A stretch of 64,000 nucleotides of DNA. Origin: Streptomyces roseus. GTDB lineage: Bacteria; Actinomycetota; Actinomycetes; Streptomycetales; Streptomycetaceae. Positions 1 through 64,000 of this stretch are shown here, piece after piece. Numbering within the stretch: position 1 is the first letter of the stretch; every line of letters starts with the position of its first letter. The stretch covers positions 1 through 64,000 of the forward strand of contig NZ_LFML01000051.1 in the NCBI RefSeq assembly GCF_001044425.1, written 5' to 3'. The notes below the pieces were generated by a model. That model was not told the DNA's origin. It made no database searches and saw only the letters and a program-made list of their open reading frames with translations. The position numbers and the translations under genes were made by a program.

Positions 1-1
1 C

Positions 2-1180
2 CTCCCGCCGCCCGTCGACCCGTTGTGGGACCTCACCGAGGCGTACGGCGCCGACGCCCGGCCCGAGCGCCTGAACCTGGTGCTGGGCGTCTACCGGGAC
101 CAGACCGGCGGCACCCCGGTCATGGCGGCGGTGCGCGAGGCCGAGATACGGCTGGCGGAGCGCTCCGCCTCCAAGGAGTACCGGGGGCTCTCCGGCAACA
201 CGGCCTTCAACCGGGCGATGCTGTCCATGGTCCTGGGCTCCGGCGGCGCCGCCGAGCGGGCCGTCGCCGTCCAGACCGTCGCGGGCAGCGGCGCGCTGCG
301 GCTCCTGGCCGATCTGATCTGCCGGACCCGGCCGGGCACCACGGTGTGGATCAGCGACCCGGCGTACGTCAACCACCGGCCCATCCTGGAGGCCGCCGGG
401 CTGACGGTGCGCACCTACGGCTGGCTGGACGCCGAGGGCCGCTTCGACACGGAGGGCATGCTGCGCGACCTCGGGCGGGCGCGGCGCGACGACGTCGTCC
501 TGCTCCAGGGCTGCTGCCACAACCCGACCGGCGTCGACCCGACCGCGCAGGCCTGGGAGGCGGTGGCCGAACTCGCTTCGGAGCACGGCTGGGTGCCCTT
601 CGTGGACCTCGCGTACCACGGGCTCGGCGACGGCCTGGAGGCCGATCTGGCGGCCACGCGCCTGTTCGCGGAGCGGGTGCCCGAGATGCTCGTCGCCGTC
701 AGCTGCTCGAAGAACTTCGGGCTGTACAGCGACCGGACCGGCTGCGCCGTCGTCCTCGGGGCCTCGCGTCAGTCGCTGCGGCACGTGGAGACGGCGCTGC
801 AGAACGCGGCGCGCACCCTCTACTCGATGCCGCCCGAGCACGGGGCCGCGGTGGTGACGGCGATCCTCGAGGACGACGGGCTGCGGGACCTGTGGCGCGC
901 CGAGCTGGACGGGATGCGGGCCCGGATCGAGGACAACCGGCGCGGGCTGACCGCGGAGCTGACCGCGCTCGGCCGGGGAGAACAGGCCGACGTACTGGCG
1001 CGGCAGAAGGGGATGTTCTCGATGCTGCCGCTCACCCCGCGCCAGATGCTGCGGCTGCGCAGCCGCTTCGCCATCTACGGGACGACGGCCGGGCGCATCA
1101 ACATCGCGGGGATCCCCGCGCACCGGATCCCCTGCCTCGCCCAGGGCGTCGCGGCGGTGCTCGGCGAGGGGACCGGGTAA
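2..1180 (+). CDS. Aspartate/aromatic amino acid aminotransferase (5'-truncated)
   Basis: This is a PLP-dependent class I aminotransferase of the AspC/TyrB type, which moves amino groups between an acidic or aromatic amino acid and a 2-oxo acid in the cytosol. The reading frame is open from base 2, so the true start lies before the window; the TTG at 23 is an internal codon. Family hallmarks are CCHNPTG, the PLP-lysine motif SCSKNFGLY with its lysine codon at 710-712, and a C-terminal RINIAGI segment carrying the substrate-carboxylate arginine. Substrate preference cannot be read from the sequence. It ends in TAA, and nothing nearby indicates a specific pathway. Confidence 0.9.
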   Translation, partial: LPPPVDPLWDLTEAYGADARPERLNLVLGVYRDQTGGTPVMAAVREAEIRLAERSASKEYRGLSGNTAFNRAMLSMVLGSGGAAERAVAVQTVAGSGALRLLADLICRTRPGTTVWISDPAYVNHRPILEAAGLTVRTYGWLDAEGRFDTEGMLRDLGRARRDDVVLLQGCCHNPTGVDPTAQAWEAVAELASEHGWVPFVDLAYHGLGDGLEADLAATRLFAERVPEMLVAVSCSKNFGLYSDRTGCAVVLGASRQSLRHVETALQNAARTLYSMPPEHGAAVVTAILEDDGLRDLWRAELDGMRARIEDNRRGLTAELTALGRGEQADVLARQKGMFSMLPLTPRQMLRLRSRFAIYGTTAGRINIAGIPAHRIPCLAQGVAAVLGEGTG

Positions 1181-1257
1181 CCGGGCCGGGGCCCTCCCCC
1201 GGATCGCGGCCCTCCTCCGGACCGCGCCGCTCCCCCGGACCACCCCGGCCCAGCACC

Positions 1258-1275
1258 TGACCTTCCATCAGGTCA
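1258..1275. terminator. Short inverted repeat after the aminotransferase gene
   Basis: TGACCT and AGGTCA form a perfect 6-bp inverted repeat around a 6-nt centre. It lies 77 bp past the aminotransferase stop and just before the promoter of the next gene. It could be a weak terminator or an operator half-site pair. There is no T-tract, so the assignment is uncertain. Confidence 0.3.
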
Positions 1276-1289
1276 TCCGTCCCGGACCC

Positions 1290-1318
1290 TTGACTCTGTT
1301 ACCGCCGGTAGCCATTCT
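1290..1318 (+). promoter_or_regulatory. Candidate promoter with palindromic operator in the spacer
   Basis: TTGACT (1290-1295) and CATTCT (1313-1318) are spaced by 17 bp and resemble a housekeeping sigma promoter. The spacer holds GTTAC-CGCCG-GTAGC (1298-1312), whose core TACCGCCGGTA is a perfect dyad. A repressor bound there would block polymerase. A related GTTAC-N5-GTAAC dyad occurs at 27566-27580. The regulator is unknown; the TetR genes at 3591 and 27728 are candidates. Confidence 0.55.
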
Positions 1319-1409
1319 CGTCACACTGCCTGCGCGGGACATGACAATCAGCCGGCTCCCTCAGACGGTCTGCGTCCTCGACCGCGCCATCCGCCGACCG
1401 ATGACGTGA

Positions 1410-3482
1410 GTGATGACCATGACCCGAGTCCCGCACCGAAGGCGCAGGCCCCTCGCGCTGCTCGCCCTCCTCCTCGCCATGGTGGCCATGGCCCTCGGCC
1501 CCGCGCCCGGCGCGGCCGCCGAGGCCGATGCCGGCTGGTGGAACCCCACCGCGCGGCCCGCGCCCGACTCCCAGATCAACGTCACGGGCGAGCCGTTCAA
1601 GGGCACCGACGCCAAGGGACAGGTCCGGGGCTTCGTCGACGCCCACGACCACATCATGTCCAACGAGGGCTTCGGCGGCCGGCTCATCTGCGGCAAGGCC
1701 TTCTCCGACCAGGGCGTGGCCGACGCCCTCAAGGACTGCCCCGAGCACTACCCCGACGGCTCCCTCGCGATCTTCGACTTCATCACCAAGGGCGGGGACG
1801 GCAAGCACGACCCCAACGGCTGGCCGACGTTCAAGGACTGGCCCGCCCACGACTCCCTGACCCACCAGCAGAACTACTACGCCTGGATCGAGCGCGCCTG
1901 GCGCGGCGGCCAGCGCGTCCTCGTCAACGACCTCGTCACCAACGGGGTGATCTGCTCGGTCTACTTCTTCAAGGACCGCGGCTGCGACGAGATGACCGCC
2001 ATCCGCCTGGAGGCGCAGAAGACGTACGACATGCAGGCGTTCATCGACAAGATGTACGGCGGCCCGGGCAAGGGATGGTTCCGGATCGTCACCGACTCCG
2101 CGCAGGCGCGCGACGTCATCCGGCAGGGCAAGCTGGCCGTGGTGCTCGGGGTCGAGACCTCCGAGCCCTTCGGCTGCAAGCAGATCCTGGACGTCTCCCA
2201 GTGCAGCAAGGAGGACGTCGACCGCGGCCTCGACGAGCTGTACCGACTCGGCGTGCGCAGCATGTTCCTCTGCCACAAGTTCGACAACGCCCTGTGCGGG
2301 GTCCGCTTCGACGAGGGCGCGCTCGGCACGGCGATCAACGTCGGACAGTTCCTGTCCACCGGCACCTTCTGGAAGACCGAGAAGTGCAGCGGCCCGCAGC
2401 ACGACAACCCGATCGGCCTGGCGCCCGCGCCGGGGGCGCAGAAGGAGCTGCCGGCCGGGGTGGCGGTCCCCTCGTACGCGGCCGACGCGCAGTGCAACTC
2501 CCGCGGTCTCACCGACCTCGGCGAGTACGCCGTGCGCGGCATGATGAAACGCAAGATGATGCTCGAGGTCGACCACATGAGCGTCAAGGCGGCCGGCCGG
2601 GCCTTCGACATCCTCGAATCCGAGTCCTACCCGGGCGTGATCTCCTCGCACAGCTGGATGGACCTGGGCTGGACCGAGCGCCTCTACAAGCTGGGCGGGT
2701 TCGCCGCCCAGTACATGAACGGGGCCGAGGGCTTCAGCGGCGAGGCCGCCCGTACGAAGGCGCTGCGCGAGAAGTACCAGGTCGGCTACGGGTACGGCAC
2801 CGACATGAACGGGGTCGGCGGCTGGCCGGGTCCGCGCGGCGCCGACACCCCGAACCCGGTGAAGTACCCGTTCCGCAGCGCCGACGGCGGCTCCGTCATC
2901 GACCGGCAGACCACGGGGCAGCGCACCTGGGACCTCAACACCGACGGCGCCGCCCACTACGGCCTGGTCCCCGACTGGATCGAGGACATCCGGCTCGTCG
3001 GCGGACAGGGCGTGGTGGACGACCTCTTCAAGGGCGCCGAGTCCTACCTGCACACCTGGGGGGCGTCCGAGCAGCACAAGGCGGGCGTCAACCTCGCCGC
3101 GGGCGCTCCCGCCTCGGCCAGCTCCGCCGAGTGGAACCCCTTCGTCAGCTACGCGCCCGGCAAGGCCGTCGACGGTGACAAGGGATCCCGCTGGGCGAGC
3201 GACTGGAGCGACGACCAGTGGCTGCGGATCGACCTCGGCTCCCCCGCGACCGTCAGGCGCGTCACCCTCGACTGGGAGCGCGCGTACGGGAGGTCGTACC
3301 GGATCGAGGTTTCCTCCGACGACGTGAACTGGCAGACCGTCTGGTCCACGACCACCGGTGACGGCGGGCTGGACACGGCGCAGTTCGCCGGGGTGCCCGC
3401 CCGCTACGTACGCGTCCACGGCGTGGGCCGCGGCACGCAGTGGGGCTACTCCCTGCACGAGGTCGGCGTCTACGGCAGCTGA
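1410..3482 (+). CDS. Secreted membrane-dipeptidase-like metallohydrolase with C-terminal F5/8 type C domain
   Basis: This 690-residue exported protein starts with GTG; nearby ATGs at 1413 and 1419 are alternatives. A basic, hydrophobic signal segment spans about residues 7-37. The catalytic part carries FVDAHDH (metal-type His at 79 and 81) and later EVDHMS and VISSHS segments, which recall amidohydrolase-fold M19 renal dipeptidases. The last 135 residues or so, from about ASASSAEWN, form a discoidin (F5/8C) domain of the kind that binds carbohydrate or cell surfaces. The natural substrate is unknown. A promoter with an embedded dyad lies upstream and a hairpin terminator downstream, so it is probably transcribed alone. 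Confidence 0.75.
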   Translation: MMTMTRVPHRRRRPLALLALLLAMVAMALGPAPGAAAEADAGWWNPTARPAPDSQINVTGEPFKGTDAKGQVRGFVDAHDHIMSNEGFGGRLICGKAFSDQGVADALKDCPEHYPDGSLAIFDFITKGGDGKHDPNGWPTFKDWPAHDSLTHQQNYYAWIERAWRGGQRVLVNDLVTNGVICSVYFFKDRGCDEMTAIRLEAQKTYDMQAFIDKMYGGPGKGWFRIVTDSAQARDVIRQGKLAVVLGVETSEPFGCKQILDVSQCSKEDVDRGLDELYRLGVRSMFLCHKFDNALCGVRFDEGALGTAINVGQFLSTGTFWKTEKCSGPQHDNPIGLAPAPGAQKELPAGVAVPSYAADAQCNSRGLTDLGEYAVRGMMKRKMMLEVDHMSVKAAGRAFDILESESYPGVISSHSWMDLGWTERLYKLGGFAAQYMNGAEGFSGEAARTKALREKYQVGYGYGTDMNGVGGWPGPRGADTPNPVKYPFRSADGGSVIDRQTTGQRTWDLNTDGAAHYGLVPDWIEDIRLVGGQGVVDDLFKGAESYLHTWGASEQHKAGVNLAAGAPASASSAEWNPFVSYAPGKAVDGDKGSRWASDWSDDQWLRIDLGSPATVRRVTLDWERAYGRSYRIEVSSDDVNWQTVWSTTTGDGGLDTAQFAGVPARYVRVHGVGRGTQWGYSLHEVGVYGS

Positions 3483-3502
3483 CGGCCCGCAGCGGCTCCC
3501 GC

Positions 3503-3551
3503 AGGCCGGGGCCGGGAGGATCGGCTCGTCCGATCCCTCCGGTCCCGGCCT
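3503..3551 (+). terminator. Long hairpin terminator
   Basis: A 22-nt arm (3503-3524) pairs with 3530-3551 around the loop CTCGT, with about three mismatches or wobbles. There is no U-run, as is common in Streptomyces. It lies 20 bp after the dipeptidase-like gene and before the TetR gene, so it should separate the two transcripts. Confidence 0.7.
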
Positions 3552-3590
3552 CGGCCGTCTGTCCGCCCGTACGAAGGGAACCGATTCCGC

Positions 3591-4235
3591 ATGGCACGGA
3601 TGCCGTTGGCGCAGCGGCGCAGGCAGCTCACCGAGGCGGCGATCCGCGCGATGGCCCGCGACGGCGTCCCCCGGACGACGACCCGGTCGATCGCCGCCGA
3701 GGCGGGCGTCTCGCTGAGCGTCTTCCACTACTGCTTCGACTCGAAGCAGGCGCTGCTCGAAGCGGTCATAGAGACGATCACCGAGCACTATCTGACCGTG
3801 GTCAAGGAGGCGATCCGGCCGCGCACCACCCTCCGCGAGACCGTGCGGGCCGGCTTCCAGGCCTACTGGGACCACGTCCGGACCCACCCGGCCGAGCACA
3901 TGCTCACGTACGAACTCACCCAGTACGCCCTGCGCGAGCCCGGGTTCGAGCACCTGGCGCGGCGCCAGCACGAGCTGTACTGCGCCACCTACGCGGAGCT
4001 GCTCGAACAGGTCTGCCTCCGCATGGAGACCGGACTGCGCGTTCCCGTCCCCGTGCTGGCCCGCTATCTGGCGGCCATGACGGACGGCCTGACCCTGAAC
4101 TTCCTCGTCCTCGGCGACACGGCCGCGGCGGCGGCGATCCTCGACATGGTCTCCGACCACGTGGCCGGTCTCGTCCAGGAAGTGCCGCTGCCGTCCTCCC
4201 CCGGCCCGCCGCTCCTGGGGCCCGCGCTCCCCTGA
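3591..4235 (+). CDS. TetR/AcrR family transcriptional regulator
   Basis: The product is a 214-residue one-component repressor-type regulator. Residues about 8-55 form the TetR helix-turn-helix, with RSIAAEAGVSLSVFHYCF as the recognition region. The remaining helical part is a dimerisation and ligand domain of unknown specificity. The ATG at 3591 is preceded by an AAGGGAA stretch about 9 bp upstream. The gene follows the secreted hydrolase and a strong hairpin, so it probably has its own promoter. Its stop lies only 9 bp from the stop of the convergent LysR gene. Confidence 0.85.
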   Translation: MARMPLAQRRRQLTEAAIRAMARDGVPRTTTRSIAAEAGVSLSVFHYCFDSKQALLEAVIETITEHYLTVVKEAIRPRTTLRETVRAGFQAYWDHVRTHPAEHMLTYELTQYALREPGFEHLARRQHELYCATYAELLEQVCLRMETGLRVPVPVLARYLAAMTDGLTLNFLVLGDTAAAAAILDMVSDHVAGLVQEVPLPSSPGPPLLGPALP

Positions 4236-4244
4236 GGCACGTGC

Positions 4245-5204
4245 TCAGCCGAGGACCGGGTGGGCCTCCGGGTGGGCGTTCCACCATGCGCGGTGGAAGG
4301 GGTTGTTGTCGACGTTGGCCAGGTACGCGCCGGCCGCGGCGCGGTAGAGGGAGTCGGCCTGTCCGGCGGAGACCGCCGAGCGGTTCCAGGCGAGCCGGAT
4401 GCGGCCCGTGATCGGGGTGCCGAGCAGCGGGCGCATCACCGTGCCCTCCACCGCGGGGGCCGTGGGCTGGGTCAGGGAGATGGCGCGGCCCGCCGCCACC
4501 AGGTCGTGGCGCATCTTGCGGTCGGTGATCCGGTGACGCAGGGAGGGGGCGAAGCCGGCCTTCGCGCAGGCCTCGACCAGTGCCTCGGGGCCGCCGTCGT
4601 CGTCCTCGACCAGGGTCATCCACTGCTCGCCGGCCAGTTCGGCGAGGTCGAGGACCTCCCGTCCCGCCAGTGGGTGCCGCGTGGACATGCGGATGCAGAA
4701 GGGCTCCTTGGGCACCAGGGTCCGGGCCAGGGCCCCCTGGGGCAGCGCGACCTCGTGGTCGTTGACCTCGCCGTAGACGATGACGTCGTACTGTCCGGCG
4801 CCGAGCATCCGTACGAGCGCGGTCACGGAGTGCTCCACGTCCACGGTCATCTCCCGCCCGGACAGGACGAGGTCCGTCCGTGCCAGCAGACCGTCGATGA
4901 GGACGAGCAGGATGCAGCCGAGCCGCAGGGGCGTGTCGGTCGCCATCGCGCGGCTCTCGGCGCCCAGGCTCTCCATCTCGGTCAGCACGCGGCGCGCCTT
5001 GGCGAGCACGAACTGGCCCAGCGGGGTGGGCTCGACGCCGCTGCGACCGCGGACGAAGAGCTCACCGCCCGTGACCCGCTCGATCCTGCGCAGCTGGGCC
5101 GAGAGCGCGGGCTGGGAAACTCCCAGCCGCCGGGCCGCACCCCCCAGACTGCCGGACTCCGCTATCTGGCACACGGCTTGCAGATGCCTCAACTCCAGCT
5201 GCAT
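4245..5204 (-). CDS. LysR family transcriptional regulator
   Basis: This 319-residue regulator has the classical LysR layout. An N-terminal winged HTH (about residues 1-60, with the SGSLGGAARRLGVSQPALS recognition segment) is followed by a two-lobed periplasmic-binding-like effector domain. LysR proteins usually act as tetramers that activate a divergently oriented gene. Here the divergent neighbour is the M4-M28 protease gene, with 143 bp between the start codons, so that gene is the first target to consider. The effector is not predictable. The start is the first ATG and has only a weak ribosome-binding site. Confidence 0.88.
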   Translation of the reverse strand: MQLELRHLQAVCQIAESGSLGGAARRLGVSQPALSAQLRRIERVTGGELFVRGRSGVEPTPLGQFVLAKARRVLTEMESLGAESRAMATDTPLRLGCILLVLIDGLLARTDLVLSGREMTVDVEHSVTALVRMLGAGQYDVIVYGEVNDHEVALPQGALARTLVPKEPFCIRMSTRHPLAGREVLDLAELAGEQWMTLVEDDDGGPEALVEACAKAGFAPSLRHRITDRKMRHDLVAAGRAISLTQPTAPAVEGTVMRPLLGTPITGRIRLAWNRSAVSAGQADSLYRAAAGAYLANVDNNPFHRAWWNAHPEAHPVLG

Positions 5205-5347
5205 TCCGGCAGCTTACGCAGCGTGACCCCACGGCACCATAACGCGGACCTTATGGGCGCAGGGATGTCCCAATCTCGCCATGTCCACGCCCATACTCGG
5301 CGCCAACACCCACCCGCAATCCCCCCACACACGATCGGAGTGGACTC

Positions 5348-8300
5348 TTGCAGCCCACCAGATGGATGGCCTCCGTGGCGGCCCTGGCGCTGACGGCCGG
5401 CCTCGCCGGCACGCTGGCCACCGCCGCGTCCGCCACGGCACAGGCCCAGCCCCCCGCGCCCTCCCCTCGGGCCACGCCCGCCGAGCGCGCGGTCGCGGCC
5501 GCCGACGCGGCGGTCCGCAGCGGCCTCGACACCCTGGTCAACTCGGCCCAGCAGCAGTACGACCGGCGCCTGGTCACCCCGTGGGTGCAGGACCTGTACT
5601 CCGTCTCCTACGAGCGCAGCTACCGCGGTCTGCCGGTCGTCGGCGGGGACGCGGTCGTCCTCGCCGACGGCGAAGGCCGCGTACGGGCCGTCCAGTCGGC
5701 CTCCGCCACGGCGATCGACGTGGCCACCACCCCCTCCGTCGGCGCGAAAGCGGCCGAGGCCACCTCGCGCGCGGAGCTGGCCAAGGTCGACAAGGTGCTC
5801 GACAGCCGGCTCGTGGTCAAGATCAAGGACGACAGGCAGGTGCTCGCCTGGGAGACCGTCCTCTCCGGCAGCACCAGGACGGCGCCCAGCAAACTGCACG
5901 TCTTCGTGGACGCCCGCACCGGCAAGGTCGTCGACCGCCACGACGAGGTCGTGGCGGGCAGCGGCACCAGCAAGTGGAACGGCCCGAACCCGCTCACCAT
6001 CGACACCACCGCCTCGGGCGGCTCCTACTCGCTGCGCGACCCGAACCGGCCCGGCCTGAGCTGCGCCGACTACGGCACCGGAAGCGTGTTCACGAAGTCC
6101 TCGGACTCCTGGGGCACGGGCAACGCGACGTCCAAGGAAACCGGCTGCACGGACCTGATGTTCGCCGCTCAGAAGCAGTGGGACATGCTGGGCCAGTGGC
6201 TGGGCCGCAACGGCGTCAGCGGCAACGGCCGCAGCTTCCCCGGCAAGGTGGGCCTGGGCGACCTGAACGCCTACTGGGACGGCAGCTCGGTCACCATCGG
6301 GCACAACAACGCCAACGAGTGGATCGCCGGGATCGACGTGGTGGGCCACGAGTACGGGCACGCCATCGACTCCAACACCCCCGGCGGCACCAGCGGCCAG
6401 GAGGCCGGGCTCGGCGAGGGCACCGGCGACATCTTCGGCGCGCTGACCGAGGTCTACGCCAACGAGCCGGCCCCGTACGACACCCCCGACTACACCGTCG
6501 GCGAGATGATCAACCTGACGGGCAACGGTCCGATCCGGAACATGTACAACCCGTCGGCCGTCAACAACGACCCGAACTGCTACAGCTCCGCGATACCCGG
6601 CACCGAGGTGCACGCGGCCGCGGGTCCCCTGAACCACTGGTTCTACCTGCTGGCCGAGGGCAGCAACCCGGGCGGCGGCAAGCCCGCCAGCCCCACCTGC
6701 AACCAGTCCACGGTCACCGGCGTGGGCGTGCAGACCGCCGGCAAGATCTTCTACGGCGGCATGCTGCTGAAGACCAGCAGCATGTCCTACAAGAAGTACC
6801 GGACGGCCACCCTCAGCGCCGCCAAGTCCCTCGACCCGGCCACCTGCAACCTCTTCACCAAGACCAAGGCCGCCTGGGACGCGATCAGCGTGCCCGCCCA
6901 GTCCGGCGACCCGACCTGCACCCCGAGCGGGCAGAACGACGACTTCTCGATGGCGCTGAACCCCGCCTCGGGCACCGTCCAGCAGGGCGCCTCGGTCACC
7001 ACCACCGTGACCACCGGCACCACCTCCGGCCAGGCCCAGCAGGTGACCCTCACGGCCACCGGCCTGCCGTCCGGGGTGAGCGCCTCCTTCAACCCGGCCA
7101 CCGTGCAGTCCGGCCAGTCCTCGACGCTGACCCTGTCCGCCACGGCCAACGCTGCGCCCGGGGCCTCCACGATCACGGTCAAGGGCCAGGGACCGGGCGT
7201 CGCGCACACCGTCGACTACGCGCTGAACGTCGGCGGCACCCAGCCCGGGAACGACCCGCCGAACATCAACGTCGCCAACGTGCAGGCGCACCTGGCCCAG
7301 CTGAACACGATCGCCTCGCAGAACGGCGGCAACCGCCGTGCGGGCAGCGCCGGTCACACCCAGTCCGTGGCGTACATCAAGGGCAAGCTGCAGGCGGCCG
7401 GCTTCACCGTCACCGAGCAGAGCTGCACCTCCTGCACCTACCCGTCCAACAACCTGATCGCGGACTGGCCCGGCGGCCCGGCCGACCAGACGGTCATGTT
7501 CGGCGCCCACCTCGACAGCGTCTCGGCGGGACCGGGCATCAACGACAACGGCTCGGGCTCCGCGACCCTGCTGGAGAACGCGCTCGTCCTCGCGCAGAAG
7601 AACCCCACCCTGACCAAGCACGTGCGCTTCGCCTGGTGGACCGACGAGGAGCAGGGCCTGAACGGCTCGGCGTTCTACGTGAGCCGGCTCAGCAGCGCCG
7701 AGAAGGCCGCGATCAAGGGCTACTACAACTTCGACATGGTCGGCTCGCCCAACGGCGGCTACTTCATCAACAACCTCAACTCGGCCACGGCCGCGCCGCT
7801 GAAGGCGTACTGGGCCTCGCTGAACCTCGCCCCCGAGGAGAACACCGAGGGCCAGGGCCGCAGTGACGACTACTCGTTCCAGCAGGGCGGCATCCCGACG
7901 TCCGGCTACGCGGCCGGCGCCAGCGCCCGCAAGACCTCGGCGCAGGCCACCAAGTGGGGCGGGACCGCGAACGCGGCGTACGACTCCTGCTACCACAGCT
8001 CCTGCGACACGGCGAACAACATCAACGCGACGGTGCTGGACCGCAGCGCCGACGGCGTCGCCTACGCGATCTGGAAGCAGGCCGTGGGCGGCGACACCCC
8101 GGCGCAGGACTTCTCCATCGCCACCTCCCCGACCGCCGGCTCCGCCACCCCGGGCACCAGCGTCACCTCCGCGGTGAACACCACCACCGTGAGCGGCAGC
8201 CCGCAGACGCTCGCCCTGTCGGTGTCCGGCGCCCCGTCCGGGGTGACCGCGACGCTCAGCCCCGCCTCCGTGCAATCCGGTGGTTCCTCGACGCTCACCG

Positions 8301-8866
8301 TGCAGGTCGGCGCGGCCACCGCGGCCGGCACCTACACCCTGACCGTCACCGGCACCGGCACGGTCGCCCACAGCACCACCTACACCCTCACAGTCGGCGG
8401 CGGCGGGGGCACCTGCACCCCGAAGCAGGTCGTGGTCAACGGCGGCTTCGAGAACGGCAGCAGCCCGTGGACCGCCACCACCGGGGTCGTCACCAACCAG
8501 TCCGGCCAGATCTCGCACAGCGGCGCGTACATGGCGTGGCTGAACGGGTACGGCGCCTCCCACACCGACAGCGCCTCGCAGTCTCTGTCGCTCCCGGCCG
8601 GCTGCGCCACGGCCAGGCTCGCCTTCTACCTCCACATCGACACCGACGAGAACGAGAGCGTGGTCTACGACCGGTTCACCGTCTCGGTCGGCGGCCAGAC
8701 CCTGGAGACCCTGTCCAACCTGGACGCGGCCCCGGGCTACGTGCTCAAGAGCTACGACGTGTCCCGGTTCGCCGGCCAGACCGTCACCCTGCAGTTCCAG
8801 GGCGTGGAGGACCAGTCCCTCCAGACCTCCTTCGTCGTGGACGACGTCACCCTCCAGGCGAGCTGA
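5348..8866 (+). CDS. Secreted double zinc peptidase: M4 (thermolysin-like) fused to M28 aminopeptidase
   Basis: TTG at 5348 is chosen because GGAG ends 7 bp upstream and this start gives an arginine before the signal hydrophobic stretch; ATG 5366 is the alternative. Domains in order are a signal peptide (about 1-33), an FTP-type propeptide, and an M4 catalytic domain with HEYGH (His334 and His338), Glu357 in GEGTGDIFG and a later [13 protein letters not shown]. Next come a beta-sandwich repeat, an M28 domain (from about residue 637) with GAHLD, NDNGSGS, TDEEQG and NFDMVG zinc-site motifs, a second copy of the beta-sandwich repeat, and a C-terminal jelly-roll-like domain. At 1172 residues it is far longer than single M4 or M28 enzymes. 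It should pair endo- and exoproteolysis outside the cell. Confidence 0.9.
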
Positions 8867-8876
8867 CCCCGCCCGG

Positions 8877-8906
8877 TGTCCCCGCGTCAGTAACGGCGCG
8901 GGGACA
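8877..8906. terminator. Bidirectional hairpin terminator
   Basis: TGTCCCCGCG (8877-8886) and CGCGGGGACA (8897-8906) form a perfect 10-bp stem with a 10-nt loop. It lies between the convergent protease gene and the small minus-strand gene, whose stop codon is in the loop. It can serve both transcripts. Confidence 0.75.
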
Positions 8907-9165
8907 TCACCTGCGGCACGGCGTCCGGGGCCTCCAGGAGGCAGCGCGGGACGCCGGGGCCGGGGGTCGCCCGTACGGACACGGCCGTCGGCGGATCGGT
9001 CGGGAGTTCCACCTGCACGGTGACGGGCCGGTCGTGGTGCGTGGTGCCGTGGCCCGTCTCCTTGCCGTCGACCAGGATCTCCACCTCGACGCGGCGGCCG
9101 GTCTCGACGGTCGCGCTGACGGAGTGCCCCGCGTGATCGATGTGGAAGTGATGGCGTCGTCTCAT
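8887..9165 (-). CDS. Small hypothetical protein, 92 residues
   Basis: I do not recognise this protein. It starts with an Arg/His-rich segment (MRRRHHFHIDHAGH) and is followed by alternating hydrophobic residues suggesting a beta-rich fold. There is no signal peptide or membrane segment. A strong ribosome-binding site, GGAGG at 9172-9176, precedes the ATG by 6 bp, which supports it as a real gene. It is convergent with the M4-M28 gene and shares its terminator. The histidines at the N terminus could bind metal, but that is only a guess. Confidence 0.6.
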   Translation of the reverse strand: MRRRHHFHIDHAGHSVSATVETGRRVEVEILVDGKETGHGTTHHDRPVTVQVELPTDPPTAVSVRATPGPGVPRCLLEAPDAVPQVMSPRRY

Positions 9166-9286
9166 GGGATCGCCTCCGTCGGGGCACTCCTGACCATCCC
9201 CCCGTCCCCAGCGTAGCCGCGCCCGCCGGGGGCGGCAGGTCGGGAGCGTTTTGGTCCCGGGGGCGGATCCTCAATACGATCCGGCG

Positions 9287-10567
9287 ATGATCACAAGAAA
9301 ATGGGTGGCGGCCGGGGCCTGCGGCCTGTTGGCCACTTTGGCGGTCGGGCTCTTCCCGGCGAATGCCGCCGCCGGCGAACCGGTGGCGAAGGAGTCCCCC
9401 AAGGTCGAGCTGGTCCTCGACGTCAGCGGCTCGATGCGGGCGACCGACATCGACGGCAAGTCGCGGATGGCCGCGGCGAAGCAGGCGTTCAACGAGGTGC
9501 TGGACGCCACGCCGGACGAGGTGCGGCTCGGGATACGGACCCTCGGGGCCACCTATCCCGGTGACGACCGGCAGCTCGGCTGCAAGGACACCAAGCAGCT
9601 CTACCCGGTCGGCAAGCTGGACCGGACCGAGGCGAAGACGGCGGTGGCCACCCTGGCCCCCACCGGCTGGACGCCGATCGGGCCGGCCCTGCTGGGCGCG
9701 GCCGACGACCTCAAGGGCGGCGACGCCACCCGGCGGATCGTGCTCATCACCGACGGCGAGGACACCTGCGCCCCGCTCGACCCCTGCGAGGTGGCCCGTG
9801 ACATCGCGGCGCAGGGCATCCACCTCGTCATCGACACGCTCGGGCTCGTCCCCGACGCCAAGACGCGCAACCAGCTGATCTGCATCGCCGAGGCCACCGG
9901 CGGCACCTACACCTCGGTGCAGCACACCGCCGAACTCTCGGGCCGGGTCAAGCAGTTGGTGGACCGGGCGGCGACCCCGGTCGTCACCCCGGTGGCGACC
10001 GAGGGCGCCAAGCAGTGCGCCGGAGCCCCGCAGCTCGGCGCGGGCCTCTACACGGACCGCGAGGCCTTCGGCGAGCACCGCTGGTACCGGGTCGACGTCA
10101 AGCCCGGCCAGGAGCTGCGCGCTTCGGTCAGCGTCGCGGCCGACCGGGCCGTCAACAACGACTACGGGGTCATGCTGCGGGCGACGACCGTCCACGGCCG
10201 GGAAATCGTCCGGGGCTCGGAGGCGGGCGACGGGCGCACCGACATGATCTCGACCGGTCTGCGCTATCCGAAGGCCGAAGCCGACGGCTCCGACAAGGAC
10301 GGCGACGCGAAGGCGGCGGTGGAGACCGTCTGCCTCCAGGTCAGCAACTCCTTCTCGGCTCCCGCCTCGGTGAAGACCACGCCGGGCCTGCCCGTCGAGC
10401 TCACCATCGACGTGGTGGACGGACCCGACGACGCCTCGGACGCGGCCTCGTTCGGTCTCGGCCGCGGCTGGTGGCTGATCGGCGTGCTGGTCCTCGCCGG
10501 TCTCGTCGCCGGTGTCCTGTGGGGCTGGATCTCCCGCTGGCGTATCTCGGTCTGGAGGACCAACTGA
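9287..10567 (+). CDS. Secreted, membrane-anchored von Willebrand factor A domain protein
   Basis: ATG 9287 is preferred over TTG 9251 because it directly precedes a basic n-region and a hydrophobic signal peptide ending near ANAAAG. A VWA domain follows, with the MIDAS metal motif DVSGSM and further ITDGED residues. A beta-sandwich-like region comes next, then a C-terminal transmembrane helix (GWWLIGVLVLAGLVAG) and a short basic tail. The protein should sit outside the membrane and bind a partner or ligand through a divalent cation. Its TGA overlaps the ATG of the next gene (TGATG), so the two are translationally coupled. The partner and role are not known. Confidence 0.82.
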   Translation: MITRKWVAAGACGLLATLAVGLFPANAAAGEPVAKESPKVELVLDVSGSMRATDIDGKSRMAAAKQAFNEVLDATPDEVRLGIRTLGATYPGDDRQLGCKDTKQLYPVGKLDRTEAKTAVATLAPTGWTPIGPALLGAADDLKGGDATRRIVLITDGEDTCAPLDPCEVARDIAAQGIHLVIDTLGLVPDAKTRNQLICIAEATGGTYTSVQHTAELSGRVKQLVDRAATPVVTPVATEGAKQCAGAPQLGAGLYTDREAFGEHRWYRVDVKPGQELRASVSVAADRAVNNDYGVMLRATTVHGREIVRGSEAGDGRTDMISTGLRYPKAEADGSDKDGDAKAAVETVCLQVSNSFSAPASVKTTPGLPVELTIDVVDGPDDASDAASFGLGRGWWLIGVLVLAGLVAGVLWGWISRWRISVWRTN

Positions 10568-11397
10568 TGCGTACCGTACGCATACTGACCGCCGCCGCCC
10601 TCGCCGCCGCGGGGCTGCTCGGCACGGCGGGCGCAGCCCTGGCGGACACTCCGTCGGCGGGCGCGAGTACGAGCGCGAGCCCCGGCGGCAAGGACTCCGG
10701 GCCGACCGAGGCGGGCACGGGCTTCCGGACCGCCACGGCGATCCAGCCGGGCCGGCGGGCCACGGCCGATGCCTCCACGGGCGACTACCTGTACTGGGTG
10801 CTCCCGCTGGACTCGGGGCAGCGGGCCACGGTCAAGGCCACGGTGAAGCTGCCGCCGGCGGCGAACCGGCACGGCGCCTCGGCCTGGCAGCTGGACGTCT
10901 ACGACGGACTGCGCCGCCGCCAGGCCTGTACGTACGGCACGCAGCAGGCAGCGGCGGCCAAGGAGGCCGCCTCGGTCGAGCTCTCCTGCACGCTGCGCAC
11001 CGTGCGCCCGGGTGCGGAGCCGTGGGCCAACGACCCGCTGCCCGGCAGCTACTACGTCCGCCTGACGGTGGTCGGCGTGGCGCAGGAGGACCTCGGTCTT
11101 CCCGTACGGGCCGAGGTCGAGGCCTCCACCCGGGACACGGGAGGCGCCTTCGCGGTGGACGGCGCCCTCGCGAAGCCGCTCGTACCCGGCATCGGCAAGA
11201 CCGCCCAGGCGGGGCCCGGGACTCCGGCGCAGCAGGCGGCGGCGGGCGAGCCGGCCGACGGCTGGTCCGGAGGCCGGTGGTCCGACCGCTGGATCTGGAC
11301 GGCGGCGGGCGGGATCCTCGGGGCCCTGGCGGGCATCTTCGGCTACTCCCTCACCCGCGGCCGGGGCCGCCCCTCCGGGGTCCCGCCCCGCGGCTGA
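10567..11397 (+). CDS. Exported membrane-anchored protein coupled to the VWA protein
   Basis: This 276-residue protein has a signal peptide ([18 protein letters not shown], cleavage near ALAD), a Ser/Ala-rich linker, a beta-rich ectodomain, a Pro/Ala linker and a C-terminal membrane helix (IWTAAGGILGALAGIFGYSL) with a basic tail. The topology mirrors the upstream VWA protein. The ectodomain also resembles the second half of that protein, with a W-Y/V, G-Q and final GLPV pattern in both. The ATG overlaps the upstream stop by one base. I infer that the two products form one cell-surface complex; neither has a known function. Confidence 0.72.
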   Translation: MRTVRILTAAALAAAGLLGTAGAALADTPSAGASTSASPGGKDSGPTEAGTGFRTATAIQPGRRATADASTGDYLYWVLPLDSGQRATVKATVKLPPAANRHGASAWQLDVYDGLRRRQACTYGTQQAAAAKEAASVELSCTLRTVRPGAEPWANDPLPGSYYVRLTVVGVAQEDLGLPVRAEVEASTRDTGGAFAVDGALAKPLVPGIGKTAQAGPGTPAQQAAAGEPADGWSGGRWSDRWIWTAAGGILGALAGIFGYSLTRGRGRPSGVPPRG

Positions 11398-11412
11398 CCG
11401 CGGCCGGCCGCA

Positions 11413-11445
11413 CCGGCGGCCACGGCATCGCGCCGTGGCCGCCGG
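11413..11445. terminator. Perfect hairpin between convergent operons
   Basis: A 14-bp perfect stem, CCGGCGGCCACGGC paired with GCCGTGGCCGCCGG, closes a 5-nt loop (ATCGC). It lies 16 bp after the VWA operon and 20 bp from the stop of the DUF4097 gene on the other strand. It should terminate transcription from both sides. Confidence 0.8.
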
Positions 11446-11464
11446 CGGGGCGCTGTCGCACCCC

Positions 11465-12298
11465 TCAGTAGCCCGCCTCCGCACGGCCCGTGTCCGCCGA
11501 GATGTCCAGGCGGCCCGGAGCGGAGGGGTCGTCCATCCCCGGCGCGACGTCCAGGCGTCCCGACCCGGTACGGGCCGTGACCCGGAACCGGGTGGCCCCG
11601 GGCACGGTGAGCCGGAGCGCCCCGGCGCCCGCCCGGGCGGTGACCCGCTGCGGCGGCGCGGCGAAGCCGACGGTGGCCGACCCGGCCCCGGCGCGGATCT
11701 CCGCCTGCGGCGAGCTGAGCCCCGAGGCTTCGAGCGAGCCCGAGCCGATGGCCGCCCGCAGCGGCCCGCGCAGCGCGCTCAGCCGCAGCGTCCCGGCACC
11801 CACCTCGGCGTCGACGGCGCCGCCGAGCCCGCTGATCACCACCGTCCCGGAGCCCGCCGTCACCTTCACGGGGATCCCGGCGGGCACGGTGACGCCCAGG
11901 TCGACCGAGCAGCCGATCCCGGACGCCACGAACTCCGCGACCGCCGGGCAGCGCGGGGTCAGCTTCAAGGTGTCGCCGAGCCAGCTCTCCTCGATCTTCG
12001 GAGCCCCCGTCGACCAGCGCACCCGGGCCTCGTAGGCCACCCGGCCGTCGGGGCGGGGGGTGACGCGCACCTCGGCGCCGCCGGCGTCGATCTCCACGGC
12101 GGTCACCGGCCGTTCGCCGCTGCCGCCGCTCAGCGTCCCGCTCTCGGTGGAGGCGTACGACCAGACCTGCCAGGCGGCGGTGGCGACGACGAGCACGCCG
12201 CTCAGGGCGGCGACCGCGATCCAGGTCGTACGCCGGGGGCGCCGGGCGCCGCCCGCGCTCCCGCTGCCGCCCCCGCTCCCGCCGCCTCCGCCACTCAC
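11465..12298 (-). CDS. Membrane-anchored DUF4097 family (putative adhesin-like) protein
   Basis: A Gly/Ser-rich cytoplasmic N terminus is followed by one transmembrane helix (about residues 26-45) and an external domain. That domain is built of repeated short beta-strand units (GSGTVVISGLGG, GAGTLRLSALRG, GSGSLEASGLS), the beta-helix signature of DUF4097. The GTG start overlaps the TGA of the response regulator gene (GTGA), so it is the last gene of a kinase-regulator-DUF4097 operon. Bacillus LiaG is a DUF4097 protein linked to the LiaRS envelope-stress system, so an envelope role is plausible. The molecular function is unknown. Confidence 0.78.
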   Translation of the reverse strand: MSGGGGGSGGGSGSAGGARRPRRTTWIAVAALSGVLVVATAAWQVWSYASTESGTLSGGSGERPVTAVEIDAGGAEVRVTPRPDGRVAYEARVRWSTGAPKIEESWLGDTLKLTPRCPAVAEFVASGIGCSVDLGVTVPAGIPVKVTAGSGTVVISGLGGAVDAEVGAGTLRLSALRGPLRAAIGSGSLEASGLSSPQAEIRAGAGSATVGFAAPPQRVTARAGAGALRLTVPGATRFRVTARTGSGRLDVAPGMDDPSAPGRLDISADTGRAEAGY

Positions 12299-12945
12299 GA
12301 GCTGCCGTCCAGGAAGCGCAGGACGGCGAGCACCCGGCGGTGGTCGGCGTCGGCCGGCGGCAGGTCCAGCTTGGCGAGGATGTTGTTGATGTGCTTGGCG
12401 ACGGCGCTCTCACCGACGACGAGTTGCGCCGCGATCCCCGCGTTCGAACGGCCCTCGGCCATCAGCGCGAGCACCTCCCGCTCGCGCGGTGTGAGGCGCT
12501 CCAGCGGGTCGGCGCCGCCCCGGCGCAGCAGCAGCTGCGCGACGACCTGCGGGTCGAGGGCGGTTCCGCCGGCGGCGACCCGCCGGACGGCGTCGATGAA
12601 CTCCTCGACGTCGGCGACCCGCTGCTTGAGCAGGTACCCGATGCCCCCGGCCCGAGCGGTCAGCAGATCGGCGGCGTACCGCTCCTCCACGTACTGCGAG
12701 AGCAGCAAGACCGAGGTGGCGGGCCACTGCCTGCGGATCATCAGGGCGGCCCGCACGCCCTCGTCGGTGAATCCGGGCGGCATGCGGACGTCGACCAGGG
12801 CGAGGTCGGGTTCGTGCTCGGCGACGGCGGCGAGGAGGGCTTCGGCGTCCCCGGTCTCCGCCATCACCTCGAATCCGGCCATTTCGAGGACCTTGACCAG
12901 CCCTATTCGCAGCAGCACCGAGTCCTCGGCGATCACAGCCCGCAC
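12295..12945 (-). CDS. NarL/LuxR-type response regulator
   Basis: The product is a 216-residue DNA-binding response regulator. The receiver domain shows the acidic pocket AEDS (residues 6-9) and the phospho-acceptor Asp52 in LVDVRMP. The C-terminal LuxR HTH has LTPREREVLALMAEGRSNAGIA. The GTG start at 12945 lies inside the end of the histidine kinase gene (13-bp overlap), matching the MRAVIAED start usual for this family. Its stop overlaps the DUF4097 start. It should be phosphorylated by the neighbouring kinase and probably controls this operon or envelope genes; no target site was identified. Confidence 0.9.
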   Translation of the reverse strand: MRAVIAEDSVLLRIGLVKVLEMAGFEVMAETGDAEALLAAVAEHEPDLALVDVRMPPGFTDEGVRAALMIRRQWPATSVLLLSQYVEERYAADLLTARAGGIGYLLKQRVADVEEFIDAVRRVAAGGTALDPQVVAQLLLRRGGADPLERLTPREREVLALMAEGRSNAGIAAQLVVGESAVAKHINNILAKLDLPPADADHRRVLAVLRFLDGSS

Positions 12946-14168
12946 GGCAGCTCCACAGTCACGACGGTCGGGCCCCCGAGGGGGCTGTTGATCAGGATGG
13001 TTCCGTCGACCGACCCTACGCGTTTGCGCAGGCCCACCAGTCCCGTGCCGCGGGCCGCGTCCGCGCCGCCCACCCCGTCGTCGGTGACGGTGATGCGCAG
13101 CAGGTCGCCGGCGCGCCGGACCTCCACCCGGCAGCGGCCGGCCCGGGCGTGCTTGGCGACGTTGGCGAGGGCCTCGGAGACGACGAAATAGGCGACGGCC
13201 TCGACGGTGGGGCCGGGACGCCGGGCCAGTTCCACGGTCAGTTCGACGGGCAGGGGCGCCCGGGCCGCGATCCCCGAGAGCGCCGCGTCGAGCCCGCGGT
13301 CCTCCAGGACCGCCGGATGCAGGCCGCGCACGAGGTTGCCGAGCTCCTCGATGGCCTCCTTGGCCTCGCGGTGGGCCTCGTCGATCACGGCCTTGGCCTC
13401 GGGCGGCAGGTCGGTGAGCGTGGCGCGGGCGATGCCGAGGTTCATGGCGAGGGCCACCAGCCGCTGCTGGGCGCCGTCGTGCAAGTCGCGTTCGATCCGG
13501 CGGCGTTCGAGGTCGGCGGCGTCCAGGACGCCGGCCCGGCTCTCGGCCAGGTCCTCGACGCGGCGTTCCAACTCCTTGGACCGGTTGGGTCCGAGGAGCG
13601 CTGCCGCGGCGAGGGAGTCGAGCCGGGCCAGGGCCGCGGCGAGCCAGGGCGTGGCGAGCAGGAGCAGGGCGCCGAGCGCGGTGACGGCGTCGTAGCTCCT
13701 CGTCCAGCCGGGGCCGCCGTGCTCGAGGGGCAGTAGCCACGACCAGCCGTAGACGGCGGCCGCGGCGAACCCGCACGCCCAGGCCAGGACGATCGCCGCC
13801 CCGCCGATCGCGGCGAGCGGGCTGACCAGCAGGTGGTAGCCGTACTGCCGCCAGGTCGACTCCGAGCGCAGCCGTGCGAGCAACGCCCGCGGGCGCAGCG
13901 GCCGGTCCCCGTGCGCGACGGCCGGGATCTCCCGCTCCAGCAGCTCGCGGAAGCGGCTGCGCTGGAGCCGGGTGAGGAGCGGGGTCAGGAACAGCGCCAC
14001 GAGCAGGACGAGCGGGGCGGCCTTGAAGAACACGAGTGCGGCCGCGGCCGGCAGGGCCATCGGGATCGCGGCGGCCGTGAACGCGGTGGTGCGCCAGGCC
14101 CAGGCCGACCACGGCGCATGAGCGGCGCTCCAGCGCGTGGTACGCCGCAGCGCTCCGGAAATTCCCAT
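12933..14168 (-). CDS. Sensor histidine kinase (HisKA_3 family)
   Basis: This 411-residue membrane kinase has about four hydrophobic helices in two pairs (residues about 27-65 and 115-185). The dimerisation/phospho-acceptor motif ERDLHDGAQQR places the acceptor at His230. A C-terminal HATPase domain carries the DDGVGG nucleotide motif. No large extracellular sensor domain is seen, which fits intramembrane sensing as in LiaS-like kinases. It is the first gene of a three-gene operon with overlapping starts. The signal is unknown; the linked DUF4097 protein suggests an envelope cue. Confidence 0.9.
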   Translation of the reverse strand: MGISGALRRTTRWSAAHAPWSAWAWRTTAFTAAAIPMALPAAAALVFFKAAPLVLLVALFLTPLLTRLQRSRFRELLEREIPAVAHGDRPLRPRALLARLRSESTWRQYGYHLLVSPLAAIGGAAIVLAWACGFAAAAVYGWSWLLPLEHGGPGWTRSYDAVTALGALLLLATPWLAAALARLDSLAAAALLGPNRSKELERRVEDLAESRAGVLDAADLERRRIERDLHDGAQQRLVALAMNLGIARATLTDLPPEAKAVIDEAHREAKEAIEELGNLVRGLHPAVLEDRGLDAALSGIAARAPLPVELTVELARRPGPTVEAVAYFVVSEALANVAKHARAGRCRVEVRRAGDLLRITVTDDGVGGADAARGTGLVGLRKRVGSVDGTILINSPLGGPTVVTVELPCGL

Positions 14169-14346
14169 GGCCGTACGGTAATCGCACTGGTCAGGGCCGC
14201 TCCATCATCCTGGTGCCCGGCCGGGGGTGTAGCCAGTGCCACCCCCGGTTCGGACGGTGCCGCCAGTGATTGCGCTCCCCCGGGCGACCAGAGTGATCTT
14301 CGTACCCGGAGGACGGACCGCCGGGGCCGGAAGGAGCTCCTCCGCC

Positions 14347-14763
14347 ATGACCCTCGTCGCCCCGCGCTTCGGTACCCGCCGCACCACCCGGCCCCGCCTC
14401 GCCACGCTGCTCACCGGCGCCGGGGTGGCGCTGCTCCCGTGGATGGTGGTGCTGGCGAAGACGCTGCCGCAGACCGCGGAGGTCTCCAACTGGTCGACGG
14501 CCTGGGTCGGGCTGGACGCCGTGCTGGCCGTGGGGCTGAGCGGTACGGGCCTGCTGCTGGGGCGCCACGATCCGCGGGCCGCGCCCCTGGCCGCGGCGAC
14601 GGCCGCGCTGCTGCTGATGGACGCCTGGTTCGACGTGATCACCGCTGCTCCGGGCAGCGCCCGGGCGGCGGCGCTGGCCCTGGCGCTCTGCGCGGAACTG
14701 CCCCTGGCGGCGGCCTGCGCGGCGGTGGCGGCTCGCCCTGCCGGGCCGCCGACGGCACGGTGA
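14347..14763 (+). CDS. Small multi-pass membrane protein
   Basis: This 138-residue protein has about four hydrophobic segments: ATLLTGAGVALLPWMVVLA, AWVGLDAVLAVGLSGTGLLL, APLAAATAALLLMDAWFDVIT and a C-terminal Ala/Leu-rich helix. ATG 14347 is preferred over the upstream in-frame start at 14236 because AAGGAG lies 10 bp before it and the first helix then starts properly. It is divergent from the histidine kinase gene, with about 180 bp between them. No family with known function is recognised. Confidence 0.65.
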   Translation: MTLVAPRFGTRRTTRPRLATLLTGAGVALLPWMVVLAKTLPQTAEVSNWSTAWVGLDAVLAVGLSGTGLLLGRHDPRAAPLAAATAALLLMDAWFDVITAAPGSARAAALALALCAELPLAAACAAVAARPAGPPTAR

Positions 14764-14791
14764 CGATGCTCCCCGGGACGCCCGCCGCGGG

Positions 14792-15451
14792 TCAGAGCGG
14801 GTGGCCGTCGTCGTCGGTCGGTTCCTTCTGGCTGGAGAACCGGGAGACGAACACGTCGAAGAGGCCGTCCGGGCGGCGGGTCAGCGTGGCCCCGTCCTGC
14901 CAGATGCCGTTGTCCGGCCACCACTGGCTGCCGTACGGATCACCCTGGTTCTGGTGGACGTTGTGCATGCCGAGCCCCTCGTCGAAGGGTTCGCCGAAGA
15001 CCAGGACCGGCCGGCCCGTGACGAGGATCGGCTCCAGCGCCGCCGAGGCCTCCAGGTACGAGCCCGAGACCCAGGGGCGGGGCGGATTCAGCCGGTCCAG
15101 GATCCGCTGGAACCAGCGCGGCGGATGACCGCCGAGGAGACAGCCTGGGCGGTCCGCGAGCGCCGGGTGCCGCAGGTAGTCGAGCGCGCCGGATCCGGAG
15201 GTCCGGGCGAGGTCGTGGTAGCCGGGCGCGGGCGAGGCGACGGGGTCGAGCACCGAGGCGTGCAGGGTGAAGACCTTCCACTGCACCCCGATCGCGGAGT
15301 GCTTGCTGTCCACGTCGACGGCGCACTCGTAGCGTCCGGCGGGCGCGTCGACCTCCAGGTGGACGTGGAACCAGCGGCCCTGGTCATCGGGGCGGTCGCG
15401 GAAGTGGCGGTGCAGGGTTCCGGACAGCACTCCGTAGTTTTCGAGCGGCAT
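14792..15451 (-). CDS. DUF2278 family protein
   Basis: This 219-residue protein starts MPLENYGVLSGTLHRHFRD and contains HVHLEVDAPAGRYECAVDVDS and a central GLGMHNVHQNQGDP segment, all characteristic of DUF2278 (YukJ-like) proteins. The lack of a signal peptide suggests a cytosolic location. The conserved MHNVHQNQG region, rich in His, Asn and Gln, looks like a ligand or metal site, but no activity is established for the family. The gene stands alone and is divergent from the DUF6445 gene. Confidence 0.8.
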   Translation of the reverse strand: MPLENYGVLSGTLHRHFRDRPDDQGRWFHVHLEVDAPAGRYECAVDVDSKHSAIGVQWKVFTLHASVLDPVASPAPGYHDLARTSGSGALDYLRHPALADRPGCLLGGHPPRWFQRILDRLNPPRPWVSGSYLEASAALEPILVTGRPVLVFGEPFDEGLGMHNVHQNQGDPYGSQWWPDNGIWQDGATLTRRPDGLFDVFVSRFSSQKEPTDDDGHPL

Positions 15452-15523
15452 CCCGCCAGTGAACCACCCGGGCCGCCCGGCGGTGGGCGCCCGGGGGCGT
15501 GTCCCGGCGATCCCCCTGCCATG

Positions 15524-15547
15524 GTCAACACTTGACGCAACGTTGAC
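15524..15547. promoter_or_regulatory. Inverted repeat in the DUF2278/DUF6445 divergent region
   Basis: GTCAAC and GTTGAC form a perfect 6-bp dyad separated by 12 bp. The interval includes TTGACG, and the right arm includes TTGACT, both -35-like. It lies 48 bp before the DUF6445 start and about 73 bp before the DUF2278 start, a typical operator position. The regulator is unknown. Confidence 0.4.
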
Positions 15548-15594
15548 TGCTTCCGGAGCGAGCCCGGCCGGGCCCGGTGGCTACCGTCCCTGCC

Positions 15595-16263
15595 ATGCCC
15601 CTACCTCCTCCCCTCCCGGTCCTCCCGTACCGCAAGCCGACCCGCGGGCGCGACTACTGGGTACTGGACGACGTACTGCCGGATCCGGACGCCGTGCGCG
15701 AGCGCTGCCTGGCCAAGGACGACTGGACCGAGGGCTACCCCCACAAGCCCGAGAGCTGGCCGGGGCTGCGCGCGATGCCGGGCCTGGAGCCCGCTGAACT
15801 GGCCCTGGTGGAGCGGCTGGTGCGCAAGTCGACCGGCGCGCCGAAGATCTGGGCCGAACGGCCCGGGGGCGGCGGGACCTTCAACCACAACTGCGTCCAG
15901 GTCGTCGGCGAGGGCGAGTCCGAGCCCCGCCCGCACACCGACTCACGGAGCCTGTGCCGCTACGCCGCCGTGCTCTACCTCAACCCGAAGGTCCCGAAGG
16001 ACTGCGGGACAAGCTTCTACCGGCAGAGCCTTCCCGGTGGGGCCCTGGGCGGCAACCAGGTGATCGCGCCGCACAACAACCTGGTCGACGCGCTGGGCAC
16101 CCGTTTCGTGGCCCCGGACTCCTTCACCGAGGACGTACGGGTCCCCCACCGCGCCAACCGCCTGCTGCTCTACTCCGCGAACCTGATCCACAGCGCCACC
16201 GGCTACTGGGGGCAGACCCTGGAGGAGAAGCGGATGACGGCCGTCTTCTTCTGGAAGGCGTAG
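15595..16263 (+). CDS. DUF6445 family protein, 2-oxoglutarate/Fe(II) dioxygenase-like
   Basis: The 222-residue product shows a double-stranded beta-helix pattern. RPHTDSRS supplies a possible His-x-Asp metal pair, NLIHSATGYWG the distal His, and EKRMTAVFF the usual strand after it. These match the facial triad of Fe(II)/2-oxoglutarate oxygenases and the DUF6445 family. ATG 15595 is chosen over the in-frame GTG at 15577. The substrate is unknown; related proteins are often tailoring enzymes, but no cluster surrounds it here. Confidence 0.7.
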   Translation: MPLPPPLPVLPYRKPTRGRDYWVLDDVLPDPDAVRERCLAKDDWTEGYPHKPESWPGLRAMPGLEPAELALVERLVRKSTGAPKIWAERPGGGGTFNHNCVQVVGEGESEPRPHTDSRSLCRYAAVLYLNPKVPKDCGTSFYRQSLPGGALGGNQVIAPHNNLVDALGTRFVAPDSFTEDVRVPHRANRLLLYSANLIHSATGYWGQTLEEKRMTAVFFWKA

Positions 16264-16286
16264 TCCCGAGCACCGGGGCGGGCGGT

Positions 16287-17501
16287 TCAGCGCCCGCTCG
16301 TACGGACCCGCTCCGCCTCGGGCGCCGGCGCCTGGGCCGGCACCCCGGGGACGGCGGGGAGCGCGGCGGGGACCGCGGGGACCGCCGGCGGGCGCGCGGA
16401 CATCCGGCGGATGTCGTGCACGGCGCGCCGCAGGGCGGTGCGCAGCCGGCGGCCCAGGGGACGCTCGATCAGCCGGTGCACGAGCCAGGCGAGCATCACC
16501 ATGAACGCGGTCACGCCGAGGACGAGGGGGACGGGCCGCACTTGGTGGCGGAAGTGGTGGATGAACGTCAGCCCGGCCATCATGTGGATCAGGTAGAGCG
16601 GGTAGGTGAGCGCTCCGGCGTGGCCCAGCCAGCGCCACCGGACGCGGTCGAAGGCCCCGAGGGCGATCCCCGCCATGACGAGGAACCCGCAGGCTATGAC
16701 GGCGTGCGCGGGCCAGACCGGCGTGTGCGCGGCGAGGCCGCGCCCCAGGTTGCTGATCATGCGCCCCTGGACGTGGCCCTGCGCGAGGACGAACTGGAGG
16801 CCGGCGATGCCCCACAGGACGGCATTGGGGCCGAAGCGGCGCATGAGGTGGAAGGCGATCCCCGCGATGAAGTACGGCGAGAAGGTCGGGATCGCGAAGA
16901 AGGACAGCACTCCGCTGTCCGCGGTGGGCGCCACCACCCCGGCCACGGTCCAGACCGTGCAGAAGACCACGCAGTTGCGGTAGGTGAGGCCGCGCACGAC
17001 GACCAGCGCGAACAGGGCGTAGAACTTCAGCTCGACGAAGAGGGTCCAGTACGCGTCGTCGATGTGGGGCACCTTCATGCCGCCCTGGAGCATCGAGAGG
17101 TTCACCACGACGTCGCTGAACGCCTTGACCCCGCGTACCTCCGGCCAGGTGAACAGGATCCCGGCCGTGAACAGGACCGCCGCCCAATAGGCGGGGAAGA
17201 GGCGGGAGATGCGGGAGGCGGCGAACTCGCCCACACCTCGGTCCCAGGCGCTCATGCAGATGACGAACCCGCTGACGACGAAGAAGATCTCGACGCCCAG
17301 CCAGCCGTAGGCCGCCCAGGCGCTCGCGACGGGGAAGACGGAGGTGGCCGGTTCTCCCCAGCCGCTGTCGAGGGCCAGGTAGTGGTAGCACAGGACGCCC
17401 AGCGCGGCGAGGATCCGGACGCCGTCCAGGGCGGCCAGGCGGGCGTCGCCGCCCGGCACGCCCCCCTGCCCGGGGTGTCCGGTGGCTCTCGACGCGCTCA
17501 T
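16287..17501 (-). CDS. Membrane acyltransferase family 3 (OafA/NodX-like)
   Basis: This 404-residue integral membrane protein has about ten hydrophobic helices. The N-terminal ALDGVRILAALGVLCYHY carries the family's signature histidine, followed by GWLGVEIFFVVSGFVIC and SRLFPAYW, all typical of acyltransferase_3 enzymes that O-acylate sugars, polymers or antibiotics. The C-terminal tail of about 60 residues is Pro/Ala-rich and cytosolic. ATG 17501 follows a GGGAAG-like ribosome site and gives a normal N terminus. The acceptor substrate cannot be deduced. Confidence 0.85.
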   Translation of the reverse strand: MSASRATGHPGQGGVPGGDARLAALDGVRILAALGVLCYHYLALDSGWGEPATSVFPVASAWAAYGWLGVEIFFVVSGFVICMSAWDRGVGEFAASRISRLFPAYWAAVLFTAGILFTWPEVRGVKAFSDVVVNLSMLQGGMKVPHIDDAYWTLFVELKFYALFALVVVRGLTYRNCVVFCTVWTVAGVVAPTADSGVLSFFAIPTFSPYFIAGIAFHLMRRFGPNAVLWGIAGLQFVLAQGHVQGRMISNLGRGLAAHTPVWPAHAVIACGFLVMAGIALGAFDRVRWRWLGHAGALTYPLYLIHMMAGLTFIHHFRHQVRPVPLVLGVTAFMVMLAWLVHRLIERPLGRRLRTALRRAVHDIRRMSARPPAVPAVPAALPAVPGVPAQAPAPEAERVRTSGR

Positions 17502-17671
17502 ACCGTGGCTGCCGCTTCCCTGGATGATGGTCCGATGAACAGATTTGATCAACCGGCACCCTACCGGGCACCTCCGGCAGCCACCCGTGTCCGCCCGGCA
17601 AGGTGTGACGGAAGTCTGACGGAGGGCCGCCGGGCCTGGTGCGGGGGCGGCGGCGGTGGTCGAATCGGGAT

Positions 17672-18451
17672 GTGAGCCCAGCACCCGATGCCGTACCCGC
17701 GCCGCCGCCACCGGACCCCGGCCCCGATCCCGATCCCGATCCCGACGGCCGGGGCGCGCCGGTCGGGCGCCGCCTGGTCCTCGGCATGGTCGGGCTCGGC
17801 GCCGCCGGACTGGTCGCAGCCCCCTACCTCCAGAGCGGTTTCGAAGCCGTCCTCGGCGCCGCCTCCACCAAGGACCCCACCGGTCTCACCGGCCTGCTGC
17901 CGAACGGCGGCGGGTTCCGCTACTACTCGGTGGCCTCCTCCGTCCCCGAGCGCGGCCCCGAGGACTACCGGCTCACCGTCGACGGCCTGGTCGAGCGCCC
18001 CGCGACGTACACCCTCGACGCGCTCCGGGCCCTTCCGCAGACCCGGGTCGTACGGGACGTCCAGTGCGTCACCGGCTGGCGGGTACCGGGCACGCCCTTC
18101 GAGGGGGTCCCGCTGACGCGGCTGCTCGATGCCGCCGGTGTGCGTCCCGAGGCGCGGGCCATCCGGTTCACCTGCTTCGACGGCACGTACACCGAGTCCC
18201 TGACCCTTCCGCAGGCCCGGCGGGACGACGTCATGGTGGCGCTGCGCATGCAGGACAAGCCGCTCGGCCACTCACACGGCGGGCCGGTCCGCCTGTACGT
18301 CGCCCCGATGTACTTCTACAAGTCCGCGAAGTGGCTCTCCGGCATCACCCTCACCCGTGACGTGGAGCCCGGTTACTGGGAAAACCTCGGGTACGACGTC
18401 GACGCCTGGGTCGGCCGTTCGAACGGACGCGACGATGCCCCGACCGTCTGA
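17672..18451 (+). CDS. Molybdopterin-dependent oxidoreductase (sulfite oxidase/MsrP fold)
   Basis: The product is a 259-residue exported enzyme. Residues 1-30 are a Pro/Asp-rich leader; a twin-arginine segment GRRLVLGMVGLGAAGL follows, suggesting Tat export of a pre-folded cofactor enzyme. The single-domain sulfite-oxidase fold shows the molybdenum-ligand cysteine at about Cys132 in VVRDVQCVTGW. The GTG at 17672 is preferred; an in-frame GTG at 17639 would only add a basic extension. It overlaps the cytochrome b gene by 17 bp. Electrons probably flow through that partner to or from a periplasmic substrate, possibly an oxidised sulfur compound as for MsrP. Confidence 0.82.
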   Translation: MSPAPDAVPAPPPPDPGPDPDPDPDGRGAPVGRRLVLGMVGLGAAGLVAAPYLQSGFEAVLGAASTKDPTGLTGLLPNGGGFRYYSVASSVPERGPEDYRLTVDGLVERPATYTLDALRALPQTRVVRDVQCVTGWRVPGTPFEGVPLTRLLDAAGVRPEARAIRFTCFDGTYTESLTLPQARRDDVMVALRMQDKPLGHSHGGPVRLYVAPMYFYKSAKWLSGITLTRDVEPGYWENLGYDVDAWVGRSNGRDDAPTV

Positions 18452-19100
18452 TCCGGTGCCGCGGCACACCGAGCACACCGAGCACGCGGGGCCCGGCGGG
18501 CCTGCCGGGAGGATCCGCCGGTTCAGCCGCGGCGAGCGGTGGATCCACCGGTCCACGGCCGCGCTGATGGGCTTGTGCGTCGCCACCGCCGCCTGTCTGT
18601 ACCTGCCCGCTCTCGCGGAACTCGTCGGCCGCCGCCACCTCGTCGTCACCGTCCACGTCTGGTCCGGCCTGCTGCTCGTCGTGCCGTTCCTGCTGGGGCT
18701 CGCCTCGCGGGCGTTCCGCGCCGATCTGCGGCGCCTGGGCCGGTTCGGGCCGCACGACCGGGTCTGGCTGCGGGCCGCCCTGCGGCGCGACCGGGTGACC
18801 CGGCGGCCCGCCGGGAAGTTCAACGCGGGGCAGAAGGTGTACGCGGGCTGGCTGGCCGGGGCGGTGCTGGTGATGGCGGGCACCGGCATGCTGATGTGGT
18901 GGACCGGACTGGTCCCGCTGGTCCAGCGCACGGCGGCCACCTTCGTCCACGACTGGCTGGCCCTCACCGTCGCCGTCGTGCTCGCCGCGCACATCGGCAA
19001 GGCCCTGGGCGACCCCGAGGCGCGCCGGGGACTGCGGACCGGCTCCGTCGGCCGCGCCTGGGCCGAGCGCGAACACCCGCTGTGGCGCCCCGGGGAGTGA
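18435..19100 (+). CDS. Cytochrome b/b561-type membrane subunit
   Basis: This 221-residue protein has four membrane helices. Histidines lie near or within them (ERWIHRST, VTVHVWSG, ATFVHDWL, LAAHIGKA) as in di-heme cytochrome b561/FdnI subunits. It starts 17 bp inside the molybdoenzyme gene, so the two are co-translated. It is the likely membrane electron carrier for the exported enzyme, comparable to the MsrP-MsrQ pairing, although it looks more like formate dehydrogenase gamma than MsrQ. Its redox partner on the inner side is not in the window. Confidence 0.8.
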   Translation: MPRPSDPVPRHTEHTEHAGPGGPAGRIRRFSRGERWIHRSTAALMGLCVATAACLYLPALAELVGRRHLVVTVHVWSGLLLVVPFLLGLASRAFRADLRRLGRFGPHDRVWLRAALRRDRVTRRPAGKFNAGQKVYAGWLAGAVLVMAGTGMLMWWTGLVPLVQRTAATFVHDWLALTVAVVLAAHIGKALGDPEARRGLRTGSVGRAWAEREHPLWRPGE

Positions 19101-19148
19101 CGGGCCGGTCGCCGCGGATGCCGCCGCGGCCGGCCCGGCCGGTCTCCG

Positions 19149-20717
19149 TCAGCCGCCGTCGCGCACGGCGACGATGCCGTTGAAGACACCGACGTACGCG
19201 GTGCCGTCGGGTCCGAGCGTGATCGGCGCCCAGTTGTTGTCGTACAGCGGCCCGGTGCCGGTCAGTTGCCGCCAGCGGCGCTCGCCGGTGCGGAAGTCCA
19301 CTGCCGTCAGGTACCAGGCGTCGATCCCCCAGGCGTTGGGCTCCTTCTCGTAGAAGTAGAGCAGCCCGTTCGCGGTGGACAGTTTCGGGACCACGGAGGG
19401 GGAGCGGACCGCGCTCTGCCACACCGTGTCGCAGCCGCTGCCGTCGGCGCGGACGTCGATCCGGCTGGCCCCGCCGACGACCGACTTGCCGAGCAGCAGG
19501 CTGGTGAGGTTCTCGTAGCCGTAGTTGTTCTCGACGACGATGCTGTTGCCCCAGGTGATCAGGGAGTTGTCGGTGGTGGACGCGCCGCTGCCGAAGACCG
19601 GGACCTTGCAGACCAGCCGCCGGTCGTCCGGTACGTCCGTCCCCCGCCGGTAGACCAGGACGTTCATCCGGTCGTCGGCGTTGTCGGTGATGGCGACGTA
19701 GCCGTCTCCGAAGAGGTCCGGGGTGGTGCCCGAACCCTGGTTCACGGATCCGGGTTTGGTTCCCGTACCGCGGTCGTACGTCTGGCGCCACTGCACCTCG
19801 GGGGTGCCGTCGGCGGCGGCGCGGAAGCTGTAGAGGGCGTGGTCGGTGACGATCGACACCCCGTCCTCGGCGACCGAGAAGGAGTTCTGGATCTCCTCGC
19901 CCGGCAGGCGGACCGAGCGGATCTGCGCGGTCCCCGGATCCACGGTGCCCACGCGGCCCTGGCGCGTGACCCACCAGATGCGGCCGTTCCAGTCGGGCAT
20001 CACGGAGGTGACGGGGTCACAGGTACCGCTGGGGCGCAGGTTGGTCCAGGTGACGCAGTCGTGCGGGACCTGGCCGGTGAGGTCCCAGTCGTCGTCGACG
20101 TCGAACGTCCAGCTGCCGTCCGGCTGCCGGGAGTGCGAGAGGCGCAGGATGTGCTGGCGGGAGTCGGCCAGCACGGCCCGGTCCTGGTCGTCGAGGTAGA
20201 AGTAGGCGCCGCCCGAGGTGTCCTTGAAGATCTTGGAGAAGTCGAGCGTGGTGATCGCCTCGACCGTCGAGGAGCGCTGCGCGAGTTGGTGTTCCGCGAG
20301 CGTGGCCAGCGTACGGGGATCGAGGAGCTTGACCTTGAAGCCCGTGAAGGTGCCGCACACCGTGACCAGTCGGCCGCCCGCGTCGAAGGTGGCGGTGGCG
20401 CATTCGCCGCCGAGGGCCGCGATCTTCTCGCTGCTGACCTGCGGGCTCTTGCCGAGTGGCCCGGACCAGGGGGAGGTGGCGCTGCCCCCGGCGTCGGAGT
20501 GCATTCCGCTGCGGCCGTTGGGCGCGAGGAAGGGGTGCTGGGGCGGGGCCTCGCCGGGCAGCGGGGCGGCGGCCGCTGGGGCGCCCTCGTAGTGGCTGAC
20601 CAGGCGGTGGCCGGGTGCCTGGGGTATCTCCGCGGCCTGTGCCGGGGAGGTCCCGTACATCGCGGTGCACACGATGAGGGCGGGGACCGCGGCGCAGTTC
20701 AGCGCTCTTCGGAACAT
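19149..20717 (-). CDS. Secreted beta-propeller-like protein of unknown function
   Basis: This 522-residue protein starts at ATG 20717, which follows a strong GGAGGAAG ribosome site; the upstream in-frame start at 20765 is less likely. A signal peptide (MFRRALNCAAVPALIVCTAMYGT, cleavage near AQAAE) is followed by repeated blade-like units such as GRLVTVCGTFTGFKVKLLDP, DDQDRAVLADSRQHILRL, WWVTRQGRVGTVDPG and DGTAYVGVFNGIVAVRDG. These resemble PQQ-like or WD-like propellers. No catalytic motif is recognised. It is transcribed alone, convergent with the cytochrome gene. Confidence 0.7.
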   Translation of the reverse strand: MFRRALNCAAVPALIVCTAMYGTSPAQAAEIPQAPGHRLVSHYEGAPAAAAPLPGEAPPQHPFLAPNGRSGMHSDAGGSATSPWSGPLGKSPQVSSEKIAALGGECATATFDAGGRLVTVCGTFTGFKVKLLDPRTLATLAEHQLAQRSSTVEAITTLDFSKIFKDTSGGAYFYLDDQDRAVLADSRQHILRLSHSRQPDGSWTFDVDDDWDLTGQVPHDCVTWTNLRPSGTCDPVTSVMPDWNGRIWWVTRQGRVGTVDPGTAQIRSVRLPGEEIQNSFSVAEDGVSIVTDHALYSFRAAADGTPEVQWRQTYDRGTGTKPGSVNQGSGTTPDLFGDGYVAITDNADDRMNVLVYRRGTDVPDDRRLVCKVPVFGSGASTTDNSLITWGNSIVVENNYGYENLTSLLLGKSVVGGASRIDVRADGSGCDTVWQSAVRSPSVVPKLSTANGLLYFYEKEPNAWGIDAWYLTAVDFRTGERRWRQLTGTGPLYDNNWAPITLGPDGTAYVGVFNGIVAVRDGG

Positions 20718-20895
20718 CCGGACTTCCTCCGTTCTCTTCAGTTTTATTGACAGTGCGTATGACATCGCGCCGCCGCCAGACGCTAGATCGCACGGCCCGA
20801 GGAGTCCATGGAGGAGCCGGATGATTCATGAAGGCGCAACAGTTGATCGATCCGGCCGGAACCGGCCCTGCCCGCCACGATCCGAAAGGCACCGC

Positions 20896-21090
20896 CTACG
20901 GGCGCAGGCCCGAGACCACCTCGGCCGTGGCCGTCACGCCGTCGTGGATGGTCGCCGCCATGCTGCTGCTCGCGAGGTAGAAGCCGAGCAGCACGCAGAC
21001 GAGGGCGTGGGAGAACTTGAGGCCGCCGCTGCGCATGAAGATCCACGCGAGAACGAGGAGCAGCACGACCACGGAGAGCGAGATCACCAT
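20896..21090 (-). CDS. Small two-helix membrane protein (64 residues)
   Basis: GGAGG lies 5 bp before the ATG at 21090, a strong translation signal. The product has an N-terminal helix (MVISLSVVVLLLVLAWIF) and a second helix around FSHALVCVLLGFYLASSSMAA, then an amphipathic tail. The second half resembles small proteins I recall beside conjugation genes in actinobacterial elements, but no transfer gene is near, so this is only a weak hint. It is probably monocistronic. Function unknown. Confidence 0.6.
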   Translation of the reverse strand: MVISLSVVVLLLVLAWIFMRSGGLKFSHALVCVLLGFYLASSSMAATIHDGVTATAEVVSGLRP

Positions 21091-21305
21091 CGTTACCTCC
21101 TGAGAGCGGCGCCCATACTGGCGCAGGAGGGGGTGGATTCGGGCGAAACCCGTGTCCGCCGTACGGGTGTTGACCGTCCGTGACGGGAGATCAGTGCTTG
21201 ACGATCTCGTCCCGGTGGGTCGTACGGTCGCGCCGGCGCGCGAGCAGGACCGGATCGAGGCCCCGCGCCGCACGGGTCTTGCCGCACCGCCCGCAGCCGT
21301 GCCAT

Positions 21306-21321
21306 ATATGTCTAGACCTTT
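21306..21321 (+). promoter_or_regulatory. DasR-type (dre-like) operator candidate before the FN3 lipoprotein gene
   Basis: The core GTCTAGACC with flanks matches the published DasR consensus ACTGGTCTAGACCACT at 11 of 16 positions. It lies 30 bp before the GTG start of the FN3 lipoprotein gene in a locally AT-rich patch (CCATATATG). DasR represses genes for chitin and N-acetylglucosamine use. HutC-subfamily GntR regulators share related cores, so another regulator is possible. Confidence 0.45.
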
Positions 21322-21351
21322 ACGAGGAAGCGGAAGCCGAGGAAGGCCCCC

Positions 21352-22308
21352 GTGCGACGCACCGCCCCCCTGCTCGCCCTCTGCCTCGCCGGCACCGGGC
21401 TCACCGCCTGCACCGCCGCCGACACCACGCCCCCGGCGGCCCCCGCCGGGATCACCGCCCAGGCCGGCAGCGCCACCTCCGTGCACGTCATGTGGCAGGC
21501 GGCGGCCCCGGCCGACGCGGTGACCAACTACCAGGTCTTCCAGGCGGGCCGGCTGGTGCGCGAACTCCCGGCCGACAAGACGATGGTGGACGTCACCGGC
21601 CTCACCCCGCAGACCTCCTACGCCTTCACCGTCCGGGCCCGCGACGCCGCCGGGAACACCTCCGCCGCGAGCGCCTCCGCCGCAGCCACCACCCCCGCCG
21701 CCAAGGCCGAGGACCACCAGGCACCGGCCTCCCCCGCCCGCACCACCGGCCGGGCGGACGGGCCGCGGTCCGCCACGCTGTCCTGGGCCGCGGCGAGCGA
21801 CGACACCGGCGTGACCGCGTACGACGTCTACCAGGGCGGCGTACGGATCCACACGGCGGGTCCCGGCGAGACCGCCACCACCTTGACCGGCCTCCAGCCC
21901 GACACCGTCTACACCTTCACCGTCCGGGCCCGCGACGGGGCGGACAACTCCTCCCCCGACGGTCCGCCGGTGGACGTGACCACCCCGCCCTCCGCCGGAC
22001 AGGGCCCGGGCACCGCGCCCACCGAGTTCACCGCGACCGCCTCCCCCGGCGCCGTCACGCTGACCTGGACCGCCCCGGACACCGGCCGCCCGACCGCCGA
22101 GTACGAACTCCACGTCAACGGAAGGCCCGTCACCGTCATCCAGTTCGGGGCCGGGGCCGTGCCCGCCTCCGGTGCCGCCCGGGTGGAGCACCGGCTCACC
22201 GTGACCGAGCCGGCCGGCACGCGGTGGACGCTCAAGCTGCGCGCACGGCTGCCCGACGGCAACTGGGGGGCCTTCTCGGCGGAGCGGAGCATCGTACTCG
22301 TGGTGTGA
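21352..22308 (+). CDS. Lipoprotein with three fibronectin type III-like domains
   Basis: The signal peptide ends in the lipobox LTAC, with the lipidated Cys at residue 20. Two clear FN3 domains follow (about residues 28-112 and 125-208, each with a Y/F-TVRARDAAGN- or TVRARDGADN-type strand). A third, more divergent one spans about 222-318. GAGGAAGG precedes the GTG start. FN3 modules in actinobacteria often accompany chitinases and other polysaccharide-active enzymes, but no catalytic domain is present here, so it is probably a surface binding or scaffolding protein. A dre-like site lies upstream. Confidence 0.8.
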   Translation: MRRTAPLLALCLAGTGLTACTAADTTPPAAPAGITAQAGSATSVHVMWQAAAPADAVTNYQVFQAGRLVRELPADKTMVDVTGLTPQTSYAFTVRARDAAGNTSAASASAAATTPAAKAEDHQAPASPARTTGRADGPRSATLSWAAASDDTGVTAYDVYQGGVRIHTAGPGETATTLTGLQPDTVYTFTVRARDGADNSSPDGPPVDVTTPPSAGQGPGTAPTEFTATASPGAVTLTWTAPDTGRPTAEYELHVNGRPVTVIQFGAGAVPASGAARVEHRLTVTEPAGTRWTLKLRARLPDGNWGAFSAERSIVLVV

Positions 22309-22369
22309 GGCGCACGGCGTGCCCGCTCCGACATGACGGCGATCCGGACGGAACGGAGCGACAGGGCCA

Positions 22370-22375
22370 TAAGAT
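22370..22375 (+). promoter_or_regulatory. Possible -10 element before the STAND ATPase gene
   Basis: TAAGAT matches a TANNNT -10 box 16 bp before the GTG start at 22392. No ribosome-binding site is visible between them, so the transcript would have a very short leader. A clear -35 box is not seen. Confidence 0.3.
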
Positions 22376-22391
22376 CGCGCACAATACACCC

Positions 22392-24494
22392 GTGTTCGGT
22401 GAGTACGCGTTCAACAAAAAACGGCCGGATTCCGGGGACGCCGACGGTGATTCCGATCCGCCTCCCTGCGCCCCGCCGGGAAACCTGCCGCCCGATCCCA
22501 CGGGCTTCGTCGGCCGGGAGAGCGAACTCGCGGAACTCCACTGCCTGTTGCGCTCCCGCCGACTGACCACCCTCACGGGCGTCGGCGGCGTGGGCAAGTC
22601 CCGCCTCGCCCTGCGGGCCGTCACCCATCCCGCACAGACCCGGCCCGACGGGACCTGGTGGGTGGAGCTCTCACCGCTGCGCGACCCCGGCCTGCTCACC
22701 ATGACCGTCGCCCACGCCGTGGGCCTGGCCGAGCACTCCGCCCGCCCCCTCGACGAAGAGCTGTGCGCGTGGATGGCCGACAAGGAACTGCTCCTCGTCC
22801 TCGACACCTGCGAGCACATGGTGGCCGAATGCCGCCACCTCGTGGGCGAACTCCTGCAGTCCGCACCGGGACTGACGGTCCTGGCGACCTCCCGGGAACC
22901 CCTCGACAGCCGCTGCGAACAGGTCCTCGAAGTCTGCCCGCTGCCCTGCGAGGGGCTCGACAGCGACGCCGTCGCCCTGTTCCGCGCCCGGGCCGTGGCC
23001 GCGACACCGGAGGCCGCCGCGGCCTTCGACGACCCCGAACGGGTGCGACTGGCCGCCGAGGTGTGCCGCCGCCTCGACGGGATCCCGCTGGCCCTCGAAC
23101 TCGCGGGCGCCCGGCTGCGGCTGTGGACCCTGGAGCAGGTGGCGCAGCGCCTCGGTGCCCGCTTCGCCGTTCTCTCCGACAGCGGGAACGCCCTCCAGCC
23201 CCGGCACCGGACGATGCGGACCGCGATCGGCTGGAGCCACGAGCTGTGCGAGCCGGTGGAACGGCTCTTGTGGGCCCGGCTGTCCGTCTTCACCGGGGAC
23301 TTCGACATCGCCGCCGCCCGGGCCGTGTGCTCGGGCGGACCGCTGCCCGCCTCCGGGGTGGAGCGCGTACTGGCCGGCCTGGTCGCGAAGTCCGTCGTAC
23401 GGCGCACCAGGGAGCGGGGGTCGGGTACCCGCTACCGGATGCTGGACACCATCCGCGAGTACGGCCACGACTGGCTGACCGAGCTCGGCGAGGTGCAGAC
23501 CGTCGCCGACCGGCACGCCCACTGGTACGCGGCGCTCTGCCAGGCGGCCGACCGCGGCTGGATGAGCCCGGAGCAGGTGGACTGGTACCGCAGGATGACG
23601 GCCGAGCACGCGCAGCTGCGCACGGCGCTGGAGCACCTCCTCGGCGCGGATCCCGCGGCCGCGCTGGAGATGGCCGGGTCCCTGTGGTTCTTCTGGTTCT
23701 CCTGCGGGCACGCCCACGAGGGCCGGGGCTTCCTGGAGCGGGCCCTGCGCACGGCCCCGGGTACGGGCGCCGCCTACACCCAGGCCCTGTGGGCCCTCGG
23801 TCTGACCGCCCTCCTCCAGGGGGACATGGAAGCGGCCCGGGAGCTGGGAGGGGAGTGCACCCGCGCGGCGGGCCGGCTGGCGGACCCCGAACCGGAGCTG
23901 CGCGCCGCCTACTTGCACGGGGTGTCGCTGCTGATGCCCGGCGATCCCGTACGGGCGCTGGAGCTGGCGGGGCCGCGGGCGCGGGCGGGCCACGGCGGGC
24001 GCCCCAGCGGCCCGGGCTGGCTGCTGTGCCGGCTGGCGACCGGCTACGCCCTGTGCGACCTGGAGCGCTTCGAGGAGGCCGCCGAGGAGGCCAGAGGGCT
24101 GCGCGAGGCCTGCGCGGAGCTGGGCGAGCGCTGGCTGCGGGCGTACGCGGACTACATCCTGGCGGTCGCCGCGCTCGGGCTCGGCCGCCACGGCGAGGCG
24201 GCGCGCCACGTACGGGCGATGCTCTCCGGGAAGCGGCTGCTCGGCGACCGCTTCGGCATCGCGCTCGGCCTGGACGTGCTCGCTGCGGCGGTGGCGGCCC
24301 TGGGCGACGGGGAGCTCGCGGCACGGCTGCTCGGCACCGGGCACGCCTGGTGGCGCACGGTCGGGCGGCCGCAGATGGGCTCACCCTCGCTGACGGCCCT
24401 GCGGGACCGGGGCGAACGCCAGGCCCGCGCGGCGATCGGGGACGAGGCCTTCGAGGCCGCGTTCCTGGGCGGAACCACGGCGTCCACCGGCTGA
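22392..24494 (+). CDS. STAND-type NTPase with TPR-like C-terminal region
   Basis: This 700-residue protein starts at GTG 22392 without an obvious ribosome site. After a short Pro-rich leader and TGFVGRESEL comes a P-loop (GVGGVGKS, Lys69) and a Walker B-like LLLVLDTCEH. A winged-helix region (ATSREPL, GIPLALELAGARLR) follows, then alpha-helical repeats to the end. This is the architecture of AfsR/LuxR-type signal-transduction ATPases, but neither an N-terminal SARP nor a C-terminal LuxR DNA-binding domain is present. It may therefore regulate through protein partners. The 83-bp gap after the FN3 lipoprotein gene leaves its transcription unit open. Confidence 0.8.
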   Translation: MFGEYAFNKKRPDSGDADGDSDPPPCAPPGNLPPDPTGFVGRESELAELHCLLRSRRLTTLTGVGGVGKSRLALRAVTHPAQTRPDGTWWVELSPLRDPGLLTMTVAHAVGLAEHSARPLDEELCAWMADKELLLVLDTCEHMVAECRHLVGELLQSAPGLTVLATSREPLDSRCEQVLEVCPLPCEGLDSDAVALFRARAVAATPEAAAAFDDPERVRLAAEVCRRLDGIPLALELAGARLRLWTLEQVAQRLGARFAVLSDSGNALQPRHRTMRTAIGWSHELCEPVERLLWARLSVFTGDFDIAAARAVCSGGPLPASGVERVLAGLVAKSVVRRTRERGSGTRYRMLDTIREYGHDWLTELGEVQTVADRHAHWYAALCQAADRGWMSPEQVDWYRRMTAEHAQLRTALEHLLGADPAAALEMAGSLWFFWFSCGHAHEGRGFLERALRTAPGTGAAYTQALWALGLTALLQGDMEAARELGGECTRAAGRLADPEPELRAAYLHGVSLLMPGDPVRALELAGPRARAGHGGRPSGPGWLLCRLATGYALCDLERFEEAAEEARGLREACAELGERWLRAYADYILAVAALGLGRHGEAARHVRAMLSGKRLLGDRFGIALGLDVLAAAVAALGDGELAARLLGTGHAWWRTVGRPQMGSPSLTALRDRGERQARAAIGDEAFEAAFLGGTTASTG

Positions 24495-24531
24495 ACTCCA
24501 GCCGGTGGGGCCGCGTGGCGTCGGGCTCCCG

Positions 24532-24624
24532 TCAGTACGGGAGGGGTCTGCCCGACGGGGTGCGCAGGTCCAGGTCTCGTGGTGCGGGCTTGGGGACGGG
24601 CTTGCGGATCAGCTGCTGGCGCAT
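24532..24624 (-). CDS. 30-residue ORF downstream of the DUF5999 gene
   Basis: The ORF encodes a basic, Pro/Arg-rich peptide beginning MRQQLIRKPVPKPAPRDL. It has a near-ideal ribosome site (AGGAGG 5 bp before the ATG) and starts only 13 bp after the DUF5999 stop, so the two form a mini-operon. Its size alone would hide it from most gene finders. There is no hydrophobic segment, so it is not a membrane peptide. Function unknown; conservation across species would decide whether it is real. Confidence 0.5.
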   Translation of the reverse strand: MRQQLIRKPVPKPAPRDLDLRTPSGRPLPY

Positions 24625-24637
24625 GCGGCCTCCTAGC

Positions 24638-24823
24638 TCAGACGAGGGCCGGGCGGCGGGGTTCCACCGCGCGGCCGTCGGGAAGCAGCTCACCGGTGTC
24701 GTCGAAGACCACCAGGCCGTTGCAGAGCAGGCTCCAGCCCTGTTCGGGGCGGAAGGCCACGGTGCGGGCGGCGTCGTGGTCGGCGCTGTCGGCGGACGGG
24801 CAGGGGGGCTGGTGGGAGCACAT
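24638..24823 (-). CDS. DUF5999 family small protein
   Basis: This 61-residue protein has the pattern MCSHQPPCPSAD followed by EQGWSLLCNGLVVFDDTGEL, which I recognise as DUF5999, a family found across streptomycetes. Conserved cysteines (residues 2, 8 and 34) and a histidine could bind a metal. The ribosome site GAGGAGG lies 6 bp before the ATG. It is followed closely by a 30-residue ORF. No function is known. Confidence 0.8.
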   Translation of the reverse strand: MCSHQPPCPSADSADHDAARTVAFRPEQGWSLLCNGLVVFDDTGELLPDGRAVEPRRPALV

Positions 24824-24978
24824 GGCGCACCTCCTCGCTGTGTGGGGCGGGAGGGCCGGTGGTCACCCGGTCGAATCCGCGATCCACGGTGGCGGTGAGT
24901 ATTGCTGATCGCCGCCCCCGGACGGAACCCATATTCGGGGTCCAGTTCAGGGTGTGTATGCCCGCTTACCATGCGCTC

Positions 24979-25416
24979 ATGCCCGGTATCCGGATCGTTC
25001 ACCGAACCCCCCTCCCACCCACCGCGGCCTGGTCGCGGGTCACGGACTGGGAACGCCACGGCGCACAGGTCCCGCTCACGCGGACGATCATCGCGACGGC
25101 GCCGCCCACGGGCGCCGGCACGCGGTTCACGGCGCGTACGGGCGTGGGGAGGATGACGTTCGACGACCCCATGGAAGTGGTGCTCTGGCGGCCCCCCGCC
25201 GAGGACTCGGCGGGACTGGTCCGGCTGGAGAAGCGCGGTCGCGCGGTCACGGGCTGGGCGGAGATCGAGGTCCGCCCCGGTCCCGGCGGCGGATCGCTGG
25301 TCGAGTGGCGCGAGGAACTGCGCGTGCGCGGGCTGGGGCGCCGCTTCGACCCGTTGGTCTCGGCGGCCGGCCGGGTGCTCTTCTCGCGGGCCCTCGCCCG
25401 GCTGCTGCGGGGGTGA
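24979..25416 (+). CDS. SRPBCC family (polyketide cyclase/START-like) protein
   Basis: The 145-residue product has the SRPBCC outline: an N-terminal strand with PLPPTAAWSRVTDWERHGAQVP, the central GAGTRFTARTGVGRMTFDDPMEV and a C-terminal LGRRFDPLVSAAGRVLFSRAL helix. Such proteins form a hydrophobic cavity for lipids or aromatic ligands. ATG 24979 aligns with the family start, although no clear ribosome site precedes it. The ligand is unknown, and no polyketide genes are nearby. Confidence 0.72.
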   Translation: MPGIRIVHRTPLPPTAAWSRVTDWERHGAQVPLTRTIIATAPPTGAGTRFTARTGVGRMTFDDPMEVVLWRPPAEDSAGLVRLEKRGRAVTGWAEIEVRPGPGGGSLVEWREELRVRGLGRRFDPLVSAAGRVLFSRALARLLRG

Positions 25417-25434
25417 CGGCGCGGGCTAGGGTGC

Positions 25435-25464
25435 CGGTGATCACCGACCGCCCGGTGATCACCG
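25435..25464. promoter_or_regulatory. Tandem perfect 12-bp palindromes (operator candidate)
   Basis: CGGTGATCACCG occurs twice, at 25435-25446 and 25453-25464, separated by 6 bp (18 bp centre to centre). Each copy is a perfect palindrome. The pair ends 20 bp before the GTG start of the LppU-like gene, overlapping where its promoter or leader must lie. Two dimers bound side by side would be expected; the regulator is not known. Confidence 0.6.
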
Positions 25465-25484
25465 CGAGACCCGAGGAGAGATCC

Positions 25485-26258
25485 GTGGCCACTCCGCCAC
25501 CGCAGCACGGCGCCGGCCCGTACAACCACCCGTACGGCCCGCAGCAGGGCGGACCCCACTCGCCGTACGGGGTCCCGCCGCAGGCCGCCCCGTACGGGCA
25601 CGGCCACGGCCACCAGCCGGTGCCGCAGGTGCCGTACGGCTGTCGCGTGTGCGGGGCCCAGCCGGCGGTGCGGGCCACCGTGCGCGGGCACCAGGGCATG
25701 CTGGTGCTGATGCGGTTCCTGCGCCAGGAGGGGCCGTTCTGCCGCGACTGCGGGCTCGCCACCTACCGCACGATGTCCGCGGACACCCTGTGGCAGGGCT
25801 GGTGGGGGCCGCTGTCCGTGTTCATCACGCCGGTGACCGTGCTCATGAACCTCGGCGCGCGCTCCCGCTTCCTGCGGCTCGCTCCTCCGGCGGGGCGCAT
25901 CCTGCCCTCGCTGGACCCCGGCAGGCCGCTGTGGCGCCGCCCGCCCGCGCTGGTCTTCCTCGCGGCGATCGTGCTGATCGCCCTCGCGCCGCCCCTCCTC
26001 GTGCTGTTGGGCCTGGCGGCCGGGGGCGACGAGTCGTCGGCCGCCGGCCCGGCCATCGGGACCTGCGTGCGCGACGCGGCCCGGCTGCGCAACGAAAAGC
26101 TGGTGCCGGAACCCTGCGGTTCCCCGCTCGCCGCGTACCTGGTCACCAAGGAGCGGGGCACCGGCGGCGCGGACTGCGCCGACGGCGACCTGATCAGCGT
26201 CCCCGAGAAGTGGTCCGAGGGCGCGCACTCCCTGTGCCTCACGCCCGTGCCCCACTGA
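25485..26258 (+). CDS. LppU/SCO3897-like membrane protein with N-terminal zinc-ribbon-like region
   Basis: AGGAG lies 7 bp before the GTG start. Residues 1-50 are Pro/Gly/His/Tyr-rich. A four-cysteine segment (YGCRVCGAQPA, then FCRDCGLATYR) resembles a zinc ribbon, followed by a hydrophobic stretch, another strong helix (ALVFLAAIVLIALAPPLLVLLGL) and an external Cys-containing domain (GTCVRDAARL, EPCGSPLAAYLV) typical of LppU/SCO3897 proteins. The function of the family is unsettled. Two perfect palindromes sit just upstream, so expression is probably controlled. Confidence 0.7.
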   Translation: MATPPPQHGAGPYNHPYGPQQGGPHSPYGVPPQAAPYGHGHGHQPVPQVPYGCRVCGAQPAVRATVRGHQGMLVLMRFLRQEGPFCRDCGLATYRTMSADTLWQGWWGPLSVFITPVTVLMNLGARSRFLRLAPPAGRILPSLDPGRPLWRRPPALVFLAAIVLIALAPPLLVLLGLAAGGDESSAAGPAIGTCVRDAARLRNEKLVPEPCGSPLAAYLVTKERGTGGADCADGDLISVPEKWSEGAHSLCLTPVPH

Positions 26259-26302
26259 CGCACTCGCGCGCGGGACAGGGCGGCCGGCGCCCCTGCGCGG
26301 AT

Positions 26303-27535
26303 CTAGCGGATCGGCATGTCCGAGATCGCGCGGGCGATCACCAGCCGCTGGATCTCACTCGTGCCCTCGAAGATGGTGTAGATGGCGCTGTCGCGGTGCA
26401 TGCGCTCCACCGGGTACTCGCGGGTGAAGCCGTTGCCGCCGAGGATCTGGACCGCCTGGGCGGTGACCTTCTTGGCGACCTCGCTCGCGAACAGCTTCGA
26501 CATGGACCCCTCGGCGGAGGTGAAGGGCTTGCCCGCCACGGCCATCCAGGAGGCCCGCCACACCAGCAGCCGGGCCGCGTCGATGGAGGTCCGCATGTCG
26601 GCGAGCTGGAAGGCCACGCCCTGGTTGTCGATGATCGGACGGCCGAACTGCGTACGGGTCTTGGCGTAGTCGAGGGCCACCTCGTACGCGGCGCGCGCGG
26701 TGCCGACGGCCATGGCGCCGACGGCCGGGCGGGAGGCCTCGAAGGTGGCCATGGCCGCGTTCTTCACGCGCTCGCCACCGCCGCCGGCCCTGGCCCGCTC
26801 GTGGGCCCGCGCGAGCCGCTCGTCCAGCTTCTCCTTGCCGCCGAGCAGGCAGGAGCCGGGCACGCGGACGTCCTCCAGGACCACCTCGGCGGTGTGCGAG
26901 GCGCGGATGCCGTGCTTCTTGAACTTCTGGCCCTGGGACAGGCCCGGGGTGTTGGGCGGCACGATGAAGGAGGCGTGGCCCTTGGTGCCGAGCTCGGGGT
27001 CGACGACCGCGACGACGATGTGGACGTTGGCGATGCCGCCGTTGGTCGCCCAGGTCTTGGTGCCGTTGAGCACCCACTCGTCCTTGGCCTGGTCGTAGAC
27101 GGCGCGGGTGCGCATCGAGCCGACGTCGGATCCGGCGTCCGGCTCGGAGGAGCAGAAGGCGGCGACCTTCACGTCGTCGGGGGTGCCGTACATCTGCGGG
27201 ATCCAGGTGCCGATCTGCTCCTCGGTGCCGTTGGCGACGACGCCGATGGCGGCGAGCCCGGTGCCGACGATCGACAGGGCGATGCCCGCGTCACCCCAGA
27301 ACAGCTCTTCCATGGCCACCGGGATGCCGAGACCGGTAGGGTCGAAGAACTGCTGGGCGTAGAAGTCGAGCGAGTAGATGCCGACCTTCGCGGCCTCCTG
27401 GATGACGGGCCACGGAGTCTCTTCGCGCTCGTCCCATTCCGCGGCCGCGGGGCGGATCACCTCGGCCGCGAAGCCGTGGATCCAGTCGCGTACCTGCTTC
27501 TGGTCGTCATTGAGCTCCATGGTGAACTCCGCCAT
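26303..27535 (-). CDS. Acyl-CoA dehydrogenase
   Basis: This 410-residue flavoenzyme introduces the 2,3-double bond into acyl-CoAs in beta-oxidation. It has the usual helical N domain, a beta-domain with CSSEPDAGSD and WATNGG, and a C-terminal helical domain with the signature YTIFEGTSEIQRL, which holds the catalytic base region. ATG 27535 follows GGAGGGGAAC and is favoured over the in-frame start at 27595. It is divergent from a TetR gene across 192 bp that contain GTTAC-type dyads, a common fatty-acid-responsive arrangement. Chain-length specificity is not evident. Confidence 0.92.
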   Translation of the reverse strand: MAEFTMELNDDQKQVRDWIHGFAAEVIRPAAAEWDEREETPWPVIQEAAKVGIYSLDFYAQQFFDPTGLGIPVAMEELFWGDAGIALSIVGTGLAAIGVVANGTEEQIGTWIPQMYGTPDDVKVAAFCSSEPDAGSDVGSMRTRAVYDQAKDEWVLNGTKTWATNGGIANVHIVVAVVDPELGTKGHASFIVPPNTPGLSQGQKFKKHGIRASHTAEVVLEDVRVPGSCLLGGKEKLDERLARAHERARAGGGGERVKNAAMATFEASRPAVGAMAVGTARAAYEVALDYAKTRTQFGRPIIDNQGVAFQLADMRTSIDAARLLVWRASWMAVAGKPFTSAEGSMSKLFASEVAKKVTAQAVQILGGNGFTREYPVERMHRDSAIYTIFEGTSEIQRLVIARAISDMPIR

Positions 27536-27565
27536 GTTCCCCTCCAGCTGTGCGTCCACCAGCGT

Positions 27566-27615
27566 GTTACTAGCGGTAACCCATACGGTGGCCACAGTCT
27601 GTTACCGGCGAGTAG
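27566..27615. promoter_or_regulatory. GTTAC-type dyads in the acyl-CoA dehydrogenase/TetR promoter region
   Basis: GTTAC-TAGCG-GTAAC (27566-27580) is an inverted repeat, and GTTACCGGCGAGTAGC (27601-27616) is a looser second copy. Both lie between the divergent starts at 27535 and 27728, where an autoregulating TetR protein would bind. The same GTTAC-N5-GTARC form occurs in the promoter spacer at 1298-1312. Confidence 0.55.
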
Positions 27616-27727
27616 CCACTGTCAAGCAGGGCCGCCCGCGGTGCAGCCGATCGATCGCGTGGGTGTGCGGGGTGTTACGTTGCGTGGGCGTCACGCACCA
27701 TCGCAAGGGCGGGGAGAGAAACACGTC

Positions 27728-28372
27728 ATGGAGACCACTCAGCAGGCCGGCGAACCGGGAACGGCCGAGCGCCGCAGGCGGGAGCTGCTCGAAGCGGCCG
27801 ACCGGGTCGTCCTCCGGGACGGGCCCAAGGCGTCCATGAACGCCATCGCGGCGGAGGCCGGCATCACCAAGCCGATCCTCTACCGGCACTTCGGCGACAA
27901 GGCCGGGCTCTACCAGGCCCTGGCCGTCCGGCACACCGACGCCCTGCTCGACTCGCTGCGGGCCGCGCTCGACGCCCCTGCCGAACGCCGCAGCCGCGTG
28001 GAGTCCACCCTCGACACCTACCTCGCGGCCATCGAGGCCCGCCCTCAGGTCTACCGCTTCCTCATGCACCCCGCCGAGGACTCGCAGGCCGCCGAGAAGG
28101 GTTTCGACGTGGGCGTGCACTCGGCCCCGCTGCTGCGCCGCCTCGGCGAGGAGCTCGCCGACGTCATCGGCGAGCGCGTGGACCTCGGCCCCGGCGGCGA
28201 GCGCCTGGCCCGGGTCTGGGGCCACGGGATCGTCGGCATGATGCACGCCGCCGGCGACTGGTGGCTCGGCGAGCGTCCCTGTGAACGCGCGGAGTTGGTC
28301 AGCGGACTCACCGACCTCCTGTGGGGCCGGCTGGCCACGGCCGGCAACCGCGCGGACGGCCCGGGATTCTGA
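27728..28372 (+). CDS. TetR family transcriptional regulator
   Basis: This 214-residue regulator has an N-terminal TetR HTH (MNAIAAEAGITKPILYRHFGDKAGLY, about residues 37-62) and a C-terminal ligand domain. GGGGAGAG lies about 9 bp before the ATG. Its position divergent from an acyl-CoA dehydrogenase and next to GTTAC-type dyads suggests it represses that gene and itself, responding to an acyl-CoA or fatty acid. That is inference from context and from other TetR-acyl-CoA dehydrogenase pairs. Confidence 0.85.
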   Translation: METTQQAGEPGTAERRRRELLEAADRVVLRDGPKASMNAIAAEAGITKPILYRHFGDKAGLYQALAVRHTDALLDSLRAALDAPAERRSRVESTLDTYLAAIEARPQVYRFLMHPAEDSQAAEKGFDVGVHSAPLLRRLGEELADVIGERVDLGPGGERLARVWGHGIVGMMHAAGDWWLGERPCERAELVSGLTDLLWGRLATAGNRADGPGF

Positions 28373-28399
28373 GGCCCCGCCGTCCCCGAGGGGCCGCGC

Positions 28400-28963
28400 T
28401 CAGTCCCGCGCGGGCGCCGCGGCCCGTGCGCCCCACGGCGTCCTGCGGATCGCCCGCCGCAGCCGCCTGGCGCGCAGGCCCGTGACCCGGTCCGCGTAGA
28501 CCGTGCCGTCGAGGTGGTCGCACTCGTGCTGGAGACAGCGCGCGAAGAACCCGGTGCCCTCGATCCGTACGGGCGTGCCGTCCGAGGTGACCCCCTCGAC
28601 GACCGCGCGGTCGAAGCGGACCGTGCCCGCCTCCAGGCCGGGCAGCGACAAGCAGCCCTCGGGGCCGCGGAACGCGTCCCCGTCGGCCGCCACCAGGCGC
28701 GGGTTGACGATGTGCCCGACGTGGCGCACGTCCTCGTCGTCGGGGCAGTCGTACACGAACACCCGCTGTCCGACGCCGATCTGGTTCGCGGCGAGGCCGA
28801 CGCCCTCGGCGGCGTACATCGTCGCGAACATGTCCTCGACGAGCCGGTCGAGGGCCGGACCGAACGCGGTGACCTCCTCGCACGGCGAGTGGAGCACCGG
28901 ATCGCCCAGGAGGCTCATGGTGCGGACGATGCCGGTGGTGCCGGGGATGGGGCGCTGTCGCAT
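28400..28963 (-). CDS. def: Peptide deformylase
   Basis: The enzyme removes the formyl group from N-terminal formyl-methionine of new proteins. All three motifs are present in this 187-residue product: GVGLAANQIG, EGCLSL with the metal-binding Cys, and QHECDHLDG with the two metal His and the catalytic Glu. ATG 28963 (MRQRPIPGT) is chosen because it fits the usual family length; the longer frame to 29212 is not needed. Streptomycetes often carry more than one def gene, so this may not be the only copy. Confidence 0.93.
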   Translation of the reverse strand: MRQRPIPGTTGIVRTMSLLGDPVLHSPCEEVTAFGPALDRLVEDMFATMYAAEGVGLAANQIGVGQRVFVYDCPDDEDVRHVGHIVNPRLVAADGDAFRGPEGCLSLPGLEAGTVRFDRAVVEGVTSDGTPVRIEGTGFFARCLQHECDHLDGTVYADRVTGLRARRLRRAIRRTPWGARAAAPARD

Positions 28964-29085
28964 GGCCGTAAGGGTACGACGGGCGAATATATGAGGAGAT
29001 CTGCGGCGCCCTGGGGCGCCGCGGTCAAGGCCGTGGCCGGTACTGGATAGGCTGGGGCCGACCGACGCAAGGAGGACAAGGGACG

Positions 29086-30324
29086 ATGGCAGGCAACACA
29101 GAGCCGCTTTCGCCGCGGGCCAAGCTGGCCGTGACGGCGGGCAAGGCCGCGGCGGCGGTGTCGCGGGCCGCGGGACGCGGAAGCGGATCGGTGATCGGCG
29201 GGAAGGTCGCACTCAGACTCGACCCCGATCTGCTCGGAGCGCTCGCGCAGCATCTCGACGTCGTCCTCGTCTCCGCGACGAACGGCAAGACCACGACGAC
29301 CCGGCTGATCGCCGAGGCCCTGCGGGCCAGCGGTCCCGTCGTCTCCAACGCCCTCGGCGCGAACATGCCGGCCGGCATCACCTCCGCCCTCGCGGGCGGC
29401 TCGGACGCCAAGTACGGCGTCATCGAGGTGGACGAGAAGTACCTCGCGGGAGTGGCCCGGGACGTCACCCCCAAGGTGATCGCCCTGCTGAACCTCTCCC
29501 GCGACCAGCTGGACCGCGCCGCCGAGACCCGCATGCTCGCGGAAAAGTGGCGCGAGGGCCTCCAGGGCTCCAAGGCCGTCATCGTCGCCAACTGCGACGA
29601 CCCGCTCATCGTGTGGTCGGCCTCCTCCTCGCAGAACGTGGTGTGGGTCGCCGCGGGCCAGGAGTGGAAGGACGACGCCTGGTCGTGCCCCTCCTGCGGC
29701 GGTGTCATGCAGCGCCCCGGCGACGACTGGTTCTGCGGCGAGTGCGGCTTCCGGCGCCCCACCCCGAGCTGGGTGCTCTCCGGGGACCACGTCCTCGACC
29801 CGCACGGCTCGGCCTGGCCGATCCACCTCCAGCTGCCCGGCCGCGCCAACAAGGCGAACGCCGCCAGCTCGGCCGCCGTGGCCGCCGTCTTCGGCGTCCC
29901 GCCGCAGGTCGCGCTGGAGCGGATGTACCAGGTGCAGGCCGTCGCCGGCCGCTACGACGTCATCACCTTCCAGGGCCGTGAGCTGCGCCTGCTGCTCGCG
30001 AAGAACCCGGCGGGCTGGCTCGAAACGTTTTCGCTGATCGACCCGCCGCCGACCCCCGTGATCCTCTCGGTGAACGCACGCGGCGCCGACGGCACGGACA
30101 CCTCCTGGCTGTGGGACGTGGACTACCCGCGCCTGGCCGGCCATCCGATCTTCGTGATCGGCGACCGCAAGCTGGACCTGGCGGTCCGGCTCGAAGTCGC
30201 GGGCCTGGACTTCCGCGTGTGCGAGACCCTCGACGAGGCCGTGCAGCTGGCGCCGCCCGGTCAGATCGAGCTGATCGCCAACTACACCGCCTTCCAGGAC
30301 GTGCGCCGCCGCGTCGGCAACTAG
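29086..30324 (+). CDS. murT: Lipid II isoglutaminyl synthase subunit MurT
   Basis: MurT is a Mur-ligase-like ATPase that, with GatD, amidates the D-glutamate of lipid II to D-isoglutamine during peptidoglycan synthesis. The 412-residue product has the ATP loop SATNGKTTTTRL (Lys68) and the MurT-specific zinc ribbon with Cys201, Cys204, Cys217 and Cys220. A C-terminal domain ends with NYTAFQDVRR. AAGGAGG lies 10 bp before the ATG. It is followed by gatD after 21 bp, the standard operon for the two-subunit enzyme. Confidence 0.95.
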   Translation: MAGNTEPLSPRAKLAVTAGKAAAAVSRAAGRGSGSVIGGKVALRLDPDLLGALAQHLDVVLVSATNGKTTTTRLIAEALRASGPVVSNALGANMPAGITSALAGGSDAKYGVIEVDEKYLAGVARDVTPKVIALLNLSRDQLDRAAETRMLAEKWREGLQGSKAVIVANCDDPLIVWSASSSQNVVWVAAGQEWKDDAWSCPSCGGVMQRPGDDWFCGECGFRRPTPSWVLSGDHVLDPHGSAWPIHLQLPGRANKANAASSAAVAAVFGVPPQVALERMYQVQAVAGRYDVITFQGRELRLLLAKNPAGWLETFSLIDPPPTPVILSVNARGADGTDTSWLWDVDYPRLAGHPIFVIGDRKLDLAVRLEVAGLDFRVCETLDEAVQLAPPGQIELIANYTAFQDVRRRVGN

Positions 30325-30345
30325 TCACCCATAGAGGACAAGAGC

Positions 30346-31074
30346 ATGAGCGACAACAGCCTGCGTCTGGTGTGGGTCTACCCCGACCTGCTGAGCACGT
30401 ACGGAGACCAGGGCAACGCCCTCGTGGTGGAGCGCCGCGCGCGCCAGCGCGGCCTGGACGTGCAGCGCGTGGACGTGCGCAGCGACCAGCCCATCCCCAC
30501 CTCGGGGGACATCTACCTGATCGGCGGCGGTGAGGACCGCCCGCAGCGGCTCGCCGCGGAGCGCCTGCTGCGCGACGGCGGTCTGGAGCGGGCCGTCTCG
30601 AACGGGGCGATCGTCTTCTCCGTCTGCGCCGGCTACCAGATCCTCGGCAACGAGTTCGTCAACGACATGGGCGAACGCCAGGAGGGCCTCGGCCTGCTGG
30701 ACGTGGTCACCGTGCGCGGCGAGGGCGAGCGGTGCGTCGGCGACGTTCTCGCGGACATCGACCCGCGCCTGAACCTGCCCCAGCTGACGGGCTTCGAGAA
30801 CCACCAGGGCGTCACCCACCTCGGCCCGACCGCGCGGCCCTTCGCCCGCACCCGGCTGGGCCGCGGCAACGGCACGGGCGACGGCACGGAGGGCGCTTAC
30901 AACGACACCGTCTTCGGCACCTACATGCACGGTCCCGTGATGGCCCGCAACCCGCAGATCGCGGACCTGCTGCTGAAGCTGGCCCTCGACGTGAACGCGC
31001 TGCCGCCCATCGACGACCGCTGGTACGAGGCGCTGCGCGCGGAGCGCATCGCGGCGGCCACGCAGCCCGCGTAA
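30346..31074 (+). CDS. gatD: Lipid II isoglutaminyl synthase glutaminase subunit GatD
   Basis: GatD is the class I (CobB/CobQ-like) glutamine amidotransferase that releases ammonia for MurT. The nucleophile is Cys94 in FSVCAGYQILG, and the later GTYMHGPVMARNP contains the catalytic His. The 242-residue length is normal. AGAGGACAAG precedes the ATG. Both subunits are cytosolic and act at the membrane-bound lipid II precursor. A strong hairpin follows the gene, so murT-gatD forms a complete two-gene operon. Confidence 0.95.
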   Translation: MSDNSLRLVWVYPDLLSTYGDQGNALVVERRARQRGLDVQRVDVRSDQPIPTSGDIYLIGGGEDRPQRLAAERLLRDGGLERAVSNGAIVFSVCAGYQILGNEFVNDMGERQEGLGLLDVVTVRGEGERCVGDVLADIDPRLNLPQLTGFENHQGVTHLGPTARPFARTRLGRGNGTGDGTEGAYNDTVFGTYMHGPVMARNPQIADLLLKLALDVNALPPIDDRWYEALRAERIAAATQPA

Positions 31075-31118
31075 CACCGCGCGGACCGCTCATCGGGGCG
31101 GCCCCGCCATCATGTGTT

Positions 31119-31150
31119 CGGCCCGGTTTTCCCTAGGGGGAACCGGGCCG
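31119..31150 (+). terminator. Hairpin terminator after gatD
   Basis: CGGCCCGG...CCGGGCCG arms extend to a 15-bp stem (31119-31133 with 31136-31150), including two G-T wobbles and a 2-nt tip. It lies 45 bp after the gatD stop and before the pfkA promoter region. Confidence 0.75.
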
Positions 31151-31193
31151 ACGTGGTTTCGTACGACGACCGTGACCAGCATGTGGAGGATGG

Positions 31194-31223
31194 TTCAGTC
31201 CACCTCTCCACCGCTTGTAGGGT
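31194..31223 (+). promoter_or_regulatory. Candidate pfkA promoter
   Basis: TTCAGT (31194-31199) and TAGGGT (31218-31223) are spaced by 18 bp; TAGGGT is a common streptomycete -10 form. The leader to the ATG at 31288 would be about 58 nt and contains GACGAC-N8-GTCGTC (31241-31260), a possible small hairpin. Confidence 0.45.
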
Positions 31224-31287
31224 GGCCGTAGTTCCAACCGGACGACGTGGTCCGGTCGTCGGCCCACGTTGCAAAGGTCTTCCTGCC

Positions 31288-32313
31288 ATGCGCATTGGTG
31301 TGCTCACCTCCGGCGGCGACTGCCCCGGCCTCAATGCGGTCATCCGCTCCGTCGTCCACCGCGCCGTCGTCGACCACGGCGACGAGGTCATCGGCTTCCA
31401 CGACGGCTGGCGCGGCCTGCTGGAGTGTGACTACCGCAAGCTGGACCTCGACGCCGTGGCCGGCATCCTGGCCCGCGGCGGCACCATCCTCGGCTCCTCC
31501 CGGGTGCAGCCCGCGCACCTGCGCGACGGCGTGGAGCGGGCCCGCGGGCACGTCGCCGACCTCGGCCTGGACGCCATCATCCCGATCGGCGGCGAGGGCA
31601 CCCTGAAGGCCGCGAACCTGCTCGCGCAGGCCGGTCTGCCGATCGTGGGCGTACCGAAGACCATCGACAACGACATCGCCTCGACGGACGTCACGTTCGG
31701 CTTCGACACCGCCGTCGGGGTCGCCACCGAGGCGCTGGACCGGCTGAAGACCACCGCCGAGTCCCACCAGCGCGTGATGGTGGTGGAGGTCATGGGCCGA
31801 CACACCGGCTGGATCGCCCTGCACTCGGGCATGGCGGCCGGCGCGCACGCCATCGTCGTCCCGGAGCGTCCCTTCGACATCGACGAGCTGACGGCGATCG
31901 TCGGCGAGCGGTTCTCCGCGGGCAAGCGGTTCGCGATCGTCGTGGTCGCCGAGGGCGCCAAGCCGCGCGCCGGCTCCATGGACTTCCAGGAGGGCGGCAC
32001 CGACCAGTACGGGCACGAGCGCTTCGCCGGCATCGGCAACCTGCTCGCGGTCGAGCTGGAGCGGCGCCTGGGCAAGGAGGCCCGTCCGGTCATCCTGGGC
32101 CACGTCCAGCGCGGCGGCACGCCGACCGCGTACGACAGGGTCCTGGCCACCCGCTTCGGCTGGCACGCGGTCGAGGCGGCGCACCGCGGCGAGTTCGGGA
32201 TGCTGACCGCGCTGCGCGGCACGGACATCGAGATGGTCCCGCTCGCCGACGCGGTGCAGGCCCTGAAGACGGTCCCGGCGGAGCGGTACTCCGAGGCGCA
32301 GAACGTTCTGTGA
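31288..32313 (+). CDS. pfkA: 6-phosphofructokinase
   Basis: The enzyme phosphorylates fructose 6-phosphate to fructose 1,6-bisphosphate in glycolysis. The 341-residue protein has SGGDCPGLNAVIR at the N terminus, PIGGEGTL in the phosphoryl-donor site, PKTIDNDI with the catalytic Asp, MGRHTGWIA, and GHVQRGG near the end. Glycine rather than aspartate at the donor-discriminating position of GGEGT suggests ATP rather than pyrophosphate as donor. ATG 31288 gives the standard length; the longer frame upstream crosses the terminator. It is flanked by hairpins on both sides and so is monocistronic. Confidence 0.95.
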   Translation: MRIGVLTSGGDCPGLNAVIRSVVHRAVVDHGDEVIGFHDGWRGLLECDYRKLDLDAVAGILARGGTILGSSRVQPAHLRDGVERARGHVADLGLDAIIPIGGEGTLKAANLLAQAGLPIVGVPKTIDNDIASTDVTFGFDTAVGVATEALDRLKTTAESHQRVMVVEVMGRHTGWIALHSGMAAGAHAIVVPERPFDIDELTAIVGERFSAGKRFAIVVVAEGAKPRAGSMDFQEGGTDQYGHERFAGIGNLLAVELERRLGKEARPVILGHVQRGGTPTAYDRVLATRFGWHAVEAAHRGEFGMLTALRGTDIEMVPLADAVQALKTVPAERYSEAQNVL

Positions 32314-32341
32314 CATTTCCCCCCTTCTGGTCCGATATCCC

Positions 32342-32386
32342 GTAGTTGCCGCCCCCGGACGCGATCGCGCACGGGGGCGGCACTAC
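32342..32386 (+). terminator. Hairpin terminator after pfkA
   Basis: GCCGCCCCCG (32348-32357) pairs perfectly with CGGGGGCGGC (32372-32381), and GTAGT/ACTAC extends the stem with a one-base bulge. The loop itself contains the palindrome CGCGATCGCG. It lies 30 bp after the pfkA stop. Confidence 0.8.
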
Positions 32387-32421
32387 TGTGGTGGGGCACC
32401 ACAGGTCAAGGGAGTGGACAG

Positions 32422-33378
32422 ATGGATCACAGCGGGCACGGCATGGACATGAACATGGACCTGCCGCCGTTCACTCTCGGGCGCGGGCTGGAGTTCTCCT
32501 TCGACGCGTTCTTCCTGATCGGCTCGCTGGTGGGCCTCGGCCTGTACCTGTGGGGCGTGGTGCGGCTGCGCCGGCGCGGGGACGCCTGGCCGCTGGGCCG
32601 GACGATCGCCTTCACGGCCGGCGTGCTGAGCGTCGCCCTGGTGATGTGCACCAAGCTGAACGACTACGGCATGGTCATGTTCAGCGTGCACATGATCCAG
32701 CACATGGTCATCAGCATGCTCTCCCCGATCCTGCTCCTGCTGGGCGCACCGGTGACGCTGGCGCTGCGCGCCCTTTCGCCCGCCGCCCGCGGCCACAAAG
32801 GGCCGCGTGAGCTGCTGCTGATGCTGCTGCACAGCCGGTACATGAAGGTGATCACCCACCCGGTGTTCACGATCCCCCTGTTCATCGCCAGCCTCTACGC
32901 CCTCTACTTCACCCCGATCTTCGATTTCCTCATGGAGAGCAAGGCCGGGCACATCGGCATGATGGTTCACTTCCTCGCCGTCGGCCTGGTCTTCTTCTGG
33001 CCGATCATGGGCGTGGACCCGGGTCCGCACCGCCCCGGCTACGTGATGCGGATGCTGGAGCTCTTCGCCGGCATGCCCTTCCACGCCTTCTTCGGCATCG
33101 CGCTGATGATGGCGAGCGAGCCGATGATCAAGACGTACGCGAACCCGCCGGCCTCCCTCGGCATCGACCCGCTGCTCGACCAGCAGTGGGGCGGCGGCAT
33201 CGCCTGGGCCTTCAGCGAGATCCCGTCCGTCCTGGTCCTGATCGCGCTGGTCTACCAGTGGTACCACTCCGAGCAGCGGGCGGCGACCCGCGCGGACCGG
33301 GCCGCGGACCGCGACGGCGACCAGGAGCTGGAGGCGTACAACTCCTATCTCGCCTCACTCCAAGCGCGTGGCCAGTAG
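32422..33378 (+). CDS. Cytochrome c oxidase assembly protein, CtaG (caa3) family
   Basis: AAGGGAG lies about 10 bp before the ATG. The 318-residue product has about seven membrane helices, a His/Met-rich N terminus (MDHSGHGMDMNMDL) and the conserved VHMIQHMVISMLSPILLLLGAP segment of the caa3_CtaG family, whose members help insert copper into cytochrome c oxidase. The short Met/His leader could bind copper. No oxidase genes are in the window. A small membrane-protein gene follows after 32 bp. Confidence 0.85.
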   Translation: MDHSGHGMDMNMDLPPFTLGRGLEFSFDAFFLIGSLVGLGLYLWGVVRLRRRGDAWPLGRTIAFTAGVLSVALVMCTKLNDYGMVMFSVHMIQHMVISMLSPILLLLGAPVTLALRALSPAARGHKGPRELLLMLLHSRYMKVITHPVFTIPLFIASLYALYFTPIFDFLMESKAGHIGMMVHFLAVGLVFFWPIMGVDPGPHRPGYVMRMLELFAGMPFHAFFGIALMMASEPMIKTYANPPASLGIDPLLDQQWGGGIAWAFSEIPSVLVLIALVYQWYHSEQRAATRADRAADRDGDQELEAYNSYLASLQARGQ

Positions 33379-33410
33379 CGCGCCGGCACCTTCGCGCGCG
33401 ACCATGGGGC

Positions 33411-33569
33411 ATGACCGGATCCGTTAAGGCGATGGCCGTCATGACCTTCGCCGCTCTGGTGGCCGTCGCCACGTACTCCGTGGCCCTCGGCAGCAACGGC
33501 TGGCTGTGGTTCGGCTGGGTCGTTCTCGGCCTGCTGACCGCCGGCATGGCAGCGTCCGGCAAAACCTGA
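33411..33569 (+). CDS. Small two-helix membrane protein (52 residues)
   Basis: The predicted peptide, from MTGSVKAMAVMTFAALVAVA, has two hydrophobic segments and codon use typical of the genome. It lies 32 bp after the CtaG gene and could be part of that transcript. No good ribosome site is seen at usable spacing before the ATG, so the start is uncertain. Family unknown. Confidence 0.5.
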   Translation: MTGSVKAMAVMTFAALVAVATYSVALGSNGWLWFGWVVLGLLTAGMAASGKT

Positions 33570-33911
33570 GACGGCGCCCGCGCGCCCCGTTCGTTTCCCG
33601 CCACCCCTCCCGCCGCAGGAGCCCCTTCCCACGCCCGGCTCCTTCGGCCGGTTCCGACCGGTCCCCACATGAATCCCCGGTGTCGCCGTCCGTTCTACCG
33701 GGCAACGGAAGTCAGGCAAGGAAGTTCCGCGCTGATGCTCGCGATGTCGGCGGCCGTGCTGCTGGTGCTCAGCCTGGCCCTTTGTCCGTCCCAGGCCGGG
33801 CCGCTCGCCGCGGCCATGCTGTGCCGGCTGGTCGGATTCTGGTTCGCCACGCCCATCCGGCACCGTGTCCGGCACACTGACCTGACCCCCAGGTGAAGGG
33901 AAAATGCCCCG
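33570..33911. other. Gene-poor stretch of 342 bp
   Basis: The first 165 bp show no convincing coding signal. The rest holds a possible 53-codon membrane peptide (33735-33896). No clear hairpin or promoter is obvious. The stretch ends at the PlsC-type acyltransferase gene. Confidence 0.4.
33735..33896 (+). CDS. Possible small membrane peptide (53 residues)
   Basis: From ATG 33735 the codons are strongly G/C-biased at the third position, and the product starts MLAMSAAVLLVLSLALCP with one or two hydrophobic segments. AAGGAAG lies about 12 bp upstream. The in-frame extension to 33669 has poorer codon use and was not included. No homolog is recognised and it may be spurious. Confidence 0.35.
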   Translation: MLAMSAAVLLVLSLALCPSQAGPLAAAMLCRLVGFWFATPIRHRVRHTDLTPR

Positions 33912-34622
33912 GTGTTCTACCACTTGCTCAAGCACGTGCTGCTCGGTCCGCTGCTCCGGCTGCTGTTCCGGCCGCGCATCGAGGGACTGGAGAACATCCC
34001 CGAGGAGGGGGCCGCGATCATCGCGGGCAACCACCTGTCGTTCTCCGACCACTTCCTGATGCCCGCCATCCTCAAGCGCCGGATCACCTTCCTCGCGAAG
34101 GCCGAGTACTTCACCGGACCCGGGGTGAAGGGGAAGCTGACCGCGTTCTTCTTCCGCAGCGCCGGGCAGATCCCGGTGGACCGATCCGGCAAGGACGCCG
34201 GAAAGGCGGCGCTGCGCGAGGGGCTCGGAGTACTGGCCAAGGGCGAGCTGCTCGGGATCTACCCGGAGGGCACCCGCTCCCACGACGGGCGGCTCTACAA
34301 GGGCAAGGTGGGCGTGGCCGCGATGGCGCTCGGGGCCGGGGTGCCCGTCGTACCGTGCGCGATGGTCGGGACCTTCGAGATCCAGCCACCCGGGCAGAAG
34401 ATCCCGAACATCCGGCGCGTGACCATCCGCTTCGGCAAGCCGCTGGAATTCTCCCGGTACGACGGGATGGAGGGCGAGCGGGCCGTCCTGCGGGCCGTGA
34501 CCGACGAGATCATGTACGCGATCCTCGGCCTGTCCGGGCAGGAGTACGTCGACCGGTACGCCGCCGAGGTCAAGGCCGAGGAGGAGGAAGCGCGGAAGAA
34601 GGCCCGGCGCAGGACGCGCTGA
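33912..34622 (+). CDS. Lysophospholipid acyltransferase (PlsC-like)
   Basis: This 236-residue protein carries the HX4D motif NHLSFSD (His41 to Asp46) and the glycerolipid-binding motif EGTRSHDGRL, both diagnostic of 1-acyl-glycerol-3-phosphate acyltransferases. An N-terminal hydrophobic segment anchors it to the inner face of the membrane. The start is GTG 33912, with a weak ribosome site. The C terminus is Glu/Lys/Arg-rich. It probably makes phosphatidic acid, but other acyl acceptors are possible. Confidence 0.85.
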   Translation: MFYHLLKHVLLGPLLRLLFRPRIEGLENIPEEGAAIIAGNHLSFSDHFLMPAILKRRITFLAKAEYFTGPGVKGKLTAFFFRSAGQIPVDRSGKDAGKAALREGLGVLAKGELLGIYPEGTRSHDGRLYKGKVGVAAMALGAGVPVVPCAMVGTFEIQPPGQKIPNIRRVTIRFGKPLEFSRYDGMEGERAVLRAVTDEIMYAILGLSGQEYVDRYAAEVKAEEEEARKKARRRTR

Positions 34623-34666
34623 GCCTTCTCCCGCACTGTCCCGGCAGATCCCGGGCCGTGCCGTGC

Positions 34667-34687
34667 TGATGCCTGATGCCTGATGCC
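34667..34687. repeat. Three tandem TGATGCC copies
   Basis: TGATGCC occurs three times head to tail between the convergent acyltransferase and peptidase genes. It is a 21-bp microsatellite with no evident function. Confidence 0.8.
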
Positions 34688-34702
34688 TGCCGTCCCACCG
34701 TC

Positions 34703-36367
34703 CTAGCGGACGGCGGGCAGCTCCTCCAGCGCCGGAAGCGCCGAGGCCGGGGCCTTCTCCAGGGAGCGGGCGGCGGCCGGAGCGGGGGCGACCGGAGTGG
34801 CGTGCGGACCGCACTTCACGTCCTTGGCGTCGACCTTGCCGGTCAGCAGGTAGTCGTCCACCCGGGTGTTGATGCAGGGGTTCACCAGGCTGGTGACACC
34901 GTGCGAGCCGGCGTTCTGCTCGGTGATCAGACGCGAACCGGCCAGCCGGCGGTGCATCTCGACGCCACCCTCGTAGGGCGTGGCGGCGTCACGCTCGGAC
35001 TGGACGATCAGGACCGGCGGCAGGCCGCGCTTGGCGCCGACCTCGATCGGGTTGCTCTGCTTGGACTTCCAGGTCGCGCAGGGCAGGTTCATCCACGCGT
35101 TGGACCAGGTCAGGAACGGGTACTTCTCGTTCAGCTTGGTGTTGTCCCGATCCCACTTGGCCCAGCTGGTCGGCCACTTGGCGTCGGCGCACTCGACCGC
35201 GGTGTAGACGGCGTTGCTGTTCTCGGACGCGGCGTTGCCCTTGGTGTCCGACATGTCCGGGGCGATCGCCTCGATCAGCGGCTTCTCGTCACCGGCGGCC
35301 CAGGCGCTGAACGCCTGCGCGACCGGGACCCACGAGGAGTCGTAGTACGGGGCGCCCTGGAAGAAGCCGATGAGCTCGTTCGGGCCGACGACCCCGCCCA
35401 GCGGGTTGGCCTTGGCCTTGGCGCGCAGCTCCTGCCACTTGGCCTCGACCTTGGCGCGGGTGTCGCCGAGGTGGAAGACGCCGTCGTTCTTGGCGACCCA
35501 GTCCTGCCAGTCGTTCCAGCGCATCTGGAAGGCCACGTCCTGGCCGAGGTTGGCCTCGTACCAGATGTTGTCCGTGTCCGGGTTGACCACGCTGTCGACG
35601 ATCATGCGGCGCACGTGGGTCGGGAACAGCGTCGCGTAGACGCCGCCGAGGTAGGTGCCGTAGGAGACGCCGAGGTAGTTCAGCTTCTTCTCGCCGAGAG
35701 CGGCCCGGATGACGTCCAGGTCGCGCGCGGTGTTCGGCGTGGTCATGTGCGGCAGCATCTCGCCGCTGCGCTCCTTGCAGCCGTCCGCGTACTCGGCGGC
35801 CAGCTTGCGCTGGGCGCGCTTGTCCGCCTCGCTCGACGGGACCGGGTCGGCCTTGGGAGCCTTGACGAACTCCTGCGGGTCGATGCAGGAGATCGGGGCG
35901 GAGTGGCCGACACCGCGCGGGTCGAAGCCCACGAAGTCGTACGCCTTGGCGGTGTTGACCCACAGCGGGCTCTTGGTGGTGATCCGGCGCGGGAAGCGCA
36001 TGCCGGAGCCGCCGGGGCCGCCGGGGTTGTAGACGAGCGCGCCCTGGCGCTCCTCCTTGGTGCCGGTGCTCACGGCACGGTCGACCGCAAGGTCGATCGT
36101 CTTGCCGAACGGCTTGGAGTAGTCGAGCGGGACCTTGACCCAGCCGCACTGGATCGGGGCCGCGAAGCCCCAGTCGGCGGGGCAGTCCTTCCACTCGATA
36201 CCGGTGGCCGCGGCGCGGGCCGCGGCGAGCTGGACGCCCAGCGCCTCCGGCAACCTGCTGTCCTGGCCGGCCGGGGCGGCGGCTGCCGGTGTGGCCAGCA
36301 GCAGGCCCGCGGCCAGTGCTCCGGTGATCAGAGTGGCAGCGCTCCCCAGCGCTGCATTGCGTATCAC
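34703..36367 (-). CDS. Secreted alpha/beta-hydrolase, tripeptidyl aminopeptidase-like (family S33)
   Basis: A GTG start preceded by AGGGGGAA gives a 554-residue protein with a signal peptide (cleavage near PAAAAPAG). It has the S33 hallmarks NPGGPGGSG (oxyanion region), FDPRGVG and the nucleophile elbow GVSYGTY with Ser235. QSERDAATP and the C-terminal NAGSHGV supply the Asp and His. This matches the Streptomyces tripeptidyl aminopeptidase/SlpD-SlpE group, which removes short peptides from exported proteins. The tail beyond about residue 525 is Ala/Pro-rich. A candidate promoter lies at 36444-36472. Confidence 0.88.
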   Translation of the reverse strand: MIRNAALGSAATLITGALAAGLLLATPAAAAPAGQDSRLPEALGVQLAAARAAATGIEWKDCPADWGFAAPIQCGWVKVPLDYSKPFGKTIDLAVDRAVSTGTKEERQGALVYNPGGPGGSGMRFPRRITTKSPLWVNTAKAYDFVGFDPRGVGHSAPISCIDPQEFVKAPKADPVPSSEADKRAQRKLAAEYADGCKERSGEMLPHMTTPNTARDLDVIRAALGEKKLNYLGVSYGTYLGGVYATLFPTHVRRMIVDSVVNPDTDNIWYEANLGQDVAFQMRWNDWQDWVAKNDGVFHLGDTRAKVEAKWQELRAKAKANPLGGVVGPNELIGFFQGAPYYDSSWVPVAQAFSAWAAGDEKPLIEAIAPDMSDTKGNAASENSNAVYTAVECADAKWPTSWAKWDRDNTKLNEKYPFLTWSNAWMNLPCATWKSKQSNPIEVGAKRGLPPVLIVQSERDAATPYEGGVEMHRRLAGSRLITEQNAGSHGVTSLVNPCINTRVDDYLLTGKVDAKDVKCGPHATPVAPAPAAARSLEKAPASALPALEELPAVR

Positions 36368-36443
36368 GTGGTTGTTCCCCCTGCGTCAGACCCGGCCGGA
36401 AGAGGCCGGGTCGGGTCGGTCGGGTGGGTGGGTCGAACAGGGG

Positions 36444-36472
36444 GATCCTTGCGCCTGACCTACACCTGACAA
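36444..36472 (-). promoter_or_regulatory. Candidate promoter of the secreted peptidase gene
   Basis: Reading the minus strand, TTGTCA (36467-36472) and AGGATC (36444-36449) are 17 bp apart. The spacer repeats GTCAGG-type words. The leader would be about 70 nt. Confidence 0.4.
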
Positions 36473-36562
36473 CAGAGCGCGGTCATGTTCTTTGCCAACC
36501 CGATAACCGGAAAGGCGTGTACCGCTGAGCGGAGTCCCATTCCTCCCAGGTTCGCTCAGCTG

Positions 36563-37410
36563 TTACCAGCCATACGTGCGACACGCCGCGTCGAGTACCT
36601 CGCGCAGCCGCAAGGCGTCCGGTGCCAGCGCCGTCACGAGGACCGCGGGACCCGCCAGCGGAGTGACGGCCGCGAACTCCCCGAGCACGGCGGCGGTCGG
36701 CGGCGACGCGGTGAACGCCGGGTCCACGACCAGGAGCTGACCGAGCGTCCGGTGACCCGCCAGCCCCGCCGGGCCGTCCCAGCCGCCGGGCGCCCCCGGC
36801 CCGCAGGCCAGCTCTTGGTCCAGCAGCGGGATCCCGCCCCGGGTCACGGTGAGCCGGCTGCGCAGCAGGCCCGGCTCCTCCCCCGACCGGCCCAGCACCT
36901 GCTCCTCGCGCAGCAGCAGCCGGGCCGTCGGGGCGAGTTCGGCGCGGGTGCGCACCCGCAGGTCACTGCCGCGCACCGAGACCAGCGGCTCCGGCATCCA
37001 CCGCACCGCCGAGTCCTCGGCCAGGGTCAGCCGTACGTCGTACCGCGCGGGCTCGCCACCGCGGCCGGGCAGCGCGAGGGTGGCGGCCGCGGAGGCCAGG
37101 GCGAGCCGGGCCCCGGGCCCGGCGGAGGCCTCCACCGTGAGGTGGTCCCCGCCGAGCGGGGCGCTCATCGCGCCGACCAGCATGACCCCGGCCTCGGCAC
37201 CCGTGCCCCGGGTGCGGCGCAGCGCGAGCGGTCCTTCCCCGGCCAGCAGGGGCAGGGCGGTTGCGCCGCGGCCGTCGGCGACCGCGGCGATCCGGGCGGT
37301 GGCCCGGACCCCGGCCGGCGTCGTGGCGGGCTCGGGCGGGGCCGGCGGGACCGGGCCGGGCGGAGCCGGGGTCCGCAGGGCGACGGGAGGCGCGCCGGCC
37401 ACCGTAAGGC

Positions 37411-37414
<4 letters not shown>
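36563..37414 (-). CDS. ureD: Urease accessory protein UreD
   Basis: UreD (UreH) binds apo-urease and, with UreF and UreG, guides nickel into the active site. The 283-residue protein has a family-typical beta-rich pattern ([37 protein letters not shown]). Its GTG start overlaps the ureG stop as GTGA, giving translational coupling. It is the last gene of the urease operon. The N terminus is unusually rich in Pro/Ala compared with shorter homologs. Confidence 0.88.
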
Positions 37415-38097
<683 letters not shown>

Positions 38098-38146
38098 GGG
38101 GGTCTCCGGTCGTGGAGGTGGTCGTAAAGGGTGGGGGAAGGACCGG

Positions 38147-38821
38147 TCAGGAGGCGAACAGCCGTACCGGCCAGTCGGCATGGGCCTGCGCCGCGATGTC
38201 GAGCAGCGGTGAGGAGGCCGCGGGCAGGGCGTCCGGGCCTTCCCGGCGGGCCCGGTCCGCGGCCCGCGCGGCCCGCGCGGAGACGGAGTCGAGTTCGGGG
38301 GCGAGGCGGGCCAGGACCCCGCTCGCCTGGAAGGGGTCCAGGCCGAGGAGGCGTACCGTCGCCGTCGCCGGTCCGCTCACGCTCTCGTACGCCGCGACGT
38401 GCGCGGCGTCCAGGGGCCCGAGCCCGGCCGCCCGGGCGGTCAGCCCGAGCACCACCGGCTGGTGGGCGCCCCGCGGAAAGGCCGCGGCGAGCGCGTCGAG
38501 TTCGGCGGTGGGCCAGGTGGCCCGGGCGGCGCGCAGCAGCTGGCGGCCCAGCCGCCGGGCCGCGGTGCGCAGCGCCGGCGAGGGCGTACGGGCGTCGGCC
38601 GCGGCGTCGAGGACCGCCGGGTCGAGGCCGAGGGCTGCGGCGGCGGCGAGTGCCGCGGCGGTGAGGCCGGCGGTGTGGAGCCGGCCGCGGCAGAACTCCT
38701 CCAGGGTGGCGGCGTCGTGGATGCGGCCGGCCTTGCAGGCGGCCTCGGCCCCGCCGGAGTGGGCGTGTCCCCCGGCGGGGAACCGTCCGTCGGCGAGGAC
38801 GAGCAGGGCGGCGAGGCTCAT
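38147..38821 (-). CDS. ureF: Urease accessory protein UreF
   Basis: UreF acts with UreD and UreG in the urease activation complex. The 224-residue, mostly helical product starts [24 protein letters not shown], the conserved UreF N terminus, and ends with the [17 protein letters not shown]-type tail. It lies 30 bp after ureC and 49 bp before ureG, consistent with one transcript. The sequence is very Ala/Arg-rich, as expected for this genome. Confidence 0.9.
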
Positions 38822-38851
38822 GGGGCGGCGCCCGTCGGTTGCGGTCCCATG

Positions 38852-40573
38852 TCAGAAGAGGAAGTATCTCTGAGCCATGGGCAGTTCCGCGGCCGGCGCG
38901 GGCTCCACCACCTCGCCGTCGATGGTGACGGTGAAGGTGTCGGCGTCGACCTCGACCCGCGGCATCGCCTCGTTGTTGCGCATGTCCGTCTTGGCCACCT
39001 TGCGGGTGCTCTCGATGGCGACGAACTGCTTCCCGAGTCCGAGCCGTTCGGGCAGCGCGTCGTCGAGGGCGGCCTGCGCGGTGAAGTTGAGCGAGTTCAG
39101 CCCGGGGGCCCGGCCGTGGCTGCCGAACATCGGGCGGGGCAGTACCGGCTGCGGGGTCGGGATGGAGGCGTTGGCGTCGCCCATCTGCGCGTAGGCGATC
39201 TGGCCGCCCTTGATGACCAGTTCGGGCTTGACCCCGAAGAAGGCGGGCGTCCAGAGCACGAGGTCGGCGAGCTTGCCGGTCTCCACGGAGCCGATCTCCC
39301 GCGCGAGTCCCTGGGCCACGGCGGGGTTGATCGTGTACTTGGCGACGTAGCGGCGGGCGCGGTGGTTGTCGGCCGGTCCGTCGCCGGGCAGGAAGCCGCG
39401 CCGCTTCTTCATCACGTGGGCGGTCTGCCAGGTGCGCATCACGACCTCGCCGACACGGCCCATGGCCTGGGAGTCGGAGGAGATGATGGAGATCGCGCCG
39501 AGGTCGTGCAGGACGTCCTCGGCGGCGATGGTCGAGGGCCGGATCCGGGACTCGGCGAAGGCCAGGTCCTCGGGGACGGCCGGGTTGAGGTGGTGGCAGA
39601 CCATCAGCATGTCGAGGTGTTCCTCGATGGTGTTGACGGTGTGCGGCCGGGTCGGGTTGGTGGAACTGGGCAGGATGTTCGGCTCGGAGACCACGGTGAT
39701 GATGTCGGGCGCGTGCCCGCCGCCCGCGCCCTCGGTGTGGTACGAGTGGATCGTCCGCCCGGCGATGGCGGCGAGGGTGTCGCCGACGAATCCGGCCTCG
39801 TTGAGGGTGTCGGTGTGGATGGCCACCTGGGCGCCGGTCTCGTCGCAGACGCCGAGGCAGGCGTCGATGACGGCGGGGGTGGCCCCCCAGTCCTCGTGGA
39901 TCTTGAACCCGAGGGCGCCGCCGCGCAGCTGCGAGTGCATGGCCTCGCGGGACATGGTGTTGCCCTTGCCCAGCAGACCGATGTTGACGGGGTAGGCCTC
40001 CAGGGCCGCGAACATCCGGGCGAGGTGCCAGGGTCCGGGGGTGACGGTGGTGGCCTTGCTGCCCTCGGCGGGGCCGGTGCCGCCGCCGACGAGGGTGGTG
40101 ATGCCGGAGGCGAGGGCCTCGTCGATGACGGTCGGCGAGATGAAGTGGACGTGGGCGTCGATGGCACCCGCCGTGACGATCTTCCCGTTGCCCGAGATGA
40201 TCTCGGTCTCGGGGCCGATCACGAGCGCGGGATCCACCCCGTCCATGGTGTCGGGGTTGCCGGCCTTGCCGATGCCGCAGATGCGGCCGTCGCGGATGCC
40301 GACGTCGGCCTTGACGATGCCCCAGTGGTCGAGGACGACGACCCCGGTGATCACGGTGTCGGGGGCGCCCTCGGCGCGCGTGGTGCGGGCCTGGCCCATC
40401 GACTCGCGGATCACCTTCCCGCCGCCGAACACGGCCTCGTCGCCGGAGCGTCCGGGTCCGCCGCTGAGGTCCTGCTCGATCTCGACGAAGAGGTCGGTGT
40501 CGGCGAGCCGGACGCGGTCGCCCGCGGTCGGCCCGAAGAGGTCGGCGTACGCGCGCCGGTCGAGCTCAGCCAT
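38852..40573 (-). CDS. ureC: Urease subunit alpha
   Basis: This is the catalytic nickel subunit that hydrolyses urea to ammonia and carbamate. The 573-residue protein has the metal motif HVH (His141 and His143), the carbamylated lysine at Lys224 in [33 protein letters not shown] and the flap motif MVCHHLN. The start overlaps the ureB stop by 8 bp. No active-site residue looks altered, so the enzyme should be functional once activated by UreDFG. Confidence 0.97.
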
Positions 40574-40877
40574 CGAGCGGCCCCCCGGTCTCCCCGCGCA
40601 GGCCCGGTACGGTGCGCAGCCCGCCGATCGGTACGAGTTCCACCGCGACCGGGATGCCCGGCTCGAAGCGCACGGCGGTGCCGGCGGCGATGTTGAGCCG
40701 CAGCCCGCGGGCGGCCCCGCGGTCGAAGTCGAGGCCGGGGTTGGCCTCGGCGAAGTGGTAGTGGGAGCCGACCTGGACGGGCCGGTCGGCGGCGTTGAGC
40801 ACGGTGAGGCGGGTGACGGGCCGGCCCTCGTTGAGGCGTACCGGGTCGTTCCCGTGGACGATTTCGCCGGGGATCAT
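40566..40877 (-). CDS. ureB: Urease subunit beta
   Basis: This 103-residue structural subunit begins [11 protein letters not shown] and contains [16 protein letters not shown], the family signature. It assembles with UreA and UreC into the urease oligomer. It lies 14 bp after ureA and overlaps ureC, so the three structural genes are co-expressed. Confidence 0.96.
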
Positions 40878-40891
40878 GCGGGTTCTCCCCT

Positions 40892-41194
40892 TCAGACGAT
40901 CGGGTCGTGGACGGTGACGAGCTTGGTCCCGTCCGGGAAGGTCGCCTCGACCTGGACGTCGTGGATCATCTCGGGGATCCCCTCCATCACGTCGGCGCGC
41001 CCGAGCACGGTGCGTCCCGAGGCCATGAGCTCGGCCACGGTCCGCCCGTCGCGGGCCCCTTCGAGGATGTGCGAGGTGATCAGGGCGACCGCCTCCGGGT
41101 GGTTGAGGAGGACGCCGCGCGCCTTGCGCTTCTCGGCCACGTCCGCGGCCACGTGGATGAGCAGTCGTTCCTGCTCATGCGGTGTCAGTTGCAC
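40892..41194 (-). CDS. ureA: Urease subunit gamma
   Basis: The 100-residue protein starts at GTG 41194 ([20 protein letters not shown]), the usual gamma-subunit start; the frame extends four codons upstream to 41206, but standard length favours 41194. GGTGA lies 6 bp before it. [16 protein letters not shown] and [17 protein letters not shown] are family signatures. It is the first gene of ureABCFGD. A GlnR-like box about 205 bp upstream suggests nitrogen control. Confidence 0.95.
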
Positions 41195-41514
41195 TCGTAT
41201 CACCAAGTTTCCGGGACCAGATCAGCGTCGCGCCGGGCCGACCATAACCGCCTTCAACACTTTGTTGACCTGCGGATATCCGAGCCAAGCGTCTCTTGTC
41301 CCAATGCAGGGGAAGGCTTTCCGTCCCGACCACCCTCACTTTGCCGAAGGATGGGTGATCTTTGACGGAACGTCATGCCCGCCACGCTAGGTGCCGCGCT
41401 TTTCCGCCGCGTTAACCCACGTTTCGGGGAAGCACCCGGTTCAACTCCCACGCCGCCCAGGCACGGATCCGTATACGGACACCTGAGGTGATGCGTGCTC
41501 GCGGACGCCGTCGC
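41195..41514. other. Intergenic region of 320 bp upstream of ureA
   Basis: This is the longest gene-free stretch in the window. It holds the perfect inverted repeat TCAAC-N5-GTTGA (41254-41268) and a GlnR-like double box (41400-41436). It must contain the ureA promoter. No small coding region is convincing. Confidence 0.6.
41400..41436 (-). promoter_or_regulatory. GlnR-like double box upstream of ureA
   Basis: On the minus strand the order is GGTGC-N6-GAAAC-N5-TTAAC-N6-GAAAA. It resembles the actinobacterial GlnR pattern gTnAC-N6-GaAAC repeated twice; the GAAAC unit is exact, the others are partial, and one spacer is 5 instead of 6. GlnR is a known nitrogen regulator of urease genes in Streptomyces. 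Position is about 205 bp before ureA. Confidence 0.4.
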
Positions 41515-41964
41515 TCAGCAGCCCGAGACGCTCTTCGCCGGTGCTCCGACGGGCCAGGGGAGGGCGATCCAGACGGTCTTGCCGCCGGCCTCGGTGGGGT
41601 TGACCGAGAGCCGGCCGCCCGCTTCGGCGGTGAGCCAGCGGATGATGACCATCCCCCGGCCGTTGTCCTGCTGGACGGCGGCCGGCAGGCGCCGGGGCCA
41701 GCGCGGGTGGCTGTCGGTCACCCCGACGCGCAGCCACTCCCCGCGCTCCAGGCGGACGTCGACGGTGAAGACGGGCGACTGGCCGAAGGTGTGCTGGACG
41801 GCGTTGGTGGCGAGCTCCGAGACGATCAGCCGTACGCTGTCGGCGGTGTCGGCCCCGTCGGGCAGTCCCCATTCGCCGAGCACCTCCGCGACGAAGCGAC
41901 GGGCGGTGGCGACCGAGGCGGGATCGCTCGGCAGAGTGACGGATGCTTCCTGGTGGTCTGCCAT
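41515..41964 (-). CDS. ATP-binding anti-sigma/regulatory kinase-like protein (HATPase_c_2)
   Basis: This 149-residue single-domain protein belongs to the RsbW/SpoIIAB-like GHKL group. It has the N-box ELATNAVQHTF, the G1 motif VTDSHPRWP, in which the glycines are partly replaced, and the GRGMVIIRWLT G2 motif. Such proteins are abundant in streptomycetes beside WhiJ-like regulators. It is divergent from the HTH gene across 196 bp. Its partner may be a sigma factor or the neighbouring regulator; no anti-anti-sigma gene is present. Confidence 0.82.
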   Translation of the reverse strand: MADHQEASVTLPSDPASVATARRFVAEVLGEWGLPDGADTADSVRLIVSELATNAVQHTFGQSPVFTVDVRLERGEWLRVGVTDSHPRWPRRLPAAVQQDNGRGMVIIRWLTAEAGGRLSVNPTEAGGKTVWIALPWPVGAPAKSVSGC

Positions 41965-42059
41965 GGCGACGGTCCCTTTCCCACCGGGGCGAACCGCCCC
42001 GGATCTGTGCTGGACGCCAGAGTGCCACCCATCGTCCCGTCGGCGGGGCCGTTCCCCCA

Positions 42060-42075
42060 AGATATGCATATATCT
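42060..42075. promoter_or_regulatory. AT-rich palindrome in the ATPase/HTH divergent promoter
   Basis: ATATGCATAT (42062-42071) is a perfect 10-bp palindrome inside AGATATGCATATATCT. It stands out in a genome this rich in G/C. It lies about 96 bp before each divergent start, so it could be the operator of the HTH protein or hold -10 elements. Confidence 0.45.
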
Positions 42076-42160
42076 GTCGCTCAATGCGGTGAACTCTGCT
42101 ACGGAAGAGCGTATTTGGACGGCAGACTGGTGCGAGCTGTGCCGGTGGAAGGAGGCGGGT

Positions 42161-43048
42161 ATGCAGCACGGTCCCGCGGTGCGCCGGCGCAAGCTCGGCG
42201 AGGAACTGCGCGCCCTGCGCGACCGGACCGGACTCACCAGTGGTGAGGCCGCCCGGATCGCGGGATGGCACCAGTCGAAAATCAGCCGCATCGAAACCGG
42301 GCGCAGTGGCGTGAAACCGGAGGACATCCGCCTCCTCCTGGACGTGTACGCGAAGGTGGTCAGCCCCGAGCAGAGGGCCCTGCTGGAGGCCCTGTCGGCC
42401 TCGGCGGCGGGACCCGGGCCGGGCGGCGGCGAGGCCGGGCGCGGCCGCCAGTGGTGGCACGACTACCGGGGTCTCCTGCCCCAGGAGTACCGGGACTTCA
42501 TCAGCCTGGAGGCGAGCGCCCGGGCGGCCCGTACGGTCGAACTCTCGGTGGTGCCGGGCCTGTTGCAGACCCCGGAGTACGCGCGGGCGGTGACCCGGGC
42601 CGCACTGGGCGGGCTGCCGGAACCCAAGGTGGACGCGCTGGTGGACGTGCGGCTGGCCCGGCAGTCGGTGCTGCGGGCGACTCCGCCGCTGGAGCTGAGC
42701 GCGGTACTGGACGAGGCGGTGCTGCGGCGGCAGATCGGCGGACCCGGGGTGATGGCGGCGCAACTGCGGCATCTGGTGCAGGTGGCCCGATTGCCTCAAG
42801 TGCGCTTGCAGGTACTGCCGTTCAGCGTGGGGGGTCATCTCGGCCTCACAGGACCGTTCGTAATTTTCTCATTTCCGAACATCGCCGATCTGGATGTGGT
42901 GGTACTCGACCATTTGACGAGTAGCCTCTACCTGGAGCGGAAGGAAGACCTAGAGGCGTACAGCGCCGCATTCCGCACCATCCAGGCGCACGCCCTACCG
43001 CCCCAGGACTCGTCGGATCTCATCAGCTCACTCGCTGACGACGCGTAA
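42161..43048 (+). CDS. XRE-family HTH regulator with DUF5753 domain (WhiJ/AbaA-like)
   Basis: GGAAGGAGG lies just before the ATG. The 295-residue protein has an N-terminal helix-turn-helix (LGEELRALRDRTGLTSGEAARIAGWHQSKISRIETGRS, shown here by its key parts around residues 10-48). A DUF5753 effector domain follows, with FISLEASARAARTVELSVVPGLLQTPEYARA around residues 115-145. It precedes a DUF397 gene by 12 bp and is divergent from an anti-sigma-like ATPase gene. This is the WhiJ-type cassette found many times in Streptomyces genomes, where some members affect development or antibiotic production. Confidence 0.88.
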   Translation: MQHGPAVRRRKLGEELRALRDRTGLTSGEAARIAGWHQSKISRIETGRSGVKPEDIRLLLDVYAKVVSPEQRALLEALSASAAGPGPGGGEAGRGRQWWHDYRGLLPQEYRDFISLEASARAARTVELSVVPGLLQTPEYARAVTRAALGGLPEPKVDALVDVRLARQSVLRATPPLELSAVLDEAVLRRQIGGPGVMAAQLRHLVQVARLPQVRLQVLPFSVGGHLGLTGPFVIFSFPNIADLDVVVLDHLTSSLYLERKEDLEAYSAAFRTIQAHALPPQDSSDLISSLADDA

Positions 43049-43060
43049 GGAGGCACCCCC

Positions 43061-43297
43061 GTGTCCGCAACCCCCCTTTCCACCAGCGGACTTCTGATCA
43101 GCGCGCGGTGGCGGCGGAGCAGCCGCAGCACCGGAATGAACAACTGCGTGGAAACCGCCGCGCTCGGTGGCGGCGGCCTGCTGGCCGTCCGCGACTCGAA
43201 GCGGACGGACGGCCCGGCCGTGCTCTTCACCGGGCCGGCCTGGGACGGCTTCCTCGCAGCCGTACGGGCCGACGCGGACTTCGCGGACGCCCCTTAG
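43061..43297 (+). CDS. DUF397 domain-containing small protein
   Basis: A strong ribosome site (AGGAGG) precedes the GTG start. The 78-residue product has WRRSSRSTGMNNCVETA, the first half of DUF397, and LLAVRDSKRTDGPAVLFTGPAWDGFLAAVR, described here as the second half with its RDSK core. DUF397 proteins are encoded next to WhiJ-like HTH proteins and are proposed to modulate them. Its TAG overlaps the TAA of the convergent bioF gene. Confidence 0.88.
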   Translation: MSATPLSTSGLLISARWRRSSRSTGMNNCVETAALGGGGLLAVRDSKRTDGPAVLFTGPAWDGFLAAVRADADFADAP

Positions 43298-44466
43298 CGG
43301 TCCGTGGCACCGGCGGGAGCGGTCTTCAGGATCGTCTCGACGGCACGGTCGATCTCGTCCCCCGTGAGATCGGCCCGCGCGGTCAGCCGCAGCCGGGAGA
43401 TGCCGTCCGGCACCGACGGCGGACGGAAGCACCCCACGGACAGTCCCGCCCCGCGGCAGTCGGCGGCCCAGCGCAGTGCCGCCGAAGCCGACGGGGCCCG
43501 TACCGACACCACGGCCGCGTCCGGCCGGGCCGCGGTCAGGCCGGACGCGGTGAGCCGCCCGTACAGCCGCTCGGCCACCTCGCGGGCCCGGGCGGCGCGC
43601 TGCGGCTCCCGCCGGAGCAGACGCAGGCTCGCCAGCGCCGCACCCGCGGCGGCCGGCGCCAGCCCCGTGTCGAAGATGAAGGTCCGGGCCGTGTTGACCA
43701 GGTGCCGGATCACCTTGGCCGGCCCGAGCACGGCCCCGCCCTGGCTGCCGAGGGACTTCGAGAGCGTGAGGGTGGCGACCACCCCGGGCGCGCCCGCGAG
43801 CCCGGCGGCGTGCAGGGCCCCTCGGCCGCCCTCGCCCAGGACGCCCAGCCCGTGCGCGTCGTCCACGACCAGGGCCGCGCCCCGCTCCCGGCAGGCGGCG
43901 GCGTACGCGGCGAGCGGGGCGGCGTCCCCGTCCACGGAGAACACCGAGTCGCTGACCAGCAGCGCCCGGCCCCCGTGCGTGGCGAGCGTCTTGCGCGCGG
44001 CCTCCGGATCGGAGTGCGGGACCACTTCGACCGCGGCCCGCGAGAGCCGGCAGCCGTCCACGATCGAGGCGTGGTTGCCGGCGTCGGAGACGACGAGGGT
44101 GCCGCGGTCGCTGAGCGCGGTGACGGCCGCCAGGTTGGCGGCGTAGCCGGAGGACAGGACGAGCGCGGCCTCGAATCCGCAGAACCGCGCGAGCTCGCGC
44201 TCGAGCTCCGCATGAAGCTCGGTCGTACCGGTCACCAGACGTGATCCAGTGGCCCCCGCCCCCCACCGCTCGGCCGCCTCGCGCGCGCCGCGTACGGTCT
44301 CCGGGTGGCGGGACAGGCCGAGGTAGTCGTTGCTCGCCAGGTCCAGCAGCGGCGAGGAGGCCGGGCGGGGGCGCAGCGTCCGGACGAGTCCGGCCTGCTC
44401 ACGGGCCCGCTCCGCGTCGTCGATCCAGGCGAACACGTCATCGGGTTCGGGGCTGTGCTGGCTCAT
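43294..44466 (-). CDS. bioF: 8-amino-7-oxononanoate synthase
   Basis: BioF condenses pimeloyl-ACP (or -CoA) with alanine, the first committed ring-building step of biotin synthesis. The 390-residue PLP enzyme has SNDYLGLSRHP, GTGSR-like GATGSRLVTG, VDDAHGLGVLG and the PLP lysine Lys237 in TLSKSLGSQGG. It is divergent from bioB and convergent with the DUF397 gene. The 156-bp bioF/bioB interval should hold the control region for all biotin genes here. Confidence 0.95.
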   Translation of the reverse strand: MSQHSPEPDDVFAWIDDAERAREQAGLVRTLRPRPASSPLLDLASNDYLGLSRHPETVRGAREAAERWGAGATGSRLVTGTTELHAELERELARFCGFEAALVLSSGYAANLAAVTALSDRGTLVVSDAGNHASIVDGCRLSRAAVEVVPHSDPEAARKTLATHGGRALLVSDSVFSVDGDAAPLAAYAAACRERGAALVVDDAHGLGVLGEGGRGALHAAGLAGAPGVVATLTLSKSLGSQGGAVLGPAKVIRHLVNTARTFIFDTGLAPAAAGAALASLRLLRREPQRAARAREVAERLYGRLTASGLTAARPDAAVVSVRAPSASAALRWAADCRGAGLSVGCFRPPSVPDGISRLRLTARADLTGDEIDRAVETILKTAPAGATDR

Positions 44467-44537
44467 CGGCGGGTCCTCGTTTTTTGTCGGCAGTCCACAG
44501 ACCTGCCTGACCCTAACGGCCGCCACTTGAGTGCCAG

Positions 44538-44553
44538 GTGTGGCGATCCACAC
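44538..44553. promoter_or_regulatory. Inverted repeat in the bioF/bioB control region
   Basis: GTGTGG and CCACAC form a perfect dyad around CGAT. It lies 72 bp before the bioF start and 70 bp before the bioB start, almost midway. It is the best operator candidate for the divergent biotin genes. The regulator is not in the window. Confidence 0.45.
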
Positions 44554-44622
44554 ACTCCGTTCCGGCCATGTTGTGCGATCTCTCCTTGGCCGGGAGTGCT
44601 CGTGTAGTCCAGGATCGGCGTC

Positions 44623-45876
44623 ATGGACCTGCTGAACACCCTGGTGGACAAGGGGCTGCGGCGCGAGCTGCCGACCCGCGAAGAGGCACTCGCCGTACTG
44701 GCGACCTCTGACGACGAACTGCTCGACGTGGTGGCCGCGGCCGGCAAGGTGCGCCGCCAGTGGTTCGGGCGTCGGGTCAAGCTGAACTACCTGGTCAACC
44801 TGAAATCGGGCCTCTGCCCCGAGGACTGCTCCTACTGCTCCCAGCGCCTGGGATCGAAGGCGGAGATCCTCAAGTACACGTGGCTGAAACCGGACGAGGC
44901 CTCGCAGGCCGCCGCGGCCGGTGTCGCGGGCGGCGCCAAGCGCGTGTGCCTGGTGGCGAGCGGGCGCGGTCCGACCGACCGCGACGTGGAACGCGTCGGC
45001 AAGACGATCGAGGCGATCAAGGAGCAGAACGAGGGCGTCGAGGTCTGCGCCTGCCTCGGTCTGCTGTCGGACGGCCAGGCCGAGCGTCTGAAGGACGCGG
45101 GTGCCGATGCCTACAACCACAACCTCAACACCTCCGAGGCCACATACGGCCAGATCACCAAGACCCACACCTACGCAGACCGTGTCGACACGGTGCAAAA
45201 GGCGCACGCGGCGGGCCTGTCGGCCTGCTCCGGTCTGATCGCGGGCATGGGCGAGAGCGACGAGGACCTGGTCGACGTCGTCTACTCGCTGCGCGAGCTG
45301 GACTCGGACTCGGTGCCGGTCAACTTCCTCATCCCCTTCGAGGGCACCCCGCTGGCCAAGGAGTGGAACCTCACCCCGCAGCGCTGCCTGCGGATCCTGG
45401 CGATGGTCCGGTTCGTCTGCCCCGACGTGGAGGTCCGGATCGCCGGCGGCCGCGAGGTGCACCTGCGCTCGATGCAGCCGCTCGCGCTGAACATCGCCAA
45501 CTCCATCTTCCTCGGCGACTACCTCACCAGTGAGGGCCAGGCCGGCCAGGCCGACCTCGACATGATCGCGGACGCCGGTTTCGAGGTGGAGGGCGCCGGT
45601 ACGACGACCCTGCCGGCGCACCGCGCGGACGCGCTCGCCGCGGCCCGGTCCGCGGCGGCCCAGGGCCCGTGCGGCTCCTCGGCGGCCGAGGCGGGCTGCG
45701 GTTCGGCGTGCGGCGGCTGCTCGGGGCACGGGCACGAGGCCGTTGCGGCGCAGGCATCGGCACCCGAGCCGGCCGCGGTTCCCCAGCCGGCCCAGGCCCC
45801 GGCCGGCGAGGTCCGCTCGGACCTGGTGGCGGTCCGCCGCCGGGGCGCGGGAACGGACCTCGCCCCCAATGCCTGA
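44623..45876 (+). CDS. bioB: Biotin synthase
   Basis: BioB is the radical-SAM enzyme that inserts sulfur into dethiobiotin. The CxxxCxxC [4Fe-4S] motif is at Cys65, Cys69 and Cys72 ([12 protein letters not shown]). YNHNLNTSE and the later [10 protein letters not shown], holding the auxiliary-cluster arginine, are also present. At 417 residues it is about 70 longer than most BioB proteins. The extra C-terminal tail is Ala/Pro-rich and has a cysteine cluster ([19 protein letters not shown]). It overlaps bioA by 8 bp, so bioBAD is an operon. Confidence 0.96.
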
Positions 45877-47182
45877 TCAGCACCACCCGCTGCCGGCCGC
45901 GGAGCTGCTCGCGCTGGACCGGCAGCACGTCTGGCACCCGTACGGTCCGATGCCCGGGCGGCAGGAGCCCTTGGTGATCTCCTCCGCCTCGGGCGTCCGG
46001 CTGCGGCTGGCCGAGCCCTCGCAGGGGCAGGACGAGCTGGTCGACGGCATGTCCTCCTGGTGGTCGGCCATCCACGGGTACAACCACCCGGCACTGAACG
46101 AGGCCGTGACCGACCAACTCGGCCGGATGTCACACGTGATGTTCGGCGGGCTCACCCACGAGCCCGCCGTCCGCCTCGCCACCCGGCTGGTCGAGATCAC
46201 CCCGCCCGGTCTGGAGCACGTCTTCCTCGCCGACTCGGGATCGGTGTCGGTCGAGGTCGCGGTGAAGATGTGCCTGCAGTACTGGCGTTCCACCGGCCGG
46301 TCCGGCAAGACCAGGCTGCTGACCTGGCGCGGCGGCTACCACGGGGACACCTGGACGCCGATGGGCGTCTGCGACCCCGAGGGCGGCATGCACGAGCTCT
46401 GGTCGGGGATCCTCCCGCAGCAGCTCTTCGCGGACGTCCCGCCGAGCGGGTTCGACGCGCCCGTGGACCCCGCGTACGCCGACCACCTGCGCTCCCTGCT
46501 CGCCGCGCACGCGGACGAGCTGGCCGCGGTGATCGTGGAACCGGTGGTGCAGGGCGCGGGCGGCATGCGCTTCCACCACCCCGGATACCTGCGGGTGCTG
46601 CGCGAACTGTGCGACGAGTACGACGTGCTGCTCGTCCTGGACGAGATCGCGACGGGCTTCGGCCGCACCGGCGCCCTGTTCGCGGCGGACCATGCCGGGA
46701 TCACTCCGGACGTGATGTGCCTCGGCAAGTCCCTGACCGGCGGCTACCTCACGCTGGCCGCCACCTTGTGCACGGAGCGGGTGGCGAACGGGATCTCCCG
46801 CGGCGCCGTCCCGATCCTGGCCCACGGTCCGACCTTCATGGGCAACCCGCTCGCCACGGCCGTGGCTCTGGCCTCGATCGACCTGCTCCTCGGACAGGAC
46901 TGGCAGCGCGAGGTCAAGCGCATCGAGGCGGGTCTGTCGCAGGGCCTGGCCCCGGCCCGGGAGCTGCCCGGCGTGCGGGACGTACGGGTGCTGGGCGCGA
47001 TCGGCGTGGTCCAGCTGACGCACGAGGTCGACGTGGCCGCGGCGACCCGGGCCGCGGTCCGCGAGGGCGTGTGGATACGCCCCTTCCGGGACCTGATCTA
47101 CGTGATGCCGCCGTTCGTCACGGGCGACGCCGACGTGGCCCGCATCTGCCGCGCGGTGTGCGCGGCCGCGCAGGAGGGCTGA
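45869..47182 (+). CDS. bioA: Adenosylmethionine-8-amino-7-oxononanoate aminotransferase
   Basis: BioA makes 7,8-diaminopelargonate using S-adenosylmethionine as amino donor. The 437-residue class III aminotransferase has [35 protein letters not shown] and the PLP lysine Lys287 in [14 protein letters not shown] 45869 lies 8 bp inside the end of bioB and matches the usual BioA N terminus; longer frames upstream are not needed. It is followed after 1 bp by bioD. Confidence 0.96.
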
Positions 47183-47183
47183 C

Positions 47184-47903
47184 ATGACGGTATTGATGGT
47201 CTCGGGCACGGGCACGGAGATCGGCAAGACGGTGGTCACGGCGGCGGTCGCGGCTTCCGCGGTGGCGGCGGGCCGCTCGGTGGCGGTCCTGAAACCGGCT
47301 CAGACGGGTATGGAACCGGGTGCTCCGGGCGACGCGGCGGAGGTGGTCCGCCTCGCGGGCCCCTCGGTCACGGCGAGGGAACTGGCGCGGTATCCGGAAC
47401 CGTTGGCCCCGGACACGGCGGCCCGCCGGGCCGGGCTGCCGACGCTCTCCCCCCGCGAGATCGCGGACGCGGCGCGCGAGCTGTCGCGCTCCCACGACCT
47501 GGTCCTGGTGGAGGGGGCGGGCGGGCTGCTGGTCCGCTTCGACGAGGCCGGCCACACCCTGGCCGACGCCGCCCGCCTGCTCGACGCCCCCGTCCTGGTG
47601 GTCACCCCGCCGGCCCTCGGCACCCTCAACTCCACGACGCTGACGGCGGAAGCCCTCCGGGCGCGCGGCCTGGCGTCGCCCGGCGTGGTCATCGGCAGCT
47701 GGCCGGCGGAGCCGGACCTGGCCTGCCGCTGCAACCTGGCGGACCTCCCGTCGTCCTCGGGGCTCCCGCTGCTGGGCGTCGTGCCCGAGTCCTCGGGATC
47801 CCTGTCCCCGGAGGACTTCCGCGCGGCGGCCCCGACGTGGCTCGGTCCCGACCTCTCGGGCTCGTGGTCGCCGGAGTCCTTCCTGACGGCCTGGCAGCCC
47901 TGA
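47184..47903 (+). CDS. bioD: Dethiobiotin synthetase
   Basis: BioD closes the ureido ring of dethiobiotin with CO2 and ATP. The 239-residue protein has the P-loop [11 protein letters not shown] (Lys15), the substrate-binding lysine in LKPAQTG and [13 protein letters not shown] lies 6 bp before the ATG, at the end of bioA. It is the last gene of bioBAD and is followed by a very strong hairpin. Confidence 0.95.
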
Positions 47904-47917
47904 GCGGTGGGTCGACG

Positions 47918-47963
47918 GCCCCGCGGTGGCCACTGACCCGTGGGTCAGTGGCCACCGCGGGGC
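47918..47963. terminator. 46-nt near-perfect hairpin between bioD and the lipoprotein gene
   Basis: Two 22-nt arms (47918-47939 and 47942-47963) are exact reverse complements around GT. They run GCCCCGCGGTGGCC... on the left and ...GGCCACCGCGGGGC on the right. It lies 14 bp after bioD, and the stop codon of the convergent gene is in the right arm. It is an ideal bidirectional terminator. Confidence 0.85.
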
Positions 47964-48562
47964 TCGCGGCATCCGCCCTCCACGTAGACGGCGTGCGCCT
48001 GCACGCTCAGCGGCGGGGTCAGATGCCCCGTCACGCACGGCCCGCTCTCCGGGATCGACAGCACGAACGAGACGTCGCCCGCGCTCGACCCGTACACGTC
48101 CCCGGCCTGCGGCGCGTAACCCATCCCGGCCAGCAGCGCGCTGAGCTCCTGCGCCGTCCGCGGTGCGCCCTTGCCCTCGGAGCCGTCCAGCGCCGCCCTG
48201 ATCCGGGCGGCGTGCGCATCGCCCCGGCACCGGGCCGCGGGCGTGAGAGTGCCCTGCTGCTTGTACCCGTGGTTCTCCGCGTACTTGCGCGCCTCGGGGT
48301 CCGTGGGCAGGCCCTCCGGCACGGCCGACCGGCTCGGGAGGACGGTCGCCTTCCCCGCGCACGCCGCGGCCACCTGGGGGAAGAGCGCGTCGTGGCGGGC
48401 CACCGCGGCCGCCGCCTCGGCGGCGTAGTCCGGGGCCGGGCTGCGGGACGGGAGCGGGGACGGGGCCGCGGCGCTCCCCGGCACCTTGGTGCCGCAGGCG
48501 GCCAGGACCAGCAGTCCTGCGGCGAGCAGCACCGCACCCGCGGGGGTCGTACGGGACGTCAC
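47945..48562 (-). CDS. Secreted lipoprotein of unknown function
   Basis: GTG 48562 follows GGAG and begins a lipoprotein signal peptide (AGAVLLAAGLLVLAAC) with the lipobox Cys; the longer frame to 48625 lacks such a start. The mature 185 or so residues start with a Ser/Pro-rich linker. They contain paired cysteines (VAAACAGK, AARCRGD, GPCVTGH and EGGCREP) that may form two disulfides. No family with known function is recognised. Its stop codon lies in the bioD hairpin. Confidence 0.7.
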   Translation of the reverse strand: MTSRTTPAGAVLLAAGLLVLAACGTKVPGSAAAPSPLPSRSPAPDYAAEAAAAVARHDALFPQVAAACAGKATVLPSRSAVPEGLPTDPEARKYAENHGYKQQGTLTPAARCRGDAHAARIRAALDGSEGKGAPRTAQELSALLAGMGYAPQAGDVYGSSAGDVSFVLSIPESGPCVTGHLTPPLSVQAHAVYVEGGCREPRGGH

Positions 48563-48772
48563 GGGGTCTCCGCTCTCGAATCCTGCGATCAGCCGATTGT
48601 CGTCACCGCGCCGCGCCGGGCACATGAGTACGCGTACTCAGAGGGCGGGCCGCGCGCCGGTCACCCGCGGGGACCGGTTACGGGCGTCCCGGCGGGGAAC
48701 ACGCCGGGCAGGCCCATCCGCCCATCGCCCCGTCCCCCGCCCTGCCCGTCGCCCTTCACCCGGAGGTCCGCC

Positions 48773-49438
48773 ATGCCCTCACCGCGCCGCGACCCGGACT
48801 CCGTCGGCCATCCGCTCTTCGCCCGGTTCTACGCCCGGTTCAGCACCGCCGCCGACACCCGCGGCGGCGTACGCGATCTCCGTCGTGAACTCCTGCACGG
48901 AGCGTCGGGCCGCGTCATCGAGGTCGGGGCGGGCAACGGCCTGAACTTCGCCCACTACCCGCGCGCCGTCTCCGAGGTCGTCGCCGTCGAGCCGGAGCGC
49001 CGCCTTCGCCGGCTCGCCGCCGACGCCGCCCTGCGCGCCGAACTCCCGGTCGATCTCGTGCCGGGGGTCGCCGAGGCCCTGCCGGTCAAGAGCGAGGCCT
49101 TCGACGTCGCCGTGGCCTCCCTGGTGCTGTGCACCGTACGGGACCTGCCGCGCGCGCTCTCGGAACTCCACCGGGTGCTGCGCCCGGACGCGAAGCTGCG
49201 CTTCCTCGAACACGGCCGCGCGCCCGGCGCCGGCATGGCCGCCGTCCAGCGGACGCTGGACCGGACCCTGTGGCCCCGCCTCTTCGGCGGGTGCCACACC
49301 GCCCGGGACCCTGCCGCCGCGATCGAGGACGCCGGGTTCCGGATCACCTCGTCCCGTACCTTCCGCCTGCCGGAGCACGGGCCGGCCCTCCCGATCTCGT
49401 ACTGCGTGATCGGTACGGCGCGCCGCGGTCCCGCGTAG
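48773..49438 (+). CDS. Class I SAM-dependent methyltransferase
   Basis: CGGAGG lies 6 bp before the ATG. The 221-residue product has the SAM-binding motif I VIEVGAGNGLNFAHYP, the acidic motif II VVAVEPERRL and the later VASLVLCTVRDLPRALSELHRVLRP region. It resembles small UbiE/phosphatidylethanolamine-methyltransferase-like enzymes. The substrate is unknown, and the neighbours give no clue. Confidence 0.82.
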   Translation: MPSPRRDPDSVGHPLFARFYARFSTAADTRGGVRDLRRELLHGASGRVIEVGAGNGLNFAHYPRAVSEVVAVEPERRLRRLAADAALRAELPVDLVPGVAEALPVKSEAFDVAVASLVLCTVRDLPRALSELHRVLRPDAKLRFLEHGRAPGAGMAAVQRTLDRTLWPRLFGGCHTARDPAAAIEDAGFRITSSRTFRLPEHGPALPISYCVIGTARRGPA

Positions 49439-49482
49439 CCCTCGGCCCTCGCAGGATCCGCGCGCGATCTCCGGGCCGGTCC

Positions 49483-49905
49483 TCAGACCAGCGGCTTGAC
49501 CCAGCGCGTCCAGTGGTCCTCGGGGTGGTAGCCGCCCGCGGCCCACGCCACCTGCGCCCGCTCGTTGCGGTCCAGCACCATCGCGTCCGCGCGCCGTCCG
49601 CCGAGCTCGCGGAATCGCTCCTCCGCGGCGGCCAGCAGCGCGGATCCGATGCCCCGGCGGCGGTGGTCCGGGTGCACCGCCAGCCGGTAGAGGTGGCAGC
49701 GCCAGCCGTCGAAGCCCGCGATCACGGTGCCGACCAGTTCACCCTCGCGCCGGGCGAGCAGCAGGGCGTGCGGATCGCGGGCGTGGAGGCGCTCGACCCC
49801 GGCGAGGTCGTCACTGATACTCGTTCCCTCTGCGGCCGTCTTCCAGAAGTCGAGCACGGTGGTGAGGTCGGCGACGGACGCGGGACCGATGTGAAGATCA
49901 CTCAT
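49483..49905 (-). CDS. GNAT family N-acetyltransferase
   Basis: This 140-residue GCN5-related acetyltransferase has the acetyl-CoA motif A LYRLAVHPDHRRRGIGSALL and a C-terminal motif B around ADAMVLDRNERAQVAWAAGGY. It transfers acetyl groups to an unknown amine. Family-typical length and a complete motif A support a working enzyme. It is convergent with the methyltransferase gene. Confidence 0.85.
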   Translation of the reverse strand: MSDLHIGPASVADLTTVLDFWKTAAEGTSISDDLAGVERLHARDPHALLLARREGELVGTVIAGFDGWRCHLYRLAVHPDHRRRGIGSALLAAAEERFRELGGRRADAMVLDRNERAQVAWAAGGYHPEDHWTRWVKPLV

Positions 49906-50019
49906 GGCGGGATCCCATCATCCGGTGGCACCCGCCAAAAAAATCATCCAGCTTCTTTGCCTTTCCTTTACTATGGTGACCGGCAGTCGGCCCACCCCGA
50001 GCCGATCCGAACGAAAGGT

Positions 50020-50103
50020 GTGAGCGTCCGCCCATGGGCGAGCCCCCCAGTACCCGATATCGCGCGACACCCCTCCTCCTGGCTGATCATGGGACGGAGG
50101 TGA
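50020..50103 (+). CDS. Possible Pro-rich leader peptide before the CorC-like gene
   Basis: A 27-codon ORF (GTG start) encodes a peptide with five prolines (VSVRPWASPPVPDIARHP at its start). Its TGA lies within the GGAGGTGA ribosome site of the CorC-like gene, 7 bp before that ATG. The frame is also open further upstream as a shadow of another gene, and the ribosome site for this GTG is poor. It is offered only as a candidate regulatory ORF. Confidence 0.25.
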   Translation: MSVRPWASPPVPDIARHPSSWLIMGRR

Positions 50104-50110
50104 CCGACCG

Positions 50111-51460
50111 ATGACCGAAGTGCTCCTGCTCCTCGTGGCGCTGCTGCTCTGCCTTGCCTGCGGCGCTTTCGTCGCGGCCGAGTTCTCGCTGACCACCGTC
50201 GAGCGCAGTGAGCTCGAACAGGCCGCCGAACGGGGTGAGCGCGGGGCCGAGAGCGCCCTCATGGCCGTCCGGAGCCTGACGTTCCAGCTCTCCGGAGCCC
50301 AGCTCGGCATCACCGTGACCGGCCTGGTCATCGGCATGATCTCCAAGCCCTCGATCGCCGCCCTGCTCCAGGGCCCCTTCGAGGCCATCGGACTGTCGGC
50401 CGGCGCCGCCTCCTCCACCGCCCTGATCCTCGGCACCGTGCTGTCGACCGTCGTCCTGATGGTCGTCGGCGAGCTGGTGCCCAAGAACTGGGCGATCTCC
50501 TCCCCGCTGGCCATCGCCAAACGCGTGGCCACCACGCAGCGTGTCTTCACCCGCGCGTTCCGGCCGTTCATCAGCCACCTGAACTCCACGGCGAACCACA
50601 TGGTCCGCCGGCTCGGCATGGAGCCGGCCGAGGAGCTGGCCTCCGCCCGCAGCCCGCAGGAGCTGGTGGCGCTGGCCCGGCACTCCGCGAAGGCGGGCGC
50701 GCTGGAGAAGGACACCGCCGAGCTGTTCGTACGGACCCTGAACCTGGCCGACCTGACCGCCGAGAACGTCATGACCCCGCGGGTCCAGGTCACGGCCCTC
50801 GATGTGCAGGCCACCGCCGAGGACGTGGCGAACGCGACGCTCGCGACCGGCCTGTCCCGCTTCCCCGTCTACCGGGGCAGCCTCGACACCGTCGTCGGGA
50901 CCGTCCACATCAAGGACGTGCTCGCGCTGCCCGCCGAGGAGCGCCGCCGCCACCCCGTCTCCCGGCTGCTGCGCGATCCGCTGCTGGTACCCGAGTCGCT
51001 GACCGTGGACCGGCTGCTGGACCTGCTGTCCGGCCGCCAGACGATGGCCGTGGTGATCGACGAGTACGGCGGCACGGCCGGCGTGGTCACCCTGGAGGAC
51101 ATCGTCGAGGAGGTCGTCGGCGAGGTGCGCGACGAACACGACCCGCACGAGACCTCCGATCTGGCCCCGGCCGGTACGGACGCCTCCGGGCGCCGCCTGT
51201 ACTCCGCCGACGGCTCCGTGCGCACCGACCAGCTGGAGCGGATCGGACTGCGCGTCCCGGACGGCCCGTACGAGACCCTCGCCGGGCTGATGGCGACGGA
51301 GCTGGGCCGGATCCCGGCCGTCGGCGACAGCATGGAGCTGGCCGGCTGGCAGCTCGACGTACAGGACGCGAGCGGCCGGCGGGCCGCGCGGGTGCTGCTG
51401 CGCGCCCCGGCCGACCCTTCACAGGACTCGTCGGACCAGGGCGGGGAGGGGGCCCGATGA
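50111..51460 (+). CDS. CorC/CNNM-like (hemolysin family) membrane protein
   Basis: GGAGGTGA precedes the ATG. The 449-residue protein has an N-terminal DUF21 membrane domain (about residues 1-180, four hydrophobic segments, with LGITVTGLVIGMI and GELVPKNWAI). Two CBS domains follow (NVMTPRVQVTAL and MAVVIDEYGGTAGVVTLEDIVEEVVGE, given in part) and a C-terminal CorC/HlyC domain. Such proteins are linked to Mg2+ export and to cation homeostasis. It overlaps a shorter paralogue by 4 bp, so the pair may form a heteromer. Confidence 0.88.
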   Translation: MTEVLLLLVALLLCLACGAFVAAEFSLTTVERSELEQAAERGERGAESALMAVRSLTFQLSGAQLGITVTGLVIGMISKPSIAALLQGPFEAIGLSAGAASSTALILGTVLSTVVLMVVGELVPKNWAISSPLAIAKRVATTQRVFTRAFRPFISHLNSTANHMVRRLGMEPAEELASARSPQELVALARHSAKAGALEKDTAELFVRTLNLADLTAENVMTPRVQVTALDVQATAEDVANATLATGLSRFPVYRGSLDTVVGTVHIKDVLALPAEERRRHPVSRLLRDPLLVPESLTVDRLLDLLSGRQTMAVVIDEYGGTAGVVTLEDIVEEVVGEVRDEHDPHETSDLAPAGTDASGRRLYSADGSVRTDQLERIGLRVPDGPYETLAGLMATELGRIPAVGDSMELAGWQLDVQDASGRRAARVLLRAPADPSQDSSDQGGEGAR

Positions 51461-52482
51461 CGGTCATCCAACTGCTGATCGGCCTGGCGACCCTGGTCGT
51501 CAACGCCTTCTTCGTCGGCGCGGAGTTCGCGCTGATCTCGGTGCGGCGCAGCCAGATCGAACCGTACGCCGAGCAGGGCGACCGGCGGGCCCGCGCCGTG
51601 CTGTGGGCGCTGGAGCACGTGTCCGCCCTGATGGCGGCGGCCCAGCTGGGCATCACCCTGTGCACCCTGGTGCTGGGCGTGGTGGCCGAGCCGGCCATCG
51701 CGCACCTGCTGACCCCGCTGTTCGACCTCGTCGGGGTGCCTTCCGGGCTCACCCACGCCATCTCCTTCGTGGTGGCGCTGGCCCTGGCGACGTACCTGCA
51801 CATGCTCTTCGGCGAGATGGTGCCGAAGAACGTGGCCCTGGCCGAGCCGGTACGCACCGCGCTCCTGCTCGGGCCGCCGCTGGTGACCCTGACCCGGGCC
51901 CTCAGGCCGGTGATCTTCGCGATCAACGCCTTCGCCAACCTCCTGCTGCGGCTGCTGCGGGTGGAGGTGAAGGACGAGGTCGCGGCGACGTTCTCGGACG
52001 ACGAGCTGGCCCGGATCGTGAAGGACTCCAGCAACGCGGGGCTGATCGACGACCGTGCGCGCGAGCGGCTGCACGACGCCCTGGAGCTGGGCCGGCGGCC
52101 GGTCACCGATGTGGTGCTGCCGCTGGACCGGGTCGTCGTGGCCCGGGAGGGCGTCACGCCGGCGGCCCTGCAGCGCCTGGCGGCGGAGTCCGGGTACTCC
52201 CGTTTCCCGGTCCTCGACGCGCAGGGCGGGATCCTCGGATACCTGCACGTCAAGGACGCGCTGGACGCGGACGGGCCCGAGCGGGACGAGCCCTTCCCGG
52301 CGTCCGCGCTGCGCCCGATCGCCCAGGTGCGGGCGGAGACCCCGCTGGACGACGTGCTCACCGCGATGCGGCGCAGTCGGACCCACCTCGCGGCGGTCAT
52401 GGGCTCGGGCGGGACGATGACGGGCCTGGTCACCATGGAGGACGTGCTGCGCGAGCTGTTCGGCAGGTCGGCCTCCGCCTGA
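51457..52482 (+). CDS. CorC/CNNM-like (hemolysin family) membrane protein, short paralogue
   Basis: The ATG overlaps the upstream stop (ATGA), so translation is coupled. The 341-residue protein repeats the DUF21 domain (FFVGAEFALISVRRSQIEPYAEQG, seen in part, and GEMVPKNVALAEP) and two CBS domains (VTDVVLPLDRVVVA, VMGSGGTMTGLVTMEDVLRELFG in part). It lacks the C-terminal CorC/HlyC domain of its neighbour. Tandem long/short pairs of this family suggest division of labour within one transporter. A hairpin terminator follows. Confidence 0.87.
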   Translation: MTVIQLLIGLATLVVNAFFVGAEFALISVRRSQIEPYAEQGDRRARAVLWALEHVSALMAAAQLGITLCTLVLGVVAEPAIAHLLTPLFDLVGVPSGLTHAISFVVALALATYLHMLFGEMVPKNVALAEPVRTALLLGPPLVTLTRALRPVIFAINAFANLLLRLLRVEVKDEVAATFSDDELARIVKDSSNAGLIDDRARERLHDALELGRRPVTDVVLPLDRVVVAREGVTPAALQRLAAESGYSRFPVLDAQGGILGYLHVKDALDADGPERDEPFPASALRPIAQVRAETPLDDVLTAMRRSRTHLAAVMGSGGTMTGLVTMEDVLRELFGRSASA

Positions 52483-52500
52483 GGCGGCCGCGACCGCGGC

Positions 52501-52530
52501 GGTGCCCCGGCCCTGCACGGCCGGGGTACC
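52501..52530 (+). terminator. Hairpin terminator after the CorC-like pair
   Basis: GGTGCCCCGGCC pairs with GGCCGGGGTACC (12 bp, one G-T wobble) around a 6-nt loop. It lies 18 bp past the second CorC-like gene and just before the promoter of the GDSL hydrolase gene. Confidence 0.75.
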
Positions 52531-52536
52531 GCGCGG

Positions 52537-52542
52537 TAGCAT
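52537..52542 (+). promoter_or_regulatory. -10-like box directly before the GDSL hydrolase start
   Basis: TAGCAT ends 9 bp before the ATG at 52552, with no ribosome site between. Transcription would start at or near the ATG, implying a leaderless mRNA. Confidence 0.4.
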
Positions 52543-52551
52543 CGCAGCGCC

Positions 52552-53343
52552 ATGGAGATGAATGCCTCTTACACCAGTTTCGTCGCGGTCGGCGACTCCT
52601 TCACGGAGGGCATGTCCGACCTGATGCCCGACGGCTCCTACCGCGGCTGGGCCGACCTGCTGGCCGCCCGCCTCGCGGCGCGCGAGCCCGGGTTCCGCTA
52701 CGCGAACCTCGCGGTGCGCGGGAAGCTGATCGGGCAGATCGCCGAGGACCAGGCCCCGGTCGCGGCGGCGATGGGCGCGGACGTCGTGACGCTGGTCGGC
52801 GGTCTGAACGACGCGCTGCGGCCGAAGGTGGACATGGGCAGGGTGCGCGGGCACCTGGAGGAAGCCGTGGGCCTGCTGGCCCCCTCGTGCAAGACGCTGG
52901 TGCTGATGCGCTCGCCGGGGCGCAACGGGCCGGTGATGGACCGGTTCCGGCCGCGCATGGAGGAGCTCTTCGTCATCATCGAGGAGCTCGCCGCCCGCCA
53001 CGGGGCCCTGGTGGTCGACCTGTACGGGGCCGCGGCGCTCGCCGACCCCCGCATGTGGGACGTGGACCGGCTGCACCTGACGGCCGAGGGCCACCGCCGG
53101 GTCGCGGAGGCCGTCTGGCAGACGCTGGGCCTGCCGCCCGAGCAGGACTGGCGCACGGACCTCCCGGCCACCGCGCCGCCGGGCTGGGCCGCGCGCCGCT
53201 CGCAGGACCTGAGCTTCGCCCGGCGGCACCTGCTGCCGTGGGTGGGCCGCCGGCTGACGGGCCGTTCCTCCGGGGACGGCCGCCCGGCCAAGCGCCCGGA
53301 GCTGCTGCCGTACGAGGCCACGGCGGCCGAGCCGCTCTCGTAG
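52552..53343 (+). CDS. SGNH/GDSL-type hydrolase
   Basis: The 263-residue protein has the catalytic GDS block (FVAVGDSFTEG, Ser16), the glycine of block II in ANLAVRGKL, the asparagine in VGGLNDALRP (block III) and the DxxH block V in VDRLHLTAEGH. It is an esterase, lipase or deacetylase of the SGNH group. There is no signal peptide, so it acts in the cytosol. The C-terminal 60 residues are basic and beyond the usual fold. Its start may be leaderless, and purB follows. Confidence 0.85.
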   Translation: MEMNASYTSFVAVGDSFTEGMSDLMPDGSYRGWADLLAARLAAREPGFRYANLAVRGKLIGQIAEDQAPVAAAMGADVVTLVGGLNDALRPKVDMGRVRGHLEEAVGLLAPSCKTLVLMRSPGRNGPVMDRFRPRMEELFVIIEELAARHGALVVDLYGAAALADPRMWDVDRLHLTAEGHRRVAEAVWQTLGLPPEQDWRTDLPATAPPGWAARRSQDLSFARRHLLPWVGRRLTGRSSGDGRPAKRPELLPYEATAAEPLS

Positions 53344-53377
53344 CAAGGCACAATCCGGGGCAGGGTCCCTACCTGCG

Positions 53378-53406
53378 TAAACACACAGCCGCGGCCCAAG
53401 TAGAAT
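53378..53406 (+). promoter_or_regulatory. Candidate purB promoter implying a leaderless mRNA
   Basis: TAAACA (53378-53383) and TAGAAT (53401-53406) are 17 bp apart. The GTG of purB begins 8 bp after the -10 box, which is about where transcription would start. No ribosome site is visible. Confidence 0.5.
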
Positions 53407-53414
53407 CCCTACAC

Positions 53415-54848
53415 GTGACAGCCAAGCCCCGCATCCCCAATGTCCTGGCCGGCCGCTACGCCTCCGCGGAGCTCGCCGTCCTGTGGTCCCCCGAGTACAA
53501 GGTGACGCTGGAGCGGCGGCTGTGGCTCGCCGTGCTCCGCGCCCAGAAGGACCTCGGCATCGAGGTCCCGGACGCCGCCCTCGCCGACTACGAGCGCGTC
53601 CTGGAGACGGTCGACCTCGCCTCCATCGCCGAGCGCGAGAAGGTCACCCGGCACGACGTGAAGGCCCGCATCGAGGAGTTCAACGCCCTCGCCGGTCACG
53701 AGCACGTCCACAAGGGCATGACCTCGCGCGACCTCACCGAGAACGTCGAGCAGCTCCAGATCCGGCTCTCGCTGGAGCTGGCCCGCGACCGCACGGTCGC
53801 CGTCCTCGCCCGCCTCGGCAAGCTGGCCGGCGAGCACGCCGAGCTGGTCATGGCAGGCCGCTCCCACAACGTCGCCGCGCAGGCGACCACCCTGGGCAAG
53901 CGGTTCGCGACGGCGGCCGACGAGCTGCTGGTCGCCTACGCCCGCCTGGAGGACCTGCTCGGCCGCTACCCGCTGCGCGGGATCAAGGGCCCGGTCGGCA
54001 CCGCCCAGGACATGCTCGACCTGCTGGGCGGGGACGCCTCGAAGCTGGCCGACCTGGAGCAGCGGATCGCCGCCCACCTCGGCTTCGCCCAGGCCTTCAC
54101 CTCCGTCGGCCAGGTCTACCCCCGCTCGCTCGACTACGACGTGGTCACCGCCCTGGTGCAGCTGGCGGCCGCCCCCTCGTCGATCGCGAAGACCATCCGC
54201 CTGATGGCCGGCCACGAGCTGGTCACCGAGGGCTTCAAGCCCGGCCAGGTCGGCTCCTCCGCGATGCCGCACAAGATGAACACCCGCTCCTGCGAGCGCG
54301 TCAACGGCCTGATGGTCATCCTGCGCGGCTACGCCTCGATGACCGGCGAGCTGGCCGGCGACCAGTGGAACGAGGGCGACGTGTCCTGTTCCGTGGTCCG
54401 CCGGGTGGCCCTGCCCGACGCGTTCTTCGCGTTCGACGGACTGCTGGAGACCTTCCTGACGGTCCTCGACGAGTTCGGCGCCTTCCCGGCCGTCGTGGCC
54501 CGCGAGCTGGACCGCTACCTGCCGTTCCTCGCGACCACCAAGGTCCTGATGGGCGCGGTGCGGGCGGGCGTCGGCCGCGAGGCCGCCCACGAGGTCATCA
54601 AGGAGCACGCGGTGGCCTCCGCGCTCGCCATGCGCGAGCAGGGCGCCGAACGCAACGAGCTGCTGGACAAGCTGGCCGCCGACGAGCGGATGCCGCTGGA
54701 CCGGGCGCAGCTCGACGCCCTGATGGCCGACAAGCTGTCCTTCACGGGCGCGGCCGGTGACCAGGTCGCCACGGTGATCTCCCGTATCGAGGCGATCGCC
54801 AAGCAGCACCCGGAGGCCGCCGGGTACGCGCCGGGGTCGATCCTCTGA
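53415..54848 (+). CDS. purB: Adenylosuccinate lyase
   Basis: PurB splits SAICAR and adenylosuccinate, releasing fumarate, in purine synthesis. The 477-residue protein has the fumarase/ASL signature GSSAMPHKMN (from residue 280), TSRDLTENVEQ and the RSHNVAAQATTLGKR region, given in part, with the catalytic His. The start is GTG 53415; the longer frame upstream overlaps the GDSL gene and was rejected. A -10 box 8 bp before the GTG suggests leaderless translation. The stop overlaps the presumed CTG start of the DNA glycosylase gene. Confidence 0.95.
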   Translation: MTAKPRIPNVLAGRYASAELAVLWSPEYKVTLERRLWLAVLRAQKDLGIEVPDAALADYERVLETVDLASIAEREKVTRHDVKARIEEFNALAGHEHVHKGMTSRDLTENVEQLQIRLSLELARDRTVAVLARLGKLAGEHAELVMAGRSHNVAAQATTLGKRFATAADELLVAYARLEDLLGRYPLRGIKGPVGTAQDMLDLLGGDASKLADLEQRIAAHLGFAQAFTSVGQVYPRSLDYDVVTALVQLAAAPSSIAKTIRLMAGHELVTEGFKPGQVGSSAMPHKMNTRSCERVNGLMVILRGYASMTGELAGDQWNEGDVSCSVVRRVALPDAFFAFDGLLETFLTVLDEFGAFPAVVARELDRYLPFLATTKVLMGAVRAGVGREAAHEVIKEHAVASALAMREQGAERNELLDKLAADERMPLDRAQLDALMADKLSFTGAAGDQVATVISRIEAIAKQHPEAAGYAPGSIL

Positions 54849-55393
54849 CCCCCGAGGAGCTGAGCGCCGCCCGTGACCGCGTCCTCCCGGACGTGGTCGC
54901 GGGCGGTCTGCGGGTGCTGTTCTGCGGGATCAACCCCGGTCTCCTCTCCGCCGCGACGGGCCATCACTTCGCCCGCCCAGGCAATCGCTTCTGGCCGGTC
55001 CTGCACCTGTCCGGCTTCACCCCGCGCCGCCTGGACCCGGCGGAGCAGGAGGAGCTGCTGACCTACCGGCTCGGCATCACCAACGTCGTCGCCCGCGCCA
55101 CGGCCCGCGCCGACGAGCTGAGCGCGGAGGAGTTCCGCGAGGGCGGCCGCATCCTGACCGCGAAGGTGGAACTGTTGCGCCCGCAGTGGCTGGCGGTCGT
55201 CGGAGTGACGGCCTACCGCACGGCCTTCGGCGAGCGGAAGGCTCAGATCGGCCCCCAGGAGCGAACCATCGGCTCCACCCGCATCTGGGCCCTCCCCAAC
55301 CCCAGCGGCCTCAACGCCCATTGGACCGCGGAGTCCATGGCCCAGGAGTACGCCCGCCTGCGCACGGCCGCCGACCACACCCCGGATGCCTAG
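54845..55393 (+). CDS. mug: Mismatch-specific uracil/thymine DNA glycosylase (Mug/TDG family)
   Basis: The enzyme removes U or T mispaired with G in DNA repair. The protein has GLRVLFCGINPGLLSAATGHHFARPGNRFWPVLH (noted by its GINPG and ARPGNRFW motifs) and the C-terminal LPNPSGLN. No ATG, GTG or TTG upstream gives the TPEELSAARD leader that I recall from Streptomyces homologs, and the first such codon is GTG 54893, which would remove 16 residues. I therefore place the start at CTG 54845, which overlaps the purB stop as CTGA. Its TAG overlaps that of the convergent gene. Confidence 0.82.
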   Translation: MTPEELSAARDRVLPDVVAGGLRVLFCGINPGLLSAATGHHFARPGNRFWPVLHLSGFTPRRLDPAEQEELLTYRLGITNVVARATARADELSAEEFREGGRILTAKVELLRPQWLAVVGVTAYRTAFGERKAQIGPQERTIGSTRIWALPNPSGLNAHWTAESMAQEYARLRTAADHTPDA

Positions 55394-55824
55394 GGCGGGT
55401 CGATCACGGTCACCGCGGCCATCAGCTGCGGCGAGTGGTCGGCCCCCCAGCGGGCCTCGTAGACGGCGACCCAGCGGCCCTCGACCCGCCAGAGGTGCAG
55501 GTGATCGCTGGTGTCGCCGATCTCCTGCCACGGCTGCGCCACCTCCCGGGCCTCCGTCCGCAGCCGCAGGCTGTCGAGCGTGAACCGGTCCGGCTTGCCC
55601 CAGCGCTCCTCCAGCCGCTGGGCCAGAGCCTCGAACTCGGCGGCCACCTGCTCCTCGTGCGCCAGGCGATCGGCCGCGTCCTCGTCCCCGTACCACCGGC
55701 TGCCGCCCAGCTCGGCGAGGTGGTAGCCGGGCCCGCTGGTGCCCACTTCGGACCTGCCCCGGACGTCGGGGAAAGCACGCGTCCGGAGCCGGTCGATCGT
55801 GTCGAGATGCTCTGCCGTGGTCAT
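55390..55824 (-). CDS. Hypothetical protein (144 residues)
   Basis: I do not recognise this family. The protein is soluble, acidic and mixed alpha/beta: a helical N-terminal half (TAEHLDTIDRLRTRAF, EEQVAAEFEALAQRLEERWG) and a beta-rich C-terminal half with Trp residues (LHLWRVEGRWVAVYEARWG). No catalytic motif is evident. ATG 55824 gives the shortest convincing start. The stop codon TAG overlaps that of mug in the palindrome CTAG. Confidence 0.6.
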   Translation of the reverse strand: MTTAEHLDTIDRLRTRAFPDVRGRSEVGTSGPGYHLAELGGSRWYGDEDAADRLAHEEQVAAEFEALAQRLEERWGKPDRFTLDSLRLRTEAREVAQPWQEIGDTSDHLHLWRVEGRWVAVYEARWGADHSPQLMAAVTVIDPP

Positions 55825-55864
55825 GCCGTCAGTATCGCGCCGGGGTCTGACAACTGGCCCGGCG

Positions 55865-56614
55865 TCACGCGTCCCGCCGGCGCACCGCCAGCCAGCCTGC
55901 GGCCAACGCGGCCACCGCCCACAGCGCGAGCACCCCGAGGCCGCTCCAGGGGCCGAGCCGACCGGTGGACTCCAGACGCAGGACCAGCTGTCCCGCCTGG
56001 TCCGGCAGGAACTCGGCTGCACCGCCCGCGGCTTGGCCGATGATGAACGGCACCATGACGACGAAGGGTATGAGCACGCTCAGCACGATCGCCGCACTGC
56101 GCAGCACCGCCGTCAGTCCCGCCGCGAACAGCGCCATCAGCGTCAGGTACACCCCGCTGCCGAAGACGGCCCGGAGGGCACCCGGGTCCCCCAGCGACAG
56201 CGCGTACCGGCCCATGAACGCCTGCCCCAGGACGAATGTGAGCAGGCCGGTGACCTGCCCCACCAGGAAGGCCAGCGCACCGACCATGGCGATCTTCGAC
56301 AGGTAGAAACGGGTCCGGTTCGGCACCGAGGTCAGCGTCGTGCGCAGGGCGCCGTGGTGGAACTCGGCGGCCAGGGCGCTCGCCCCAAAGGTGAACGCCG
56401 CTATCTGGCCGAAGTTGATGCCGTAGAAGGCTCCGAGCAGCGGATCCTCCCCCAGGGCGCCCGCTTCCGCCTGGCCGACGGCGGCGCAAGCCAGCGCCTG
56501 TATCCCGGCGGTGGCCACGAACACGGCGATCAGCGCCCCGAACGTGCCGCGCAGGGACCGTATCTTGAGCCATTCCGAGTGCAGGACGGGGACGGTGGGC
56601 AGAGCGGCGCTCAT
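55865..56614 (-). CDS. ABC transporter permease (ABC-2 type)
   Basis: This 249-residue membrane protein has six hydrophobic segments and the N-terminal VLHSEWLKIRSLRGT, the coupling-region motif of ABC-2 permeases. It lies 29 bp after the ABC ATPase gene on the same strand; AGGAGG precedes the ATG. With that ATPase it should form an exporter, probably of an antimicrobial peptide or lipid-like compound, as for other such systems beside two-component genes. Substrate unknown. Confidence 0.85.
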   Translation of the reverse strand: MSAALPTVPVLHSEWLKIRSLRGTFGALIAVFVATAGIQALACAAVGQAEAGALGEDPLLGAFYGINFGQIAAFTFGASALAAEFHHGALRTTLTSVPNRTRFYLSKIAMVGALAFLVGQVTGLLTFVLGQAFMGRYALSLGDPGALRAVFGSGVYLTLMALFAAGLTAVLRSAAIVLSVLIPFVVMVPFIIGQAAGGAAEFLPDQAGQLVLRLESTGRLGPWSGLGVLALWAVAALAAGWLAVRRRDA

Positions 56615-56643
56615 GGCGGAGCCTCCTTGGGTCTGGATGAAAG

Positions 56644-57555
56644 TCAGTGGGTGGCGGCGAACTGGGCATGGCCGGCCGTGAGGTCGAGGTACGCCTGCTC
56701 CAGCGAGGCCCGCTCGTCGGAGAGTTCCAGCACGGGGATGCCCTCGCGGGCGGCCAGGGGGCCGAGCTGCTCGGCCCGTATGCCCTCCACGGTCCAGCGC
56801 CCGCCGTCGGCGGCCGCCAACTCGAAGCCGTCCCGGGCCAAAGCCGCCCGGAGCCGGACCGGATCCGAGGTGCGCAGCCGCACCTTCGGGGTGCTGCGGG
56901 CCTCGATGAACTCCTCCATCGAGGAGTCGGCCAAGAGCCTGCCCTGACCGAGCACGACCAGGTGGTCGGCGAGCGCCGCGGTCTCGGACATCAGATGGCT
57001 GGAGACGAGCACGGTGCGGCCCTCGGCAGCGAGGCCCCGCATCAGCTCGCGGATCCAGATGATGCCTTCGGGGTCGAGCCCATTGGTGGGCTCGTCCAGC
57101 AGCAGCACCTCGGGATCCCCCAGCAGCGCGGCCGCTATGCCGAGACGCTGGCGCATGCCGAGCGAGAACGTCTTGATCCGTCTCTTCGCCGCCGCGGCGA
57201 TCCCCGCCTGCTCCAGTACCTCCTCCACTCGGCGCACCGGAATGCGGTTGGCCGCCGCCAGGAAGCGTAGGTGGTCCCGGGCGGTTCGCCCGCCGTGGGC
57301 CGCCTGGGCGTCCAGGAGGGCGCCGACCCGGCGGAGCGGATCGGAGAACTCGGTGAACCGAACCCCGCCGATCGTGGCCGTGCCGGAGGTCACCCGGTCA
57401 AGGCCCAGCAGCAGGCGCATCGTGGTGGACTTGCCGGCGCCGTTGGGGCCCAGGAATCCGGTGACCCGCCCCGGCAGGACATCGAAGGTGAGGCGGTCCA
57501 CGGCCCTGGTACGACCGTATTCCTTGGTCAGTTCTCGGATCTCGATGCTGTTCAT
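56644..57555 (-). CDS. ABC transporter ATP-binding protein
   Basis: The 303-residue ATPase has the Walker A GPNGAGKST (residues 36-44), the signature FSLGMRQRLGIA, the Walker B LLLDEPTNGLDP and the switch His in VLVSSHLM. It resembles BcrA-type and DrrA-type ATPases of antibiotic exporters; the C-terminal 80 residues are the usual regulatory extension. It is divergent from a histidine kinase gene across 108 bp containing a 24-bp palindrome, which suggests control by the neighbouring two-component system. Confidence 0.92.
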   Translation of the reverse strand: MNSIEIRELTKEYGRTRAVDRLTFDVLPGRVTGFLGPNGAGKSTTMRLLLGLDRVTSGTATIGGVRFTEFSDPLRRVGALLDAQAAHGGRTARDHLRFLAAANRIPVRRVEEVLEQAGIAAAAKRRIKTFSLGMRQRLGIAAALLGDPEVLLLDEPTNGLDPEGIIWIRELMRGLAAEGRTVLVSSHLMSETAALADHLVVLGQGRLLADSSMEEFIEARSTPKVRLRTSDPVRLRAALARDGFELAAADGGRWTVEGIRAEQLGPLAAREGIPVLELSDERASLEQAYLDLTAGHAQFAATH

Positions 57556-57608
57556 GGCTCAAGAGTCGCCGCCCGCCCCACCCCCCTTCCTCCCCCATGC
57601 GAGGGTCC

Positions 57609-57632
57609 CGTCTCCCCCACGTGGGGGAGACG
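57609..57632. promoter_or_regulatory. Perfect 24-bp palindrome between ABC and two-component genes
   Basis: CGTCTCCCCCAC is followed by its exact reverse complement GTGGGGGAGACG. It lies 53 bp before the ABC ATPase start and 31 bp before the kinase start. A related CCTCCCCCATG word is nearby at about 57590. It is an excellent operator candidate for the linked response regulator, in a divergent control region. Confidence 0.65.
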
Positions 57633-57663
57633 CATCCTGGCCGGTCACTGCCACGATGGAGCC

Positions 57664-58839
57664 ATGTACCGACTGCTCCGTGCCCCCTTCCAACCAGTGA
57701 CCTACTCACGCTGGTTGCATCTGTGCGTGCCCGTGCTGCTGCTGGCGCTGTGGATGTTCATAGAGCCGGCGTGGCCGTGGATGCCGTTGGTCATCGTCAT
57801 ACCGTTCGGCCTGGTGCCGTGGGTGCGGCTGGCGGAGGGGCTTCAGGCGCAGTTCCTGCTCACACCGTACGATCGCGGCTCCACGGACAGCGGCATCAGT
57901 GCCGCGCCGTCGGCTCGGTGGGGCGACCGGTGGCGGACGCTGCTGTGGCTCGAAGCGCGGCTCGCCATCGCGCTCGGCGCCATGACCGCGACCGTATGGC
58001 TCCCGACGATCACGGTCGAACTGATCGCGGCCGCACTCGGGCATCCGCTCCATGCGGACCTCATGATCCCCTTCACTCCCCCGCGTTGGGCCGCCGCTCT
58101 GCTCGTGCCCGTGCCGTTGATTCTCCTCATGGTCATAGTGGTGCTGCTGGGAGAGCTGGTCACCGCGATCGCGCGCCGACTGCTGGGGCCTTCGGCCGCC
58201 GAGCGGCTCACCGCACTGGAAGCCCGCACCGAGCAGCTGCTGGAGCGCACCCGCATCGCGCGGGAGCTGCACGACTCGATCGGGCACGCCCTGACGGTCG
58301 CCGTGGTGCAGGCGGGGGCGGCCAGGGCCGCGGGCGACCCCGCGTTCACCGACCGGGCGCTGAGTGCGATCGAGGAGACGGGCCGGGCCGCGCTGGAGGA
58401 CCTGGAACGGGTCCTGCTGGTCCTGCGGGAGTCGGCGCAGCCGGCGTCGCAGCGGCCGACGCTGGCCGAGGCGGACCGGCTGCTGGAGTCCGCCCGGGCC
58501 TCGGGTTCGGAGGTGGACGCACAACTCACGGGACCACTGGAGCGGTTGCCGGGCCCGGTCACCCGGGAGGGTTACCGGATCCTGCAAGAGGCACTCACGA
58601 ACGTACTGCGGCACTGCGGTCCGGTACCGGTCCGGGTCCGGGTGGAGATGGCCGTCGGCAGGCTGGACATGGAGGTCACGAACCCGCTGCCACCGGGGCG
58701 CGCCTTCACCTCCGGCAGCGGGAGCGGGCTGCGCGGGATGCGGGAGCGGGCTGCGCTCCTCGGCGGAGAGGCCGAGACCGGTCCCTTCGAGGGCAGTTGG
58801 AGGGTGCGCGCCCGGCTTCCGCTGGAGCGAATACGCTGA
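57664..58839 (+). CDS. Sensor histidine kinase (HisKA_3 family)
   Basis: The 391-residue kinase has about four membrane helices in the first 170 residues, with no large extracellular domain. The phospho-acceptor motif RELHDSIGHAL places the acceptor at His203, and a C-terminal HATPase domain follows with GSGLRGMRERAALLGG. It is 4 bp from its response regulator. Kinases of this shape often sense antimicrobial compounds within the membrane and control an adjacent ABC exporter, which is the arrangement here. Confidence 0.9.
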   Translation: MYRLLRAPFQPVTYSRWLHLCVPVLLLALWMFIEPAWPWMPLVIVIPFGLVPWVRLAEGLQAQFLLTPYDRGSTDSGISAAPSARWGDRWRTLLWLEARLAIALGAMTATVWLPTITVELIAAALGHPLHADLMIPFTPPRWAAALLVPVPLILLMVIVVLLGELVTAIARRLLGPSAAERLTALEARTEQLLERTRIARELHDSIGHALTVAVVQAGAARAAGDPAFTDRALSAIEETGRAALEDLERVLLVLRESAQPASQRPTLAEADRLLESARASGSEVDAQLTGPLERLPGPVTREGYRILQEALTNVLRHCGPVPVRVRVEMAVGRLDMEVTNPLPPGRAFTSGSGSGLRGMRERAALLGGEAETGPFEGSWRVRARLPLERIR

Positions 58840-58843
58840 CCGG

Positions 58844-59494
58844 ATGCCGGTTACCGTTCTGCTCGTCGATGACGAACCCCTGGTGCGCGCGGGTCTGCGT
58901 GCCGTCCTGGATGCCCAGCCCGACATCGAGGTGGTGGGGGAGGCGGCGGACGGCGCTTCCGTCGTCCCGCTCGTGCGGCAGCTGAGGCCGGACGTGGTGG
59001 CCATGGACGTGCGGATGCCGCTGCTCGACGGGATCGAGGCGACGCGGGCCGTGCTGCGGACCGTGGACTCCCCGCCGAAGATCCTCGTGGTGACCACGTT
59101 CGAGAACGACGAGTACGTGTACCAGGCACTGCGGGCCGGTGCGGACGGGTTCTTGCTGAAGCGGGCCCGCCCCTCCGAGATCGTGCACGCGGTACGGCTG
59201 GTGGCGGAGGGCGAGACGCTGCTGTTCCCGGCGGCCGTGCGGGCGCTGGCCGCCGAGTACGGGAACCGGCAGGCGCGGGCGGTGCTGGAGCGGGCCGCCC
59301 TCACCGAGCGGGAGGAAGCCGTGCTGAGGCTGATGGCGCGCGGGTTGACGAACGTCGAGATCGCCAAGGAGCTGATCGTCGGCACGGAGACGGTGAAGTC
59401 CCATGTGAGCGCGATTTTGGGCAAGCTGGGAGCGCGGGACCGGACCCAGGCGGTGATCACGGCGTACGAGTCGGGATTCGTCGCCCCGGCCTGA
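58844..59494 (+). CDS. NarL/LuxR-type response regulator
   Basis: This 216-residue regulator has a receiver domain (LLVDDEP, phospho-acceptor Asp55 in VAMDVRMP, Lys in LLKRARP) and a C-terminal LuxR HTH (LTEREEAVLRLMARGLTNVEIAKEL, shown by its key residues). It follows the kinase by 4 bp. Its likely target is the palindrome at 57609-57632 that separates the kinase gene from the ABC transporter genes. A hairpin lies after the gene. Confidence 0.92.
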   Translation: MPVTVLLVDDEPLVRAGLRAVLDAQPDIEVVGEAADGASVVPLVRQLRPDVVAMDVRMPLLDGIEATRAVLRTVDSPPKILVVTTFENDEYVYQALRAGADGFLLKRARPSEIVHAVRLVAEGETLLFPAAVRALAAEYGNRQARAVLERAALTEREEAVLRLMARGLTNVEIAKELIVGTETVKSHVSAILGKLGARDRTQAVITAYESGFVAPA

Positions 59495-59501
59495 GGGGAG
59501 G

Positions 59502-59545
59502 GGCCGGTTCCGGCCGATGGGGGGCTGCGTCTCGCAGCGGCCCCC
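59502..59545 (+). terminator. Hairpin(s) after the response regulator gene
   Basis: GGCCGG-TT-CCGGCC (59502-59515) is a short perfect hairpin. It is followed by GGGGGGCTGC...GCAG-CGG-CCCCC (59519-59545), a longer stem with a 3-nt bulge. Together they form a plausible terminator 8 bp past the stop. Confidence 0.6.
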
Positions 59546-59595
59546 GGCGCACAGTACGATCCGGCAGACAAGCTCGCTAGCTGGGAGGACACACG

Positions 59596-60753
59596 TTGGG
59601 GCAGCTGACCGGCGGGGATCCCTCTCTGCTCCGGCGGATCAATTCGGCCGTGGTGCTGCGTGCGCTGCGGGCGGCCGGGTCGCCGACCCTCACCGACCTC
59701 ACCCGGGTGACCGGGCTGTCCCGGCCGACCGTCGAAGGCGTGGTCGAGGGGCTGATCGGGACCGGGCTCGTCGTCGAGGCCGGCGCGGAGGAGGGTGCAC
59801 GGCGCCAGGGCCGGCCGGCCAGGCGCTACCGCTTCCGGGCCGAGGCCGGGCATCTGCTCGGCATCGAAATCGGCTCGCACCGCGTCGCCGTGCTGCTCTC
59901 CGGACTGGACGGGCGGGTCATCGGCGCCGGCACCAAGGAGGTCGCCGAGACGGCGTCCGCCGACGAGCGGTTGGAGCGGGTACGGGCGGCCGTGGCCGAT
60001 CTGCTGCGCCGGGCGGGCGTCCCGCGGGACTCCCTGCGGGCGGTCGGCGTCGGCAGCCCCGGGATCGTGGAGGCCGACGGCACCGTGCGCCTGGGCACGG
60101 CCCTGCCGGGCTGGACGGGCCTCCCGCTCGGGGAGCGGCTGCGCCGCTCGTTCCGGTGTCCGGTGCAGGTGGAGAACGACGCCAACGCGGCCGCGGTCGC
60201 CGAGCACTGGAAGGGCGCCGCCCAGGACACCGACGACATGGTGTTCGTGATGGCGGGGCTCAGCCCGGGGGCGGGTTCCCTGATCGGAGGCCGCCTGCAC
60301 CGCGGGTACGGCGGGGCGGCCGGCGAGATCGGCGCCCTGCACCTGCTGGGCCGCGACGTCACGCCCGAGAAGCTGCTGTCCACGACCGGCGAGCCGCTGC
60401 ACCCGCTGGACGAGCAGGCGGTGGCCGAGGTGTTCACGATGGCCCGCCGGGGCGACGAGCGGGCCGTGGCCGCGGTGGAGCGATTCATCCAGCGGCTGGT
60501 GCACGACGTGGCGGCGCTGGTCCTGGCCATGGATCCGGAGCTCGTCGTCGTCGGCGGCTGGGCGGCCGGCCTGGACGGGGTCCTCGATCCCCTGCGCCGG
60601 GAACTGGAGCGCTACTGCCTGCGCCCCCCGAGGGTGGCGCAGTCACTGCTCGGCGAGGCCGCGGTGGCCACCGGCGCCCTGCGCCTGGCGCTGGACCACG
60701 TGGAGGAAGAACTCTTCGCGGTGGAGAAGACGGTCACGACCCGCCGCCGCTGA
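59596..60753 (+). CDS. ROK family transcriptional regulator/sugar kinase-like protein
   Basis: TTG 59596 is chosen because GGGAGGAC lies 7 bp before it. The 385-residue protein has an N-terminal winged HTH (about residues 13-75, TLTDLTRVTGLSRPTVEGVVEGL in part) and a ROK domain. That domain has an ATP-binding region GIEIGSHRVAVLL, the sugar-binding ENDANAAAVAEHW and a GYGGAAGEIG motif close to the ROK signature. The zinc-binding Cys cluster of many ROK proteins is missing, so it may act only as a sugar-responsive repressor. Targets are unknown. Confidence 0.82.
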   Translation: MGQLTGGDPSLLRRINSAVVLRALRAAGSPTLTDLTRVTGLSRPTVEGVVEGLIGTGLVVEAGAEEGARRQGRPARRYRFRAEAGHLLGIEIGSHRVAVLLSGLDGRVIGAGTKEVAETASADERLERVRAAVADLLRRAGVPRDSLRAVGVGSPGIVEADGTVRLGTALPGWTGLPLGERLRRSFRCPVQVENDANAAAVAEHWKGAAQDTDDMVFVMAGLSPGAGSLIGGRLHRGYGGAAGEIGALHLLGRDVTPEKLLSTTGEPLHPLDEQAVAEVFTMARRGDERAVAAVERFIQRLVHDVAALVLAMDPELVVVGGWAAGLDGVLDPLRRELERYCLRPPRVAQSLLGEAAVATGALRLALDHVEEELFAVEKTVTTRRR

Positions 60754-60776
60754 CCCACCGCGGCGGGCGCCGCGAA

Positions 60777-60814
60777 ACGGCCCCGTCCCGGCGGGTGGGC
60801 CGGAAGGGGGCCGT
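60777..60814 (+). terminator. Hairpin after the ROK gene
   Basis: ACGGCCCC (60777-60784) pairs with GGGGCCGT (60807-60814), with further G/C pairing inside. It lies 23 bp after the ROK stop. Confidence 0.55.
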
Positions 60815-60832
60815 CGGAAAGCCTGGCGGCGA

Positions 60833-60887
60833 CGCCGGAGCCACCTGGCAGGCACGCCGGAGGCAGCCTGGCGCAGGGGCGCCGGAG
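60833..60887. repeat. Three spaced CGCCGGAG copies
   Basis: CGCCGGAG occurs at 60833-60840, 60855-60862 and 60880-60887, interleaved with AGCCTGGCG-like words, between the ROK terminator and the gntR stop. The spacing (22 and 25 bp) suggests a decayed tandem repeat. No function is evident. Confidence 0.6.
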
Positions 60888-60903
60888 CCGGCGGAACGCG
60901 GGG

Positions 60904-61677
60904 TCAGGAGGCGACGCGGGCTTCGTGCGTGATCTCCACGTCACCCGAGTCTCCGAAGGTCAGGCGGCAGGTGTCCGCACGGTACGTGGCCACCGAGACG
61001 GCTGCCGTCCCCGCGGCGGTGAAGTACCGGGTCGTGACCACGAGCACCGGCGCCCCAGGCAGCCGGTCCAGTTCCTTGGCGTCATCGGCGCGCGCCGAGC
61101 CGAGCTCCACCGAGCGGTCCTGCCCCTCCAGGGCGAGCCGCTGGAGCTCGCGCAGCACGGCCCGGCCGCGGGCGGCTCCGGCCGGGCCGTCGATGGCGGA
61201 GAGGCCGGGTACGGAGGCGGCCGGGACGTACAGCAGCTCGGCGGCGACGGCCTGCCCGTGGGAGACCCTGGTCCGGCGCACGGTGTGCACGGGCTGGTCG
61301 GCGACGGCGGCGCCGCCCAGCAGTTTCAGGACGGCGGCGGACGGCAGGGCGGCTTCGGCGCCGTCCGCGTCCACGAGCTCCCAGCCGTCGACGCTCTCGC
61401 CCGGCCAGCCCTGCCCCGAGCTGCCGACCGCGACGCCGACCCGCGGCGGGGCGACGGTGGTGCCCACCCCGCGGCGGCGCTGCAGCCGTCCTTCGAGTTC
61501 GAGCTGCTCCAGGGCCTGGCGCAGGGTCGCGCGGGCGACTCCGAAGCGGGCGGCGAGCTCGCGCTCGTTCGGCAGGATCTCGCCCACCGCGAAGTCCTGG
61601 TCGAGCGCTTCGCTGAGGACGGTCTTGAGGTGCCAGTACTTAGGCTCCGGCACCGTTTCGAGCTGCGTGGTCCCCAC
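60904..61677 (-). CDS. GntR family transcriptional regulator with UTRA domain (HutC subfamily)
   Basis: The 257-residue regulator starts best at GTG 61677 because GGAGGAG lies 7 bp before it. The longer ATG at 61695 contains that ribosome site inside its coding sequence. The N-terminal winged HTH (NERELAARFGVARATLRQALEQLELEGRL, in part, about residues 40-75) is followed by a UTRA effector domain. A TTGGTC-N2-GACCAA dyad overlaps its own -35 box, so autoregulation is likely. HutC-type effectors are usually small sugars, amino acids or their phosphates; none can be named here. Confidence 0.87.
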   Translation of the reverse strand: MGTTQLETVPEPKYWHLKTVLSEALDQDFAVGEILPNERELAARFGVARATLRQALEQLELEGRLQRRRGVGTTVAPPRVGVAVGSSGQGWPGESVDGWELVDADGAEAALPSAAVLKLLGGAAVADQPVHTVRRTRVSHGQAVAAELLYVPAASVPGLSAIDGPAGAARGRAVLRELQRLALEGQDRSVELGSARADDAKELDRLPGAPVLVVTTRYFTAAGTAAVSVATYRADTCRLTFGDSGDVEITHEARVAS

Positions 61678-61767
61678 CCTGACTCCTCCTGCCATCGCTG
61701 CAATCGCCGTGTTCCAGCGGCAGTTCCGCGCCTTTGTTTATTAAAGGTTCCTGCACTATCCCTAGCG

Positions 61768-61802
61768 ACGATAGGACGGCGCACCCCCTTGGTCAAGACC
61801 AA
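61768..61802 (-). promoter_or_regulatory. gntR promoter with operator over the -35 box
   Basis: On the minus strand, TTGACC (61791-61796) and TATCGT (61768-61773) are exactly 17 bp apart. The -35 lies within TTGGTC-AA-GACCAA (61789-61802 on the plus strand), which matches the DasR-type consensus at 12 of 16 positions. CTATC-N9-GATAG (61756-61774) overlaps the -10. Autorepression by the GntR protein is the simplest reading. Confidence 0.6.
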
Positions 61803-61973
61803 TCCTCACCCCTTTACCGGGCACATCGGGCATACGTATCAAGCCGTTCATGCGATGTTCTGCTCACCGCGACACGCGCCGCAGGCTTGTCCCGCCGGGC
61901 TACCGGGCGGTAATCATGGCGGTAGTCATTACTGACAACCTGTCTCACACGCGTCCACCCGACGAGGAGCAGC

Positions 61974-62825
61974 ATGACCGCCACGGTCTCCTTCCCGATC
62001 GAATCGCCGCTGGGTCCCCGCACCGCCACCGTCGCCTACGAGCGCAAGGGCTCGGGCACACCGCTCCTCCTGCTGCACGGCATCGGCCACCACCTCCAGG
62101 CCTGGCACCCGGTGACCGACATCCTGGCGGCCGAGCACGACGTGATCGCCGTCGACCTGCCCGGCTTCGGCGCCTCGGAGCCGCTGCCCCAAGGGGTCCC
62201 GTACGACCTCGGCACCTTCGTCCCCGCTCTCGGCGCGCTCTGCGCGGCCCTCGGCGTCGAGCGCCCGCACGTGGTCGGCAACTCCCTCGGCGGGCTCCTC
62301 GCCCTCGAAATGGGCCGGAGCGGCCTCGTCCGCTCGGTCACCGCGCTCTCCCCCGCCGGGTTCTGGACCGAGGCCGAGCGCAAGTACGCCTTCGCCACCC
62401 TGCGCGCCATGCGCGTCGGCGCGCTCACGCTGCCCCCCTCCACCCTGGAACGGCTCTCCCGCAGCGCCGCCGGCCGGGCCGCGCTCACCGGCACCATCTA
62501 CGCGCACCCGGCCCGCCGTTCCCCCGAGGCCGTGGTCGCCGAGACCGTCGCCCTGCGCGAGGCCACCGGCTTCGAGGAGACGCTGGCCGCGGGCCGCTTC
62601 GTACGCTTCACCTCGAACGTGCCCGGCCTGCCGGTCACCATCGCCTGGGGCTCCCGCGACCGCCTGCTCCTGCCCCGCCAGGGCGTGCGCGCCAAGCGGA
62701 CGGTCCCGGACGCCCGCCTCGTCCGGCTCCGCGGCTGCGGCCACGTCCCGATGAACGACGACCCGGCGCTGGTCTGCCGCGTGGTTCTGGACACGGTGCG
62801 CGCGACAACCGGCCACTCGGCCTGA
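61974..62825 (+). CDS. Alpha/beta-fold hydrolase
   Basis: GAGGAG lies 5-6 bp before the ATG. The 283-residue protein has LLLLHGIGHH (oxyanion region), IAVDLPGFGASE, the nucleophile elbow VGNSLGG, and a C-terminal GCGHVPMNDDP with the catalytic His. There is no signal peptide. It is divergent from the GntR regulator across about 296 bp and may be one of its targets. The substrate, probably an ester or epoxide, is not predictable. Confidence 0.88.
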   Translation: MTATVSFPIESPLGPRTATVAYERKGSGTPLLLLHGIGHHLQAWHPVTDILAAEHDVIAVDLPGFGASEPLPQGVPYDLGTFVPALGALCAALGVERPHVVGNSLGGLLALEMGRSGLVRSVTALSPAGFWTEAERKYAFATLRAMRVGALTLPPSTLERLSRSAAGRAALTGTIYAHPARRSPEAVVAETVALREATGFEETLAAGRFVRFTSNVPGLPVTIAWGSRDRLLLPRQGVRAKRTVPDARLVRLRGCGHVPMNDDPALVCRVVLDTVRATTGHSA

Positions 62826-62838
62826 GCGGCTGACGGCT

Positions 62839-62860
62839 GTTCATCCCCGGTTCGGTTGGG
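62839..62860 (+). promoter_or_regulatory. PHO box-like direct repeat before the PhoD-type gene
   Basis: GTTCATCCCCG and GTTCGGTTGGG are adjacent 11-bp units. The first fits the streptomycete PhoP repeat (GTTCAYYYR type) well; the second only partly. The site is 71 bp before the start of the phosphatase gene, where PhoP control would be expected. Confidence 0.45.
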
Positions 62861-62931
62861 CGACGCGGGCGGGCCCGTGTGCGACGGCACACTGGTCCGA
62901 CCCGTCCCCGCCGGCCCCTGGAGACGCTCCG

Positions 62932-64000
62932 ATGGCACCGATGCCGCACACCCGACGGTCCCTGCTCGGCGGTTCACTCGCCGTTCCGGTGGGCCTTGCC
63001 CTGTCCGGCGCGCTCGCCGCGCCCGCGTTCGCCGCACCCGCCACCGCAGCGGCGTTCACCCGCTCCGGGCGCCCGAGCGCGCCGTGGGGCACCCAGTCCG
63101 GTGAGATCACCGCGCACTCGGCCACCCTCTGGACCCGCTCCGACCGCCCCGCCCGGATGTACGTCGAGACCTCCCCGAGCGAGTCCTTCCGCTACGGCGT
63201 CCGGCGGCACGGCGGCCCCTTCCTCGGCCCCGCCACCGACTTCACCGGCACCACGACCCTGCGCGACCTTCCGCCCGGGCAGCAGATCCACTACCGGGTG
63301 GTCCTGGCCGACCCGGACGACCCGCGCCGCACGGGCGAGCCTGCCCGCGGCACCTTCCGGACCACCCCCGTCTCCCGCCGCCACCCCGTGCGCTTCCTGT
63401 GGTCCGGGGACCTCGCGGGCCAGGGCTGGGGCATCAACCCGGACCTCGGCGGCTACCGCGTCTTCGACGAGATGCGCCGGCGCGACCCGGACTTCTTCCT
63501 CTTCAGCGGCGACACCATCTACGCCGACGGGCCGATCCAGGCCTCCGTACCGCTGCACGACGGCAGCATCTGGCGCAACATCACCACCGAGGAGAAGGCG
63601 AAGGTCGCCGAGACCCTCGACGAGTTCCGCGGGAACTTCCGCTACAACCTGCTCGATCGCAACCTGCGCGAGTTCAACGCCCAGGTACCGGTGCTCGCCC
63701 AGTGGGACGACCACGAGGTGCGCAACAACTGGTACCCCGGCCAGGTGATCGACGCCCCCCGCTACACCGTGCGCGACGTCGACACCCTCGCCGGCCGCGC
63801 CCGCCGCGCCTTCGGCGAGTACTTCCCGGTCACCGACCTGCGCGGCGGCCGCGCCGAGGGCCGCATGTACCGGGTGATGCGGTACGGGCCGCTGCTCGAC
63901 GTGTTCGTCCTCGACATGCGCACCTACCGCGACGCCAACTCCCCCGGCCGCCAGACCGTGGACCCCGTCGGCATCCTGGGCCGCGAGCAGCTGGCCTGGC
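62932..64000 (+). CDS. phoD: Secreted PhoD-type alkaline phosphatase/phosphodiesterase (3'-truncated)
   Basis: The frame is open to the end of the window (356 codons visible). A twin-arginine signal (HTRRSLLGGSLAVPVGLALSG, in part) suggests Tat export, as known for PhoD enzymes. After an N-terminal fibronectin-like domain comes the PhoD catalytic core with FSGDTIYAD and QWDDHEVRNNW metal-site motifs. PhoD enzymes use Fe3+/Ca2+ and release phosphate from mono- and diesters, including teichoic acids, outside the cell. GGAG lies 9 bp before the ATG. A PHO box-like repeat lies upstream, consistent with induction by phosphate starvation. Confidence 0.88.
   Translation, partial: MAPMPHTRRSLLGGSLAVPVGLALSGALAAPAFAAPATAAAFTRSGRPSAPWGTQSGEITAHSATLWTRSDRPARMYVETSPSESFRYGVRRHGGPFLGPATDFTGTTTLRDLPPGQQIHYRVVLADPDDPRRTGEPARGTFRTTPVSRRHPVRFLWSGDLAGQGWGINPDLGGYRVFDEMRRRDPDFFLFSGDTIYADGPIQASVPLHDGSIWRNITTEEKAKVAETLDEFRGNFRYNLLDRNLREFNAQVPVLAQWDDHEVRNNWYPGQVIDAPRYTVRDVDTLAGRARRAFGEYFPVTDLRGGRAEGRMYRVMRYGPLLDVFVLDMRTYRDANSPGRQTVDPVGILGREQLAW

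Follow-up and report, generated by a model that had tools for sequence, protein, structure and literature searches.

Tandem palindromic repressor operators that overlap a promoter are a general kind of bacterial control element. The element described here, from a promoter of Streptomyces roseus, is ordinary in kind: it is real, conserved, lineage-specific and operator-like. As in the general case, perfect short palindromes sit beside a -10-like box and cover the predicted transcription start, with a second copy near; the differences are that here the second copy and the spacing drift, and that the arrangement belongs mainly to one gene in one clade.

Two described regulators, BldM and BldD, recognise sites with comparable half-sites. 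The BldM Group I motif, given as TCACcCgnncGgGTGA in the available text of PMC4125116, shares the TCAC and GTGA half-sites, but in BldM these stand across N8, whereas here the best-kept unit is a spacerless GTGA-TCAC, with N5 to N10 separating one unit from the next. The BldD box, TNAC(N)5GTNA with its N5 gap in the accessible part of PMC4151990, shares the TNAC and GTNA half-sites, but an exact TCAC-N5-GTGA occurs in only one of the 25 leaders compared below and not in the window (the whole 64,000-nucleotide stretch of DNA analysed). As far as the accessible portions of the open-access literature go, PMC4125116, PMC4151990, PMC13102240 and PMC4282423 included, we found no description of this promoter site; the occurrences of GTGATCAC in the accessible Streptomyces texts lie within primers, and SCO3897 had no match in the open-access literature. 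On the protein side the closest described family is LppU/SCO3897 (NF049863): residues 192-253 of the target protein span the whole 64-position model, but the score of 21 bits is below the curated cut-off of 25, and the family model is silent on the promoter.

The palindrome pair and its gene

The features of the locus, in window positions, are as follows.

24859..25416, + strand: upstream gene, Polyketide_cyc2/SRPBCC-like (Pfam 26.7 bits, just under the cut-off of 27.4), ending 18 bases before copy 1
25427..25432, + strand: TAGGGT, a -10-like box (TANNNT)
25435..25446, no strand: palindrome copy 1, CGGTGATCACCG, with its core GTGATCAC at 25437-25444 kept in most clade leaders; proposed primary operator
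25447..25452, + strand: spacer ACCGCC (the loop if an RNA hairpin forms), of differing length between orthologues
25453..25464, no strand: palindrome copy 2, CGGTGATCACCG, with an exact core in 11 of the 25 clade leaders; proposed auxiliary operator
25473..25478, + strand: Shine-Dalgarno-like GAGGAG
25485..26258, + strand: target gene, 257 amino acids, GTG start, no Pfam match, LppU/SCO3897-like C-terminus
27728..28372, + strand: TetR gene (TetR_N and TetR_C_32 domain matches), the nearest recognised DNA-binding regulator downstream; not favoured as binder

Inspection of the window places both exact copies of CGGTGATCACCG in the 68-base intergenic gap between the end of the SRPBCC-like gene (25416) and the GTG of the target gene (25485). 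Their start-to-start distance is 18 bp and 20 bases separate the end of copy 2 from the GTG, in agreement with the original prediction of two perfect tandem palindromes with 18-bp centre spacing, 20 bp before a start codon. The TAGGGT box has no recognisable -35 partner, and no sigma-70 hexamer pair was detected at the locus. The SRPBCC-like gene is a 185-codon open frame here, with a partial alignment only in the close relatives L051-L053 and L055, L056.

The target protein has a Pro/Tyr/Gln-rich start, a CxxC...CxxC arrangement, a hydrophobic segment (by eye) and an LppU/SCO3897-like end; a Pfam scan gave no match. The description of the gene as LppU-like holds as a resemblance, not as membership, since the protein stays under the NCBIfam cut-off (24.2 bits in another search), and another gene in the same genome scores 38.8 bits for NF049863. 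Eight cysteines are invariant in 13 aligned homologues (C53, C56, C86, C89, C194, C211, C231 and C251), the last four of them in the C-terminal part, suggesting a metal-binding ribbon inside and disulfides outside.

In the genome as a whole (G000; 7,833,198 bases in 162 contigs) single sites are common, with 13 occurrences of CGGTGATCACCG, 71 of GGTGATCACC and 247 of GTGATCAC. Single copies are thus unremarkable; the close pair is remarkable. With the 13 CGGTGATCACCG sites placed uniformly, about 0.0004 pairs are expected at a start distance of 12-30, which bears out the very low chance originally ascribed to such a pair, and the genome search that had been proposed found the exact pair once, at this locus only. 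With up to three mismatches the tandem pattern has two places in the genome, this locus and one that is coding-like, and GTGATCAC-N2-13-GTGATCAC occurs a single time. Across 295 Streptomyces genomes, 28 hold a tandem place within two mismatches, and all of those listed except this locus carry two. Places in the window matching within two mismatches number 31, against 7.1 expected.

Under a crude model of codon usage, most of the single sites scored come out as coding-like (40 of 57 in one set, 37 of 40 in another); GTG-ATC-ACC would read as Val-Ile-Thr. The present site is counted among the 17 non-coding-like of the 57; by this crude score about one fifth of random window positions come out as low as the non-coding-like sites. 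When 15 of the 19 other non-coding-like single sites (16 + 3) were checked for a downstream start, as members of a regulon would have, only L117 was positive, and its site itself can be read as codons.

Conservation of the leader in orthologues

A scan of named genomes for orthologues gave 28 loci; in addition, matches to the target protein at E <= 1e-15 occur in 73 of 295 Streptomyces genomes, and the 30 best of these matches were taken as loci (28 of them new). Promoters of weaker matches were sampled only through a search for TAGGGT-N2-5-GTGATCACC and, in a few cases, by one other route. A table of the sequences upstream of 67 loci reduces to 45 distinct leaders in which a -10-like box is present; the other 22 rows (duplicates, boxless, or with a misplaced start as in L163) do not enter the leader statistics. 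The box reads TAGGGT in 41 leaders, TAAGGT in two, TACTGT in one and TATCGT in one (L145, printed as TTATCG and read one base on), a tally that is descriptive because the leaders were selected by these same motifs.

GTGATCAC is present in 22 of the 45 distinct leaders. These, together with L078, L149 and L165, make up the clade set of 25, in which the exact core is found at copy 1 in 21 leaders, at copy 2 in 11 and in at least one copy in 23; L149 and L165 have neither. Copy 1 is kept and copy 2 lost in L057 and L075, and the reverse is seen in L077 and L078. In 16 of the 22 labelled leaders (L145 among them if its box is TATCGT) copy 1 begins 3 nt past the box, in five the distance is 4 nt, and L077 has copy 2 only. 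The distance between centres varies: 18 bp in six of the 25 leaders, 17 bp in one, 16 bp in three, 15 bp in nine, 14 bp in three and 13 bp in three, as measured by the best-matching 8-mer, a measure that is rough where a copy has decayed and wrong for L077. The part conserved best is the 8-bp GTGATCAC within copy 1, which goes with the -10-like box; only the nearest relatives share the exact pair and its 18-bp spacing. By direct count, every one of the 25 clade leaders has TCACC, the right half of the copy 1 core, and 17 have a GGTGA that faces it 4-8 nt further on.

The original prediction had named absence of the repeats from orthologous promoters as grounds for abandoning it; they are present in orthologues, within one clade only. 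More distant homologues have the -10-like box and lack this palindrome. Other palindromes do stand at the same place in other clades (GGCAGTACTGCC in L161; TGTCAGATCTGACA in L018; TGCCGTTCCGGCA in L017, L067 and L170), and we considered whether these might be equivalents, but there is no overall excess: in the 23 other leaders, a set that leaves out the boxless L018, the Fisher p values are 0.98 for palindromes and 0.82 for inverted repeats, and the mean z is -0.23.

On a 46-row protein tree the 22 operator-labelled rows require three changes, against a mean of 15.6 after shuffling, which agrees with a single gain and two losses (L149 and L165). The fork of the 24-row clade has a support of 94/94. 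Branch lengths add up to 4.6 amino-acid changes per column in the 20 rows chosen because their copy 1 is exact, and to 6.38 in the full 24-row clade, 21 of whose rows have copy 1 exact; at this fixed place in the promoter, and within this one clade, conservation goes beyond neutral drift. Chance or neutral local duplication could be invoked for the tandem pair, given that GTGATCAC is so frequent that single copies carry little meaning; nevertheless, the expectation of about 0.0004 close pairs and the survival of copy 1 in 21 of the 24 tree rows across such a branch length already disfavour it, and we consider this explanation exceedingly improbable.

The surroundings of the gene follow the same division. 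All 18 named operator loci match the window's ATPase, SRPBCC-like, acyl-CoA dehydrogenase and TetR genes around the target gene, although the SRPBCC match is partial in five loci and the acyl-CoA dehydrogenase and TetR genes are reversed in L077. In 10 other named loci no ATPase, SRPBCC or TetR match was found within the available flanks; weak acyl-CoA dehydrogenase matches occur in the non-operator loci L072 and L074. This shared neighbourhood implies that the element arrived with, or after, the settling of the gene at this place. It also qualifies the earlier statement that no regulator gene is adjacent, which is true for the immediate neighbours; the TetR gene, 2.2 kb downstream, accompanies the element in 18 of 18 named operator-bearing loci. 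The locus is an example of a promoter that keeps its -10-like box while one lineage gains a new element.

The pattern TAGGGT-N2-5-GTGATCACC itself was found in 10 of 295 genomes, once in each, and 8 of the 10 places are upstream of an orthologue. Some matches of this pattern may be due to chance. One of the two non-orthologue places (L084 1501-1520, reverse strand, in G233) has TAGGGTCGCCGGTGATCACCGG preceding a gene and may be such a case; from its sequence, we take that gene to encode something resembling a MOSC-domain protein. The other is L080.

Operator, hairpin and terminator readings

On balance, we lean towards a DNA operator of repressor-like type lying over the predicted transcription start, with copy 1 as the primary and copy 2 as an auxiliary site. 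A start 7-8 nt after the TANNNT box would fall inside copy 1. A dimer bound to copy 1, 3-4 bp past the box, would then block RNA polymerase, and the gene would be held off until a trans-acting regulator releases it; as a protein sitting over the start would hinder initiation, repression is the natural guess. Copy 2 may serve as a second site, weaker or auxiliary; it would add to occupancy, and its spacing and sequence could drift freely. Variation of the centre spacing between 13 and 18 bp is what would be expected if each palindrome were its own binding unit, and since the gap between copies ranges over about half a helical turn, independent sites are more likely than a phase-locked pair. Also in favour of an operator is the constancy of copy 1 in the clade leaders while the spacers and copy 2 vary. 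The original view of the pair as an operator for a regulator encoded elsewhere therefore survives as the best reading, backed by conservation in the clade, but with the reservation that the pair and its spacing are not the best-kept unit. A trans-acting regulator probably binds the palindrome and switches the gene.

Several observations pull the other way. The pair is found once in the genome and no regulon is visible among the single sites examined; the predicted start is placed by a -10-like box that lacks a -35; and the inner arms, TCACC...GGTGA, survive in each of the four leaders whose copy 1 is not exact (L077, L078, L149 and L165), which for L149 and L165 an operator reading does not predict. 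Moreover, two tandem palindromes are also one 12-bp hairpin, an RNA alternative that the earlier proposal left out. In this alternative the copies would pair in the 5' leader, at the 5' end of the mRNA, to give a 12-bp stem capped by a 6-nt loop, and would control mRNA stability or translation. The leader does fold strongly (minimum free energy -33 kcal/mol, z -4.7, with none of 200 shuffles as low); the mean leader z is -2.49 in the 22 operator leaders against -0.23 in the 23 others, and z is below -1.5 in 18 of 22 against 3 of 23. Tandem copies of a palindrome pair automatically, however, so that the z-score is not independent evidence.

The pattern of TCACC and its facing GGTGA, including their retention in the four leaders just named, would suit a stem, and the variable length of the loop is something that hairpins permit. 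In L064 (S. amritsarensis, 2883-2923) the box and both copies are drawn into one long inverted repeat, TACTGTGCCGTGATCACCG CGC CGGTGATGACGGCACAGTA, again in keeping with a stem. Of 13 substitutions in copy 2, five keep pairing through G-U where a quarter (0.25) would be expected, several of them coming from related rows; the count covers 11 rows with an exact copy 1 and one to three changes in copy 2, and leaves out L057 with its four changes. Compensatory changes are not visible, copy 1 hardly varying at all. Against a hairpin, copy 1 persists without its partner in L057 and L075, a start 7-8 nt after TAGGGT would leave part of copy 1 untranscribed, and positions 25200-25700 have no Rfam match at E <= 1. 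We regard the leader hairpin as a rather unlikely, though serious, alternative to the operator.

A hairpin directly after the stop of the SRPBCC-like gene might instead be its intrinsic terminator or a processing signal. Yet it sits past the -10-like box of the next gene, no terminator-like site was found at the locus, and the element persists in L051-L053, L055 and L056, five loci in which only part of the upstream gene aligns; such a role seems highly improbable.

Candidate binders and related sites

For the operator reading, the nearest candidate is the TetR-family protein encoded downstream, which we do not favour: within the window, its divergent promoter (27481-27760) carries GTTACTAGCGGTAAC and no GTGATCAC. 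This GTTACTAGCGGTAAC, at 27566-27580, stands 30 bases before the probable ATG (27535) of the gene for acyl-CoA dehydrogenase, which is divergent to the TetR gene; the sequence fits the BldD box TNAC-N5-GTNA as well as an operator of TetR type. NdgR was also considered and set aside; one of its listed sites holds TGATCA, but the motif reported in the available text of PMC4340878 differs.

The inner arms TCAC...GTGA could in principle form a site for BldM (TCACcCgnncGgGTGA) or BldD (TNAC-N5-GTNA), since the half-sites are alike. The BldM gap, TCAC-N8-GTGA, is indeed found in L056, L077 and L165, and the BldD gap, TCAC-N5-GTGA, in L055. In the window the gap is N10, however, so that neither the N8 nor the N5 spacing occurs there, and the exact TCAC-N-GTGA gap over the 25 leaders is 10 in two, 9 in one, 8 in three, 7 in eight, 6 in three and 5 in one, with seven lacking it. 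Recognition by either protein thus appears very doubtful.

The site offers a ready bait: it is short, conserved and operator-like, and it precedes a gene without a Pfam match in Streptomyces that include S. katrae, S. virginiae and S. avidinii. A pull-down of the binder would put a name to an orphan regulator and offer a first means of studying when this CxxC/LppU-like membrane protein is produced.

Tandem sites of the form GTGATCACC-N2-8-GGTGATCAC occupy 22 places in 21 of 392 Streptomyces genomes: four at this gene, seven coding-like and 11 non-coding-like, by a crude score based on the codon usage of the window (L171, scored as non-coding-like, is in fact inside a frame). One of the 11 (L186 1501-1524, in G015) is a tandem GTGATCACCTCACCGGTGATCACC, 15-bp spaced, 22 bp before the start of a gene for an NsdA-family regulator (NF053720, 490.7 bits), suggesting autoregulation. 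That an NsdA-family TPR-like regulator recognises the tandem GTGATCAC unit is nonetheless a slim prospect; were it true, the NsdA family would gain a DNA target and the membrane protein would be tied to the differentiation circuitry. The regions upstream of six plasmid-borne NsdA-family homologues (H1, H4, H5, H9, H11 and H14 of 205 records) have no GTGATCAC; these homologues are distant (35-61% identity), and the upstream region of H4 was taken from the start of the match, not from a start codon, so the lead survives this negative result. We treat the L186 site and the flavohaemoprotein/P450 sites that follow as uncorroborated leads, not as evidence of a common binder. In four genomes (L173, L175, L176 and L177, at 1501-1522 in each), likewise among the 11 non-coding-like places, a 14-bp spaced GTGATCACCGGGCGGTGATCAC lies between divergent flavohaemoprotein and cytochrome P450 genes, the domains having been checked in L176.
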